Notes under the pieces: generated by a model
What the model saw: the letters and a program-made list of their open reading frames with translations, nothing else
What the model was told of the DNA's origin: nothing
The model's database searches: none
DNA from: Macrotis lagotis
Taxonomy: Eukaryota; Chordata; Mammalia; Peramelemorphia; Peramelidae
Assembly: GCF_037893015.1 (NCBI RefSeq)
Contig: NC_133666.1
Span: 226,796,996 to 226,860,995 of the forward strand
DNA length: 64,000 bases
Direction: 5' to 3'
Position numbers and translations under genes: made by a program
In this document: positions 1-64,000 of the stretch, piece after piece
Layout: each line of letters begins with the position of its first letter
Numbering within the stretch: position 1 is the stretch's first letter

Positions 1-254
1 CTATATCAGTTAAAAGTCATTTGTGTAATTAGGAGGAAACTCTCTTTGTTCAATGACAGGTCTTGCTTTGGGTGGGAGAGTCAATGCGGGTACCCACACA
101 TTTCTGCCTGCATACCAGCACAAGCCTAAGGAATTCAGATTTATTTATCTGAAAGCAGCTGCTCAGTGAAATGGAACGTCCAACAGATGGCTGCATTGTC
201 ATTGTTGGGGGGGGAAACTATTTTGGGGTGTGTTCGTGTTTTAAAAGGATGTAA
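1..254. other. Unique non-coding sequence
   Basis: I recognise no repeat or gene here. A short G run (about 207-214) and ordinary AT-rich sequence are all that can be seen. Confidence 0.4.
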
Positions 255-511
255 TTGCTTGTTGTTGTCATTGTTATTTGGTCATTTTTCAGTTGGGTCT
301 GACTCTTTGTGATCCCATTTGGGTTTTTCTAGGCAAAGTTACAGGAGTGGTTTGCCATTTCCTTCTCCAGCTAATTTTACAAATGAGGAAACTGAGACAA
401 AAAGGGTTAAGTGACTTGCCCAGGGTCACATAGCTAGGAAGGCTGGATATGAACTCAGGTCTTCCTGACTCCAGGTTCTGTGCTCTAACCACTGTGCCAC
501 CTAACTAACTA
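255..511 (-). repeat. tRNA-derived marsupial SINE, minus strand
   Basis: Read on the minus strand it starts with a tRNA-like head (about 511-450, ending on + as ctgtgccacctaac), then the typical segment complementary to gttaagtgacttgcccaggg, then a long 3' part containing gagtggtttgccatttcc and ctgactctttgtgatcc on the + strand. This is the familiar marsupial SINE with a long tail. The family name is not assigned. The short minus-strand open frame inside it is part of the repeat. Confidence 0.75.
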
Positions 512-644
512 CTCCATAATAATATTCACAAGATATCAAGAAGTAGTAACTGGTCACAAGACTCAAGTACTGAATTCTCACAGAATGAAGAGGATAGTGA
601 AGAGGATTTGAGGTAGAATGTTGATTATATTACTGAGGGAATGT

Positions 645-745
645 AAAGCAAGTGACTTAAATTCTGTGAGTACTCACCTCCTCATCAGTAAGATGAGGGT
701 ATTAGATGACCTTTAAGGTTTCTAACCAGACCAAATCTATGATCC
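645..745 (+). repeat. MIR-like SINE tail
   Basis: It contains the MIR-type 3' core: gtgacttaaattctgtgag, then cctcatcagtaagatgaggg, then a 'gatgacctttaaggttt' block ending in 'ctatgatcc'. Degenerate, 3' part only. Confidence 0.65.
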
Positions 746-751
746 TTCGCC

Positions 752-905
752 TGGTCAATCAGTCAGTTATTATGTATTTATTAAGCACTTATTATCTTCC
801 AGACCCTGTGCTATGATGCTGGGGATACAAAGGAAGGGAAAAAACACAGTCCCTGGCAACAAGGAGCTTACTTTCTAATGGGAGAGACAACATAATATGC
901 CACAT
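752..905 (-). repeat. L2 LINE 3' end, minus strand
   Basis: The + strand shows the reverse complement of the L2 terminus: tatttattaagcacttat, a 'ctgtgctatgatgctgggg' block, then 'caaggagcttactttctaatggg'-like sequence. Old and diverged. Confidence 0.7.
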
Positions 906-1385
906 ATACACAGGGCAAGTAGCAGGTAATTTCAGAAGGAAGGTATTGGCACTAAAAGGAAATATATTATAGTATATAGCAATCAGCTTCAGAATTTTAA
1001 GTAAGTTTTCTAATTATTATTATAAAGTATTCTTTTCAAAACATTTCTTTTTATTATAGAGGACAAACTCAATGTTTGGGTTAATTGGGTTATATTAGGG
1101 TTTTCCTGTCTCTAGTTACATTTGACTGTGATATTTCCAAATCTATGAGATGATGAGCCAAGTTCTATTGGCATTCTACTGTATTTTTATATTTTACCAC
1201 ACAGAGAGTTACACATCAAAGAGAACCCAATAAAAGCAAATGGTAAGAAGCACACAGAGTTTTGAGGTTCCCACCCTGACCTGGCTGTGAAAGGTCTCGG
1301 TCAGCCCCTTCTGCTGGCGCGTTTGTTCAGTTGTACAGTCACATGACTCACACATTGGTCTTCATGTGTTTTTTTTTTCTTCCAG
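906..1385. other. Non-coding stretch upstream of candidate exon
   Basis: No repeat recognised. Around 1260-1330 the base composition rises in GC (with a CpG-containing ggcgcg), just before the polypyrimidine tract at about 1370-1385. Confidence 0.3.
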
Positions 1386-1600
1386 AAATAGAATCAATAC
1401 AGAACAGACAAACCCACAGTTGCCAGTGTGTAGAGTTTTGTGGTTTCTGTCGGGGGCTACAGGCTCGAGCAGGTCTACCAGATAATGAAGACAAACAATT
1501 TCAGTTCCTGTAGGTCCACATGTTCCTCCAGAACAGCTCTAGTTTCACAAAATAACAATATGTGAAAGGGACAATAAAATAAAGGGTGGTTGAAATCATA
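1386..1600 (+). other. Candidate 3'-terminal exon (unconfirmed)
   Basis: A strong acceptor-like signal (nine T then cttccag, AG at 1384-1385) precedes a stretch that stays open in one frame to a TAG at 1511-1513. The encoded 40-odd residues include a cysteine cluster (CQCVEFCGFC). Two overlapping AATAAA hexamers (1573-1578 and 1578-1583) with GT-rich sequence after them (gggtggttg) make a plausible polyadenylation site. I do not recognise the peptide. Either a non-coding RNA last exon or chance is possible. No matching upstream exon is visible. Confidence 0.3.
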
Positions 1601-1916
1601 TTAGCTAAAATCAATGGAAAAGAAACATCGCTAAAAAATAAAAAACCCTCACATTCTCAGCATTAGCTGCAGTGCATTTCGTTAATCTCCTATAATTTAT
1701 GTTAAAAGCCTTTTAACAGAAAGTCAATATATTTTAGGCTGTCCTTTGAGTGTATCATACAGTATCAGCGGCATTCAAGGTTGTATGCAAGCATTATCTT
1801 TAGGAAAAAGAATGCAGGTCCGAGTAAAGTCTCAGGGAGGCGATAATTGAAGGGAATTTTCCTAAAACTGTTTGTGGGGTTAGCTGAGCTAATATGTGCT
1901 CCTTCTATGCCCATGT
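1601..1916. other. Unique non-coding sequence
   Basis: No interspersed repeat recognised between the candidate polyadenylation site and the CRE palindrome. It contains CpG-bearing, non-repetitive sequence around 1760-1850. Confidence 0.3.
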
Positions 1917-1938
1917 TTCTCACTGACGTCAGTGAGAA
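1917..1938. promoter_or_regulatory. Perfect 22-bp palindrome containing a full CRE
   Basis: The 22 bases are their own reverse complement, and the centre is TGACGTCA (1924-1931), the full cAMP-response element bound by CREB/ATF bZIP dimers in known systems. The flanking arms are ttctcac and gtgagaa. The sequence shows only the palindrome; regulatory activity is inferred. Confidence 0.45.
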
Positions 1939-2584
1939 TTCTGGACATGAGAAGGGATCCGAATACCAGAATCAAAATCCACTGTGCTGTTCCCAAAGGA
2001 GATGCACAACCTAATAATAGAGTAAAAAATGGAGAGCAGATGGAAAATAAAGCTTCTCGGGTAAAGTGTGACCTAATGTTATAAATGTTCATGAAAAACA
2101 AAGCAAAAAGGCCTGGTAAGCAGATTCTCTGGTGCTAAAACCCTGGAATCTGTGGCTGACTAGAGGAACACCTAGATCCTTAGAAATGACCTGGAAAGGA
2201 GTGTAGCACACACCACACATTTTAGAAGAGAGGAAAGGAGAAAATGTAGAGAAGTAAGCAGATAAATAATACCTGCTCAATTCCTCCTCTTCATTAGATA
2301 ACCCCAAATATTCTCCTGTCCTTAAGAAATTTCATTTTCTGTGAAGAGGGAATAAACATTAGGGAAAGGTGACGTAATCAAAGATATCTCTAAAGGTATC
2401 TCCAAAAAAAGTTCTGAAAAAAGGATTATTTCTCCCTCATGGCAAATACTGTTATTATGATATCTTGAGAACACCCTTTTCCTATGGGATCCATAAACAC
2501 AATTCATGCAACTAAGACAATAATTACTCTCAGCATGCTCTATTCAAACCCTATGCTTGCTTTTTTCCTGTTTGAGGAGGAGCG
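1939..2584. other. Non-coding stretch, no repeat recognised
   Basis: Small overlapping open frames on both strands look like chance. Nothing else identifiable. Confidence 0.3.
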
Positions 2585-2703
2585 CATATGTGTGTATGTA
2601 TGCATAATGTGTAAGTTTGTGTATATATGTATATACATATATATTTATATATATGTATATGTGTATATATATATACATATATATGTATATATATATGTGT
2701 GTG

Positions 2704-2753
<50 letters not shown>

Positions 2754-2757
2754 TACT
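2585..2757. repeat. AT/TATG/TG microsatellite
   Basis: A compound simple repeat of tg, ta, tatg and taca units, ending in a run of pure TA before ctgtaacaagg. The apparent tyrosine/isoleucine-rich + strand frame over it is a microsatellite artefact. Confidence 0.95.
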
Positions 2758-3014
2758 GTAACAAGGAGATTTCAGTAGACTATAACCATCATCCCCAATT
2801 AGGGAAGACTAAATTTATCTTTGTAATGAACTAAGAAAGCCCAATCAATACAAAGACTTATCATATAAAAAATATTTGATCTCAGAGGGAAGAAGCAAGA
2901 CAGATAAGTGGAACTTACTATGAAGAAAAATTTAAATTCAATGTCAGAAGAAAAACAAAGAACTACAACAAACTACAACAAAAAATAACTCCTGCAATCA
3001 GAGTTTACAAAGGT
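2758..3014. other. Non-coding stretch
   Basis: AT-rich, with a small local tandem (aactacaac twice near 2961-2980). No gene or known repeat recognised. Confidence 0.3.
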
Positions 3015-3195
3015 AGAAAGGATTGCCTCAAAAGGTGATGAGTTAGCTGTCACTGGAGGTTTTCAAGCAGAAGTTGGGTGACCATTTGTGAGGTATGTAA
3101 TAATGGGGACTCCTTCCTTTTCTTTTTTTTTTTGGTCTGGGTTGGCGAATTCCCTTCCATTTCTCGAATTCATTGATTCTGTGATTCTTTAAAAT
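3015..3195 (+). repeat. CR1/L3-type LINE 3' end
   Basis: It contains ctggaggttttcaagcag, then 'gttgggtgaccatttgt', and ends in the short tandem attgattctgtgattct, typical of CR1-superfamily 3' ends. Heavily diverged. Confidence 0.55.
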
Positions 3196-3660
3196 TTTCT
3201 CTTTGATAGGGAACTGTGTAAATTTTACTTGTAATTTCTTTTTTTTTTTTCATAATTTGTAATTTCTACAAGCATTCTCTTTACTAGGAAAAACTTGCAA
3301 TGAAAAAAAGTGTTTTCTTCTTTCATGAGGATGACTCTTCATTGTTCCTATTTTCCTATAGCAAATGTGAAAAGATTGTACAATGGAGAAAGTTATGCGG
3401 CAGGCTCTGGTTATGTTGTGCTTTAATAAGCCAACCATAGACTTATGAGGAGAAATACATTATACTCTATGCTTTCATTCTATCTAGGATATCCTCTGAG
3501 GTTCTCAGTTAGATCATGATTATACAGTAGTAGAACTTTTTTAAAAAATACACTATAACAGCATTTCTCTTTAACCTAACCATATCAGGATTTATTCTAA
3601 TCTTGTTTCCATTGCTCAAAACATCTCTTTTGAAACTGCTTTCAGAGCCATCTTATAGGC
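3196..3660. other. Non-coding stretch
   Basis: T-rich with a T run near 3239-3250. No repeat family recognised. Confidence 0.3.
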
Positions 3661-3715
3661 CACACACACACATACACACACACACACACACACATACACA
3701 CACATACAAACATAG
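3661..3715. repeat. (CA)n microsatellite
   Basis: Interrupted CA dinucleotide array (cacacacata, cacacacaca, catacaaaca). Confidence 0.95.
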
Positions 3716-3984
3716 AAACGAATCATATTACTTTATAGCCACACCTCATTTTGGGGGCCAAAAAAAGCATCACTGCATCACCCAGCTTGACCACCCACTG
3801 GATCAGTGGTTTCAAATGACCTTTGACTGTTTTCCAAAAAATAAATCCAGCCTCTAAGTATGAAGACTAGCCACCATTGATGATATTCCAAAGAAGGAGC
3901 AAAGGGCTCTTAAGTCAATCTGTCAGTTCCCAGGGTGTTTGGGGTAAAGGCAGTATCGTTGGAACAAGTGTATAGCAGCCAAAG

Positions 3985-4170
3985 GTAATATTACAGAATC
4001 ATAGAACTCTGAAGTTGGAAGGGAATTTAGAGATAATGGAATTTAATTATCTCTACTTATAGTTGAGAGAGCTGAGGTTAAGGGACTTACAGCTAGTTAG
4101 CAGCCAAACTGCCAAACCAGAAACCAGGATTTCTAATTCCTAGTACAGTGATCTTTCTACTGTACTTTTT
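3985..4170 (-). repeat. Ancient MIR-like SINE, minus strand
   Basis: The + strand shows the antisense MIR pattern: aatcatagaactctgaag, then gagagctgaggttaaggg, then an 'accaggatttctaattcc' block. Very degenerate. Confidence 0.5.
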
Positions 4171-4792
4171 TACTGACCATCTTTGGATGTTTAAGTTCAA
4201 GTTTATAGTTTTGCTTTTTTTTCATTTTGGGGTGTTAGGGGTTTTTTTGGGTATAAATTGGTTACGCTATTTCAGTCATACATTAGATACTTGAGAAGGG
4301 GGAAGGAGGGAAATAAACTTAGCATTAAGTTTTAGCTTATGTGTAGGCTGTTCAGTGGTGACAGTGACATGAAATGGAGGACAAACATGTTCTTCACCCA
4401 GTCTCAGGCACATGTCTGCATGCCATCTGGTCCTTGTCCCCTGTTGAGTAAAATAGTTACTCAGAGCCAGTAAAAATTCAGTCATATGGAAACATTTTGG
4501 GGTGGCTAGGGTGAGAAGAATCTGAGATTTATAATCATTGTGCTCTAGTGAAGACCTTTGTAGGTGATGTGACAGCTTCATTACCACTGCTATTAGTAAT
4601 CACTGTAACACAACTATATACATATAATATATATGCATAAATACATATTTACATAAGTTATATATATGCTTTTCTGCTATATAGGGATATAGGTGTGTGT
4701 ATCAATATTATTATGCATACTGGTTGTAGTGATTATTAATAGTAGCAGTAAGATGTGGATAAATGTTGTGTTGTTACTGCATTGTAGTGATA
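4171..4792. other. Non-coding stretch
   Basis: It includes a TA/TATG-rich patch (about 4610-4700). A 103-codon minus-strand open frame (4276-4587) matches nothing I know and is most likely chance. Confidence 0.3.
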
Positions 4793-4816
4793 TGTGATTG
4801 ATTGATTGATTGATGA
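4793..4816. repeat. (GATT)n short tandem repeat
   Basis: About five gatt units directly at the edge of the neighbouring SINE 3' end. Confidence 0.85.
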
Positions 4817-5076
4817 TGTTTTCTCTTTGTTCTCAAAGAAGACCATATCATAAAGGAGGTGATGCCATGACAAGCAAATGAATTGGAACTGAGTGAGGGG
4901 GTGCTGTGCTAAGTTACCAATCTCGCTTTTTCCTCTGAAGCCACTTGGCTCCAATGGTCAGATATGGATCAGGACCACTAGAGATGGATGGAAAGATCAC
5001 ATAACTAGTAAGTATCAGGTTCCTGAGACCAAAGTGGAAGTACTCCATCCACTGTTCCATCTAGCTGAGTTACTTA
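4817..5076 (-). repeat. Composite SINE with RTE-type tail, minus strand
   Basis: The + strand begins with ctctttgttctcaaagaag, the complement of an RTE-type 3' end. It is followed by gaggtgatgccatgacaag and caaatgaattgg, and at the right by a tRNA-like head in antisense (ccatctagctg). The same tail recurs at 10200 and 38112. Confidence 0.7.
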
Positions 5077-5192
5077 TAGAGTAAGAAAACGTGTATATAT
5101 GCATGTTTGTTATGTATATAGATACTAATTTTAAGTACCTACATAACTATTTATGCCAATCTGTTCATATATACATGCATGTGTATTATATG

Positions 5193-5492
5193 TGGGCAGC
5201 TAGGTGATGCAGTGGATAGAGCACTGGCTTTGCAGTCAAGAAGATGGGAGCTCGAATCCAACCTCAGACACTTGTCACTTACTATCTGTATGATCTTGGG
5301 AAAGTCACTTAACCCTTATTGCCTCATATCCAGGGCAATCTCCAGTCATCCTGATTCATATTTGGCCCCTGAAGGTGAAACTTTTGACTTCATGCACCAT
5401 CCCCATCACTCAAATCCAATTCACCTGCTTGTCGTGGAATCACCTTCCTGATGTTGTGATCTTCTTCAATAACAAAGGACAAAATATTATTA
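5193..5492 (+). repeat. Composite tRNA-SINE with RTE-type tail, plus strand
   Basis: Nearly full length. A tRNA-like head (gggcagctaggtgatgcagt), a 'gtcacttaacccttattgcc' core, and a tail ending tgttgtgatcttcttcaa then taacaaaggacaaa. The tail matches the 3' end of the RTE relic at 28.7 kb, the expected arrangement for a SINE mobilised by RTE machinery. Confidence 0.75.
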
Positions 5493-5784
5493 AATGTGCA
5501 TAAAGGGCATATAACACAGGATCTGTGATTTCATTGATATAGGTGAGGAAACTACTGTCAATGTAATTTCTTTGTAACTTGTAACCTAAGAAAACTGACT
5601 AGAATAAAATTATGCAACTATTTTTGAGGGACTGTCCTGTAAAAATCCTGAGTATGGCCTGAACTAGATTAAAATGCAATTTGGAAATCTTTAACAACAT
5701 AAATAAAATACAATACAACACAGATAATGTTAATTTGTGATTTTTAAGTCAAAGTGAAGCTCACAAAAATCTGTTACTTATTTG
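5493..5784. other. Non-coding stretch
   Basis: AT-rich. Nothing recognised. Confidence 0.3.
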
Positions 5785-5930
5785 CTTTTGACACAAATAA
5801 CCTAGAGCACTGAAAAGTTAAGCCACTTGCCCAGGGTCCTGCATCTACCATATACCACAATTGTAAATGCAACCTAAGATTTTCTGTCTCTGATACTGAC
5901 TCTCTAGTCACTACTTGCCCTGGCTCTTAT
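5785..5930 (-). repeat. MIR-like SINE, minus strand
   Basis: It contains gttaagccacttgcccaggg followed by a degenerate antisense tRNA-like part. Confidence 0.55.
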
Positions 5931-6902
5931 GGTTATCATTAATTAATAATAACTGAACATGAGATTGCCATATATATCATTAGTGAGGCAAAATCCTTAT
6001 TCATATCCATTATTATGATAATTATTTGACTAGGAAAGCAAGAACAGAACATAGCGATATCTACATTATATAATTATGATATAATATGTGGTATGTGGAC
6101 AAGGGGAGAATGCCATTGTCATAAATAATTTTTTAAAAACTAGGTTGCCTAATTTTTTTTCTACTCACAAAAAATATACATTCAAGTTTCCAGCATCACC
6201 TGCTCTATATACCATCTTTATTCTTCCTGGGTTAAAAGTATAATTTTCACACTTTTCTTGAATCCCTCACAAAACCTGAAACAGTGTTGAGAACACAGTA
6301 ACTTAAATATTTGTTAATTTGAAAATTTAATGAGAAAAGTTTGAGGCGCTCCAATAGAAAATACAGCACATTTGTGTTCCTCAAGCACAAATTTCCATAA
6401 AGGTGAAATAAAATTGGCACAGGACAAAAGGAACAAAGAATCTCTTACTTCTCACCAGCCCAATAGCCTGATCCTTATTAAATCTATTATTTGGTAACCA
6501 AACATCAAAGTTCAGATTCATAGATAATATATGGTGTGGCATCCCTAGAAAGACCAAGAGATATTCTAACTAGAAACAGCAGATAGCAATGTGTCTATTG
6601 GGAAACTTGAATTCTTGGTGTCTTCACTAATGTAGCTGGATTTTAATGTGCTTCTGAAAAAAGCAGAGATTTGAGGAGGGATCTGAATCCTATAGTTAGT
6701 GCAGTATAATTTAGTATACATTTTTATATATTTTATTTTTAATTTATGAATAAAACAAGCATTTGCATAACATAGTATAATAAAAGAATGATTGCATATG
6801 AAATTGTAATTCTATTATATATAAATTGCTATTCCTTTTAAATAAATAAAAATTTTATGTAAATTTACTTTTTTTCTTCCCCTTACCCTAGAGCTAGCTA
6901 CC
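5931..6902. other. AT-rich non-coding stretch
   Basis: Possibly an L2 tail at about 6250-6330 (gttgagaacacagtaac followed by 'tatttgttaa'). The rest, including a very AT-rich part at 6700-6860, carries nothing I can name. Confidence 0.3.
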
Positions 6903-6921
6903 ATTACACAGACACACACAG

Positions 6922-6952
<31 letters not shown>

Positions 6953-6957
6953 CATAC
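6903..6957. repeat. (CA)n microsatellite
   Basis: CA array interrupted by caga and caaa units. Confidence 0.95.
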
Positions 6958-7184
6958 AACATCATGCATTTATGTAAAACACAGAGGGAGAGAATCATTC
7001 CATACTTCTGTTTTTCAGTTATTTCTCTTGTTGCAGATAGCATCTTTCTTCAAGGGTCCTTTAAAGTTAATTTGAGTAATTACAGTAGTCAAAATGACTT
7101 AATGTGTACAGTCTTTTTTTTTTTGGCATCCCTTTAGCAAGAACTTGTCTTTGGAGATAATAAGGAAGAAAAATGGTCAGTCAA

Positions 7185-7330
7185 TGAATCAGTGCCTACT
7201 AAATCAAGGGCCTATGTTATGAAGGAAAGAAGGAAAGTGAAGCCTGTGTTACTATCCTCAGAAAGCTGCCAGTTGAAAAGACAAGCCATATATCTATAAA
7301 GAAGAAGACAAATAAACGAAAGCAAATAAT
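7185..7330 (-). repeat. Possible L2 3' end, minus strand
   Basis: caatgaatcagtgcctacta and the later 'ctcagaaagctgccagttg' resemble the antisense L2 terminus. Weak and diverged. Confidence 0.35.
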
Positions 7331-8320
7331 TAGTGCCTAATGAGTGAAAGCGATCACAAGAGCATCAGAATTGTGTTTCAGAGCCCATACTACACCCTGG
7401 AACCATAAAGTATCTAAATGCTCATATCATGTTTTGTCTGCCAAAGCCTTAGATCATTGGCCTTCTAGGACTCAAATACAAATTCCGACAGCAGCTGAGG
7501 ACAGAGGAATTTGAGGTGGGAGGAGCAGGATTCAAAGAGGAGGAGGAGGAAAGGGAGGCAATTTTATTAGTTACTAAGTTTTAAGAAGTACTGACCTTTG
7601 GTAGTAAAATTTGGTGGACCAGTTAAACTTTTTGGATCAGAAAGCACTTTTCAAAGGTCTAGGCCAGTCCTTCATTGCAGGCTCTGTTAGAAGCTGCTGT
7701 TCTCCGGGGAGGGCAGGGTTGCAGGCTTGGTGGGCATATCTTCCTCTGTAAGAGAGCCCCAACTTGATTAGCTAAGGCTGTACATACCTAGCAATCATCA
7801 CTCTTGATAATATAGTGTTTTATGCTTGTACCCCACCAGGAAGAGAAGAATAGTTTTGCTTATTTGTTTATTTGCTTTTGCATGAAAAAGAATGAGAATA
7901 CTTCACTTCTGAGTCACAGAGAAACTGTGGTAAAAATGGAATGAAGAATATTGGCAGATGCCATCTGGGTTACTTCAGTGTTGTATGCACACTTATTGGA
8001 GTACTAAAGAGCTATAAATGTTATCCATTTAATTAAAATGGTCATAGATAAATTGACTATGGGGTCCTCATTGCATTGAAACTTCATATCAAAAATCCAA
8101 GAAATATGACATGTGCTATCAGCAAAAGTAGAATTTTCTGCCAGCAATGAAGTGTTTGCCTTACAACCTTTATTGGAGGGTAAAAAATACCACCCCTTTC
8201 CAACTGTCGACTATTGCCTGACCTATACAAAGCCACCAACAAGTCATGTCCCTAAACTTTAAATAAGACCATGATTCTTGAAGCATTTGTGACAGCACAT
8301 GGAGTCCAGGTGGAGTTAGA
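7331..8320. other. Repeat-poor non-coding stretch
   Basis: No repeat family recognised, apart from a purine-rich patch (gaggaggaggaggaaaggg, about 7535-7555). The part 7650-8110 has mixed composition without microsatellites. No open frame of note. Confidence 0.35.
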
Positions 8321-8321
8321 T

Positions 8322-8334
8322 GGGGGGGGGGGGG
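8322..8334. repeat. Poly-G tract of 13
   Basis: Thirteen consecutive G bases, expected to be length-unstable. Confidence 0.95.
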
Positions 8335-9224
8335 AGAAAAACCAACAACAACACAAGGAAATGGCTCTTCCCAGAAATAAGAGATGAGCATGGGAAGACA
8401 GATTCAGACACCCCAGGCTTCAGAACCCCCATTGCGAAGTAAGCACTATATTGCTGATTTTTTTTTTAAATCCAGTCTTGCTTCATAGTGACAATGATGC
8501 ATTTTATTAGGGAAAAGAAACAGGAAAAAAGAGTATAAAGGTGGAAAGGAAGAAATTATCTTCAGATGATTCTTCTGCCTCCCTTGGTTCTAAGATGCAG
8601 AATTGCTTTTTTAATTTGTCATTTGATCTATCAAAAAGACAACAAGAGATTAGTGAATCAAATAGACAATGAAATTGGAAGTGGAAATGTACCTGACTGG
8701 AGAACCACATCTTGACATGGATTTGTACCTTCATGATTCAAAATGTCCCCGGGCTGCCTTTCTCTGCTTGGCCACCAACCAATCTGGCACTGTGTCTAAA
8801 CTTGTTTGTCAAGGTGATTAGGAAAATATGAGAATACAGTGAAAAAATAGTAGCCCTTTCTACCTGCAGGGAATAGAATATTTTCACATTTAGTCACTTA
8901 AACAGGAAAGAGAATATGTTTTCCAAATCTAGGTACTGGATGGTAGTCTTTTCATATGGTAACTCACAGAATCACAGGCATATTTTTTTTTCTTCTTAAT
9001 CACATACCTCTTAAGATTCATAATTTGGGATGAGCAAAAGGCTCGGCAGGAGGTGGGGATGAATTAAAAACCATAAAATTGATGCTATCACTCTGATTGA
9101 CATATGAGTAGAGCAGCATACATTTCCTGTTTGTCAGGAATGAAAGGTGTTCACATTCTGTAATAATACCTAATAATGTTTTGGAAAGACACACTGCTGT
9201 CTGACTACATTTTAAGCAGGGTAT
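8335..9224. other. Non-coding stretch
   Basis: No gene or repeat family recognised. The short minus-strand open frames here appear to be chance. Confidence 0.3.
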
Positions 9225-9310
9225 GATTGATATATATATACATATATATATATATGTATATGTATATATGTATATATATGTACATATATTTGATACATAT
9301 ATACAAGTGC
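9225..9310. repeat. TA/TATG microsatellite
   Basis: Alternating ta, tatg and taca units. More diffuse ta-rich sequence continues to about 9390. Confidence 0.9.
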
Positions 9311-9536
9311 AAGCATACATTTATACATACTTGAATCATATGTATATTTGTATATCTAATGTACATATACATAAATAAATGCACATATATTTCTATTGGC
9401 TCTCTTGAAAGGAGAAGCAGATCTTTAACACCCTAAATGAGGATGACCTAGATACTTAAAATCTATAGCTATTCCAGAGCACTCTAATTTCCTGACATCC
9501 TCTTCCTAGAAAATTTCATTCTGCTTCCATCAGTGA

Positions 9537-9650
9537 AGTGCCTAAAATGTATGGGGCAATGTGTAAATGCTGAGAATTAAAAAATAAAAACAATAGTAAG
9601 ACAATTCTTGTACTCAAGGAATTTTCATTCAGTATAATTCATGATATATC
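9537..9650 (-). repeat. L2 3' end, minus strand (degenerate)
   Basis: gtgcctaaaatgtatggggc, 'aatgctgagaatta' and 'cttgtactcaaggaatttt' follow the order of the antisense L2 terminus. Confidence 0.5.
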
Positions 9651-10099
9651 AGTAAAACAAGAGGCTCTGAGTAAGTCTTGTAGACTCAAGGAAAGTTGTA
9701 ACCATTGGTACTTATGGACAGGGCATACTAAAGTCACCTCTAATAGGTTCCCCATTTTGGCATTGGAATTGGATGTTGGCAAATGTTACAAATAAGGATT
9801 TGATTTATTGTTCTGTTGATTATCTAGACTTTGGAAGGTGATGGAGAAAATATTAATGCAGATTAAACTTAAAAGTATTTTGCAGATCTGGTTGTTAGGT
9901 ACCTTCAGAAAGGTGATTAAATTCCATATCTTATACTTCTGTTCATACTAATCACAGTACATGACATTGAGAAAAAAAAATTGGACTCAGGACTCATAAT
10001 ATTCAAATTCTAGTATACATACACATATGTGTGTATTTGTTATGCAACCCATTTAATCCCTATGCAAAATAGCAATAATTGCATCTGACTTGCCTCCTT
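9651..10099. other. Non-coding stretch
   Basis: Nothing recognised. Confidence 0.3.
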
Positions 10100-10199
10100 C
10101 AAAATATCCTGTCCATAAGCACTTATTAAATACAAACCATGTGCCTGGAATGGTGATATAAAGACAAAAAAAGTGAATAATCCCTGACCTCAAGGAGGT
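10100..10199 (-). repeat. L2 3' end, minus strand
   Basis: taagcacttattaaatac, then 'gtgcctggaatggtgatat', then 'cctgacctcaaggaggtt' read as the antisense L2 tail. Confidence 0.6.
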
Positions 10200-10500
10200 T
10201 GTTGTTATTTGTCCTTTGTTCTTGTAATTTGTCCTTTGTTCTTGTAAAGGGCCATGACATCATTGAGATGATATCATGACAGTCAAGTGAATTGAATTTA
10301 AGTGAAAAAGGACTGTGCAAAGTTATCATACTCATTCTCTCCTTTGTAGTCTTCTGAGTCCAGTGGTCAGAGACAGATCAGAATGACTGGAGAGAGATGT
10401 CCCTGGATGTAGTGTGAGACCATGGTCTTTTTAAGTTGTCTTTAATAAGTCTCAGTTTGACTGAGGCAATGCCCATTCAGAAGCTTTCAACAGGTTAGAG
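10200..10500 (-). repeat. Composite SINE with RTE-type tail, minus strand
   Basis: Same family as 4817-5076: gtcctttgttcttgtaa, gccatgacatcattgagatg, then 'ctcagtttgactgaggcaat' near the right end. The first 20 or so bases are tandemly doubled (10205-10247), an approximately 20-bp duplication of the SINE's terminal motif. Confidence 0.7.
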
Positions 10501-10564
10501 GAGACAATGTGTGTGTATGCACAAAGTTAATTTGATAATCCATTAAAATCATAGGATCTCTCAT

Positions 10565-10662
10565 TACATTGTAAGTTTCCTTATGAGAGAAATTCTATTG
10601 CCTTTCTTCATATCCACAGCACTTAGAATATAGTAGAAGCTTACTATTATTGACTGACTGAC
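10565..10662 (+). repeat. L2 3' end
   Basis: acattgtaagtttccttatg, then 'cacagcacttagaatatag', then 'gaagcttactattattgact' is the sense L2 terminus. Confidence 0.65.
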
Positions 10663-10674
10663 ATAGACAGACCA

Positions 10675-10805
10675 ATATGGTCATTTTACCAATGAAAACA
10701 GGTTAAGTTAATTGACTTACCCAAAGTCTGTTGGCTAATAAGTGTAAAAACTGAGATTTGAACTCACTTCCTCTTGACTTCCAATATTCTTTCTGCAGCA
10801 CCATG
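10675..10805 (-). repeat. MIR-like SINE, minus strand
   Basis: It contains 'ttaattgacttacccaaag', gagatttgaactcac and a degenerate head 'tttctgcagcaccatga'. Confidence 0.6.
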
Positions 10806-11104
10806 AGTAGCATAGATCATTTTTAAAAATGAATAGTATTTTCATTGTAATTGTTCAAATTCACTGTATTTATTCTATATCCATTGAAGGGTTTTCTATC
10901 ATTTGTTCTTTTAAAGGAAATGCTCTTGAAGGCCAAAAGATAAGCAATATAGTATGGTTAAGCAAAAGGGCTGGAAACAAAGTGAGCCAGTGAGGTTGTA
11001 TTTATAATATTTTGTGATAGACCATCAACAAGAAGTCAGAATTAGGAATATTTAGGAGTTATTTTCACAGTAAACTTTGAACAAACTGGAATTCTTGATA
11101 CATA
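10806..11104. other. Non-coding stretch
   Basis: AT-rich. Nothing recognised. Confidence 0.3.
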
Positions 11105-11162
11105 GTTCTTTTTACATTTTACATTACATTTTACATTTATATTTTACATTTACATTTTAACT
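11105..11162. repeat. (TTTACAT)n-like tandem repeat
   Basis: About eight imperfect units built from ttttacat, ttacat and ttatat. Confidence 0.85.
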
Positions 11163-12029
11163 TCCTGGGACTTCAAAAATGCCCAGTGTTATTTATGGAA
11201 AAGGAAAATAAAAGCAAAGGGTAAAAGAAAATCTGAGAAATTCAAGTCACATAAGCTGTCTAACTTTGGTGGGGGGAAGAGAGAGAAGGTATTAAATCCT
11301 TTTTGACCTTTTGGCTAAGTATTTCATTGATGGGTTTTGCATTTCATTCTCTGGGATTCTATTGTATTAACAGGAGGGGCCAAGGAGTTAAGGTATATGA
11401 TCAATGCCACAGTCATTATCCAATAATACCCAGGTTTCAATTATATGGCATTAAGGAATAAGCATTCTTTGTGTCTGTTAACCACAAACTAAGTCTGTGT
11501 GTTTTTGGAAGTCTTACGAATATTGCCCCCCCCAAAAACTAAAGATTATTATACCATTAGTATTAATGTTGCCACAAAGTGATAAAGACATCTTTTGACT
11601 TGGTTTCTTATTCTTTTCCTAAATCTAATAAAGTCTTTAAGCAATAACAGGTTTCAAACTTTCTGCTTACAATTTAGGTTCTTGTGGGTTGAGTGCTGAT
11701 TTTCTGTGCAATTTTTAGTCAAAGAAAAATCCTAGTTCTTCAAAGTTGCCTCCAATAAATTTGCTTATTGATGCACATGCTTACTTATACAGTGCAAAAT
11801 CAGTTGCAAAAAGGCTCAGCATGTTCCTGTTTAACACCAAATTGGTCTCTGCTGAAACAAAAAAAATGAACTAATCTTTTTTTACTAAAAAACATTTCTC
11901 TAAGCAAATACAAAAGTTATAAATTATTTGGAGACTGAAATTTTTAAGGGCTTATATTAATTGATTACTGCTTAGAAATAAAATTTATGTTAAAAAATAG
12001 AACAAATTTTTACTAGCTTCTCATACCAT
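11163..12029. other. Repeat-poor non-coding stretch
   Basis: No repeat family recognised. 11590-12000 is non-repetitive with mixed composition. Nothing coding. Confidence 0.35.
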
Positions 12030-13055
12030 CCCTTACCAGTTGTCTATTTCTGAAGTTAGCCTGGAAAGAACTGGACAGAAGACTTTAGCAGAATGGACTC
12101 GATTGATTCTTACAGAAATCCTGAGCTCTAGTATCATATTACCTAATGCCTTTGAAATATCTTGAACTGAATGTCCCATGGAAACCTCATATTCAATATA
12201 TGCAAAACAGACTATCTTCTGCCCCACCATTTCCACAACCTCTCTTCCAAAATTCTGTAATGTTATTTAAAATAGCAACATTCTCCCAATCATCCAGGGC
12301 CATGCCATTTTGCTAGCCTTAACTCCTTTCTCACACTTTCCCTACATGAACACAATATGTTGCCAAATTTTATCATTTCTACCTTTACATCTTTCAATAA
12401 ATTCTCTTCACTCACAGAGCCACCACCTCACAAGGGGATTATTGCCATCTAGTTTTTCTCCCTACTTCAAGTCTCTAGGCACTCCAATCTATCCCTCACT
12501 CAGATGCCAAAATCATCCTCTGAAACCTCAAGTTTTACCGTGTCATCTTCCCCTCCTGCATTTTCACCCTAAATCCCTCTCAATTCCTGTGGCTCCCAAG
12601 AGCCTACTCCTAGAAGTAAATATAAAATTCCCTGTTTAGAATGTGAAGACTTTTTTGATAATCTGATCCCCTCCTATCTTGCCAAGTTTCTTGAAATTGA
12701 TTCCCCTCCTTATGCTCTATAAACCAGTGACACTGGCCTTCTTGCTGGGGCTAGCACAGACTATCTTTTGACTATGACTTTTCACTGGCTGTCTGGGACA
12801 GTCTTGGGATACCCTTGATCTTCAACATCACCTCCTGGTTTCCTTGGTTTTATTAAATACTCAGCTCAAATGACACCTTCTCTAAGAATCATCTCCACTA
12901 CTCTTCCATTTGCATTGCATGTATTTTGTATTTACATAGTTATTTGGTCTTCTTTAGAATATGATTTCCTTGAAATCAGTGGCTATATATCCTGTTCTTG
13001 ACACAGTATCCATCACAGAATAAATGCCTAATAAATTCTCATTGACACCATTAAC
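12030..13055 (+). repeat. L2 LINE 3' part, plus strand
   Basis: The internal part resembles the distal L2 coding region: gtcccatggaaacctcatat, then 'catatatgcaaaacag' and C/T-rich antiparallel-free sequence. The tail includes 'ctcagctcaaatgacacctt', 'tagaatatgatttccttgaa' and 'gaataaatgcctaataaatt', the standard L2 3'UTR order. Frames are broken throughout, so it is a relic. Confidence 0.7.
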
Positions 13056-13084
13056 ATGAATAACTGATAATATTACTTAAAAAT

Positions 13085-13215
13085 ACATTAGATACAACAT
13101 AGTATCCAGGTGTCAGAATCAGGAAGACCAGTGTTTAAGTGTCCCATTTGACTTATACTAGCTGTGTATACTGGGTAAGTCATTAACCTCTCTTGATGAC
13201 TCAAGTAACACTGTA
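13085..13215 (+). repeat. MIR/tRNA-type SINE fragment
   Basis: gtcagaatcaggaagacc, then 'tagctgtgtatactgggtaag', then 'cattaacctctc' follow the SINE core order. Confidence 0.55.
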
Positions 13216-13544
13216 AGATAATAAATTGATAATAACCAGCATTGATAAGAAAAGTTTCCTCACTGCTCTCCAAAACCCATAGCCCTCTCACTAAATTGTA
13301 TGTATATATACACATTCATACACACATGCACATATACATGTATATGTATATTATATATATACCCACTTAGAAGAGAACATTCAAGAGTAGTTCCCTACAC
13401 ATATGAAATTATTATCTATCCCCTAATCCTATAAACTATATATATACATGTGCCATTGTGTGAATAATTATGTGTATTATAAAACACAAAAAAATAGACA
13501 TTTTAAAAGAATGAAATAAAGATGACATAATACTTGATCCTATA
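13216..13544. other. Non-coding stretch with TA-rich patch
   Basis: A TA/TG patch at about 13300-13365. Otherwise nothing recognised. Confidence 0.35.
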
Positions 13545-14020
13545 GTCAAAAGGGAGACAATGGAGTTTATTGAGAGGCAATGACATGCACTTTAGGAAAA
13601 TCCCTTTGGCAGTTTAATGGAGATTGGGTTTGAAATAGGAGATACTTGAAACAGGGAAACCAATTAGAAGCCTATGGCAATAGTGCAGGTAAACATTAAT
13701 GAGCACTTGAAATCAGGTGGTCATCCTGTCCATGGAGAAGAGAGGTCAGTAGATGTAAGTTATATTGGAGATATAGGAAAGAAAGGTGGCAACTGTTTGG
13801 ATATGTGGGGTGAAGAAGAGTAAGGAGCCAAAATCTCACCAAGTTTGAACCTGGACAAATGGTTTCCTCCTCAGAAACAGAGATGTTGGGAGGGATGGGT
13901 TTGAGGGAAGAGATATTATAATATGAGACACATGGTATATACACTTGAAAGGCATGCTTGAAGTGTTAGCTTTACATATTAGGCTAGAGGGATGGGGCAA
14001 AGAGGAAGGAACTTGCTTCA
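13545..14020 (-). repeat. L2/L3-type LINE body, antisense (family uncertain)
   Basis: It contains aggaaaatccctttggcag, then 'ggagattgggtttgaaatagg', 'caattagaagcctatggcaat' and 'ggtggcaactgtttggatat'. This pattern recurs at 43.4-44.0 kb and 59.6-59.9 kb, and elsewhere runs on from an antisense L2 3' end. The assignment to the CR1 superfamily is from memory. Confidence 0.5.
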
Positions 14021-14890
14021 GTGACAATGCTATCTGAGTGTGTGTATTTCTAATGGTAAATACACAGCTATTGCATTTGGTCAACTGTTAGTGCTTGTTA
14101 TCTGCCAAGACCAATTAACTCCTGGAGCAAAAAAAGATGAATTTGAGAACTTGCCCAGAGTAGGGAGGTGGTAGAGTGGGGAATGTTGGAAGATGAGAGA
14201 AGGAAGTGTGGTTTTCTTAACAATTCCAATGACTGATTGACTATCATAGGGAAGATAGGATGCCACCTTTCTTTCTCTCTGTCCTCTGATTGCTTGCTTA
14301 CATATTAGGATCAGACCATGACCCCTGTCCCCCAAAGAGGTCCTTCCCCTATTTATAAGACTACTCCTAATGAAATGATAGATCCAATGGGGGAAAATGC
14401 AGCAGATGCTTAGAAAAAAATAGATAATACTATGTGAAATTTGGGACAATAGACAAGTTGTTAGTAGGGAAATAGCAATAGATTTGAAAAAGTTTCTTGG
14501 AAGGGCAGACCTATACATTCAGCATTAAACATTTTTATGGAGAAGGGAAGATTAAAAGAGTTAGAGTGAAAAAAATAAGGTTGAACGATGAGGGATTATT
14601 TAAGGGACAGAGAATTATCATATTAGACTGAATTACAGTATGAAAGATTGAGATACAAGGATCTCAATGGCAGGAAATATACATGACCGTCATCATCTTG
14701 ATAGAATTAAAGGGTAGATAGCAAAATAGGAATTGTTTTGCCTAGCTTTTTATACCTCCTTTCCACCTTATAGACATCCAATTTCTTTCTTTAAGTCCAA
14801 AGAATCCTTTACTGTCCTTTCATTGTCCATCACCCTATATGGGTGCTATACCAAGTACTAAAATTTATTTTCCTTTCTTGTTTCCTGCTC
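14021..14890. other. Non-coding stretch
   Basis: A 145-codon minus-strand open frame (14081-14518) has no recognisable domain and a low-complexity hydrophobic look, so I treat it as chance. It may be a continuation of the diverged LINE to its left. Confidence 0.3.
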
Positions 14891-14894
14891 TGTC

Positions 14895-15015
14895 AGTTCT
14901 CTCAGCATAAACAAACATTTATTAAGTTTCACTGTAGGTAGAGCGTAGTTATTGGCTCAGGAAGAGATATAAATATTAGGTAAGACAGCTTCTGGTCTCA
15001 GGGAACTCAAAGAAT
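14895..15015 (-). repeat. L2 3' end, minus strand
   Basis: 'aaacaaacatttattaagttt' and 'ggtctcagggaactcaaag' flank degenerate antisense L2 tail sequence. Confidence 0.5.
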
Positions 15016-15224
15016 ACTCCTCAAAGAGGAGTTTTTCCTGGTTCCAAATATTAGCAGATTATCCTATTAAAGCAATTCACATGAAGGTGTGAAACATATT
15101 GGCTTAATTCTTGCACTTTAAAAGGGAAATTTGTTAACCCAAATTAATTTCTTGTTAGAAGAATAGCATGTACATGCAAGAAATTGTTGGAAGATGAAGT
15201 TTTGGACCAGACTCTTAGTATATG

Positions 15225-15392
15225 TTTAATGTAATTTAGTTGATTTCCTAGGTTTGAAGTCAAGAAGACTTATTATCCTGAAGTCAAATCTATCTTCAGT
15301 GTAATTCTAGGCAAGTCACTTAAGCCTAACTTAATCTTTAAGATTATCTGGAGAAAGAAATGGCAAACTCTCCAGATGATCTAAAATTAAAT
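15225..15392 (+). repeat. tRNA-derived marsupial SINE, plus strand
   Basis: 'tgaagtcaagaagact', gtgtaattctaggcaagtca, then ctggagaaagaaatggcaaa: the same family as 255-511, in the other orientation. Confidence 0.6.
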
Positions 15393-15840
15393 TTTCTTGA
15401 ACTTATCTTTGAACTTTTTTTGAAAAGAAGTAAGCTAGTGTTTTTTAAATTAATTGAGTAATTACTTTTAATTTTTGTACAAATTATTTTTATACATTAC
15501 TAAAATATACTTGTTTAAGAGTAAACATAATAGCCCCTCCCCAAAAAATATAGACCCTCATGAGAAATAAAGTAAAGAGAAAAAAATGTTCTTCAGTCTG
15601 TGTTCCAAAACCACCAGCTCTGTCTCAGATGGATCACATTCTTTATAATAAGTCTATCACAAAAGCTGTGTAATATTTTTCCACCATTGCCAATGCTGAT
15701 CACAACTCACTCCATCCATTACCTCCCCACTACCATATACTGTATTTTCTCTCTCCTTCTAAAATGTGCTGTAGGGTAGATGAGTGGCTCAGCAGACTGA
15801 TCACTAGCCCTGGGGCCAAAAGGTCCTGAGCCCACATACT

Positions 15841-15850
15841 CCCCCCCCCC
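15841..15850. repeat. Poly-C tract
   Basis: A run of about ten C in the HAL1-like 3' region. Confidence 0.9.
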
Positions 15851-16905
15851 ACCCAGCAACCACCCAGCCCTGTGGTTTGGGTCAGGCCACCCAATCCCTT
15901 GCAAGAAGTAAAAAAGGATATGTAATATATCTGACCACTCTCCCCACGATCCACCCTCTCTTCCATCTCTCACATCCCCTCCTTCCCCCTGTCCCCCTTC
16001 TCTCCTTTGTTACACTAGATGTCTATACCCCATTGAGTGTATATGCTGTTTCCTCTCCAAGCCACCTCTGATGAGAGCAAAGGTTCCCTCATTCCCCCTT
16101 GCCATCCCCCCTTCCATATCATTGCAATAGCTCATTGCAATAAAAAAATCTTATTATAAGAAATATCTTAGCCTATTCCACCATTACATTTCCCTTTTAG
16201 TCACTGACTCCATTTTTACAATATATTATATCTTCAAATTCAGCTCTCTCCTGTGCTTCATCTATAAAAGCTCTTTCTACCTGCTCTATTAAATGAGAAG
16301 TTTTATATGAATATTATCAGTATCGTTTTTCTATGCAAAAATACATGCAGTTCATCATCATTAAGCCCTTCATATTTTACCCTTCTCCACCACTCTCTAT
16401 GCTTCACCTGAGTCCTGTATTTGAAGCTCAAACTTTCTGTTCAGCTCTGGTTGTTTCAACAGGAATAATTGAAATTCCCCTGGTTCATTGAAAGTCCATC
16501 TTTTCCCCTGGAAGAAGATGTTCAGGTTTGCTGGGTAGCTGATTCTTGCTTGCATTCCAAGCTCTTTTGCCTTCTGTAATATTATATTCCACACCCTACA
16601 AGCCCTTAATGTAGTTGCTGCTAAGTCCTGTGTGATCTTGCCTGTAGCTCCACAATATTTGAATTGTGTCCTTCTGGTTCCTTGTAATATTTTCTCTTTG
16701 ACTTGGGAATTCTAGAACTTGGCTATAATATATGGGGGTTGTTTTATTTTTAGATCTTTTTCCAGGGGAGATCAGTGGATTCTCTCAATTTCTATTTTGC
16801 CCTCTGCTTCTAGGATATCTGGGCCATTTTCCTATAGGAATTCTATAAAAATGAGGTTGAGGGGCGGTGGCTGCATTTGAAACGGTCAGTGGGTCCAGCT
16901 GCAGG

Positions 16906-17331
16906 ATGAGCGCCCTGCCGCTGCCCCCGATGTGGCAGCTCTACCTGCTCAATATCTGCATCTCCACCTTCCAGAACTGGCCTTTCAAAGAGGACTGCGC
17001 CTGCACTCCAGAGCAGATAGCTGAAGCTGGGTTCATCCATTGCCCAAGTGAGAACGAGCCTGATTTAGCCCAGTGCTGCTTCTGTTTCAAGGAACTAGAG
17101 GGCTGGGAACCAGAGGATGATCCTATGTTGGAACATAAAAAGCATTCATCTCATTGTGCTTTCATCAGCATTAAGAAGATTGAAGAGTTAACACTCAATG
17201 AATTCCTGAAACTGGACAAAGAAAGAGCCAAAAACAGGATTATAAAGGAAACCTCCCGGAAAAGAACAGAATTTGAAGAGCATGCAAAGGAAGTACGGCA
17301 TAACATTGAACAACTGGCTGCATTGGAGTGA
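16906..17331 (+). CDS. BIRC5: Survivin-like single-BIR protein, intact retrocopy ORF
   Basis: Survivin is a chromosomal passenger complex subunit and inhibitor-of-apoptosis family member. This frame encodes 141 residues (human survivin 142), with no stop or frameshift. The BIR domain occupies about residues 15-89. The zinc ligands C57, C60, H77 and C84 are all present at the human positions, as are T34 (CDK1 site context CTPE), D53 and H80. The C-terminal long helix (about 97-141) is preserved and ends EQLAALE. Odd points: residues 15-18 (LNIC) differ from the human basic KDHR, and one residue is missing near 92 (human KKQFEEL, here KKIEEL), in the linker/nuclear-export region. An in-frame upstream ATG at 16867 lies in the former 5'UTR. 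I chose 16906 by homology; A at -3 gives a fair context. Whether it is expressed is unknown. Confidence 0.85.
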
Positions 17332-18290
17332 CTACTCTCCTTAATTCCTTATCCTGCAGCTTAATCATTATTTCTAAGGCATGTTCTCCAAATATTAGTG
17401 TGGAACTATTTGATGATGCCTTACAACAGAAGAGAACTTTGGGAATTTGAAATTAGACTTTATTATCTATTTTTTTAATTTTTTTTGAGGTTTTTGCAAG
17501 GCAAATGGGGTTAAGTGGCTTGCCCAAGGCCACACAGCTAGGTAATTATTAAGTGTCTGAGACCAGATTTGAACCCAGGTACTCCTGACTCCAAGGCCAG
17601 TGCTTTATCCATTATGCCACCTAGCCACCCCTATTATCTATTTTTTGCTTGAAGATGGTGCCAGATACAATTTGATTTCATTTTGTCTAGCTAGTGTTTA
17701 TGTCGTTGGTGACTTATCTTTTTTTTACCTATTTTTTTTATTTTTGTATTTTTATATTGCTGCCCCAACCTTGCCAGGTACTAGATACAGACCTGGGTGA
17801 CAAATAGAAGGGACTAACAGCACTGAAAACATTTTTATATGCTATTCATGACTGATAAACTTTCTCATAGCTAGTGTACTGTTATAGTTATTTGTTGTCT
17901 GGCTTCTATCTCTGGATTTTGGGATTTGCAGTTGAAAATATTCTGTATATGGTGAATTTATAATCCCATGGTAAATAATACAAGTAGTTAATCAAGGATG
18001 TAGTATTTTTATACTTTGTGTAATAATACTTTGGAGTTATAGTGTATCATTTTTACATTGTACACAAAACAATTTGAATATTAATTCACCTATCACTATG
18101 ACCTTTTGAAAGTACTGTTGCTTTTGTTTTATCCTGTCAGGAGTATATTTCCAATGTAAGATTTGAATGAAATCACATCACTTAACAAAACCTTTGAATG
18201 ATGCCATAGCAATATCCATTTTTTATATTTCTACTAGTGAATATATTTAATGATTCAGCAATTTAAAATATAGAGAAATAATGCCTTTTC
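17332..18290 (+). other. 3'UTR of the BIRC5 retrocopy
   Basis: AT-rich sequence following the stop codon up to the A run. A SINE interrupts it at 17476-17631. No canonical AATAAA was seen close to the A run, only an aataat variant near 18278. Confidence 0.7.
17476..17631 (-). mobile_element. tRNA-derived SINE inserted in the retrocopy 3'UTR
   Basis: The minus-strand SINE begins near ggtggctaggtgg (antisense ccacctagccaccc, ending 17631), contains the B-box-like gggttcaaatc complement and ends TTGCCTTGCAAAAA. The direct duplication tattatctatttttt lies at 17461-17475 and 17632-17646, a clean insertion younger than the retrocopy. Confidence 0.92.
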
Positions 18291-18959
18291 AAAAAAAATG
18301 AGGTTGAGGCTCTTTTTCTGATCATGACTTTCAGGTATCCAAATAATTTTTAAATTATCTTTCCCGAATTTGTTTTCCAGATCAGTTTTTTTTTCAATGA
18401 GATGTTTCACATTTTCTTCTAATTTTTCATTCTTTTGGTGCTGAAGTATTGTGTCTTGACTTCACATAAAGTCATCAGTTTCCTTTAGCTCTATTCTACA
18501 TCTGAAGGATGTGTTTTCCTCAAAGAGTTTTCTTATCTCTTTTTCCATGTGGCCAATTCTGCTTTTTAAAGCATTCTTCTCCTCAATAACTTTTTTGAAC
18601 TGTTTAATCCATTTGACCTAGGCTGGTTTTTAACCTTACTTTCTTCAGCATTTTTTTGGATCTCCTTGACTAAGCTGCTGAGACTAAGCTGCTGACTTCT
18701 TTTTCATGTTTTTCCTGCATCTCTCTCTCATTTCTTTTCTCAAATTTTTTTCTATCTCCCTTACTTGATTTTTAAAATCTCTTTTGAGCTCTGTCATAGC
18801 CTGAGCCCAACTTTTGTTTTTCTTGTAGTCTTTAGATGCTGGAGCTTGTACTTCTTCATCTTCAAATTGAGTATTTTGATCCTTCTTGGGATCATAGACA
18901 ATGTATTTCTCAGTGATGTTCCTCTTTTTTCTCTATTTACTCATTTCTCCAGCCTGTGC

Positions 18960-19750
18960 CTGGTTTTGGGGTTCTTCCTGAGCTTTTGAGTATTATTGGG
19001 ACACCCCCCTACACAAGGATCTCATTGTGTGAAGCTCTGACTTCCCTCCTGGTCTGTGAATGACCACAAGTGCACCCCTCTGCCATGTGGCTGAGGTGGG
19101 GTGGGGCCCTGTTCTATTTGGGGGGGGCACTAGACTGCAATCAGGATCTGAATGTGGTCAGAGGCCCAGAATCCTGTTCCAGGTACGAGGACAGACCTCT
19201 GAAGTCTCTCTCCACTCCCCTACCTTTGGTGGGCTGAGCACTCAGGCTCAGTTGCCTGGGGACTCCTGCTTACCAGCTCTGCTCCTGCTTTCTGACTCCA
19301 TGCCTGCTTCCTTTTCCTGGATCTGGGCTGCCCTGTGGCTGCTACTGCTGAACTGACCCCCCTGACTGCTGCAACTGCCCTGAGGGCCTGGGCTTCATGT
19401 GCTTGCTCTGGCAGAGGTCCCCTCTGATCCTCCAATTTGTGCCTGGTGCTCCTGGGGTGTAGGTCAGGAAACTGCCCCTGCTGCCCTGAGCCAAGGCTCC
19501 CAAGTGCCCTGGGGCTGCCTCCTGGAGGCTGAAGTTTCCTCACTCTGGCTGGCCACCCCTCTAACCCGGTGGAGCAGAGCCTTTCCACTATTTTCCAGGT
19601 TACCTTGGTCTAGAGAAGTGCCTCACTGGATCTTTCTGTGGGTTCTGTCTCTTGAAAATTTAGTTAGAGCCATAATTTTAAGATTTTTGAAATATTATGG
19701 AGAGAACACCTAGGAAAGGGTCTTCTCCTGTCACCATCTTGACTCCGCCC
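18960..19750 (-). promoter_or_regulatory. HAL1-like 5'UTR / putative internal promoter
   Basis: The GC-richest part of the window, starting on the minus strand with gggcggagtcaagatggtg. The caagatgg core (19733-19741 on +) resembles the YY1 site that positions L1 transcription in known L1s. Transcription from here would run left, antisense to the survivin frame. Activity is inferred only. Confidence 0.45.
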
Positions 19751-19764
19751 TATGCTAGTGTTTT

Positions 19765-20491
19765 CAGAGTCTTTTGTAAGGACTTATTGTAAAAGATTAG
19801 ATCTCTAAAATAATAATTAATATTTAGCCAAAGTCCTATACTGAAATCATTGGTAAATGGGAAAAAAAATTGGAAGAGAGTACATTAAACAAAAAAAGAC
19901 AATTTCAGACCCTTTATAAAGTTAAGGTGAATCCTCCTAGCTGTGTATACTGACAATAGTTACATTTATTGCCAAAGGCAAATGTGTCTTGGTTTAGGAG
20001 AACATGGTGTTAATCACAATTGAAGTGTGTAGGATGAAAAAAAATAACTACTACCTAAAGGCAAACAAAAACCACAAACCAACCCAGTTACCTGTTAAAA
20101 CTTGCAAGAATTTTCAGTAGTAGAACAAATTACACAATTACCTACTATGTCTCTATCCCAATTTAAATCTTTGAAGAGGTGAAAGAGTAAAATAACAATG
20201 ATTTACTTCAATATTACAGGAGGGCAAGTGTAAAGATAGCCTTTGGATCATGAAACAGGATGCTGAAATCATGATTAATAGTAAATTAATGCAGTACAGT
20301 GGTATAAGCCTTCATTCTGGTTCTCAGGTTATAGGTGTCCGAAGGGCATCTATAGGACGCACTAAATGCTCTTATCCCACCCCTGCTGCCAAAGTGGGAA
20401 AAACAGGGTGATAGGAAAGAATGGGAAAAATCACAAAGTACTCCTTTTTCTCTTTCTTTAGTACTGTGAACTTCAATTTCTTCTTATTTAT
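19765..20491. other. Non-coding stretch
   Basis: Nothing recognised. Confidence 0.3.
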
Positions 20492-20875
20492 TTAATAGCT
20501 CTGACCACTTGAGAGAGGTGTTTGAGGGTGTTTCAAGGGCCAAGAGGGTAGCCATCCTCTTCCAGGGAAAGTGACATTTTCCTGTTCTCCAAGGTTACAG
20601 GCATTTCTTGGTCTTTTAATGGTGGCATTCACCACTGTGAAGCAGTTGCTCACTGGTTGGTAGATGCTCTCTACAGCCCTCTTAATGGTGCCATTAACTA
20701 CATTAGCCACAGGAGTCCCCACAGCAGAACCCTTAGACTCCAATTCAATTCTGAAAACTCTGAGAATTACAACCATACAAGATAAAGGGGAAGAACCACA
20801 TTTCCATTTTGATTTTACGTCTCCTCTCCTGCTACCAGATCCATTACAATATATGTAGTAATTCAGGAGGGACAA
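20492..20875 (-). other. 127-codon open frame of unknown origin
   Basis: The longest open frame outside known repeats and the BIRC5 copy. The middle shows an internal echo, VVNGTIKRAVE and VVNATIKRPRN, also visible at DNA level (ttaatggcaccattaa-like and tgaatgccaccattaa-like). No signal peptide, domain or catalytic motif is recognised, and there are no flanking duplications or A tail. It could be a decayed processed pseudogene fragment or chance. I do not call it a gene. Confidence 0.2.
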
Positions 20876-21047
20876 AACTAAAAATCATCAGGATGTATAT
20901 TATAATATTTTATACAAATTGAAATCAGTATTTAGTAAATTTTATGGTGAGATTTAAATTCTGTGTCAAGGTTTTGATAGTTTGTTGTTCCTTTCTTTAA
21001 ACAAATCACCAATTACAGGTAATGTTATAAGCCCTAGGATGAATGAA

Positions 21048-21232
21048 GTTTAGTGTTTTATTTTATTTTGTTTTGTTTGAGACTAAATTTTCCTATCTTA
21101 CCCAGTGTGGAAGTGAAGAGGTCATTATTGGTCAATGATTCTATTACTAATTGGCATGAGAGGTTTGATCATTTCCAACCAGGGCCAGTCTGTCCCTCCT
21201 CAGGTGACACCTCCCCCAACTCTTCAACATCC
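21048..21232 (-). pseudogene. RN7SL: 7SL (SRP) RNA retropseudogene, 3' part, minus strand
   Basis: The + strand from gagac (21081) onwards follows the reverse complement of 7SL RNA 3' half: 'cttacccagtgtggaagtg', 'ttctattactaattggcat', 'gaggtttgatcatttccaac', then 'cagggccagtctgtccctcct'. The A-rich tail is the T/G-rich run at 21048-21078 on the + strand. It is diverged at many sites and truncated at its 5' side, where it abuts the CA repeat, so it is not a functional SRP RNA. Confidence 0.75.
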
Positions 21233-21237
21233 CCCCA

Positions 21238-21271
21238 TATATACATACATACATACACACACATACACACA

Positions 21272-21327
<56 letters not shown>
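21238..21327. repeat. Long (CA)n microsatellite
   Basis: About 45 dinucleotides, initially mixed with taca units and then pure CA. Confidence 0.97.
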
Positions 21328-21328
<1 letters not shown>

Positions 21329-21934
21329 CTAGGGCTCTAACTATTTTGTTCCTGGACTTTGTGGAGATCTTACACCACTTTACTTCAGAACTTGAGAGCT
21401 CTTGGGAGTCTCCTTTTATAGGGATGGTAGGTATGTACAATCACATCTACTCTGAAGGTTGATTCTAACATAATATCAACACATCTAGCCATGCCAGAGC
21501 TGCAGGTGGGACTATGTTTTCTGCATCCTTCAAAAGCCTACCTTTATGACTTTGATCACTAATCAGTTTAAGGATCCTGAATTTATTTTTTATCATACCA
21601 CTGAATTTAATAAGATGGTAATCAATGTTTTGAATACTAAATCTAGACTAGGGCACATGCATTCTCTCAGTCTCACAGATTTGGTCCCATTATACAAATC
21701 CCAGCAATGTAAAATGATTATATGACCTACAGGACATGAACAACAAGAAGTTATAGCTAGTTCAATATCCTAGACTAGAGAGCTTCTGTTACTTACTGCT
21801 TACATTTAATGTGGTCACATTGAAACAGTCTCATTCAAAGACCTCTATATATCCTGAAGTGACAAATCCCTAAATGAAAATAATTTTGACAGGTAGTAAT
21901 GTTTTTTTTTAATTTTTAAAGGAAAATTAGAGAA
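21328..21934. other. Non-coding stretch
   Basis: Nothing recognised. Confidence 0.3.
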
Positions 21935-22215
21935 GATAATGATAGCTAACATTTCCATAACACTTATTATGTGCCAGGCAATGGACTAAAAACACTTTAC
22001 AATGATTATCTTATTTGCTTCTCCCAAACACCCTGGGAAGTAGATGCTATTATTATCTCCATTTTTTAGGTGAGGAAACTAGGGTAAACAGATATTTCTT
22101 TACTTGCCCAATTATCACAGTGCTAATAAGTGTTTAAGGCTGAAAATGAACTCAGATGTTCCTGACTCTAGGTCCAGAGTTGTAGGCACTTTTTCATCTA
22201 GCTGCCTCTGCCAGG
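21935..22215 (-). repeat. MIR/THER-like SINE, nearly full length, minus strand
   Basis: 'cttattatgtgccaggcaat', 'ctccattttttaggtgagg', 'cttgcccaattatcacag' and 'ttcatctagctgcctct' follow the antisense order of an ancient CORE-SINE. Confidence 0.7.
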
Positions 22216-23879
22216 AAATGGTGTCTTAGGTCCTTTCTATCCCCACGGCCAATGACCTAGGAATTATTTCTTTTGCAGGAAAACAAAATCTAATGCAAAA
22301 AAGAAATTAAAGCAGATGTATTGAACAGCCTAGGAAATAATGCTTCTTGATCAATTCTCCAAGGGAAGGTCAAATATTGAGGTTTAGATAAAAAAAAAAC
22401 CAGAACTTAAATCCAAGCCAAAACAAGGTCTGGAGGTACCATATCCAGGTTCAGTCCAGGATGCCAGCCTATTTCAAAATAAACCTAGCCATACAAATTT
22501 ATTCAGGCTTTCCATTGTTGCTATTTCTCTATACCCTGAGGTTATCCTGATTTTTCCTGATGACAAAAATTTGGAACAAATCAGTCCTTTTTACCATTTT
22601 CCAGAATGACTATCCCAGGAACCTCTCAGAATGGCATATTTTTTATTACTCCTCCTTATTAAGCCTCATCCCAGCCTAAACATGAACACCTGTAATTGTG
22701 GGAAATGAAGGAAATCTGTGTAATCATGTACCGACCAGAATTCCACTTCCATGTTAGACTTTTCCTGCTTAAAAAACAATCCCAAATAATACCTTTCATA
22801 ATGCAATAATTCTGTTCTTGCCTTAAGAAAAATATTGAAATAAATCCATGTGGGAAAAGATCCATTAAGCACTATCATCTTTCAAGGAGTCAACAGTAGT
22901 AACCAGTTATGATAACTTCTTCAAAGGAAGCTATTAAGCATTTATGGCTCTTTTCTCACATACTACCACAGACTTCCATGCAAAATCCAGTATGTTCAGC
23001 TACAATGCTTAGTTGAGAAGTTCTACTTTATCATACCACCCAGGATTTTTTAGTTGTTGAATAATTTTTCTATATCTTTTTTGTTTTTGTTTTGTTTTAT
23101 AACAACCTCTATCTCTCCACTTTTCTCAGCTCTGCCCTTTTATTATATATCTCCTTTCCATGCAAATTAGATATCATTTGGTTATTTGGTCACATTCACT
23201 GATATGATTTTTCTGATTTCACCATCTAAATTTTCTTCCATCAATATCATCCTATCTCTCTATATACTACTGATACCTTCTTATTGGTGTTCCCTTTTCA
23301 CATAATGACTACCCAATTATTTCATGCATCTCATCTTCTTTCAATGTATCAGACTTTTATTTGTCTTTCTCATATCTCTATATCTCTCCTTTCTTTACTG
23401 TTTTTATCTCATGAATGCTTACCCAAATTGCATCGAACTAGCTCTTTAATGCATTATGGATCATAATACTGTATTTTACTTCTAATGTATCCCTTTTGTC
23501 AGTTTTAGAGTTGCATATTATTCTTCTCCCCTCCATTGTCCACAATAGCCATGATGTTGTCAAAGCATTTCATTTGATCAGAGCTTCAAGGGAATGGTCT
23601 AATATATCTCAACTAAAGTAGCTTAAAGCTAGATCTTAAAGCATTTCCACTCATTTTTAAATGGCTCATTTCCTAAGAGTCAAGTTTCAAAAGTCTAAAC
23701 TTATTACTTGTAGAAAAAAAATGGTGTCAATAATCATATTGGTGAAGTTGAAAAGGTGTTATTATAACAGAAAGACATCTTTGATCCCGTCTCAATTCAC
23801 TATTTTACTCATGTTATTGAATTAACAGTGCACCCACCAAACAAGCCAGTTTGAGGATTGCTAATAAGTTTTGTCATTA
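22216..23879. other. Non-coding, AT- and T-rich sequence
   Basis: 22216-23050 shows no repeat I can name. 23060-23530 is T/C-rich and may be decayed LINE sequence, but no diagnostic block remains. No coding potential. Confidence 0.3.
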
Positions 23880-24830
23880 TTTTTATTTAAATTTGAAAAC
23901 AGAGCATTGTTGGAGTTTTGGCCCACCCCACTTATCACTGGAGAATGAACAATGTCACATTCTCCAGGGGTGACTGAACCTGAGTGTTTTGGGTTCTTCT
24001 AAACATCACAAGTCACTTCCAAATGTTTTCAATGCAGCAAAACCAAAAAGGATTTTGGCAAATATGTTTTTCCTTCATTTTAAAACCCATGCGTATTTCA
24101 AGGGAAATGTGATCCATATGTCTTTGATTCATTTACACTTAAATCATCTAAATGCCATTGTGTAAGAACTATTTGATGTACAAGAAGCCTACAAGCCTGT
24201 TTTATAAGCCTTTTTAAGCCTTTTTTCTTTCAATCAGAAAGTCATGTTTTGCCGGCCCTAAACAGAACATGAACTGGGAAAGGCTCAAGTTCACTTAGAA
24301 ACTGAAAACCCGCAAAGTTTTGGGTGGCTTCTGTACTTGGCAATATGTTCCCCCTTGCCTAACGATCACAAACACCCAGCATTTCTCTTCTCTGTTTCAC
24401 ATGTAGTGAGAACAGGGTAAATCAATTTTTGAATCACATTTTACTTGTAAAATTCACATTTTGAACCTCAGTTATCTACCAGGCACTGCCAGAAGTTAAA
24501 ATAGCAACACTTGAAAATTAGGCTTTTGCTCTAAAAGGGCAAAACAGTCTATAAAGTACATAAATTACTGCTTCTGTACATTTATTTGTTTGACAGGTTT
24601 AAGATATAAGTGTGGCTTACATATGGATTTTCAGAATGCCAGATTGGATGCTCTATAAGCTACAGTCACAAATGTAACCTCTTTTTTTTTTAAGACTTAT
24701 GTTTGGGAGAATAGAATTGGAACAATCTTGCTGTTCTGCACAAATCTAATTGCTGTGTCAAAACAGCAAAGGAGCAGGATGAACATTTGCATTTTTCTCA
24801 TTTATTGGTCTTCTCTATGGCACTTACATT
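23880..24830. other. Repeat-poor island (candidate conserved non-coding sequence)
   Basis: About 950 bp without any interspersed repeat or microsatellite I can recognise, of more even composition than the surroundings. It contains an ATTTGCAT octamer (POU-type site) near 24785. There is no long open frame. Conservation cannot be judged from one sequence. Confidence 0.3.
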
Positions 24831-24869
24831 AGTGGTCAAGGAGAAAACATAATAGGATTTTTTCCTTGA

Positions 24870-24955
24870 TAGTAGTTTCATTCTTTATACTCATATCCCT
24901 ACAGCATCTAGCACATAGTAGGCATTTAATAATATGATTGCTGATTGATTTTTTT
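24870..24955 (+). repeat. L2 3' end
   Basis: 'acagcatctagcacatagtag' followed by gcatttaataatatgattg is the L2 terminus. Confidence 0.7.
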
Positions 24956-26944
24956 TAAATAGTAGAAAGTAATTTTATCCTATATTTGATTGGAGAATTT
25001 GAACTTCCTCTTTGAAACTTCAAGATAATCAGAAATGAATGGTATTCATAAAGAGTGACTATGGGTACATTTCTTCCAAATGGACTGGAGCTAGGAAACT
25101 GGGGGACAAATTAATCCACCCTGTTTTTCAAGTACAAATAATTTCAGCTAAAGTTGCCTCCTTTTTTGTGAAGAAATATCTCAGTAGTTTCATTTTAGCT
25201 AGAGGGGAATAAGGATGGCATGTCTATCTGATAAGAAATGATATTGGAATTTGCATACAAAAGCCTCCATAATGAAGAGATTCTATATGTATATAAAATC
25301 AAAACATATCTAATTATTTCTTGTGTTCTGTCTTACTGGTTCACATACATGACATGCCCATCTTGTTTGTTTAATCAGAAGAATTATAAATTTAAAATTA
25401 AGGGGGTGTGTGGAAGAGTTGGGTACCAATCTAGCGAACAGTTAATTATGCTGAGATAATTAGATAGCAGAAAGTGCTGGATTTTAACTCTTTTTGCTAG
25501 TAGTTTTCATTAACTACCAACACATCATCATTCTCGGCAGGCAGAAATGATTAGTATTCTATTCTTAGGAAGACTGACAAAGAATAAGACATTCTGAAAG
25601 TTGGATAGAAGACTATACATTGACCTATACAAAAATTACCTATTTTTAAAAATTTAGTATTATTTGTTAAAGTGACCTAATGAAATTTTTAAAACTAAAT
25701 TAAATTCAAAAACATATTATTTCAAAATTCTTCAGACAATCATATCAATACCACTATTTCTGGTTCTAATTTAAAATATGAAGAAAAGAATTTGATTTTT
25801 TTTATTTTGTTACTGTTTCACCAAATTGAGTAAGAGAGTATTGATTAGAAGTGTAATATAAGTTAATAATTCTGGGTTACCTTACAGCAACTTTAGGTAT
25901 TTTTGTACATTAGTATATCCAGGGATTTTTAAAGACTTTGCCTGACTTTGGATAACCATTGAGGAATTTAATACTAAACTTACTTAATGTATGTGGGTTA
26001 TTTTCTGACCTAGGACTTCACTGCTAACCATGTCTTTCTGCTTCTCTCATTGGGAGGATCGCAGTGAAGAGGGAAGCATATTTCAGATATGGGACTTCTT
26101 TTGTTATCCTAAAATTACAAACTGCAGGTTCCCTGTGTCTGAGTTAACTTCTTGGTATTGTTATACTACTTCAAATTCTGTATTTAGTGGACCACCAAAC
26201 ATACCAGAACAGTTTTTAACAGGAGTTCTTTATCATTACAAAAAGAAATGGAATCTTATGAAAATAACTTAGTCTTCAAAGTTACAGAAATGCCAACTTT
26301 CAACTCAGTTTCAAATATTCCTTCCACAATTTGTGGATATTTTTGATTTTATTGATTCTACTTCAGTAGAATTTGCAATCTCAAATACACCTGAAAATTT
26401 ATTTTAATTTAAATGAATACACTTTTCAACCAGAAGGAAGAAAAGAATTACAGTTTTAGGCAAAATATCAGATTACTTCTTTTCTAAATCATTTTGTTCA
26501 ACCCTCATTTATATGTCCTTACTGTATAAAGCTATGAGTTGAATAAGCTCTGATGCTATGGAATGGAAGAAAAACACTTTTTTTTTTAAAAATTTGATTT
26601 GAAGCAATCTTTACATAACATTTCTTGCTTTGTGGTTACCAATACATTTTAAAACTTGCTCTCATTCTTTTCTTCTTCATCTTGAAAGCTGAGTAGTCTT
26701 CAGCTTGAATTTCTTATCTTGTTTCCTAGATCTGAAATGCGTCATTGCTGCCTATATATTAATAATTATTTGACCTGCAATCTTTTTTATGTACCTGTTT
26801 CCTGAAAGTATTCTTTATTCTATAGTGCTTTAGGTCCATCTAATAGGAACAACTAGCTTTACAACAGGCAAATAAAACTATAGTAATTAGATTCAAATTA
26901 ATCATTAGATAAAATTTCATGATTTTTCAACATGATTTTCTGAT
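24956..26944. other. AT-rich non-coding stretch
   Basis: About 2 kb with no gene or repeat that I can name. Two 73-80 codon open frames look like chance. Confidence 0.3.
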
Positions 26945-27097
26945 ATATAGCAGCTGAGTGATTTGGGACAAGGCACTTAACCTGTCTCAAACAATTCTCT
27001 AAAACATATACCAAAAGTAAAGTTAGAGATAAATCATCTATAGGAGGTGGAAAGTTCCCATATCAATGAAAGAATAGATCCATGATACTTTTAACAA
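26945..27097 (+). repeat. Marsupial SINE fragment
   Basis: 'agcagctgagtgatttggg', 'aaggcacttaacctgtctca', then 'gaggtggaaagttcccatat' and caatgaaagaatagatcc follow a SINE 3' part. Confidence 0.55.
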
Positions 27098-27099
27098 AG

Positions 27100-28756
27100 A
27101 GGTTATATGACTGAAATTTTCCAGGTTATATGGCATGAAGCAGTTATCCCCCAAGAATTCAAGGATGCCTCCTTCATGTATTTATATAAAGATAAAGGGA
27201 ATAGATTGTACTGTGACAATCATAGGGATATATCTGCTTTAGTCATTGTTGGTAAGATTCTGCCAGAGTTCTTCTTAATAGGTTGATCCTGCATCTGGAT
27301 GTTGGTCAACTCCCTGGAAGCCAGTGTAGCTTCAGAAATGGTCAAAGAACACTTGATATGGTATTTGTTGACTGACAATTCCAGGAAAACTACCAGGTAC
27401 AGAAAACATTTGTAGATCTTACCAAAACCTTTGATACCATCAGTCATGAGGCTTATGAAAAAATATGCTAAAATTTGGTTGCCCAGGGAAGTTCATCAGT
27501 ATTGTATGTCAGTTCCATGATGGCATGCATGCCCAGGTTCTGAATAGTGGATGATACTCTTAAGGTTTCCCAGTCACCAATGGAGTGAAACATGGGTGTG
27601 TTCTTGCTCCCATACTTTTTAGCATGTTTTCAGCCATGTTATCAAACTGCTACACTGAGGATGAACATGGCCTCAAGATCATCTACTGCACAGATGGCAA
27701 ATTCTTCAACTTGAAAAGGCTACAAGCCAAGACCAAAGTGGAGGGAGTGTTGGTGCATGATCTTCTGTTTGTAGATGATTGTGAACTCAATGCAGCCTCT
27801 GAAGTCAAGATGCAACAAAGTATGGATCAATTCTTTGCTACTGATTTTGACCTAACAATTAACACCAAGATAACCCAGATGCTCCATCAGCCAGCACCAC
27901 ACCACCCATATGTGGAACCATTGGTTAAAGCAAATGGAGAAGTTTAGACAACTGTGGACAAGTGCATTTATCTTGGCAGTGTCCTATACATTGACAATGA
28001 GGTTGACACAGTCATTGTCAGGACTAGCTCAGTATTTGGGAGACTCTGAAAGCAAGTATAAGAGAGAAGAGGTATTAGACTGACTACCAAACTGAAGATC
28101 TACAGAGCTGTTGTGCTGACCTCATTGTTATTTGCCTGTGAAACCTGCACAGTCTACCAGCAGCATGTCAGGAAAGTGAATTGCTTCTATTTAAATTGCC
28201 TTAGGAAGATTCTGAAGATCACCTGACAGGAGAAGATACCAGACACTGAGGTCCTTTCTTGACCTAAACTACCTAGCATTCCAACATTACTACAGAGTAT
28301 AACTACAATCATCTGGTCATGTTGTTAGAATGCCAGAAATACACTTGTCAAAAAGACTATTTTATGGAAAACTCACCTAGAGCAAACACTCACAAGGGGG
28401 TGAGAAGAAATGATACCTGGACACCATGAAAGACTTTATTAAGGACTTTAGAACTGATTGTACATACAGCATGGAAGACATTGGCCCAGGACCACCCAGC
28501 ATGGTGTGCCCTCCTCAGTGAGGGTATCGTGCTCTTTGAGGAAGGCAGAATTGAAGCAGCAACTTTGAAAGTTATGTATAAACTTTACACATAAGTTTAG
28601 AGTAAGTTCCTCAGATGTTCACATGGACTATTTGCGCCTCATCTGGTAGAGCATTCTGAGCTAATATAGGTCTGATCAGCCACAGTTAGACACCTTGTAA
28701 TTTGTCTCAAATTCAGTGATGTCATTGTCTTCTTTGATAATGAAGAACAAAAATCA
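27100..28756 (+). pseudogene. RTE-clade retrotransposon reverse-transcriptase relic
   Basis: RTE elements encode an endonuclease/reverse transcriptase that copies its own RNA at a nicked target. In successive frames I read RT blocks in order: KDASFMYLYKDKGNR and CDNHRDISA (27165-27235), VDLTKTFDTISHEA-like sequence, VKHGCVLAPILFSMFSAML (about 27582), then the catalytic box LLFVDDCELNAA (about 27763, normally FADD), LTINTK and a YLGSVL thumb motif (about 27970). Later a 'VCETCT'-like block and a 'WRGC' relic are broken by frameshifts. The 3' end (tgataatgaagaacaaaa) resembles the tails of the composite SINEs. The endonuclease part is absent (5' truncated). Confidence 0.8.
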
Positions 28757-28975
28757 GGAGGTTATGTGATAAAGCAGATAGAGCATCAAGTCAGGAATCT
28801 GAATACCGGATTTCAAATCCTGATTTACATGTACTACCTGTGTATCCTTGGGTAAGTTGCCTAATCACTTTGGACATTACATCACTCACCTGTAAAATGG
28901 GGGTGGGGAGGAATAAACTAGATGACTTTTGAGGTTACTTCTAACACTAGGTTCCTAATCTTATGACATAGTTAC
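28757..28975 (+). repeat. MIR-like SINE, plus strand
   Basis: Head 'gttatgtgataaagcagatag', B-box-like tttcaaatcctg, 'cctgtgtatccttgggtaag', then 'cacctgtaaaatgggggtgg' and 'actagatgacttttgaggtt' are in proper order. Almost full length. Confidence 0.75.
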
Positions 28976-29350
28976 AAAGTTATTTAGCCTTTGCATTCTT
29001 TTAACTGGCAAGTTTTCCTTATGTTTCATTTTGGCAATTGAAAATATCTATGATCTCATTCATGAAGGCACTTTTCTGTCTGGAGAGATTTCAGTTCAAA
29101 ATAACATGAGCTTTCTGATACCAAGAAACTCTTCTCCATATCCTTCTGTAATTAATTGTATTAAATATGAACTGTTCCAAGTCTTCCTCTAAATCTTCCA
29201 ACTTGTCTGAGTATGAATGCAACTGAGTCTATCCATCAATTGTCCTATACTCTTTCAATATAATCACTCATTCACTTTGCTGGTCATAAATTCATTTAAG
29301 ATATCAGTCAAGCAATATTTTAGAATGTTGACAATGTACAAGGTACACCA
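28976..29350. other. Non-coding stretch
   Basis: Nothing recognised. Confidence 0.3.
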
Positions 29351-29360
29351 TAAAAGGGCA

Positions 29361-30124
29361 CTGCGCCCATCAATTGGAGAATGACAAAACAAGTTGTGGT
29401 ATATGATTGTGATGGTATACTAAATTGCTATTAGAAATGATGAGGAAAGGGACAGCTAGGTGGCGTAGTGGATAAAGCACCAGCCCTGGAGTCAGGAGTA
29501 CCTGGGTTCAAATCTGGTCTCAGACACTTAATAATTACCTAGCTGTGTGGCCTTGGGCAAGCCACTTAACCCCATTTGCCTTGCAAAAACCTAAAAAAAA
29601 AAAATTGACCTCAGACAATAATTACCTAGCTGTGTAATCTTAAGCAAGTCACTTAACCCCATTGCCTTGCAAAAAAAAATGAAATGAGGAGGAGGATGGT
29701 TTCAGAAAATACTTGGGAAGACTTTATGAATGAATGCAAAGTTAAGTGAACAGAACCAGGAAAACCCTGTACACTTTAACAACAATATTGTAATGATATA
29801 TTAATTATGATTAATTATCTACTCTGATCAATACAATGATCCAAGGCAATTCCAAAGGACCCATGATGAAAAATGCTATCTACAAAGTGAGAACTGATGA
29901 ACTTTGAGCGATAGTTGAAGAACACTTTTTTTATTTTCTTTATGTTTCTGACTTTTAATATATTTATAACAAGATAAATATAGAAATGTTTTGTATGAAT
30001 TATCATGTATAATTGATATCATATTGCTTATCTTCTCAATGAATGGGGAAGGGTGAAAAGGAGAGACATTAGAGTTCAATTTTTTAATGGATGTTAGCAA
30101 TAAATCAATAAAAACTGAAAAAAA
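29361..30124 (+). mobile_element. 5'-truncated L1 3' end, plus strand
   Basis: It starts inside the distal ORF2 region (catcaattggagaatgac, 'gtggtatatgattgtgatgg') and contains the block 'agtgaacagaaccaggaaaa'. It runs through a 3'UTR (ccaattccaaaggaccca is preserved as 'ggcaattccaaaggac') to an A-rich tail. A 10-bp duplication with one mismatch, taaaagggca (29351-29360) and taaatgggca (30125-30134), frames it. A SINE is nested at 29449-29679. Confidence 0.8.
29449..29679 (+). mobile_element. tRNA-derived SINE with a partial second copy of its 3' half
   Basis: The full monomer runs from gacagctaggtggcg to cttgcaaaaacc and an A tail (29608). A second partial SINE follows directly (29610-29679, 'cctcagacaataattaccta' to gccttgcaaaaa). 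The sequence gaaatgatgagga to the left and gaaatgaggagga to the right look like its target duplication. Confidence 0.8.
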
Positions 30125-30289
30125 TAAATGGGCATTATAAAATATAACTAATTTGAAAACATGCAATTTTTAGTAACACTCATTTTTTTTAAAGAATTAT
30201 TTGACAGTTCCCTTTATAATAAGTAGATAAAGACAAGGTAACCCAATCATCACCTTCATTAAGCAATGTGTTTGCTTAGATTCATGTAA

Positions 30290-30494
30290 CAGGAGTTCTT
30301 ACCTTTTTGTTTTTTTGCTTTCTTGGTTATGAACCCCTTTGGAAGGCTAGTTAAAACTGTAGACCCCTTTTCAGAATATTTTTTCCAAAATTCATAAAAT
30401 AAAGTAGGATTACAAAAGAAACCAATTTTATTCAAATGTAATTGTCATAGTATTTTTAAAAATAAATTTATAGACCCCAAATTAAGAACCTCTG
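30290..30494. mobile_element. hAT-like short non-autonomous DNA transposon
   Basis: It begins caggagttctta and ends taagaacctctg, imperfect terminal inverted repeats (10 of 12 matching) with the CAG...CTG ends usual for hAT elements. The 8-bp flanks are compatible with a decayed duplication (ttcatgta and ctcgtgta). Internal sequence such as 'atgaacccctttggaaggc' resembles old mammalian MER-type elements. No transposase. Confidence 0.6.
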
Positions 30495-30544
30495 CTCGTG
30501 TACATATGTTGGGTACTCATAGAGACAAAAAGACAATCAATAGG

Positions 30545-30605
30545 TAACTTCTGATTATTATCAGTGCCTAGTTTATATTAGATGTCTAATAAATGCTGAT
30601 TTTTT
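30545..30605 (+). repeat. L2 3' tail
   Basis: 'cagtgcctagtttatattag' followed by tctaataaatgctgat. Confidence 0.55.
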
Positions 30606-31144
30606 TCTTATTTTAAGAGGATATGATTGGATTACAAAAAATATCACTTTCTCTTTTGATATCATTAAATCCTTTACATTGTTACCCTTTAATCTACACC
30701 TTTGTGACAGCTGGGCTTAGTTTAATGTACCTTCTCTGTTACACCTCATCTCCCAGCTGCACTATTTATTCTTTTGAATACGTTCTAAGATGATTTCTGC
30801 TTAATGGATTGGAAATGATAATAAGTTTCTCAAATAAATATCAGTAAACTATGGAATATCTGGTCTATTTAGTTCTTAATTTATTATTGCAGTTCTTAGT
30901 GCATCTAGGACAGTTATTTCATGATTTCAAACTACAATACTAATTCATTCAAACTACAAAATTAATTTATTAATTCACATTAATCTCATTAATTATATGA
31001 AAGCAGAATGGATCGTTCTACTTTTAAAATACAAATTAAGGGATATACCTTTTATGAGCAATATTGTTTTCTCCACCTTATATACAGACCTCCTTATACA
31101 GCAATCTTGATTAACAACTCTCTCTGCTTTAAGATCTTTTAAGA
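30606..31144. other. Non-coding stretch
   Basis: AT-rich. Nothing recognised. Confidence 0.3.
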
Positions 31145-31470
31145 AAGTTGACCAAGAATATAAAGTGAAATGACCAGAACTAGAAGAACAAGATATACAA
31201 TAATAACAATGTGAGGTTAAATAACTTTGAAAGATTTGAGGACTCTGATGGATAAAATGACCAGTTACAACTCTTAGAAGACTGGTCATGAAACATGCTA
31301 TCTCTTGACACAGAGATGATAGATTCAAGATGAAAAATAACATATTTTCAGATGGTCCATACTCAGATCATTTTTTGACTATGCATATTTGCTATGAACA
31401 TTTTGTTTTTCTTTCCTTATTTCCACCCTAGGGAAGGTAAGGGGAACCTGGTAATCTCTCTTTTTCCAGG
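31145..31470 (+). repeat. L1 3' end fragment, plus strand
   Basis: 'agtgaaatgaccagaactag', 'acaagatatacaataataac' and 'aaacatgctatctcttgaca' follow the L1 distal ORF2/3'UTR order seen at 29.7 kb. Diverged. Confidence 0.6.
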
Positions 31471-32329
31471 CCTTTATGTTGTATTATGTATTTCTGGCAC
31501 TTTCCCTTAATGCTTAGAGATAAAGGCAATTCCTCAGTTACCTTATTCTGTCTTCTATACATATACATATAAACATTTGATAGCTAAAGTCCATATTCTG
31601 TTAAGGTGAGTCTGATTCTGGATTTGGCCCTGCCTCACCATGTTAGGTCTGTTCTGATCTGAGAATAATGAGTTTCAGTTTTGATATGGACTGAGATAGA
31701 GGCCACCTCTTAAATCCTTTGATCAGAGATAATTATAGCAGAGGGAGGAGTCCCCAGCAATTGCTTTAGCACCATTGGAGCAAATAACAACCAAGAAGAT
31801 GAGGCAAAGCCCTGACCTGGATTTCTAGAAGGCACCAGGAAAGAAGGTAGAGTGCCAAGGTGGAATATAAAACATCCATACAAAAATCCTGAATCTGCTT
31901 TCTATTCTGATAAGATTTAAGTTTTAATCACCAACCAAAATGTAATATTAGTTAATAATTCTGATTGCTTGGTTTGTCAATATGCTCTGAATTATTACTT
32001 TTGAGTATGTAAATAAAATATCTGTGCCATATAAGATTCATTTTATGCCTTGTCTCTTCTACTCCTACCCACTCCTTTTTTGAGGAGTATAGATAATGAG
32101 ACAAAAATGTAATTTTAAAGGCATCCTAATCCCTCTTACTAGAAATCAGTGTCCCCAAAGCTGAATACAGTCTGGACTACATGTATAGTTCTAGAATTGA
32201 GATGACTGAATTAGAACTAATTGTTAGGAAGTGTTCCCTTCTACTGGTCTCTATGCAACCCTCCAGGTATAACTTACACTTTTTTATTTATACCAGTATA
32301 GCTCTGAATCTCACACAGAAGTGAATAGA
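31471..32329. other. Non-coding stretch
   Basis: No repeat family recognised. Confidence 0.3.
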
Positions 32330-33060
32330 TGGAGCTTTAGAGCAACTTGGGGGTGGGGGATAGGTATAGAGAGAGGAAGATGATAAAGTAGATAACCTCA
32401 ATTATCCAATAAAGTAAGAGGTGAAAACATATGCTGAGAGAATATGGGAGAAATGACACTATTTTATGGAAAGAAGAGAAGGTATAGGGCAGATACTTTG
32501 TGGAATGGGTTAGAAAGTTAATCAAGAAATAAAAAGATTGATGAGGTATAGTGAAGTCTCATTCAAAATAAGAAGATACATAGGTGTGGAGATGTAGCTT
32601 AGTATTAGAAGTAGGAGCAGAGAAGGCAGTTGATGATAGGGACTAAGAGCTATTGATTGGCAAGATCTGAATGTTAGTAGAACTGGAAATCAAGGGATTG
32701 ATTCCAGGTAGAGTACAAGTTGCAGATGAACTAGCCAACTCTAGGGTCAAAACTGAAGGGACAAAAGTCAAGAAAAGGGTAATGAATGAAGAGAACAAAA
32801 ATAGCTCTACAATTCCCAGACTCTCCTTCAGTGAACTCCTTTTCTTACACTTAGTGCATTCTCCATAGTATTCCTGACTGTGTCTGTTCCATCTCCCCTC
32901 TATCAGCATCTTTAAGAAAGTTTGATTATAGAACAGGGAACTAGAAGCATCCTTAGCCCAGGCTGAGAGGGCAAGAGAGTCACAGGAAAGGAGGAAGGAT
33001 ATGTCATAAGGAGGAGTGTCGAGAAAAGAATCATTAACTATTTTGCAATATTGCACTGTT
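32330..33060 (-). repeat. Possible L2/L3-type LINE body, antisense
   Basis: Purine-rich sequence on the + strand (ggagctttagagcaacttgg, 'gtgtggagatgtagcttag') resembles the antisense LINE body at 13.5 and 43.4 kb. The two long open frames (32643-33056 minus and 32671-32868 plus) are not recognisable proteins. Confidence 0.3.
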
Positions 33061-33494
33061 ATTTTTATCTCTGAGGAGATTTCTAAAAATGAATTATGTT
33101 TTCAGAATGCAGTCCTTTAATTGTTATCACTTTCTATGTGTTTTCATTTTTAATATTGATTATTGTGTTTTGTCTTTTACTTCCATCCTGGTCAATTTGC
33201 TTAGTTCAAACAGATTGCAATTTGACCTTGAAGAAAGCAATCCCTTGGTTTGATAATCATTAAATTACCTGAATTGTTATGTTAATTACTTCTCCTCACC
33301 CAACTCTTTTTTTCCTCATTAACACTTTACTGTTATATGTGATGAGCTTTGGGCTTCTATTGGTCTTTTGATCTGATCAATGATGAACAAATGAATTGAA
33401 CCATATCACTACCTTGAATTTAAAACTAGTAATCTGGAAATCTTTCATGAATTTTCTAAGTGGTTTCTTCAGTTTTTCTTGAGTCTTTGGGTGC
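33061..33494. other. Repeat-poor non-coding stretch
   Basis: Contains several TAATTA/ATTAAAT-like homeodomain-type sites (for example around 33255-33290). No repeat recognised. Confidence 0.3.
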
Positions 33495-33656
33495 AGTGAA
33501 TCCCAGACACTGTATCCTCCCCTCTGTCCCTTCCCTTTTCCAGCTCCCTTTCATGGTTTATCCACTCTTGTTAGATTGTCAAGTCCTTAGGAGTAGGAAC
33601 CATCTTGTTTTCTTGTTTTTATACTTGGCACCTAGCAAATATTAATAAACATTCTA
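33495..33656 (+). repeat. L2 3' end
   Basis: 'ttagattgtcaagtccttag', 'aggaaccatcttgttttctt', 'cacctagcaaatattaataa' is the L2 terminus order. Confidence 0.6.
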
Positions 33657-33764
33657 CCTTCCACCTATCTAGGTTTCTATTTCTTTTTATTGGTTACTTT
33701 TGTTCTTACATCTCTATTTCTGAATATATCTCTACCAATCCCTTATGTAATGAAAAAATCTTTC

Positions 33765-33965
33765 CTAACAAAAGAAAGAGGAAATAAAAATAAGTTCAAT
33801 AAAACTAATAGATACATCAAAGGAGTATGACCCTATTTTAGTGTTCCACACTTATAGTGCCTCACTTGTACAAATAAAGGAACAAGTTTTATTTTACTAT
33901 CCCTTCTTCTGGGCCAAGCTTGGACATTATAATTATACAGCATTCAGTTTTGTTTGTTGTTTTTT
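33765..33965 (-). repeat. L1 3'UTR fragment, minus strand
   Basis: 'tctgggccaagcttggacatt' and ataattatacagcattcag match the L1 3'UTR seen better preserved at 63.4-63.5 kb. Confidence 0.5.
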
Positions 33966-34323
33966 CATTAAATAATGAATAAAATTGTTCTAATCATTCC
34001 AAAGCAGTCCAGATATGTGGAAGCTTTCCCTTTCAGAATTTGATATTTACTACCAACAAGCTGCCCTTTCCCCACGTATGTTGCTTTGCATTTATCCATA
34101 CCAAGTTCCATTTGTACATCATTAAAATCCTCCTGTGATTTTTATCAACTTGTGAAGTTACATTTTCAAGTTGGCACAGAGGCATGGGCAGAGCTGATAT
34201 AGGGAGATTCTGCCTCCTGTTCTAAATACTCCCTTTGAATTGATGATAGTGGCATTGTCTTGTTAGGGGTAACTCTTAAACTATATTATTTACACAGCTT
34301 CACAAACTATAATCTGAACCACT
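33966..34323. other. Non-coding stretch
   Basis: Nothing recognised. Confidence 0.3.
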
Positions 34324-34400
34324 GAAATGAAGAGAGAGAAGAAAGCGAAAAAGAGAAGGGAGGAGAGAAGAAGGGAGGGAGAGGAGGGGAGACAGAAGTG
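34324..34400. repeat. GA/GGA-rich purine tract
   Basis: Almost pure purine for about 75 bases (gagagaag, aaagagaaggg and gggagagg units). Confidence 0.9.
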
Positions 34401-34569
34401 TCAGTAATTTCTAAGTCTTGGAAGAATAAGACTAAATCAGAGGTTTGGAAATTATTTATATCATACTAACTACCAGGGCTTAAAACAAACAAACAAAAAA
34501 GATCTCCCTAGAACTAGTTAATCATAATCAGAAAAAGATGCATTTATTTATGATCAGTCATTCTTATGA

Positions 34570-35485
34570 TTCTTATGATATTACTCAGCTACTTCAAAAT
34601 TTTGAATGACTTTCATTGCCTCTTCTCCTTCTTCAATTAAATACAGAATATTTAGTCTGGCAATAAAGACCTGCTTTGTTCTTATTTCAATATATCTTCC
34701 TAGCATTATGTTCTACAATTCCTCACAACTGATCTATTCTATTTCAATTGGTCAATGTTAGCTTGAACTTTCCTAGCTTTTCACCTTTGCTCAGTCTACT
34801 CTTTCCAACTGTAATGTCCCCAACTGTCAGATCCCTATTAATCATTCAAATGAGTAAGAAGAGTCCAGAATCTGGGAGTGGAGAATGTGAATTTGATTTG
34901 CACTCCTTATGTTTCCTACATGTATGACTATGACCTAAAGTAAGTCATTTAAATTTTTCACCCTTCAGTCTCCTTTTTTGAAAGGCAGCTTGGAATAATG
35001 GATAGGGTGCTAGTCACAGAGTCTGGGAAACTTAAGTTCTAGTCTCATATAAGACACCTCCTAGCTGCAAAATCCATCTATTATTTTCTCTATGTTGACA
35101 TTTTGTAATCTGTCAGAGACTCAGTTCTGTAGCCTCTAAAGACCTTACAACTCAAAAATCTATTATCTACAAAAATAATGAAATTATAGTGAAGTACCTT
35201 TTAGGTGCATTTCACTTCTGGTCCTATGACCCTATGATGCCATATGAAACCTTCCTTAATTTCTGACTCCACTCACAACCTTCAGCAAGATAGGATCTTT
35301 CCTTCTTGAAATACCCTATAAAGCTTGACACTTCTCTTAAGGTCTATCCAATGTCTTTGGTGACATCTGAGTATATATCATAATCTCTTAAATTGTGACC
35401 TTCTTCAGGTCAGAGATCTTATCTTAAAAGCATTTTTTCATTATGAACTATATAGTAGTAAGCACTCAATAAATGTGTTGAATCA
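34570..35485 (+). repeat. L2 LINE 3' part, interrupted by a SINE
   Basis: It begins with L2-like sequence ('aatgactttcattgcctctt', 'tacagaatatttagtctggc') and resumes after the SINE with gaaaccttccttaatttctg. It ends 'agtaagcactcaataaatgt'. Strongly diverged. Confidence 0.6.
34975..35243 (+). repeat. MIR-like SINE nested in L2
   Basis: Head 'gcagcttggaataatggata', 'gcttctagtctcatataag'-like block, then a long degenerate tail ending 'ggtcctatgaccctatgatg'. Confidence 0.5.
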
Positions 35486-35638
35486 ATGATTATGATTTTA
35501 AAAATAAATTCATAGTAAAACTCCAAATAAAACCCTTTTTCAAATAATAATGTATTCCATATAGTAGAGAAATACATTGCATTCATTTATAAATAATTTA
35601 TTTATGTGTAAATGATGTAAGTCTTTACTCCAGTAAAG

Positions 35639-35671
35639 TTTTTGTTTTGTTTTGTTTTGTTTTGTTTTGTT
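35639..35671. repeat. (TTTTG)n pentanucleotide repeat
   Basis: Six to seven ttttg units. Confidence 0.95.
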
Positions 35672-36050
35672 GGCAAAAATGGTCTGCATGGATCCATCTA
35701 CATTCTTTAAACATAAATCCTCAGTATGATTTGCATATGGTCATCAAACAGAGTCAAACTAGCCTCAATGGAAAAAAAAATCCCAACAAATACAAGACCT
35801 CCTCTTTACTAACCCTGTGTTCTAACTGAACTAGTCACAGACAATAGGTATTTGTAGCTTAATAATGTAACTTAATATTAATAATTAATTACATTTAAAA
35901 CAGTGAACTAAATCTTTCATTTGGAGACAGTATGCAATTATAATAACCTTAGAAATAAATATGTGCATTATGTTATATACATATGTATTCAGAGTAAAAG
36001 AGAACTGTAACAATTATCTGCTTAATATAATTCACATAGAACCCATTTTG
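35672..36050. other. Non-coding stretch
   Basis: AT-rich. Nothing recognised. Confidence 0.3.
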
Positions 36051-36074
36051 GCCTCAATTAGTTGAATTATTTTT

Positions 36075-39000
36075 TTTACTTTTTAAATAATTTATTATTT
36101 TTTTAACATCCTTTTCTTTTTAAATTTGAGTTCCAAATTCTCTTCCTCCCTCCCACCCACTGAGAAAGCAAGCAATATGATATCAATTATACATGTGAAA
36201 TCATGCAAACAATATTTCTGTATTAGTTAAAATAGAAAAAAAGCTAAAAAAGTGAGAAAATTATAGTTTAATTTACATTTGATGTTCATCAGCTCTCTCT
36301 CTCTGGAGGTGGACAGCATTCTTTTAATCATGGGTACTCTGGAATTGTCTTAGTTCATTATATTGATCAGAATAGTCAAGTCTTACACAGTTGATCATCA
36401 TTACACCATTGCTGTAACTATGAACAAAAAATGTTCTGCTTCTCACTTCACTTCATATCAGTTCACATAGGTCATTACATTTGTTTTTCTGTAATCACCC
36501 TCTTTTTCATTTCTTAAAACATACTAGTAATCCACCACTATAATATGCCACAATTTGTTCAGCCATTTCTCAATTGATGAGCATCCATTCCATTTCTGCT
36601 TCTTTACCACCACAAAAAAAGACTTGCTAGAAATGTTTTTTTGTAAATATAGGTACTTTTTTCCTTTTCTTTTGTTTCTTTGGGATACAAACATAGCAGT
36701 GATATAACTGGGTCAAAAGGTATATACAGCTTTAAGGTCCTTTGGGACTAGCTCCAAATAGTTCTCCAGAAAGAATGGAATAACGTAAAATTCTATAACA
36801 GTTGTAGTAATGTACATGTTTTCTGCCATCTTCACCAGCATTTGTCATTTATGGTTTGTGTGAGGGGATAGTTCAGAGTTGTTTTAATTTAGATTTCCTC
36901 TAATTGCTTATGATTTAGAGTCTTGTTTTCATATGATCATAAATAGCTTTGATTTCTTTTTCTGAAAACTTCATAATTTTAGAGAACTGTTCTCTAAACA
37001 TTTGAGAAATTAAATCTTTAACAGAGAAACTAACTTTTAATTTTTGGGATAGTGTGCAAAATAAAAATAAAAATTTGGATATTACTTCATTTGTATTAGT
37101 TTCCTTGATTATCACTTTTAGTTAGGTCTATTATTGTTTGTGCTTTGTCTGAGACAACAATTGCTTCCCCTGTCTTTTTTTAACTTCAGCAGAAGTAAAG
37201 GATGCCAACTCTTTATTTTATCTTACTGTTTCAAGTATGTCTCTTGAGAACAATATATTTTTGAATTCTGGTTTCTAATCCATTCTGCTATCTGCTTCTG
37301 TTTTATGAGTGTGCTCCCAATGCATTCACAATTATGATCATTATATATTTCCTTCCATTCAAATTTCTTCCATTTCTTCTATTCTCTTTTTCTATTCTGT
37401 CTCTCATGGAAAGTGTTTTGCTGCTAAACATTATCCCCTTTAATCCTCCTTCTCTTTTATTATCTCTTCCAAACACCCTTCTTTGATTTCCCTATTGGGT
37501 AAGATATATTCCTATGTATAACTGAGTGTAGGTGTGTGCGTGTGTATTGTATGTATATATTCTTTCCTCTTTGAACCAATTCTGATGAGAGTAGGGTTTA
37601 AGCATTGCCCACCACCACCCTCTATTCTTCTTTCTATTATAAAATCTCTTCTTTGTGCAACTATTTTATATGATCAAATTTCCCCCTTCCACTACTACCT
37701 TCTTCCTTCTTCCCATACCTTAATTCCTTCATATCTTTTTTTTGATTTTCCAACATAATTGACCCACACCTTTGTACTTCGTCTATGTAACTCCTTTTAA
37801 TTTTTTTTAATAATGATGAAGTTCTGATAGTTACATATATCATTCTCCTATATAAAATGTAAATACTTTAACCTTATTGAGTCACTTTTGGTTTCTCTTT
37901 AATGTTTGCCTTTTTTTAATGCTTCTCAAGTCATGTGTTTGATTGTCAGATTCTCTATTCATTTCTAGGCTTTTAATTAGGAAAACAGCAAGTCTTCAAT
38001 CTCATTAAATTTCCATTTTCCTCCTGAAGGATTATACTTCATTTTACTGAGTAGGTGATTTTTAAATGTAATCCTAACTCTTTTGCCTTCCAGAATCTTG
38101 CTTGATTGATTGATCCTTGTCCTTCATTCTCAAAAAGTACCTCAACATCAGGGAGGTGATACTATGCTATGCAATTGAATTGGATTCAAGTGAGAAAGCT
38201 GTGCAAAGTCACCAGCCTTACTTTTTCTCCAGATATGAATCAGGATAACTGCCGATGACTCTGGCTGCAGTGCAAGACCTTAGTCTTTTTAAGCTAGGGT
38301 CTTTAACAACACTCAGTTTGACTGAGGCTATCTCATTCAATGACTGAAGCTAGGTAAGAAAGAAATGAGACAGAGAATGAACATCATAATCCCAAGTCCT
38401 CCATTCCTTTAATATGGAAGCCACTGAATCTTATGTGATCCTGATTTCAGCTACATAATAAATGAATTATCTCTTTCTAGTTCCTTGCAATATTTTAACC
38501 TTTTCCTGAGAGCTCTGGAATTTGGCTGTAATAATAATGTGAGTTTTCACTCTGGATTCCTTCAATTTCTATTTTATCTTCTTGGTTCTAATATATATGA
38601 GTAGTTTTCTTTGATAATTTCTTGAATTATGATCTCTAGGGTTTTTTTTTAATAATGGATTTTTGGTAGTCCAGTCATTTTTAAATTATCGCTTGCTTTA
38701 TTTTTCAGATCAGTTATTTTTTCAATAAAATTTTTCCTATTTTCTTCTATTTTTTCCACTCAATTTTGTTTTATTGTTTCTTAATGTCTCATAAAGTCTT
38801 TAATTTCCCACTTTTCCAATTCTAAATTTTAAGGAATTCATTTTTAGGGAGTTTATGTTCTTCCTTTTCCTTTTGACTAATTCTGTTTCTTAAGCTGTTA
38901 TTTTGTTCAGTATTTTTGTGCCTTTTTTTTTTACCAAGTTGCTTAATTCTAATACTCTCTTTATAGTTTTCTTGCATTGTTTCATTTCTTTTCCCAGTTG

Positions 39001-39964
39001 TTCCTCCAACAAGCTCATCGCTTTAGTTTTTCAGGAATTCTTGTTGGACTTATGTTCAATTAGCATTTTTCTTTGAAGCTGTTTTTGAAGCTGTATTCAC
39101 ATTGCTGTCTTCTCCCAAGTTTGTGTCTTGGTCTTTCCTGTCACCATGACCATTTTTATGATCAAATTGAGTTTTTTGTTGTTTGCTCAGCTTTCCAGCT
39201 AACTTCTTGTTGTATTATATTATCTTATATTTTGTTAAAGTTGGAATCTGTTCTCCTGGGGTTGGGGAAGCAGTGCTGTAAGCTTCAGATTTTTTCAAGC
39301 TGCTGTTTTCATAGCTGGCTTTGAGGGTCTGAAAGTTTTTGATGCTTGCAAGGTGATATGATCCAAGGAAAGATGTGATCACTCCTTTCCTGGTATGTAC
39401 TTTGTTTTTTACACAAGAAGGACCCCTACTTCCCTACAGTCATGAGCAATTGCAGTTCTCTTGACACTAGAACTATGACTGGGTCCCCTGCTCTCCTTCA
39501 GTTGCTTCACTTCCTTAGAATATTTCTCTGCCTTGAAACTGTGACCAGGGTCTTGGTTCACTTTTGACTCACAAGAGAATTGCTCCTCTCTGGCTTGGAA
39601 CTGTACACAGAACTGTTTATAGACAATAGAAGTGCCAATAAGAACTAACTTCACACAGTGCCAGTAAAGTTCCCAATAATCTCTTTATGATCTGTTGTCT
39701 AACCTTACCATGTCTAGATCAAGATTGCTGCAGTCACTCTTGTTGCCTCTTCACCTATACTCCAGATCAGCCTTTACCTAGCACCATAGACTTCTCTAAC
39801 TGATCTCTTAAATCTTATTAGGCAAGAAAAATGACTCACCTTGATCTTTTGTTAGGTCTGCCACTGCAAAATTTAATTTGAAGCATTATTCTGAAGTTGT
39901 TTGGAGGGGAATATTGAGAGAATTCAACTGGGTTACTGCCTTTATTCTTACATTTTGGCTTAAA
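36075..39964 (-). mobile_element. L1/HAL1-like element with deleted ORF2, duplication-bounded
   Basis: On the minus strand from 39964 leftwards: a 5' end (attttggct on +), a 5'UTR, an ORF1-like region (about 39060-38000) aligning block by block with the element at 16-19 kb, and a T/C-rich spacer (37360-38000). A fragment like the start of ORF2 (37180-37360, tgtctcttgagaacaatat) and a fragment of the ORF2 C-terminus (36300-37080, tctcaattgatgagcatcc) follow, then a 3'UTR. Flanks carry cctcaattgaattatttt (39965-39982) and the same with a 3-bp insertion (36052-36074). Without the nested SINE it is about 3.6 kb, far below a full L1, so most of ORF2 is missing. Confidence 0.65.
38112..38385 (-). 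mobile_element. RTE-tailed composite SINE nested in the L1/HAL1-like element
   Basis: ttgtccttcattctcaaaaag at the left edge, 'cagggaggtgatactatg', 'ctcagtttgactgaggctat' near the right. Same family as 4817 and 10200. L1 ORF1-like sequence resumes near 38450. Confidence 0.7.
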
Positions 39965-39982
39965 CCTCAATTGAATTATTTT

Positions 39983-41079
39983 AGGTGAAACTGTTTTGAA
40001 AGAATAGTTTACCTGGATAATATCATCAATTATCCATTTTATGTTGTTGTATAGATGTCGTTGGAGAGTTTTCTTTATATAACTTTAGGAGCCATTGTTG
40101 AAAAAAAACATGTAAAGGTCATAAATTCTTAGTCCATAAGGTCAGGGATAATTTCAACTGTAATGGATCATTTGAATAATTGTTTTCCTTCTTGCCATGG
40201 GTTCTTTGCAGAATACTAGAAGAGATGGGATATTCAGATTTGTAGAGCACTGTATAGAACTGCTGCTAAGAGTTAAATATTACTTCAGTCTAACACTAGG
40301 AAAGACTGGCCAGAGAGATAGGAGAAGACTCTCTAGGTAAGGAGCCTGGGCAAAGACTTGAAAGCTGCTCCAAAGGAATTGCTAGTTTATGTTAGGAAGT
40401 ATTAGAAGATTGGGTTTTTAAAAGAATACAAAATCTAAATTCTGAGGATTAGGTAGAGAAGCTTGGATTTGAATGATTTTTTTTTAACATTTTATTTCTA
40501 GAACTGCCTGTTTACCCCCCACTATTCTTCTTGCCAATGTCCACTTACCAATAATATGACTTCACTGATAGTTTCTTCCCATTCTGCTATTTCTCACTCT
40601 AAGAAGCATATGTTACAAGGAAGCAGAGAGTATTCCTCTAACTTCCCCAAAAAAGTTAGGCATACTTGTGCTAAGAGAAATATTCTAATAATTATTCATC
40701 AATATATTGACATATTGTTTGATATTTTCAAAAGAGTTTAGGGGGATAAGTTAGAAGACAGAAGCCAAAGCAGGGACATACAAAGGCAAACAGCCTAAGA
40801 AAAGAACTGATTGTCCAAATGGGCAATGGAGAGAGAGAGAGAGAGAGCTGAAAAAGAAATTTCCTTATACTGAGACCCCAAACAGCATTTGGGCAGTGCA
40901 GCAAAGTCCTGCATCTTGTGTCATCAAAGACTCCCTTGTCATCTCCTTCTGACAGTCCAACCCTCTACCCTCTGTGAGTTGAGAACTCCAGAAGCCTCAT
41001 TCCCAAGGTAACTGAGACTGGCTTGTTGGGGAACAAACTGAATTGGACTGTTCCTCTCTCATCGAGTGAGATAACTTTC
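39983..41079. other. Non-coding stretch
   Basis: Includes a (GA)n array at about 40829-40848. Between the two L1 5' ends I recognise no repeat or gene. Confidence 0.3.
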
Positions 41080-41245
41080 TTGCCAACTGCTAAACTGTCT
41101 CTAGCTGGAAAATTGTTTTACACCATCCTTTTATTTCTTCTACCATTTCAGAATTCATTTTGAAGCATTATTTCAAAGCTGTTTGGAGGGGAATTTGTGA
41201 TAGCTCAGGTGAATTTCTGCCTTTCCTCTCTCATCTTGGTTCCCT
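41080..41245 (-). repeat. L1 5'-end fragment, minus strand
   Basis: 'tttgaagcattatttcaaag' and ctgtttggaggggaatttg duplicate the sequence at 39875-39925 ('ttgaagcattattctgaag', 'ttgtttggaggggaatatt'), and it ends 'ctctctcatcttggttcc', the L1-type 5' terminus. An isolated 5' fragment, or the start of another old element. Confidence 0.55.
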
Positions 41246-41394
41246 ATCATCAGTAAATATTAGCTATTATACCTCATTGGGTTGTTATTAATAAAACATA
41301 TTGTGTACTATGTAAGGTGATATGAATATGAGTTATTATCATTATTGATCTTAAACTTATCTTGAAATTCAGTTTAGTAAGTGCTTTGTATCAT
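41246..41394. other. Non-coding stretch
   Basis: Nothing recognised. Confidence 0.3.
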
Positions 41395-41605
41395 AAGTTA
41401 TTGTAGAAAGATCATTTGCTTTGGAGTCAGGAAAGTCTTGGATTTGCATCTCACCTCTTACCAACTACTTGACCTTGAGCAAGTCACTCACTCAATGTGA
41501 ATTATAATAATACCTACCTCAAAAAGTTCTTACAATGATTAAATAAGGTATGTAAGTAAAATATTCTGCAAACATTAAAGTGATATTTAAAACCTACTAT
41601 TACTA
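41395..41605 (+). repeat. MIR-like SINE, plus strand
   Basis: 'catttgctttggagtcagga', 'cttgaccttgagcaagtcac', then 'aatacctacctcaaaaagtt' and a tail 'aggtatgtaagtaaaatattc' give the full order. Confidence 0.7.
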
Positions 41606-42064
41606 TCCATAGACTTAGTTTAATATATTACTCAGATAAATGAGCATAAAAACTTTACATTAAGTTCATTTTGCAGAATATATTTTAGTTGTCCATTTTT
41701 GAAGGGAGGGAAGAATTGCCTTTATCTTTGAAGACTATCTAGAATGCCTTTTCCATTTATACCTGTTGCTTCTCTAAGAGGATAAATATGCAATTCAAAA
41801 GTCCCTTCTGTTTATAAACATCAGCTAATCCTCCCTGGCAATTGTACAGTTAGGTTAAGGGTCTAGAGTGATGTTCAATATGAACCATCACACACATGCA
41901 GACTCTGTGTCTGCATAAGTCTTCACTGGATTTAGATCTATTTTTATATATGTGGCCTCAATAGCTGAGCCAACTTGAGGTGAAATTGGTGAAAAGTCTG
42001 AACTTTAGAATTTTTGAATAGAATTTTAACCAATTAGATATTGAGAAAGAAGAGTCTAAATTAA

Positions 42065-42190
42065 TGTTGTCACTTGGGCAAGGCACTTAACTTCCCTAAA
42101 TCTCAAATTCCTCATCTATAAAATGAAAGGGTTCAACTTGGTGACCATGTAGATATCTTCCATCTCTAAATAAATGATCCTATAAGCATT
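42065..42190 (+). repeat. MIR-like SINE 3' part
   Basis: 'cttgggcaaggcacttaact', 'ctcatctataaaatgaaagg', 'gatatcttccatctctaaat'. Confidence 0.7.
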
Positions 42191-43059
42191 ATAGGACATT
42201 ATTAGAATAGATTTGTCACATTTTGGTTTTTGTTTTATTTTGTTTAATCTGTGAATCACTTGGCTTCCAGCATACTGGTTGTATATTCTTTATAGGAAGG
42301 TATGAGTGACAATCACACTGGTCAATAAGTTGTGGAGGGGGTGGTAATCTATAAAGATAGAGGCAATATCCACATTGAGAAGATCTCAGCTTCAAAGAGT
42401 TTCAAAGAGTCCTTCTGAAAGGTCAGAAAGACCACATAACCCACACATTTACTAGAAATTTTGTTTGATATTTTAACAGTGGGTTATCTCATTGATGTGG
42501 TTAGTTCTCCTGAAAGTAAAGATTAAGGGTTATTTATACCTTCTTGTCTTGTCCTATTCTTGCTTACATCTTTCCATAAATTCTTCTTAGAAGATCGATT
42601 CAATGTACTACAAGCTTTTGTCTAATACTTTTAATATTTCATAGGGTTTGTAATTTGCATTTAAAAAAACAGCACCCTCCCCATTCAGATGTCATGGGAA
42701 GATTGACTGCTTTTGATGAGATACTAATGAGGTGTTGCCTTATTTTTAATTAAGTAAAATGCCAGAAAACAAAGTACAGACATGAACACATTATAAACAT
42801 TCAGACCTTGAAATTAACCCATGGAACACATACTAGACATCTGCAAGCTGTAATTTTTGATAACCACTTTTTTGAAAACAATCACCAATACCAGAGACAT
42901 ATACAATAAAATATAGTACTTCTACAACAACTTAATACTGTGAAATAAACATAATCATATCATAAGTCTTCAACAATATAATGTTAATATAATAGAATGC
43001 AGAAAACAATTAAATGCCCTCAGTAAAGACCACAGTGTAGCTAGATATTGATGACAATA
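42191..43059. other. Mostly unique non-coding sequence
   Basis: No repeat recognised in 42640-42960, which is non-repetitive. The remainder is AT-rich. Confidence 0.3.
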
Positions 43060-44065
43060 AAAAATTAAACCAAAATTTGGTACCTGCTCTCAAGGATCTT
43101 ATATTCTAGTAGGGAAATAAAATTCCAACACAGAAATAATGTGATATTATACACCAACTCCATTATAAAATTGCAAAAGAGTGCTATGTTAGACATGAAG
43201 GGGAAGATATTTTCAGTATGGAGAGGGGGGAAATCAGATAAGATTTCTTTAAGGAATATCATTTGAGTGGGACACTGAAAGACAAGAATTTGGTAGAAGA
43301 GAGGGAAAGGGGCATTTCTTGTAGAGGAGACAGACTGTCTAAGTGAATGGAGGAATAACATCACAATACCTAATTGAGATTAAGTGGGGGCCAGGAAAAT
43401 AAGTCATTTTTGGAAAGAGCAGAAGGCCTGTGAATATATAACTGAAAAGGTATGTGGGTGCCAAATTGTGGAGGACCTTGAATGCTTAGCAAAGGAGTTT
43501 GAATTTTAGCTGAAAATCTTTAAGATATTTGTAGTTATGTCAGATATTTAGACTTGTATTTTTATCTCTACCACTCAGCACAGTATCTAGCAAATAATAA
43601 ACCTTTAATAGAGGCTTGTTGGTTAGCTTATTGATTGACTGACTAATAACCAGTCACTAAAAATTTGGCCAGAGAAGTAACATGATAAGATTTATGCCAA
43701 AGAAGGATTCTTCTGGTTATGGTATAGAGGATGTATCTGAGAAGAGTTAGAGGAGATGTGAATAATCCTATTCAGGGCTAACACCCTGGAACTAATGTAT
43801 CATAATTGGCCATCTCTAGTAAACTACTGATAGTGAGAATTAGTAGGATAGGAAGGATGTAAGAGGTATTTTGAGATATTGAATGGGTAAGTCAGGTGAT
43901 AGAGAAGGCAATGGAAGAGCCAAAATTCACTGCAAAGTTATGAAAATGAATGAGCAAGATATTGAATGTAGTCTACTCCATTTAGAAAAAAGTGAAGTCA
44001 TAAGAAGAGTCAGTTTTGAAGAAATGAAATAAGGTCAGTTTTAGGCACATGTTTGATAGTGCATA
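43060..44065 (-). repeat. L2/L3-type LINE, antisense, about 1 kb
   Basis: It starts as an antisense L2 3' end (tacctgctctcaaggatctt) and runs on into 'gtggaggaccttgaatgctt', 'ggagtttgaattttagctg', 'gaagtaacatgataagattt' and 'gaaggattcttctggttatg'. This shows that the antisense pattern at 13.5, 32.3 and 59.6 kb belongs to the same type of LINE. Interrupted by a separate sense L2 tail. Confidence 0.55.
43550..43652 (+). repeat. L2 3' tail, plus strand
   Basis: 'ccactcagcacagtatctag', 'taataaacctttaatagagg', ending 'attgattgactga'. Confidence 0.6.
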
Positions 44066-45254
44066 TGTGTTTTGATACTCTGTCCATAGTTAAAAATAAA
44101 GGCCTAGGACTCAGAAGAGGACAAGAATCGTGATTTATGTAGTCAGAGAGTTCAAAAATTTTCTTGCCTCCCTGCAACTCCCATTGCTGAAGTCTTAATA
44201 TTGCCCCCCCCCCCCACCTTGCCACTTACCAGAAAATTTGAAGAAGTTCTCATTGAATGTAATTTTGGCATAAAGAAGAGTTTTTTGAACAGTGTATGAA
44301 ATTCCTTTGGCAAAATTAACCTATTGATAAGCTTTGAAACTTTATCTTATCCTGGATAAAACCAGTGATTGGTTCATGAGCAACTCATCTATTTAGGCTT
44401 TGCCTATGGATTTCAACTTTAAAAGAGAGAGGAGAAATGAGCCGATTCTAGAGAACTAGTGATGAGGTAGGTTCCTCTCTTCTCAACAAAGTGATGGTAG
44501 ACTACAGTCATGGAATGTTATTTGTGCCATGAAATGCAGTTACTCTTGCAGTTTCTTTTACTAAACTGCTTTCCTTTTTACAAGGGAGAGCTTTAGGGGG
44601 CAAAAAAGTATCAGAAAATTACAGTATCTATAAAATATCTGTAAAACTTTTCAGGAAAAAGAAGAAAGATCGAGAAGAGAACAAAATTTGGAAAATCAGA
44701 CAGAGATGTAAGAGTCTGTAAACTAACCAGATACAAATGAACTCAGCTTATCAACCAGTTCTCCAAGAAACCATATGCTCCAAGGAATCATATATTTTAA
44801 GGTACATGGTTGTAGTAGAAGGAGGTAGAGGGAAGTAGTTCCTGGGACAAGCTAAGATTTTTATGAATGCAGTTAGCAGCAATGATGTAAAAACAGAAGA
44901 CTTCACAGATAGGCAGGAGAGTTCTTGCACCAGGTAAAATGTATCGAAGAGTTGAAAGGTTCCCCTAAAGCCAAAGTTTAACTGACACATTCACTTTGTA
45001 ATACAACCAAGATATTATCATTCAGCTTTTACTTGAAACCCTCATTAAGGTAGAACTAACATTTCTTAGGAACCCCATTAATACTGGGATAGTTTTGATT
45101 CTTATAACTCATTCCAAATCTGAATTCATGTAACTTCCATCCAGTTGCTCAGCCCTCAGAAACCTAACAAGAAAAAAAGTTCAATATCTTTTGGAATAAA
45201 TCATTTAAAATACTTAAAGATAGTTATCATATCCTACTTTTCCATCTCTCCATC
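44066..45254. other. Non-coding stretch with poly-C tract
   Basis: Twelve consecutive C at 44204-44215. Otherwise no gene or repeat recognised. Confidence 0.35.
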
Positions 45255-45450
45255 TTGGAGTAGTGAGGTGATTCTATAGATAGAAGGATGAACCTAGAGT
45301 CAGGAAATCCTGAGTTCAAATCTAGTTTCAGACACTTACTTAGCTGTATGACCCTGAGTAAGTCACAAATGAAATATTTGTAAAGCATTTTAGTAGTGTT
45401 TGCCTCACATAAGCATTACATAAATACCAGCTATTTGTTTTATTACTATT
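45255..45450 (+). repeat. tRNA/MIR-type SINE, plus strand
   Basis: 'agtagtgaggtgattctata', 'agagtcaggaaatcctgag', ttcaaatctagtttcagac, 'tagctgtatgaccctgagta', then a tail. Confidence 0.75.
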
Positions 45451-46185
45451 AATTCTCCATTAGAATAATTCTGGTTTATCAATATCAGTTTGGCACCCCA
45501 AACTGAATACAAGGCAATGACAAGATACTTCTCTTGTCCTAGACATTATTACTCTCTTTATGGCCATGTGAATCACACTATAAACTCACTAAACTTTCAA
45601 CAACAACAAAAAAAACCACTCAGATCTTGTTCAAATATACTTCCAGAGTCTAGTCATGACTCTTCAGCCTTTGCTTTTATGAAGTTGATTTTTTTCTAAT
45701 TCAAAGACAATAATTTTCATTTGTCCTTATTAGTTAGCCCATCTCCACCAAGTCCCACTCCCTGATCTGATGGTAACCTTGGGTATTTGAAGGTTGAGTT
45801 GAAACTTAGGCTGGACCATTCATAATAAAAAGGTTTCAGATGCAGACCAATGATTGATTTATTTTTTTTTTGACCATAGTAATCCATTCTACAAAGGAAA
45901 AATATTTACATGAGTTTAGGTCTTTTACAAAGCCTTTCTCTTCTTTATCTAGGACTGCAGATAGGGGAGATGTGGAAGCTAAGAAGTCCCTAGTTATCAG
46001 ACTATCAGGGACTTTATTCTGACTGCTAGGGTAGTAATGCAAAATCCATGTCCAATGACCAAGTAGACATCTTGATGAAGCAATTGAAACAGTGTTATCC
46101 CCTGAATTCTACCCTGGACTTCACACATTGGGAAATCTCTCCACTTCTGCAGTTTGACTTCTGCTTCTGATTAATTGATTTCTTC
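45451..46185. other. Non-coding stretch
   Basis: Nothing recognised. Confidence 0.3.
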
Positions 46186-46196
46186 CAGAACCTCTA

Positions 46197-46675
46197 CTTA
46201 TTTTTTTATCATATAAATATTTTATTTGTTTTCCAATTACAATGGGAGTTTCTACCAATTGCAATGGGAGGTTCTACCAATCATTTTGTGCAAGGTTTTG
46301 AGTTTTCCAATTTTTTTTCCTCCCTCCCTTCCCTCACTCCCTCCCCCAAACAAAAGGCAATCTGAAATAGGCTTTACATTCACATCCATGATAAGCATAG
46401 ATCAAAATTGAATGTGTTGTGAGAAAGGAATCAGATACAAAAGGAAGAAAGAAATATTAGAAATAGCAAAATTATACAATACATAAGACAACTTTTAAAA
46501 ATTGAAGATAAGCTTTGGTCTTCCTGCAAACTCTTCAATTTCTTCTCTGGATGAAGATGGTGATCTCCAACACAAATCCCCTAGTTGTTCCTGATTATTG
46601 CAGTGATAGAATGAATAAGTTCATCACGGCTGATAATCACCTCATGTTGTTACTAATGTGGATAATGTTCTTCTG
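46197..46675 (-). mobile_element. 5'-truncated L1 3' end, minus strand
   Basis: On the + strand: T-rich tail, a 3'UTR with 'ccctccctcccttccctcac'-like pyrimidines (46320-46345), then antisense distal ORF2 (ctggatgaagatggtgatc, 'ctgattattgcagtgataga'). Bounded by cagaacctcta at 46186-46196 and 46676-46686. Confidence 0.8.
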
Positions 46676-46789
46676 CAGAACCTCTATTTTAAAGAGAAGG
46701 TCCAGGATAGCAATATCTTCATTCCTCTCTAGACTGTACTCCTGACTTTCTAGGACTTTCTCTGCAATGCTCCTAATCTAGGTATCTTT

Positions 46790-46906
46790 ATCTTTCCTTC
46801 CCTAACTTTTAATCTCCCTTTAATGTGGAAAGATAATAATGTCTTTTTCTACTTAATTTCCTCAGCACTTAGAACAGGTCCTGACAACATACTTATTGAC
46901 TTGCCT
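46790..46906 (+). repeat. L2 3' end
   Basis: 'cctcagcacttagaacaggt' and 'acatacttattgacttgcct'. Confidence 0.5.
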
Positions 46907-47679
46907 TGCCTTAGGTGAACAAGGAGAGGTTGATTTTTTCCACCTCCTCCCTTCCACACCTCCTAATCCTCACAGTGTTTGTCAAAGGTGGGACTTAGAT
47001 CTTGGTCTTCCTGACCCCAAGTCCAGCTTTTTTAAATATGGTATATCACATTATTCCTCTTTAGCACTTCTAACTTCACTACAAAACTTATCAGCTTTCT
47101 TTTTCCTTGATATAGCTGTGATCACTAGCACTTTTTTAACTTTATAAGAAATGGTTATGGTCATATTCTGGATCACACATTTAAATGAACTAAAGAAAAG
47201 AAAGAAACAGATGGGAAGATTTTCCAAAGGTAAGTAAACCAAAATAGAAAGAGATGAGAGAGGCAGGAAGAAGAGGGTGGAACATTATTTGTATATCCAT
47301 TAGAAAACAAATTTACTGAGGTGGAAAGGACTCATTTGGAAAATACAAAAGATAGAAGAGGAATATGATTGATGCTGGGGCAGGGCAGAGCTGGTGATTC
47401 GAGAGGGAAGAGATTTCTTACTGATTCTTTTGTGGAGGAAGAAAGCTGAGAGGGACAGTTTTCTTCTGCCTACCCCAAAGAACATCCACAGCCCAGAACA
47501 ACTTGATTACATCTGGTGGAAGTGGAAGAAACCTAGAGTTGGAGTGGGGTGGAGGGAGGAAATGTGAAACTGGCTGATTGATGAATACAAGATGCTTATG
47601 AGGTAGGTGTTCATAACCTTGGAAAGGCTTTCCACAAAATGTTCGGTTTATACATGTATTACCTCAATTTGTGAACTCT
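46907..47679. other. Non-coding stretch
   Basis: Nothing recognised. Confidence 0.3.
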
Positions 47680-47850
47680 CAAGTTGAAAGTGGTCTTACA
47701 GACCTTAAGGGCAGAAGAGAATACTAAGACCAGAGAAGGTAATGAAAAGATCATGTTGGTTAATGGCAGAGTCAGGACTAGTTCTTCTTTTCTCCTGACT
47801 TCATCCCAATGTTTCTTCTACTATGTCCATCCTTTTCCAAATTGCACTCT
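47680..47850 (-). repeat. MIR-like SINE, minus strand (degenerate)
   Basis: 'aagaccagagaaggtaatga', 'ggttaatggcagagtcagga', 'ctcctgacttcatcccaatg'. Confidence 0.5.
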
Positions 47851-49139
47851 GCACAAGAATGGTATTCTGCACAGGTTACTGGAAGTTCCATGAGAAGATG
47901 ATAACATCATTTCCCCCTTCAAGATATTGATTTATACATGTCTCAAAAGCACAGATTATATGCAGTGCCTTTCATAGGAAAATAGGCTTCATTCCTCTCA
48001 ATTTACTCCAAATGATCCTTTTTATTTTCAGGTTTTCCTCACCACAGTCCCCTAGCTCAGTACTTTTAGAGTCTATCAATATATTTTAGACCATAAAGAA
48101 TTCTGTGACTATATCAGTTTGAGAAAAGTCATACTTCCCCATACATCCCCAGCACTTGCTCAGTGATCTAAATAAATGCCTCAAGCTACCTTTGCATCTG
48201 AGACCAACCTTAATTTGGTTGTAACATATAAGAAGTTACATGTTTCAAGTAGACTTTGTAAAGAGCCTAGTCCAGTGCTACTTGTTTTCTGACAGAAATA
48301 AATTTGTTGAAACTATCAAGTTTAACAGGATACTTGTATAGAGAAAGGTATAAGAATTTTAGTATGAAATTGACAATTTTTTTTAAAAAATGTTAATGTT
48401 TAGTCAAAAAATGGTTCAAATGATTGCTAACTTTGATACCTTCTCTTGGTTGCCTAAATTCTGTCCTGAATTATAAACTTTTAGCTTGGTAGGAGCTTTA
48501 ATTTACACTAGGGGAGGAGAAAAGCTTCAATTTTTTCAGGATATATATTTCTAGTGCTCTTTTCAGATTTTATGGGCAATTCAGTCTTCATGCTTCCTTA
48601 ATCCTGAAACTCTTTCAAAGACTCCATACTGTGCCAAATGTACAGTGATTATGTAATGTGGACAAAAAAATCCAGTGGGAAATGTGTAGAGTGGATCAAA
48701 ATCATTTCACTTAGGACTTCTTACGGTCATTTGATCTAATGATGTTCAGTAAGTTTTGATGTGCTAAAAGCCAGTCACTGTGAGAACATCAGGTTTGAGT
48801 AAACATGTGACTTGCCCCATGAAAATACAAATCATACGAAACAGTTTTACATATACAATAATGAAATATATGCAAAAAATAAAATTGTATGGCAGACTTT
48901 TCAAGCCACTGAGTTTTGTGCTGCTTCCTATGAAGAAGTGGGTTGTTTTGGGGGGAAGATTTTTTTTGCATTTTTAAAAATATATTAATAGGGCATTATG
49001 ATGCTTTCTACATGCATAATAATGAAGATGATGAAATGAGCCAGTTAGATAATTCATCCAAAATAATCACACTGGCCTTCATTAGCTACACATTTCAAGG
49101 GAGAACAGTTTGCAACTCTGAGAGCTAAAAGGGAACTTT
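47851..49139. other. Repeat-poor non-coding stretch
   Basis: No repeat family recognised. 48560-49000 is non-repetitive. Overlapping short frames on both strands at 48780-48977 are not recognisable. Confidence 0.3.
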
Positions 49140-49292
49140 AAATCTAAACCTTCAAGTTACAGTTTAAGAAATTGAAGCCCAGTGATGTTAAGTAATTTGT
49201 CCAACATCAGGAAGGTACAATATTACAAAGTTGAGATTTGATCCTAGATTCAGAGGTTAGATGTCCTTAATTGTTCTAGAGAATCTCCCATC
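49140..49292 (-). repeat. MIR-like SINE, minus strand
   Basis: 'aagaaattgaagcccagtga', 'gttgagatttgatcctagat'. Confidence 0.6.
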
Positions 49293-49480
49293 CTCTTTAA
49301 CACCATAAGTTGTATAGTACAGCCTTAGTTCTACTTCTTTTCCAAATAGAAAATTTGAAATTTTTTTCATTCATTTTCTACTTTGTCATTACTTTTACTT
49401 AGTTGATAAGTATTTTATATTTCAGAAATTGAGATTACATATAAAAATAACTCTAAGACATTTATGGTTCTTCAAGAATT

Positions 49481-49658
49481 GGAAATGTCAAAAATTGGAA
49501 ATGTTGGATCATCAACAGGATAAAGATTGTGATTTAAGGAAGGCTACCCATGAGGACATGTAAACAATCCTTTATATACATATAAGATGATATGAAGAAG
49601 GACAGACTTCACTTTTTAAAGCTTTCATTTTTCAAATATGGAATGCCAGCACTTTCCT

Positions 49659-49716
<58 letters not shown>

Positions 49717-49975
49717 ACACTTAGTGGATGTCTCCTGGTTACTTATTAGTTGGCCAGACAGTGAAAATTCTTTAAACACTCTCTTAACATTTCACCTATT
49801 TCTTAGGAGATTTAGGATTTGGCCTTTATTTACTATATTTGAAAATGAAAGATTTGAAAAGTGAAGTCTGTCCTTCTTCAAACCATCTTATATGTATATG
49901 TCCCCATGGGTAGCCTCCCTTAAATCACAATTTTATCCTGTTGATGATCCAACATTTCCAATTTTTGACATTTCC
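49481..49975. repeat. Long inverted repeat around a CA microsatellite
   Basis: The left arm (49481-49639) and the right arm (49835-49975) are reverse complements over about 140 bp at roughly 93-95% identity, apart from a gap of about 16 bp in the right arm. Landmarks: ggaaatgtcaaaaattgg on the left against ccaatttttgacatttcc on the right; 'gaaggacagacttcactttt' against 'aaaagtgaagtctgtccttc'. The spacer of about 195 bp contains (CA)n at 49665-49712. Family unknown: it may be a foldback/MITE-like element or a palindromic duplication. Confidence 0.9.
49665..49712. repeat. (CA)n microsatellite
   Basis: About 24 uninterrupted dinucleotides in the spacer of the inverted repeat. Confidence 0.97.
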
Positions 49976-50256
49976 ATTTTTTAAAAATTTGTTCCACATC
50001 CTATGTTAAAGCCTTGGGAGGTCTTTTCATATTAGCCTTTCCATGTTTAAGTATCATTGCTATCTTGAAACGTGTTTGAAAATGCTCAAACTATCTCCAT
50101 TTTGGAGCAGTTCAGAAAGACCCTGTGGGTTGGTATGGGACTCATATAGGCACAGTGGGGTCTATGTTTAGAGCAGTTGCTTAGAATTTCATCAAATCTT
50201 AGTTGACTTTTGTTTTATTTTCTCTCCCCCTACACCACTGTCTCCCCCCCTTTCAT

Positions 50257-50408
50257 CTTTTTTTTAAGTTTTTGCAAGGCAATGGGGTTAAGTGGCTTGC
50301 CCAAGGCCACACGGATAAGTAATTATTAAGTGTCTGAGGTCAGATTTGAACTCAGGTACTCCTGACTCCAGGGCCAGTGCTGTATGCACTGCGCCACCTA
50401 ACCGCCCC
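50257..50408 (-). mobile_element. tRNA-derived SINE, minus strand
   Basis: The + strand shows tttttgcaaggcaatggggt, 'cttgcccaaggccacacgga' and 'tgcgccacctaaccgcccc'. C-rich tcat-ending flanks (about 50242-50256 and 50409-50420) look like its duplication. Confidence 0.88.
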
Positions 50409-51214
50409 TCCCCCCTTCATTTTTGTTGTTTCAAGAGAAACAAGAAAACTGTGATAAGAGCTTAGTCTTATATAGCTCTGTTGAGCTGAGACAAGAACAG
50501 AAGCTACTTTGAGGGCAGAGACTATCTTTCAATTGTGGTCTGTACCAAGGAAACTGATAATATACATAATAAATTCTTTTCTTTTTGTCTAAGATAACAA
50601 CATCCACCCTCTGTTCTGGAACTGGATTCACTTGTTCATTAGATTTTCTGAGTAAAATTACTTCTGGCATTATCTCTCATTCATGAGCATTGTGGCAACT
50701 TCTAAGGAGAGAAACAGCTCCTACCAGGGATTAGCACGATCCCTACTTCCATTCAGCTGCCAAACCTATTTTCACCTCTGAAACAGGACCTAAATGCTAT
50801 GGTGGAGGTGAGCCAAAAATCAGAAGTAAGCTACACATCTATACTTTGTTTCAATTTAAGAAAAGTTTTAAATTTGCTTAGAACAACATATACCAAGTGT
50901 TCTGAGTGAATAACTCACATGGGACCCTTGACTGCTGGAATGAGAAGCCACCCATTGGCTCATCCATCCCTACTCTCAAACCTTCCCTTGGGAGTGCTTC
51001 AGGAGTTTAATTCAAATCTGAAGGCAATTCAGAGTTCTGGGCTCATTCTAGGCAAGTCATGTTTGGTTGGGAGCAAGGGTTGTAGGAGATCTTATCCTAG
51101 ACTTAGCTATATAATATTGTCCTTATAATTATGGATAAAAATCTCATCCAATGTATGAGAGGTCTCCAAATGAGAGAATCAGGAGAAGGAAAGATGCTAC
51201 CAAGTTTATTTTTA
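50409..51214. other. Non-coding stretch
   Basis: Nothing recognised. Confidence 0.3.
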
Positions 51215-51430
51215 ATTAGGAGTAGCTAGGTTGAATAGTGAATATAGTACTAGGGGTCTGGAATTGGAAGATTTATCTTCCTGAGTGCACGTCTGATTTT
51301 AAACACTTATTAACTGTGCCACCCTGGGTAAATGATTTAACCTATTTTCCTCTTTATTCCGGCAAATTATTCCAGTTCTGGCAAACTATTCCAGTATCTT
51401 TGCCAAGATAATGATGGACATGTCTAAACT
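51215..51430 (+). repeat. tRNA-derived SINE with long tail, plus strand
   Basis: 'gagtagctaggttgaatagt', 'cctgagtgcacgtctgattt', 'ccagtatctttgccaagata'. Same family as 255-511. Confidence 0.65.
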
Positions 51431-51442
51431 ACAAAAGTATCT

Positions 51443-51957
51443 GGTTAGTTTTAATTGTTTTCTTTTTACAATTACATGTAAAGATAGTTTTAAACATTCA
51501 TTTTGTAAAATTTTCTCCCTCCCTCCCTTCCCTCCTCTCTCCACAAGACAGCAAGTTACCCGATATAATGTATACATGCACAATCATATTGCACACATTT
51601 CCACATCAGTCATGTTGTTAAGGAAGAATCAGAATAAAAGAGAAAATCCATGAGAAAGAAAAAAGCAAAAAAAAATTAAGTATGCTTTGATCTTCATTCA
51701 GACTCCATAGCTCTTTTTCTGTATGTGGATAGAATCTTCCATTATGAGACTTTTAAAACTGTTTTCCTTCACTGCATTGAGGAGAAGAGCTGAGTCCTTC
51801 TTAGTTGATCATCACACAGTCTTCCTGTTGCTGTATATAATATTCTCCTAGTTCTCACTTCACTCAAGCATCAGTTCGTGTAAGTCTTTCCAGGTTTTTC
51901 TGAAATTCCCCTACTCAAAAGTTTTATGGAACAATAGTATTCCATTAAAATCATATG
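51443..51957 (-). repeat. L1 3' end, minus strand
   Basis: Pyrimidine-rich 3'UTR block (51515-51540), 'cagactccatagctcttttt', 'gttgatcatcacacagtctt', then antisense ORF2 C-terminus ('aggtttttctgaaattcccc', 'gaacaatagtattccatta'). Confidence 0.75.
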
Positions 51958-52329
51958 CCTGGCTCCTTCTATAAGTAGAAGGGAGAATTTTAGTGAGGCT
52001 TTTACTTCAGCTTGAGGCCTGTGGTTTGAGTTCACTAAATATAATCAAAGCAGTTGTTGTATAGATGATAGAAATGCAAAGATGTTCTTTTGGGGATTAA
52101 TAACTGACTGTTTCTTTTTTAATATTACTTATTTTGATTAATAACTTTTGCTTTTTTACATTATATTCTACTTCCCAAAGAGTTACTTCTTTTACCAAAG
52201 ATTTTCAAAAGCAACAGAAAACACAATTAAATAACTCCATTGAACCTGAAGGTATATGCAAAATTCTGTGTTCCTCGTCCCCCTACTTCTACAGTGAAAG
52301 GAAAGAAGTATATTTTTTCAACTTTCCAC

Positions 52330-52620
52330 AGGTCTAATCCATTCTTATTATACAGGATTCAGTTTTACTTTCTTTTGTAAAGTCTGCTATATACATTATT
52401 GCAGTCAAGCTCTCTATTATTTTCCTGGTTCTCCTTCATACTGTGTCAGTTCAGATAAGTCTTCCCATGATTTTCTGAATTCTTCACATTCATCTTTTTT
52501 TATGGATAACTAAAAGTTCAATATATACATGAACAACAATATGCTTAGCCAATAAAGGGGCTTCTACTTAATGTCCAATTCTATGATATCATAAAAAAGT
52601 TCTACATTTTTATAGAATTT
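52330..52620 (-). repeat. L1 3' fragment, minus strand
   Basis: 'attattgcagtcaagctctc', 'cctggttctccttcatactg', 'cagataagtcttcccatgat', 'aacaatatgcttagccaata'. Diverged. Confidence 0.6.
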
Positions 52621-53451
52621 TTTAAATAGAAACTTCCTGGTTTTGATCTTCTAGGGTTATTTCTCAGTCTAATGGAAAGGCAAAAAAAAGAAGCTAATGT
52701 GTTTGAAATTAGATGAATAGTAAAGGGAATTTCATAATTATTGTCAGCAGCTTTTTTTGTTGGTTGGACTGATGTTCTTTCGGCAGTAATTTTGAAACAA
52801 AGTGCATTTGTTGTTACCCAGGTATGTTGAGGAATGTCAGATGTAATTAGTCCTGTAATTCTACCTTCTGTGGGGGGTGGGGTAGCTCAATATAGTAAGT
52901 ATAGTCTTCAGGTGGGGGTAGGCAGCGTTTGATTCAAATTAACTTTCATATATTGATAGCATATTTAGATGCCAGCCCAAAAGAAAAAAAGCTAAAAGTG
53001 TCAAAGGAATTAGTTTCTGGGGTTGGAAGAAGTTATTCAATAAAGTTTCACCTGATGAACATACCTGGAAGTGTCCCTCCATTTTGGGGTCCATACCAAG
53101 GAAACAGTTATTCTGGGTTCTGTTGCTTTCTCTTTCCATGGTAATGTCAATGCTTACCATACTCTCCCCATTTGCTTTATGTTTAGAGCTCACTAGATTG
53201 AAAAAACTCAAGAATATCTGGGTAATGGAAGAATAAAACAGGTAGCCTAATTCAAGTTAACACAGGTCTTCTGGCCTACAACTCGGTTTCTAGCACTTAA
53301 TTCATTATGCAGCTCCATCAATGACTAGGTAACTACCATTCCAACAGCACCTGTGATAACTTGACAACCCAATTTTTCTACTGTACCATACTTTCTAAGT
53401 CCCTTCTTTAACAGAGAAGGAAACCAAAAATCTCCAAAATTCAAGACACTT
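52621..53451. other. Non-coding stretch
   Basis: Nothing recognised. Confidence 0.3.
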
Positions 53452-53465
53452 AAGAATGGAAAAGA

Positions 53466-53624
53466 GGGGGTGGCTAGGTGGCGCAGTGGATAAAGCACCT
53501 GGATAAAGCACCGACCCTGGAGTCAGAAGTACTGGGTTCAAATCCAGTCCCAGACACTAACTAGCTGTGTGGCCTTGGGCAAGCCACTTAACCCAGTTTG
53601 CCTTGCAAACCTAAAAAAAAAGAA
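53466..53624 (+). mobile_element. tRNA-derived SINE with internal 13-bp duplication
   Basis: gggtggctaggtggcgcagt at the head contains a perfect A box (tggcgcagtgg), and ggttcaaatcc is the B box. The unit ggataaagcacc is present twice in tandem (53486-53512). It ends in gccttgcaaacc and an A tail. Target duplication aagaatggaaaaga at 53452-53465 and 53625-53638. Confidence 0.92.
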
Positions 53625-53638
53625 AAGAATGGAAAAGA

Positions 53639-54209
53639 AATGAGCCAATAGTAGAACCCAGGTCTTCTGCCCAGTCTCTGATCTTCCTCCCCAACTTTTT
53701 TTCCCCTAGAAAAAAATATAAGGCATGTACATATAATTTACAATGTCATTCCATCTCAGGAAACCATAAGTAAGCATCATACTTTTTAATGCATCAACAA
53801 CTATAACTATTATTTCCAAGATCCAGATATCTAAAATTCCCTCTCTCTAATCATAACCTCCTGTCCTATTTTTTTTCTCTGTCTCACTTCTAAACCTATT
53901 CTTCATTTTTACCATTGCCTCCATATTCTCTGTTCCTATTTGTTTTGTTCAGTCTCTCATGATTGTTTTGGAATCACTTTCTTCCTTTTAGATTCTTAAG
54001 TCCATAGTTGACTAGTTCTGCTAAATGCCATACCTAACCTTAACATCTTTGACCCCATGGCTTCTAACATCCTGCAAAATGTCAATCTGTGATATCCATA
54101 CTATTCTTTTCTTCCTTCTGTGGTGGGTAGCTAATTGACACAAAGGATGAAATAGGGTGGTTAGAAACAGGATATTCATCTTCATGGAAGAAACAGAAAA
54201 ATTCTCCCA
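53639..54209. other. Non-coding stretch
   Basis: Possibly old LINE sequence. Nothing diagnostic. Confidence 0.3.
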
Positions 54210-54293
54210 CCATTATGTCCTTGAGAGCAGTGACTCTTTTGTATTTCTTCCTATCCCCAGTACTTAGACTAAAGTCTGACACAAAGGAGTCAC
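54210..54293 (+). repeat. L2 3' end, cut by an L1 insertion
   Basis: 'tccttgagagcagtgactct', 'tccccagtacttagactaaa'. The L1 target duplication starts at 54294, inside it. Confidence 0.6.
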
Positions 54294-54307
54294 TTAAAAA
54301 GTGCTTA

Positions 54308-55913
54308 ATGGTTCTAAATCACTACTTATTAGAGAAATGCAAATTAAAGCATCGCTGAGGCACCACCTCACACCTCTCAGACTGGCCAATATGACCAGAA
54401 AGGTCAATGATCAATGTTGGAATATTTTTTAAGATTTTATTTATTTTTGAGTATTACAATTTTTCCCCTAATCTTACTTCCCTCCCCCCCACCCCCCACA
54501 GAAGGCAATTTGTCAGTCTTTACATTGTTTCCATGATATACATTGATCCAAATTGAATGTGATAAGAGAGAAGTCATATCCTTAAGGAAGAAACATAAAG
54601 TAAAAGAGATAGCACGATCAGACAATAAGATATCAGGTTTTTTTCCTAAATGAAAGGTAATTGTCCTTGGTCTTTGTTCAAACTCCACAGTTCTTTTTCT
54701 GGAGACAGATGGCATTGTCCATCATAGAGAGCCCCAAACTGTCCCTGATTGTTGCACTGATGGAATGAGCGAGTCCATCAAGATTGATCATCACCCCCAA
54801 GTTGCTGTTAGGATGTACAATATTGTTCTGGTTCCGCTCATCTCTCTCAGCCTCAGTTCATGCAAATCCCTCCAGGTTTCCCTGAATTCCCATCCCTTCT
54901 GGTTTCTAATAGAACAATAGTGTTCCATGACATACATACACCACAATTTGCTAAGCCATTCCCCAATTAAAGGACATTTACTCCATTTCCAATTCTTTGC
55001 CACCACAAACAGGGCTGCTATGAATAATTTTGTACAAGTGATGTTTTTACCCTTTTTCATGATCTCTTCAGACTGCTCTCCAGGAAAGGTTGGATGAGTG
55101 CACAGCTCCACCAACAATGTATTAGTGTCCCAGAGGGATGTGGGAAAGCTAATATTTTGTTGGTGGAGCTATGAATTCATTCAACCTTTCTGAAGAGCAA
55201 TTTGGAATTATGCCCAAAGGGCAACAAAAAATGTGCATACCTTTTGATCCAGCAATACTACTACTGGGTCTATACCCTGAAGAGATCATGAAAAAGGGGT
55301 AAAAACATCACTTGTACAAAAATATTCATAGCAGTCCTGTTTATGGTGGCAAAGAATTGGAAACTGAGTGACTGTCCATCAATTGGGAAAACTGTGGTAT
55401 ATGTATGTGATGGAACACTATTGTTCTATTAGAAACTAGGAGGGATGGGAATTCAGAGAAGCCTGTGGAAGGATTTGCATGAACTGATGCTGAGTGAGAT
55501 GAGCAGAACCAGAAGAACATTGTACACCTCAACAACAACATGGGAGTGATAATCAACCTTAATGGACTTGTTCCTTCCATCAGTGCAACAATCAGGCACA
55601 ATTTGGGGGTATCTGCAATGGAGAATACCATCTGCATCCAGAGAAAGAATTGTGAAGTTTGAACAAAGATCAGACTATTACCTTTAATTAAAAAAAAAAG
55701 TTATGTTAGTATGTGATTTTGCTATCTCTTACACTTTATTTTACTTTCTTAAGCATATGATTTCTCTCTCATCACATTCAACTTAGATCAATGTATACCA
55801 TGGAAACAATGTAAATGCTAACTGACTGCCTTCTGTGGGGGGTGGGGAGCAAGTTTCAGGGAAAATTGTAAAATTCAAAATAAATAAAATCTTTCTTTTA
55901 TAAACAAAAACTT
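54308..55913 (+). mobile_element. 5'-truncated L1, plus strand, split by a second L1
   Basis: The left part 54308-54421 encodes the distal ORF2 stretch (agagaaatgcaaattaaagc, caccacctcacacctctcag). It resumes at about 55130 with 'gggatgtgggaaagctaata' and runs through the ORF2 C-terminus, 3'UTR ('atggaaacaatgtaaatgct', then gtggggggtgggg) and a tail ending 55913. A perfect duplication ttaaaaagtgctta lies at 54294-54307 and 55914-55927. The TT/AAAA target is a classic L1 endonuclease site. Confidence 0.9.
54422..55129 (-). mobile_element. 5'-truncated L1 3' end inserted in the plus-strand L1
   Basis: On the minus strand the ORF2 C-terminus is open at 55117-54791 and contains CTKLFIAALFVVAKNWKW and LWCMYVMEHYCSIRN, the conserved L1 ORF2p C-terminal blocks. 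Then come the 3'UTR with a G-rich tract (54481-54500 on + as C runs) and a T-rich tail on the + strand (54425-54465). It interrupts the other L1 between 'caatgttggaa' and 'gggatgtggg'; only a short, imperfect duplication (atgttggaa, atgtgggaa) is seen. It is the reverse complement of the following L1, so 54430-55910 forms a large inverted repeat. Confidence 0.88.
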
Positions 55914-55963
55914 TTAAAAAGTGCTTAGTGAATGATTGACATACTTAAAGGTAGTAGATAATT

Positions 55964-56196
55964 GTTTCAAAACTTCATACTTGTTATCTGGATAACATTC
56001 TAGATCCCCAAGTAGAATAAGATTTAGGAACACTTCTCTCTCACCCCTCTCTTGCTTAGCATTAGAATAGACTTTTTTCTTTGGGTTGTCAAGCTCTAGC
56101 ACTGATCTAGGGAGGAATGAGAGAGAAGTGTTCCTAAGCCATATTTACTTGGGGGTCTAGAATGTTATCCAGATGACAAGTATGAGGTTTTGAAAC
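55964..56196. repeat. Imperfect hairpin, about 85-bp arms and 61-bp loop
   Basis: The left arm 55964-56049 (gtttcaaaacttcatacttg ...) pairs with the right arm 56111-56196 (... caagtatgaggttttgaaac) at roughly 85-90% identity. Blocks ctggataacattctaga and 'ggaacacttctctctca' are exact or nearly so. The loop lies at 56050-56110. Starts 36 bp right of the L1 target duplication but is not L1 sequence. A MITE-like element or hairpin RNA source is possible; no family is recognised. Confidence 0.85.
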
Positions 56197-56324
56197 AAAC
56201 AAATATAAATGTAGAATTTCTTGTGACATATGAACTCTACAATTGATTACATGGTAGATCCTTCAACAACAAGGATTTATAAAACTTCATGACTATCTGG
56301 AAGTATAATCACATACTTTGAGTT

Positions 56325-56490
56325 ATAAGGGACTCTAAATGCCATGTAGTCATTTATTTAGAGCCTAAATGAACCATAAATCAACCCTTTCATAGTACAG
56401 AGGAAGGAACTGAGTCATAATGGGGTTTAAGTGAAATGTCCTTGGTTATACAGTAATAGTCAAACTGAGGTACCAAGATTCCTGTGTATC
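56325..56490 (-). repeat. MIR-like SINE, minus strand
   Basis: 'gaaggaactgagtcataatg', 'gtccttggttatacagtaat'. Confidence 0.5.
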
Positions 56491-56639
56491 CAATGAATTT
56501 GGTACTCACAATTTTTGTCTCCAGTGGAGAAAATCATATAACTCTTCTGCCTGGGTCCACTACAAATTTATATTACACAAACTGAATTGGGCCTTCATTG
56601 CTCCTAGACAATACTTCTATATTTTCCTTATCAGAGGTC

Positions 56640-58455
56640 CTTATCCCACAGTTTACAGTGACCCTTTCAAAATCTTTTCATCCTTCATTAAATCTTCCAT
56701 GACTACCCCTCTTATCACCATTTTAGCTGAGATCCTTGCCTCATATTTTACAGGAAAATTTGAGGTCATTCACCATGAGCTTCCACTTCTCATCTATCAC
56801 TCTGATGCCTTCTCCCTCTATCTCCTCTTTCACCTCATCTCATACAATAGTGTGACCTTACTTCTCCTAGCAAGGCTAACCCCACTACCTGCTCAAGTGT
56901 TAGGTTTCAAGAATAGATCTTTCCTGTTTCCTCTAAAAGATTGTCCCCTTTGTTATCCCTACTCTGTCAAGTATTTTCCATCTCTCCTATTTACTGGCAT
57001 ATTTCCTACCACCTACAAATACATCTGTGTCTGTGTCTCCCTCATCTTGAAAACTCTCTCATTTTATCTATTCCTCTTATCATTCTATATCACTTCTGCT
57101 CCTTATGGCTAAACTCTTCAAAAAAAAATGGTATCCATAATGGATGTCTACACTTTCTCTCCTCTTGCTCTCTTCTTAACTCCTTATAATCCCTAACTCC
57201 TTCTCATTCTAATGAAACTTCTTTGTCTAAAGTTATTTATAATCTTTTAGCTGTCAAATATGACCTTTTCTCAATTTTCATTCTCCTTGACCTCTCTGCA
57301 GCCTTTGATACTATTGAAGATTTTCTTCTCTTTGATATTCTCTTTTCTCCATTTTCAAAATGTTAATTCCTCCTGTTTCTCCTTCTATCCATCTACTATT
57401 CCTCTATTTCCTTTATTAGACCTTCCACCAAATCATACCCTCTAACCATAGGCGTCACTTGGTGCTCTATCCCGGACCTTCTTTTTTTGCTCTCTTTATA
57501 CTACTTTACTTTATTTCAACAGCTTCAATGAATTTTATTACTATCTCTACACTGAAGATTCTTAAATTTGCCTATCCTGCTCCAAACACTTCAAATCTTG
57601 CATCTCCAACTGCCTTCCAGACATCTTGAATTCTCTCATTATCTATCCCCCCCCACCAAGCCCACTCCCATCTGCTACCTTCCCTCATCACCATCCTCCT
57701 ACTCCCTCAGATTTGCGACCTAGGAGTCATCTTTGACTTTCCACTCTTACACTCCTTGTATTCAATCTATTGTTGAGGGCTGCAGCTTCTTGAATATTCT
57801 TTCTTCTCTCACCTGACATGCTAGTATAGTCCTCATTATGTCAGGCTTAAACTAATGCAACAGGCTGCTGGTGGCTGCCTCAAGTCTCTTTGCACTCCAA
57901 TTCAGTCACCAAAAATGATTTTCCTAGAGTGCAGGTTTGATCCTCTTACCCCTTCTCCTCCCTACTCAATAAACTCCAGTGGCTTCCCTATCATTTCAAG
58001 GATTAAATACAAAATATTTCATTTGGTATTCAAAAACCCTCCATAACCTTTCTAACCTTCTTAAAACTTCCTCCTTCATATGTATTCTTTGATCTACTGA
58101 CACTGACTTCCTGACCATTCTATGAACTAAACACTCCATCTTCAGACAGTGGATATTTTCTCTGATGTTCCTCATGCCTAGAATGCCCTTCTTTTCTCCT
58201 CTTTGCCTTTTGATTTCTCTGGATTCCTTCAAACCCCAAATAAAATTTCATTTTTATGGAAAACCTTTCTCAACTCTTCTAGTGCCTTTCCTCTGTTATT
58301 TCCTATAGATCCTGTTTGTAGTTTGTTTATATTTACTTTCATGTTACTTCATCCTTTAGATTATAAAATCTTTAAGAGGAGGGACTGCCTTTTGTGTATG
58401 TATAAACTTTATCAAATTACTTGCCTTCTCAATGATGAGAAAGGGGTCTCATAGT
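56640..58455 (+). repeat. Long L2 LINE with reverse-transcriptase relic, plus strand
   Basis: An old 1.8-kb L2. Around 57284-57355 the RT block DLSAAFDTIEDFLLFDILF is readable (L2 RT: DLSAAFDTVDH). Around 57455 'GVTWCSIPDLLF' stands where GVPQGSVLGPLLF is expected. Downstream come 'gacatcttgaattctctcat', cctaggagtcatctttgac-like sequence and 'ccagtggcttccctatcatt'. The L2 3'UTR order follows ('ccttcaaaccccaaataaaa', 'agtgcctttcctctgttatt', 'gattataaaatctttaagag'). Frames are shifted many times, and the FADD box is lost. Inactive. Confidence 0.8.
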
Positions 58456-58479
58456 TTTTTGTTTCCTTTTGTTCTGATC

Positions 58480-58762
58480 CTTCTTTCACAACATGACTAA
58501 TATGAAGATATGTTTAACATAGTTATACATGTAAGACATATTACTTGCTGACAAGGGGGGAGTGAGAAAAGTGGAACTCAAAATTTTACAAAAAAGAATG
58601 TAAAAACTATCTTTGAATGAAATTGGAATAATAAATAATTTTTTAAATGATGGGGAAGAGGAGGGAAAGGGGGATTTGAAATCTGAAATTATTTTTAAGA
58701 AACAAAGGTTAAAAATTATTTTACATGTATTTGGAAAAAAATAAAATGCTAAAACTTTTAAA
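58480..58762 (+). repeat. L1 3'UTR, plus strand
   Basis: 'ttcacaacatgactaatatg', 'agatatgtttaacatagtta', then 'gtggaactcaaaattttaca' and 'gtatttggaaaaaaataaaa' follow the L1 3'UTR order, as at 29.9-30.1 kb. Confidence 0.7.
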
Positions 58763-59595
58763 ATAAAGTTCATCATTCTCAGTCAACCTACTAATTAACC
58801 TCTCCAAACTTACCTACCCCAGTGCTCAGACAAAAAACTATATCTTCCATGTCTAAGTCCTAACTTGAGTTTTTTTGAAGTTGAGTACCTCCTCTACATT
58901 CCAATCTGCTCATATGACCTTCATGAACTCAGGATCATCTCTAAAGCAAGATGAGATATAATAAAATGATTTAACTGTAAAAATAGACTTATAAAAATAA
59001 TAGTGATCTATTTCTATAAGTATATGATTTGCTTTAAAAGTCAAAAGTTTGTGATTTTTCTCTTCACTACACTTCTTTAGCTATGTTTAATGCTTTCATG
59101 GATCCCAACTTGAATTACCTCTATTGTCTACTTCATTCATTTCTGGTCAAAGATGTCAGTGGTGCTACTGGGAGAGCCATAAAACTATGTAAGCCTAGCC
59201 TACTATAAACTCGAGCTTTCTACCTTCAAATGTAACCTCCTTGATGATAAAAAAAATAGCTTTCTTTTTAAAAATTTTTTTCCTTGATGTAGCTTTTTCA
59301 AATGTCCTCTACATTTTTCTAAACCCTTAGTTCCTTCATGTCTTTTTCAATGCAGCACTTCCCCTTACCCTCCCCTCTCTAGATCATCCTTCTGGGGTGT
59401 CCTCACAACCTGAAATAATCTTTGTTGCTTCTACTTATTTTCCCTCCAGGGTCAGGAAAAGATTCTACTACTTCCTAAGGTCATCTCATGATTTATGTTG
59501 TGAATCCCATTTCCTTTTTGTCTGTTCTGAGATTATACCCCTTCACAAATCCCTTCTTTCCCCAGTAACTTCAATATTTCCTAAGAAATAGTCCA
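58763..59595. other. Non-coding stretch
   Basis: T/C-rich, perhaps decayed L2. No diagnostic motif. Confidence 0.3.
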
Positions 59596-59599
59596 TGTG

Positions 59600-59860
59600 G
59601 GAAATGATGCAACTTGAAATAAGGGGACAGAACTGAGTGACATTTTAGAAAATGAATTAATGGATCTTGGCAGATGGTAATATGTAAGGGGTAGGAATAG
59701 AGGGAAGAAGGGAGAGAGTCAAAGATGACATGAAGGTTGAAGAATAAAAGGTGACAAGTGAAATGGTGATGCCATTTATAAAATTAAGGAAGACAAAAGG
59801 AGGAGCTTATTATGGTGGGAGTGCAGATGATAATAGATTTTAGATATTCAATTTGATACA
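59600..59860 (-). repeat. L2/L3-type LINE body, antisense
   Basis: 'gagagagtcaaagatgacat', 'gaaggttgaagaataaaagg', 'gaaatggtgatgccatttat' match the antisense LINE pattern of 13.8 kb. Confidence 0.5.
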
Positions 59861-60469
59861 GTTGAATTAATAAATCTATATTTGATTAATTTGATAGAGA
59901 AGATGAGAATAATAAAAATTTATATTATTTTAAATTATGTATAATTTTTATGTTAAAGTGTTAAAAAATAATGAATTGTCAGATTAAGTCTAATCTACCA
60001 CATAGTAGTAGGTTAGTCACTTTGAATATTCTATCCACTTTACTTACTTATAAAGGATCCAAGTCTTTGCCAACAGGGGCTGCCAGCCTATATTACTCTT
60101 ATTTAACTTTTTCTAGTGCATTCTTGAGGCTTACCAAAGTATACAAGTCACCTTTCATAGTCATGAAGGAGAATGAAAGGACAACTAAAAAGGTAGATGA
60201 CCATTTACTTTCAACTTCAGAGAGACTCAGTAGGAGGTTCTGATGATATGGTAGGTAGTGAAGTCAGGAAGAAGAGAAAGGATATCAATAGTTTTATTTC
60301 TACTAAGAGTTACGGGTAACTTTTCAATTTAATAATGGTATGCTAAGTCTATTTATGGGAATTTACCAAAGAAATATCTCAGAACTACCTATTTACATGT
60401 CTGATTAATTCCAATGAACATGAGTCTTCCAAACACATGCTACTGAATAAGTCAAAACTAATCACTGAG
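59861..60469. other. Non-coding stretch
   Basis: Nothing recognised. Confidence 0.3.
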
Positions 60470-60618
60470 GTGGCTAGGTGGCACAGTGGATAGAGCACTG
60501 GCCCTGGAGTCAGGAGTACCTGGGTTCAAATCCAGTCTCAGACACTTAAAAATTACCTAGCTGTGTGACCTTGGCAAGTCACTTAACACCACTGCCTTGC
60601 AAAAAAACAAAAAACAAA
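60470..60618 (+). mobile_element. tRNA-derived SINE, plus strand
   Basis: ggtggctaggtggcacagtg, 'gagtcaggagtacctgggt', B box ggttcaaatcc, 'actgccttgcaaaaaaac'. Confidence 0.9.
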
Positions 60619-60660
<42 letters not shown>

Positions 60661-60718
60661 AATACATATAAATAAATAAAATGAAATTAAAATAAATAAA
60701 TAAATATAAAATATATAT
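60619..60718. repeat. (TA)n and (AAAT)n microsatellite in the SINE tail
   Basis: A TA array from 60627, then aaat/taaa units, grown from the SINE A-rich tail. Confidence 0.93.
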
Positions 60719-60719
60719 A

Positions 60720-60845
60720 GCTTCCTCAACTGTAAAATGGGGATAAAAATAGGACCTACTTCCCAGGGTTATTGTGAGGATCAGATAAGTATTTCCTTAG
60801 GACAGTACCTGGAACATGGTAGGTATTTAATAACACTACTCCCTT
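60720..60845 (+). repeat. MIR 3' end / L2-like tail
   Basis: cctcaactgtaaaatgggga, 'ctacttcccagggttattgt', 'gtacctggaacatggtaggt'. Confidence 0.7.
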
Positions 60846-62269
60846 CCTTGCTCTTGTATGAAATATAATCTGTTTCTCTCACATCCTACCCCAGGTCTAT
60901 CAAGCCGGGGAGACTTTTGTCTCTAGCAAAGCAAATATACTATTCGTTTTAGCTTTCTGTATCTCAGGTTAGGATGACAAGCAATAATTATTTAAGAATG
61001 GAAACTTTTTTTTGATACTTGTTTTCCAATTTAGAGTGATAATTAATATGTGAAAAAGGAAAAAAGGACATCTTCATTTTCATATGTTAACTAGAAATCG
61101 CAATATTGACAGGATCAAGTAACTGTTTTGATCATTAAATAATTACAGATGCTATAGGATTTTGCAATGGAATAAAATACATGCAAATGCCAAAATACTG
61201 TATGTTAGTAAGTCACTGCTTTAAAACATATGGAACTTTAATTTAAGACAAATGCCATAAATGCATCTAATCATAGAACAATACTAGAATCTATTGCATA
61301 AACAGTAGTATTTAGGGATAGAACAAAAATATATACAACCCAAAAATGTGTATTACATGATCAAAAATAGATATTTTAAAGATGTAAAATTATTTTTGTG
61401 CTGTCTTAAGAAGTCTTCATGAGTGCCAACAGCTACTTCAATGAAAGAAACAATGATTTACAGTCTTGGGAATAAACTGAAATCAGGAGTACTTAACCAG
61501 TTTAATTATGTGAGTTTATAAAAGATCTAGCATATATACATTTTTCCAGGAGGAAAGGCAAACAAATTAATACATTTCTAAGATGAAATATTTACGGCAC
61601 CAAAGCTTTGTACACAATTATAGTTTAAGGCACAAGGCCAAATCTCAGAAAGAACAGTGACTATACTTAGCCTGTATCTTAAGAGTGACCAGACCAAGTT
61701 CCATACATATATTACCATGTACTATATGGAAACTAAATCTCAAAATGATTAAAACCATAATATCAAAATTGAATGAAAAGGCACAGACACTCCCAATGGG
61801 CCCAATTAAGAATACAGCTAATAGCACTAGAACAACTAGGACACCATCATTGTATTTTGGTAGAACTATTAAAAGAGGGGGAAAGAAGGTTCTTTCTTAT
61901 CCTCTAAGGGTTGAACTTATCTCATAGTAGAGCCAGAAGTGCTATTTCCTCATTTCTTACAACCAAATATTTATAAACTCTGCTGCTTTTTTTTAAATCC
62001 ATTTTTTTATCTAAAAAATGCATGTTCTATTCACTCAATATGTGAGAAGCACCAACAGGTCAGTAGCAGAATAGTTGGCATCATGGCTACTTTTTTAGGA
62101 TCCAAAGCTGTCCTTGATGCCCCTCCATACTGAAAGATCAGTTTTTTCTTTTGATTAGGCAATCCTTCAGAAAATCTTCACTTCAGGGAAAGTGCCCAAG
62201 GCAGTCATTCTCAACTTTCATTCCTTGTCATACTTCTTTTTGCATCATTCCCAACTATGGGTATTTTCA
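60846..62269. other. Repeat-poor non-coding stretch
   Basis: No repeat family recognised. 61010-61420 is non-repetitive and holds homeodomain-type (taattaca) and octamer-type (atgcaaat, about 61181) motifs. Short open frames at 61645-62133 are chance-like. Confidence 0.3.
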
Positions 62270-62425
62270 CCCTGCACCCACCCACTTTTTATCTTCATTT
62301 TATATTTGGCTTCCCCCCTTAGATTGTAAACTCCTTGAGGACAGAGACTATCTTTCTTTTTGCTTTAGTTTGTTCTCCTAGAGTTGAACAGTGCATACAG
62401 TAAATGTTTATTGACACAACTCATT
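62270..62425 (+). repeat. L2 3' end
   Basis: ccttagattgtaaactcctt, 'gaggacagagactatctttc', 'gcatacagtaaatgtttatt'. Confidence 0.8.
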
Positions 62426-63334
62426 TAAAAATCTGTGTAAAAGCCCTGCCTACACCTTATCTCTCTAAAAAATGTACTCAGAATTATTTTTCTTGCTTGC
62501 ATAAATCATTGCAGATAAAAGAGAACACAGTTCTTTGAATCTAAAGCGATAGGAACTTGAATCTAAATAGACCTTTAATGGTAGAAACATCATCACATAT
62601 AGTCAGAATCTCTCTTATTCCCATCTATTTCAATTTTAATCTGTTCTCTAGTCTTTTGTTCTTTCCCCTACCAACTCATTTTCCTTCATATTGTAGAGTT
62701 TGAGATTAATTACATGATTTGGTCTACTAAAATATGACCGATCATTCAAAATTCAGGCATTTTCACTGTCCAGGTCCTCTTCATTTTTTCCTAGGCAAGA
62801 GACTTAAAACAAAATATATTCCTATTGTGGTAGGTTGCTGTAGATTATTCTGAGGAAAACCACATGGGGCAGTACAGACTGCCATATGGAACATAATAAA
62901 TAAGGTAAGGAAGAGTGGGCAGCTTACCTGTTTAACTTTTTTTCTGAGAAAAGAAGGAAGGAGAATAGGGATACTGAATAGATGTTTTTGGGCAGACATA
63001 GAAGGTAGACAAGCTAGAAAATATAAAACTCACTTTAACCCAATCACGAGAATAATAGTCTAAAAGAAGTCTACTTTATAAGTTAATTTATTCTCAACTC
63101 AATATTTTCTTTTATTTCTATATAGGTTTAAATCATATGGACTCTGGGAATAGCAAAAGAAACTTTGAATGTGTTTGTGGCAAACAATAAAATGTGAATT
63201 CAATAGCAAACTTAACAATTATTAAACATCGAGAATTGGTAGACATAATGCCTATTTATCAAGATCTATTTGATTGTGATGATTATATTAATTTGTAAAT
63301 GATATATTTAATTTTTATATAACTTATTTCTAAA
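62426..63334. other. Non-coding stretch
   Basis: Nothing recognised. Confidence 0.3.
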
Positions 63335-64000
63335 TAAATATTCTCTACTCCCCAATGTAAAGAATAACAAATGAAAAGCAATTTAGCAAAATCAATTAAC
63401 CCAACCAAATCGGACAATGTATGCAACATTACACATCCATAGTATCCAGTCTCTTCAAAGGAAAGTAAATGAGGTATATTTCCTCACATCTTCAAACTTG
63501 GTCATTATAATTACATGGCATTTAGGGTTTTTGTTGTTATTCTTTCAATTTAAATTGCTATAGTTGTATACATATTTTCCTTGGCTCTGCTTACTTAACT
63601 TTCCATCTATTCATATGTCTTATATTACTCTTTTGTCTTCATGGTCATAATTTCTTGTGGCATAGCAATATTCATTACATTAACAGACTACATTTTCATC
63701 AACTATTCTCTAATAGATGGTTGCCTCTTTTCCCCAGTTATTTGCTATTACAAAATTGTCACATGAAGTATTTTGGCACACATAGAGTCTCTTTATCTAT
63801 TGTTGACCTCACTGGAGTGTATGTCTAGCAGAAGGATCTCAGGGTCAAAGAGTTTGGACTTCAATCACTATCTTATCATAATTATGACTTGCTTTCCAGA
63901 CTGATTCTGTCAGTTCACAGTTCTACCAACAGTGTATTAATATGACTGCCTTTCCACAGAATATGCAACATTGATGTCTTATATTCTTTTTCAACTTTTA
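63335..64000 (-). mobile_element. L1 3' end, minus strand, runs past the window edge
   Basis: The 3'UTR part (gaaaagcaatttagcaaaat, 'cttcaaacttggtcattata', 'catggcatttagggttttt') is followed by antisense distal ORF2: 'ggctctgcttacttaacttt', 'tgacctcactggagtgtatg', 'cagttctaccaacagtgtat'. Moderately diverged, and the left part is truncated only by its own tail. Confidence 0.7.

What the first reader, a model, noticed from the sequence alone, without database searches (positions are those of the whole stretch)
16906..17331. Uninterrupted survivin ORF in a retrocopy
The sequence shows a stop-free 141-codon survivin frame without introns, while the host HAL1 ORF1 around it carries a stop. All four zinc ligands and T34, D53 and H80 are at their human positions. 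Survivin (BIRC5) normally has introns, so this is a processed copy. Either the copy is recent or selection keeps it open; an expressed second survivin would matter for mitosis and apoptosis control, and for cancer biology if the host is a dasyurid.
Basis: partly seen in the sequence, partly recalled or inferred. Interest (0 to 1): 0.75.

Follow-up and report, generated by a model that had tools for sequence, protein, structure and literature searches.

The report
Neutrally drifting marsupial survivin retrocopy
This is a copy of the cell-division gene survivin that a jumping-gene machinery pasted into an old repeat in what looks like a marsupial genome; it still reads as an open protein, but its changes look like those of unused DNA, so it is most likely an ordinary processed pseudogene that has not yet been broken.

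Summary
Positions 16906-17331 encode a stop-free 141-residue survivin (BIRC5) with the zinc ligands, T34, D53 and H80. It is a LINE-1-type retrocopy: a 16-bp target-site duplication (16847-16862, 18294-18309) brackets a 1,431-bp insert with 5' UTR, coding region, 3' UTR and short A tail, inside an L1 ORF1. The closest protein listed is exons 2-4 of Tasmanian devil BIRC5 (91-92% over about 100 residues). Selection is not supported. The copy lacks a codon that the six other marsupial proteins seen have and has changed two residues found in 124 of 124 non-marsupial survivins (M38I, F58C). It has 7 private changes (one the deletion) against 0-1 in the devil gene, and its replacements fall on conserved sites as often as neutral mutation predicts (3 of 12, expected 3.9). 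Such a frame stays open by chance 7-27% of the time at this divergence (assumed indel rates). Some database 'BIRC5' proteins of possum, wombat and two opossums look like similar copies (inference). Host, parental DNA and expression could not be tested: the genome search did not complete.

The parts
16847..16862 (+). 5' copy of the target-site duplication, AAAAATGAGGTTGAGG
   Evidence: the only two exact occurrences on this strand of the window are at 16847 and 18294; repeat family D2
16863..16905 (+). remnant of the parental 5' untranslated region, 63% G+C in a 35% G+C window
   Evidence: base composition; position between target-site duplication and ATG; homology to a known 5' untranslated region was not tested
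16876..16881 (+). TTTGAA, the canonical CHR cell-cycle element sequence, 30 bases before the ATG
   Evidence: canonical sequence from PMC4705690 passages; chance about 0.04 in this stretch on this strand at the window's average; function not tested
16906..17331 (+). open frame, 141 codons plus stop, survivin (BIRC5) retrocopy with F58C, M38I, R18C and one missing lysine codon
17332..18293 (+). retrocopied 3' untranslated region (interrupted by a SINE-like repeat); it ends in a short A run that merges with the target-site duplication
   Evidence: AATAAT at 18277 is a possible decayed poly(A) signal; homology to a known 3' untranslated region was not tested
17476..17631 (-). SINE-like repeat inserted in the 3' untranslated region (called a SINE from its form and recalled knowledge)
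   Evidence: other copies in the window at 29601-29455 (96%), 50258-50408 (89%), 60614-60469 (89%), 53621-53467 (79%) and four shorter pieces; family name not tested
17461..17475 (+). target-site duplication of the SINE-like repeat, left copy TATTATCTATTTTTT
   Evidence: repeat family D4
17632..17646 (+). target-site duplication of the SINE-like repeat, right copy
   Evidence: repeat family D4
18294..18309 (+). 3' copy of the retrocopy's target-site duplication
16440..16862 (-). host L1 ORF1, C-terminal side, three stops in frame within this stretch
   Evidence: Tnp_22_dsRBD PF17490 E = 7.9e-06, 26.3 bits against a cut-off of 22.2, in a stop-free piece that reaches on below 16440
18310..18960 (-). 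host L1 ORF1, N-terminal side, stops and a stretch that reads on in another frame; its frame continues into the left flank once the insert is left out; the ends of the L1 were not mapped

Best explanation
A spliced, polyadenylated BIRC5 mRNA was reverse-transcribed by L1 machinery in the germ line of a marsupial ancestor and inserted into an L1 ORF1 (shown by anatomy; marsupial by nearest proteins). Since then it has drifted under little or no protein-level constraint: a processed pseudogene whose short reading frame has by chance not yet taken a stop or frameshift (inferred from rate and pattern). If it is transcribed at all, I expect no selected protein function.
For: Target-site duplication 16/16 exact, with the L1 frame continuing across the empty site. 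Frame contiguous across the exon-1/exon-2 border: the devil gene model P0036 switches from AFMID sequence (P0131, 99% over 42% of P0036) to BIRC5 at M38. Private changes of the copy (the deletion counted as one) 7 against 0 in the devil gene over 105 sites (one-sided p 0.008, 2 sites unresolved), or 7 against 1 with another reference set (p 0.035, 1 unresolved); against possum BIRC5 over 142 sites 11:3 (p 0.029, 9 unresolved) or 14:3 (p 0.006, 6 unresolved) (four overlapping tests, not corrected). Tree branch of the copy 0.094, devil branch 0. M38I and F58C at sites invariant in 112 of 112 and, without a filter that might have favoured M38, in 124 of 124 non-marsupial proteins; R18C at a site with R in 118 of 121. 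3 of 12 replacements at sites at least 95% conserved, neutral expectation 3.9, P(<=3) = 0.41. Replacement divergence 0.041 per site against 5 of 150 (0.033) in the SINE-like repeat inside the insert. Chance of a still open frame 0.07-0.27 at 17 substitutions (assumed indel rates).
Against: The frame is open with start and stop, the one deletion is exactly three bases, and the zinc ligands are kept; weak selection would also give this. Nine of 12 replacements lie at less conserved sites, and Q37 is found in 17 of 112 panel proteins. Three of the 12 (C18, Q37, H127) are shared with a suspected retrocopy of another marsupial, so they may not be private. A ratio of 0.5 to the repeat's rate is not excluded (P 0.068, or 0.030 with 14 changes). 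AlphaFold2 gives the survivin fold, though it is insensitive to such changes.
Confidence: 0.85

Rival explanations
1. An expressed retrogene: the copy makes a second survivin, its internal TTTGAA (CHR) giving cell-cycle control, and is kept by selection.
For: Open frame with an A at -3 of the start codon, zinc ligands and T34/D53/H80 kept; predicted survivin fold, best PDB matches human survivin with TM about 0.8; TTTGAA 30 bases before the ATG, the canonical CHR sequence.
Against: Faster change than the orthologues, loss of residues invariant in 124 of 124 non-marsupial survivins, replacements spread as neutral; no transcript data; one CHR hexamer without tested CDE or CCAAT boxes is weak evidence for a promoter.
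Confidence: 0.07
2. A transcribed but non-coding retrocopy, acting for example as antisense or microRNA decoy for BIRC5 mRNA.
For: About 790 bases of presumed 3' untranslated region (17332-18293 less the repeat and one of its duplications; coordinates) were carried along, so shared microRNA sites are possible; inference only.
Against: No transcription evidence; nothing in these calls tests it.
Confidence: 0.05
3. A very recent copy whose open frame only reflects youth, near-identical to the host's own BIRC5, which itself differs from the devil's.
Against: M38I and F58C would then have to be in the host's own BIRC5, against 124 of 124 non-marsupial proteins and, among the six other marsupial ones, five for M38 (the sixth has L) and six for F58; the A run is only about eight bases.
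Confidence: 0.03

Closest known systems
BIRC5 (survivin) of Sarcophilus harrisii, gene model P0036 (AFMID-BIRC5 fused model, exons 2-4)
   Same: 91-92% identical over about 100 residues; shares E95 (human numbering) with the copy where the possum, wombat and opossum proteins have D or Y
   Different: joined to AFMID sequence; keeps M38, F58, S83 and KKK. E95 is also the state of the eutherian proteins, so it is weak evidence of kinship
L1-mediated processed pseudogenes / retrocopies of mammals (recalled class)
   Same: no introns, untranslated regions, A tail, target-site duplication
   Different: still open over the whole coding region
'BIRC5' and 'BIRC5-like' database proteins of other marsupials: P0003 Trichosurus, P0006 Vombatus, P0016 Gracilinanus, P0147 Monodelphis
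   Different: P0016 and P0147 have C57Y, P0006 has H80L and W67L; none of the four shares the copy's lysine deletion, F58C or M38I (P0016 has M38L)

Membership tests
L1-type processed retrocopy | target-site duplication of about 7-20 bases | tested here: met
   16 bp exact, two occurrences on this strand
L1-type processed retrocopy | introns absent where the parent has them | tested here: met
   parent border at M38 shown by the AFMID fusion model; copy contiguous there. The other intron positions are recalled, not tested
L1-type processed retrocopy | A tail at the 3' end | tested here: met
   short, about eight A, of which five lie in the duplication
survivin (BIRC5) protein family | BIR domain with C57, C60, H77, C84 and a long C-terminal helix | tested here: met
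   helix 97-140 in the model
survivin (BIRC5) protein family | residues invariant in the survivins compared | tested here: not met
   M38I and F58C; 0 of 124 non-marsupial proteins have I38 or C58. By descent it is still a survivin copy
functional retrogene | purifying selection on the copy's branch | tested here: inconclusive
   protein-level rate and pattern look neutral, but dN/dS needs parental DNA
functional retrogene | copy-specific transcription or protein | not testable with these tools
   no RNA-seq or proteomics
HAL1 as host element | ORF1-only L1 derivative | not tested
   only the L1 ORF1 dsRBD-like domain was found

The most novel reading that the evidence does not exclude
The retrocopy carried its own cell-cycle switch: the CHR hexamer TTTGAA lies inside the copied 5' untranslated region, so the insert could be driven in dividing cells by MuvB complexes at its new place and make a second survivin with an altered BIR core (F58C) and a shortened export-signal/linker stretch.
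Probability: 0.05. Interest if true: 0.6.

Novelty: new member of a known kind. Interest (0 to 1): 0.2.

Why it matters
As a processed pseudogene it is of modest value: one more retrotransposition event, and a warning that survivin retrocopies in marsupials may pass for BIRC5 in databases (the wombat entry P0006 has lost H80 and W67). If the host is the Tasmanian devil it would need masking when the BIRC5 amplification on chromosome 4 of DFT1 tumours is studied (PMC7685465 and PMC7614631, one passage each). If, against expectation, it is expressed, it would be a second survivin with changed core residues.

Tried and rejected
Tried without result: the genome search on the window's own genome for PF00653 was asked ten times and never answered, so parental BIRC5 DNA, dN/dS and orthologous insertions stayed out of reach. 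A viral-contig scan for relatives found none. Rfam and tRNA scans of the window found nothing. The bacterial promoter scan does not apply to a marsupial and was not used. No further BIRC5 piece was found in the window: the other tblastn pieces have E of 0.68 or worse.

Papers: no paper of the library holds both 'BIRC5' and 'retrocopy'. The listings for survivin with pseudogene and retrotransposition (8 of 8 shown), survivin with processed pseudogene (12 of 12), BIRC5 with Tasmanian devil (4 of 4) and a mixed search (10 of 84 shown) show no title or abstract start about a marsupial survivin copy; (20 of 775 shown) was spoiled by matching 'surviving'. Searches (10 of 28 shown; 12 of 20; 8 of 27; 8 of 168) were for background. 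Beyond listings I saw only passages, of seven papers: PMC7614631, PMC7685465, PMC4747163, PMC4705690, PMC5509963, PMC13251070 and PMC8470780; the retrocopy papers among them gave no number for marsupials in the passages seen.

Considered and rejected: that the kept zinc ligands show selection; with 12 replacements over 141 codons, four given codons stay unchanged more often than not (inference). That a decayed host L1 beside an open copy shows selection: the host must be older than the insert. The repeat clock is conditional: if the repeat came later than the copy, the copy's neutral divergence is higher and the ratio lower than 1.2; if it came with the parent, the reverse; its consensus rests on four other copies.

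Counts, rows dropped and controls. One search lists 18 positions where the copy's residue is not that of both nearest proteins (devil, possum); I used 12 replacements and the deletion, and left out positions 4, 5, 9, 14 and 36 because parent states there are unclear or shared with other marsupials. C18, Q37 and H127 were kept though one suspected retrocopy each shares them. The ancestral letters were set by hand (for example E114, where possum and wombat have V). The panel of 112 was taken from the non-marsupial hits among P0002-P0152 of 136-165 residues that contain the letters MA, not curated for orthology; as that filter could favour M38 I repeated it without (113, and 124 with later hits): M38 and F58 stay invariant, and the same three changed sites are at least 95% conserved. 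The neutral expectation of 3.9 was computed on the first panel only. All protein panels come from capped lists (best 120 of 265; best 120 of 286; all 74). Two of the four copy-against-parent tests use suspected retrocopies as references; those without gave 7:1 and 14:3. Other pairs in the same call: possum against devil 1:0 with 8 unresolved; wombat against possum 14:3 (p 0.006) and against devil 9:1 (p 0.011); possum-like against possum 6:2 (p 0.14, so P0003 is not shown to be fast); Gracilinanus-like against devil 27:0, most of it a missing end.

Full report
What is there. The frame at 16906-17331 is real: 141 codons and a stop, human survivin with E = 2.8e-67, one BIR domain, and the named residues in place. 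It is one of 22 ATG-started frames of at least 80 codons in the window, so its length alone means little; the homology is what counts. No other part of the window matches survivin beyond chance (tblastn E 0.68 or worse).

How it got there. A 16-base word occurs exactly twice on the + strand of the window, at 16847 and 18294, and brackets a 1,431-base insert. The insert starts with 43 G+C-rich bases (63% in a 35% window), then the coding frame, then a presumed 3' untranslated region and about eight A, five of them inside the duplication. Leaving the insert out, the reading frame of an L1 ORF1 on the minus strand runs on from one flank into the other, and one piece of it matches the L1 ORF1 dsRBD-like domain. 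That host frame carries at least five stops and a stretch that reads on in another frame. A SINE-like repeat with its own exact 15-base duplication sits in the 3' untranslated region. This is what L1-mediated retroposition of a spliced mRNA leaves behind. That the parent has an intron at the relevant place is shown by the devil gene model P0036, which runs from AFMID sequence straight into BIRC5 at M38; the copy is contiguous there.

Which lineage. Of the proteins listed, the copy is closest to exons 2-4 of the devil gene (92% over 104 columns, path 0.11), then possum BIRC5 (84%). It shares E95 with the devil, whereas the possum, wombat and opossum proteins have D or Y; but eutherians also have E there. 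The tree fork is not well supported (82/80). So a marsupial host, perhaps a dasyurid, is inferred; no call names it.

Is it kept by selection? Four lines say no, none alone decisive. First, rate: the copy has 7 private changes, one of them the deletion, against 0 or 1 in the devil gene, and against possum BIRC5 11:3 or 14:3, depending on the references, with 1 to 9 sites unresolved. Second, sites: M38 and F58 are the same in 112 of 112 and 124 of 124 non-marsupial survivins and changed here; R18 is R in 118 of 121 and changed. Third, pattern: 3 of 12 replacements fall on sites at least 95% conserved, where a neutral mutation model expects 3.9; P(3 or fewer) is 0.41. Fourth, a rough inner clock: 0.041 replacements per replacement site against 0.033 substitutions per site in the repeat inside the insert; a ratio of 0.3 or less is unlikely (P 0.005) and 0.5 is not excluded (P 0.068), if both are of one age, which is not known. 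R18C, R37Q and R127H are the kind of change that CpG decay makes (inference). Against this stand the open frame, the in-frame deletion, the kept zinc ligands, and the nine replacements at less conserved sites (Q37, for example, is in 17 of 112 panel proteins). With 17 substitutions a frame of this length stays open with a chance of 0.07-0.27, depending on the assumed indel rate, and open copies are the ones a reader picks out.

Could it work if expressed? AlphaFold2 on a 28-row alignment gives the survivin fold (best model mean pLDDT 84, pTM 0.69, but only two of the five models above 80), and the best PDB matches are human survivins with TM about 0.8. Such models hardly feel single replacements, so this does not test function. 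The TTTGAA 30 bases before the ATG is the canonical CHR (PMC4705690 passage), an element type that controls survivin (PMC4747163 passages). It is expected by chance about 0.04 times in this stretch on that strand. It makes the novel case thinkable, no more.

Company. Survivin-like proteins P0006, P0016 and P0147 from wombat and two opossums have lost key residues (H80L and W67L in P0006, C57Y in P0016 and P0147), and P0003 from possum has G42V and other own changes, though its excess over the possum gene is not significant (6:2, p 0.14). P0016 and P0147 group with good support (95/92).

Verdict. Observation right, retrocopy right, selection unlikely, expression untested. Interest 0.2.

Noticed in passing
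protein P0006 (UniProt entry, Vombatus ursinus): The wombat 'BIRC5' database protein has H80L, W67L, R119W and R132W and looks like a translated retrocopy rather than the true gene; no other wombat BIRC5 is in the lists shown (120 of 265, 120 of 286 and 74 of 74 hits).
   Followed up: partly
proteins P0016 and P0147 (Gracilinanus, Monodelphis): Both opossum 'BIRC5-like' proteins share C57Y, a lost zinc ligand, and group together (95/92), as if one survivin retrocopy were shared by didelphids.
   Followed up: partly
protein P0036 (Sarcophilus harrisii): The devil BIRC5 database model is an AFMID-BIRC5 fusion lacking survivin exon 1.
   Followed up: yes
window 27624-27947 (+): A 107-codon frame with FVDD-like wording that recalls a retroelement reverse transcriptase (from memory); no Pfam match at E 0.01.
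   Followed up: partly
window 29455-29675: A copy of the SINE-like repeat 96% identical to the one in the retrocopy, directly beside a second partial copy.
   Followed up: partly
window 2620-2756 and 21243-21326: TA-rich and CA-type microsatellites.
   Followed up: no
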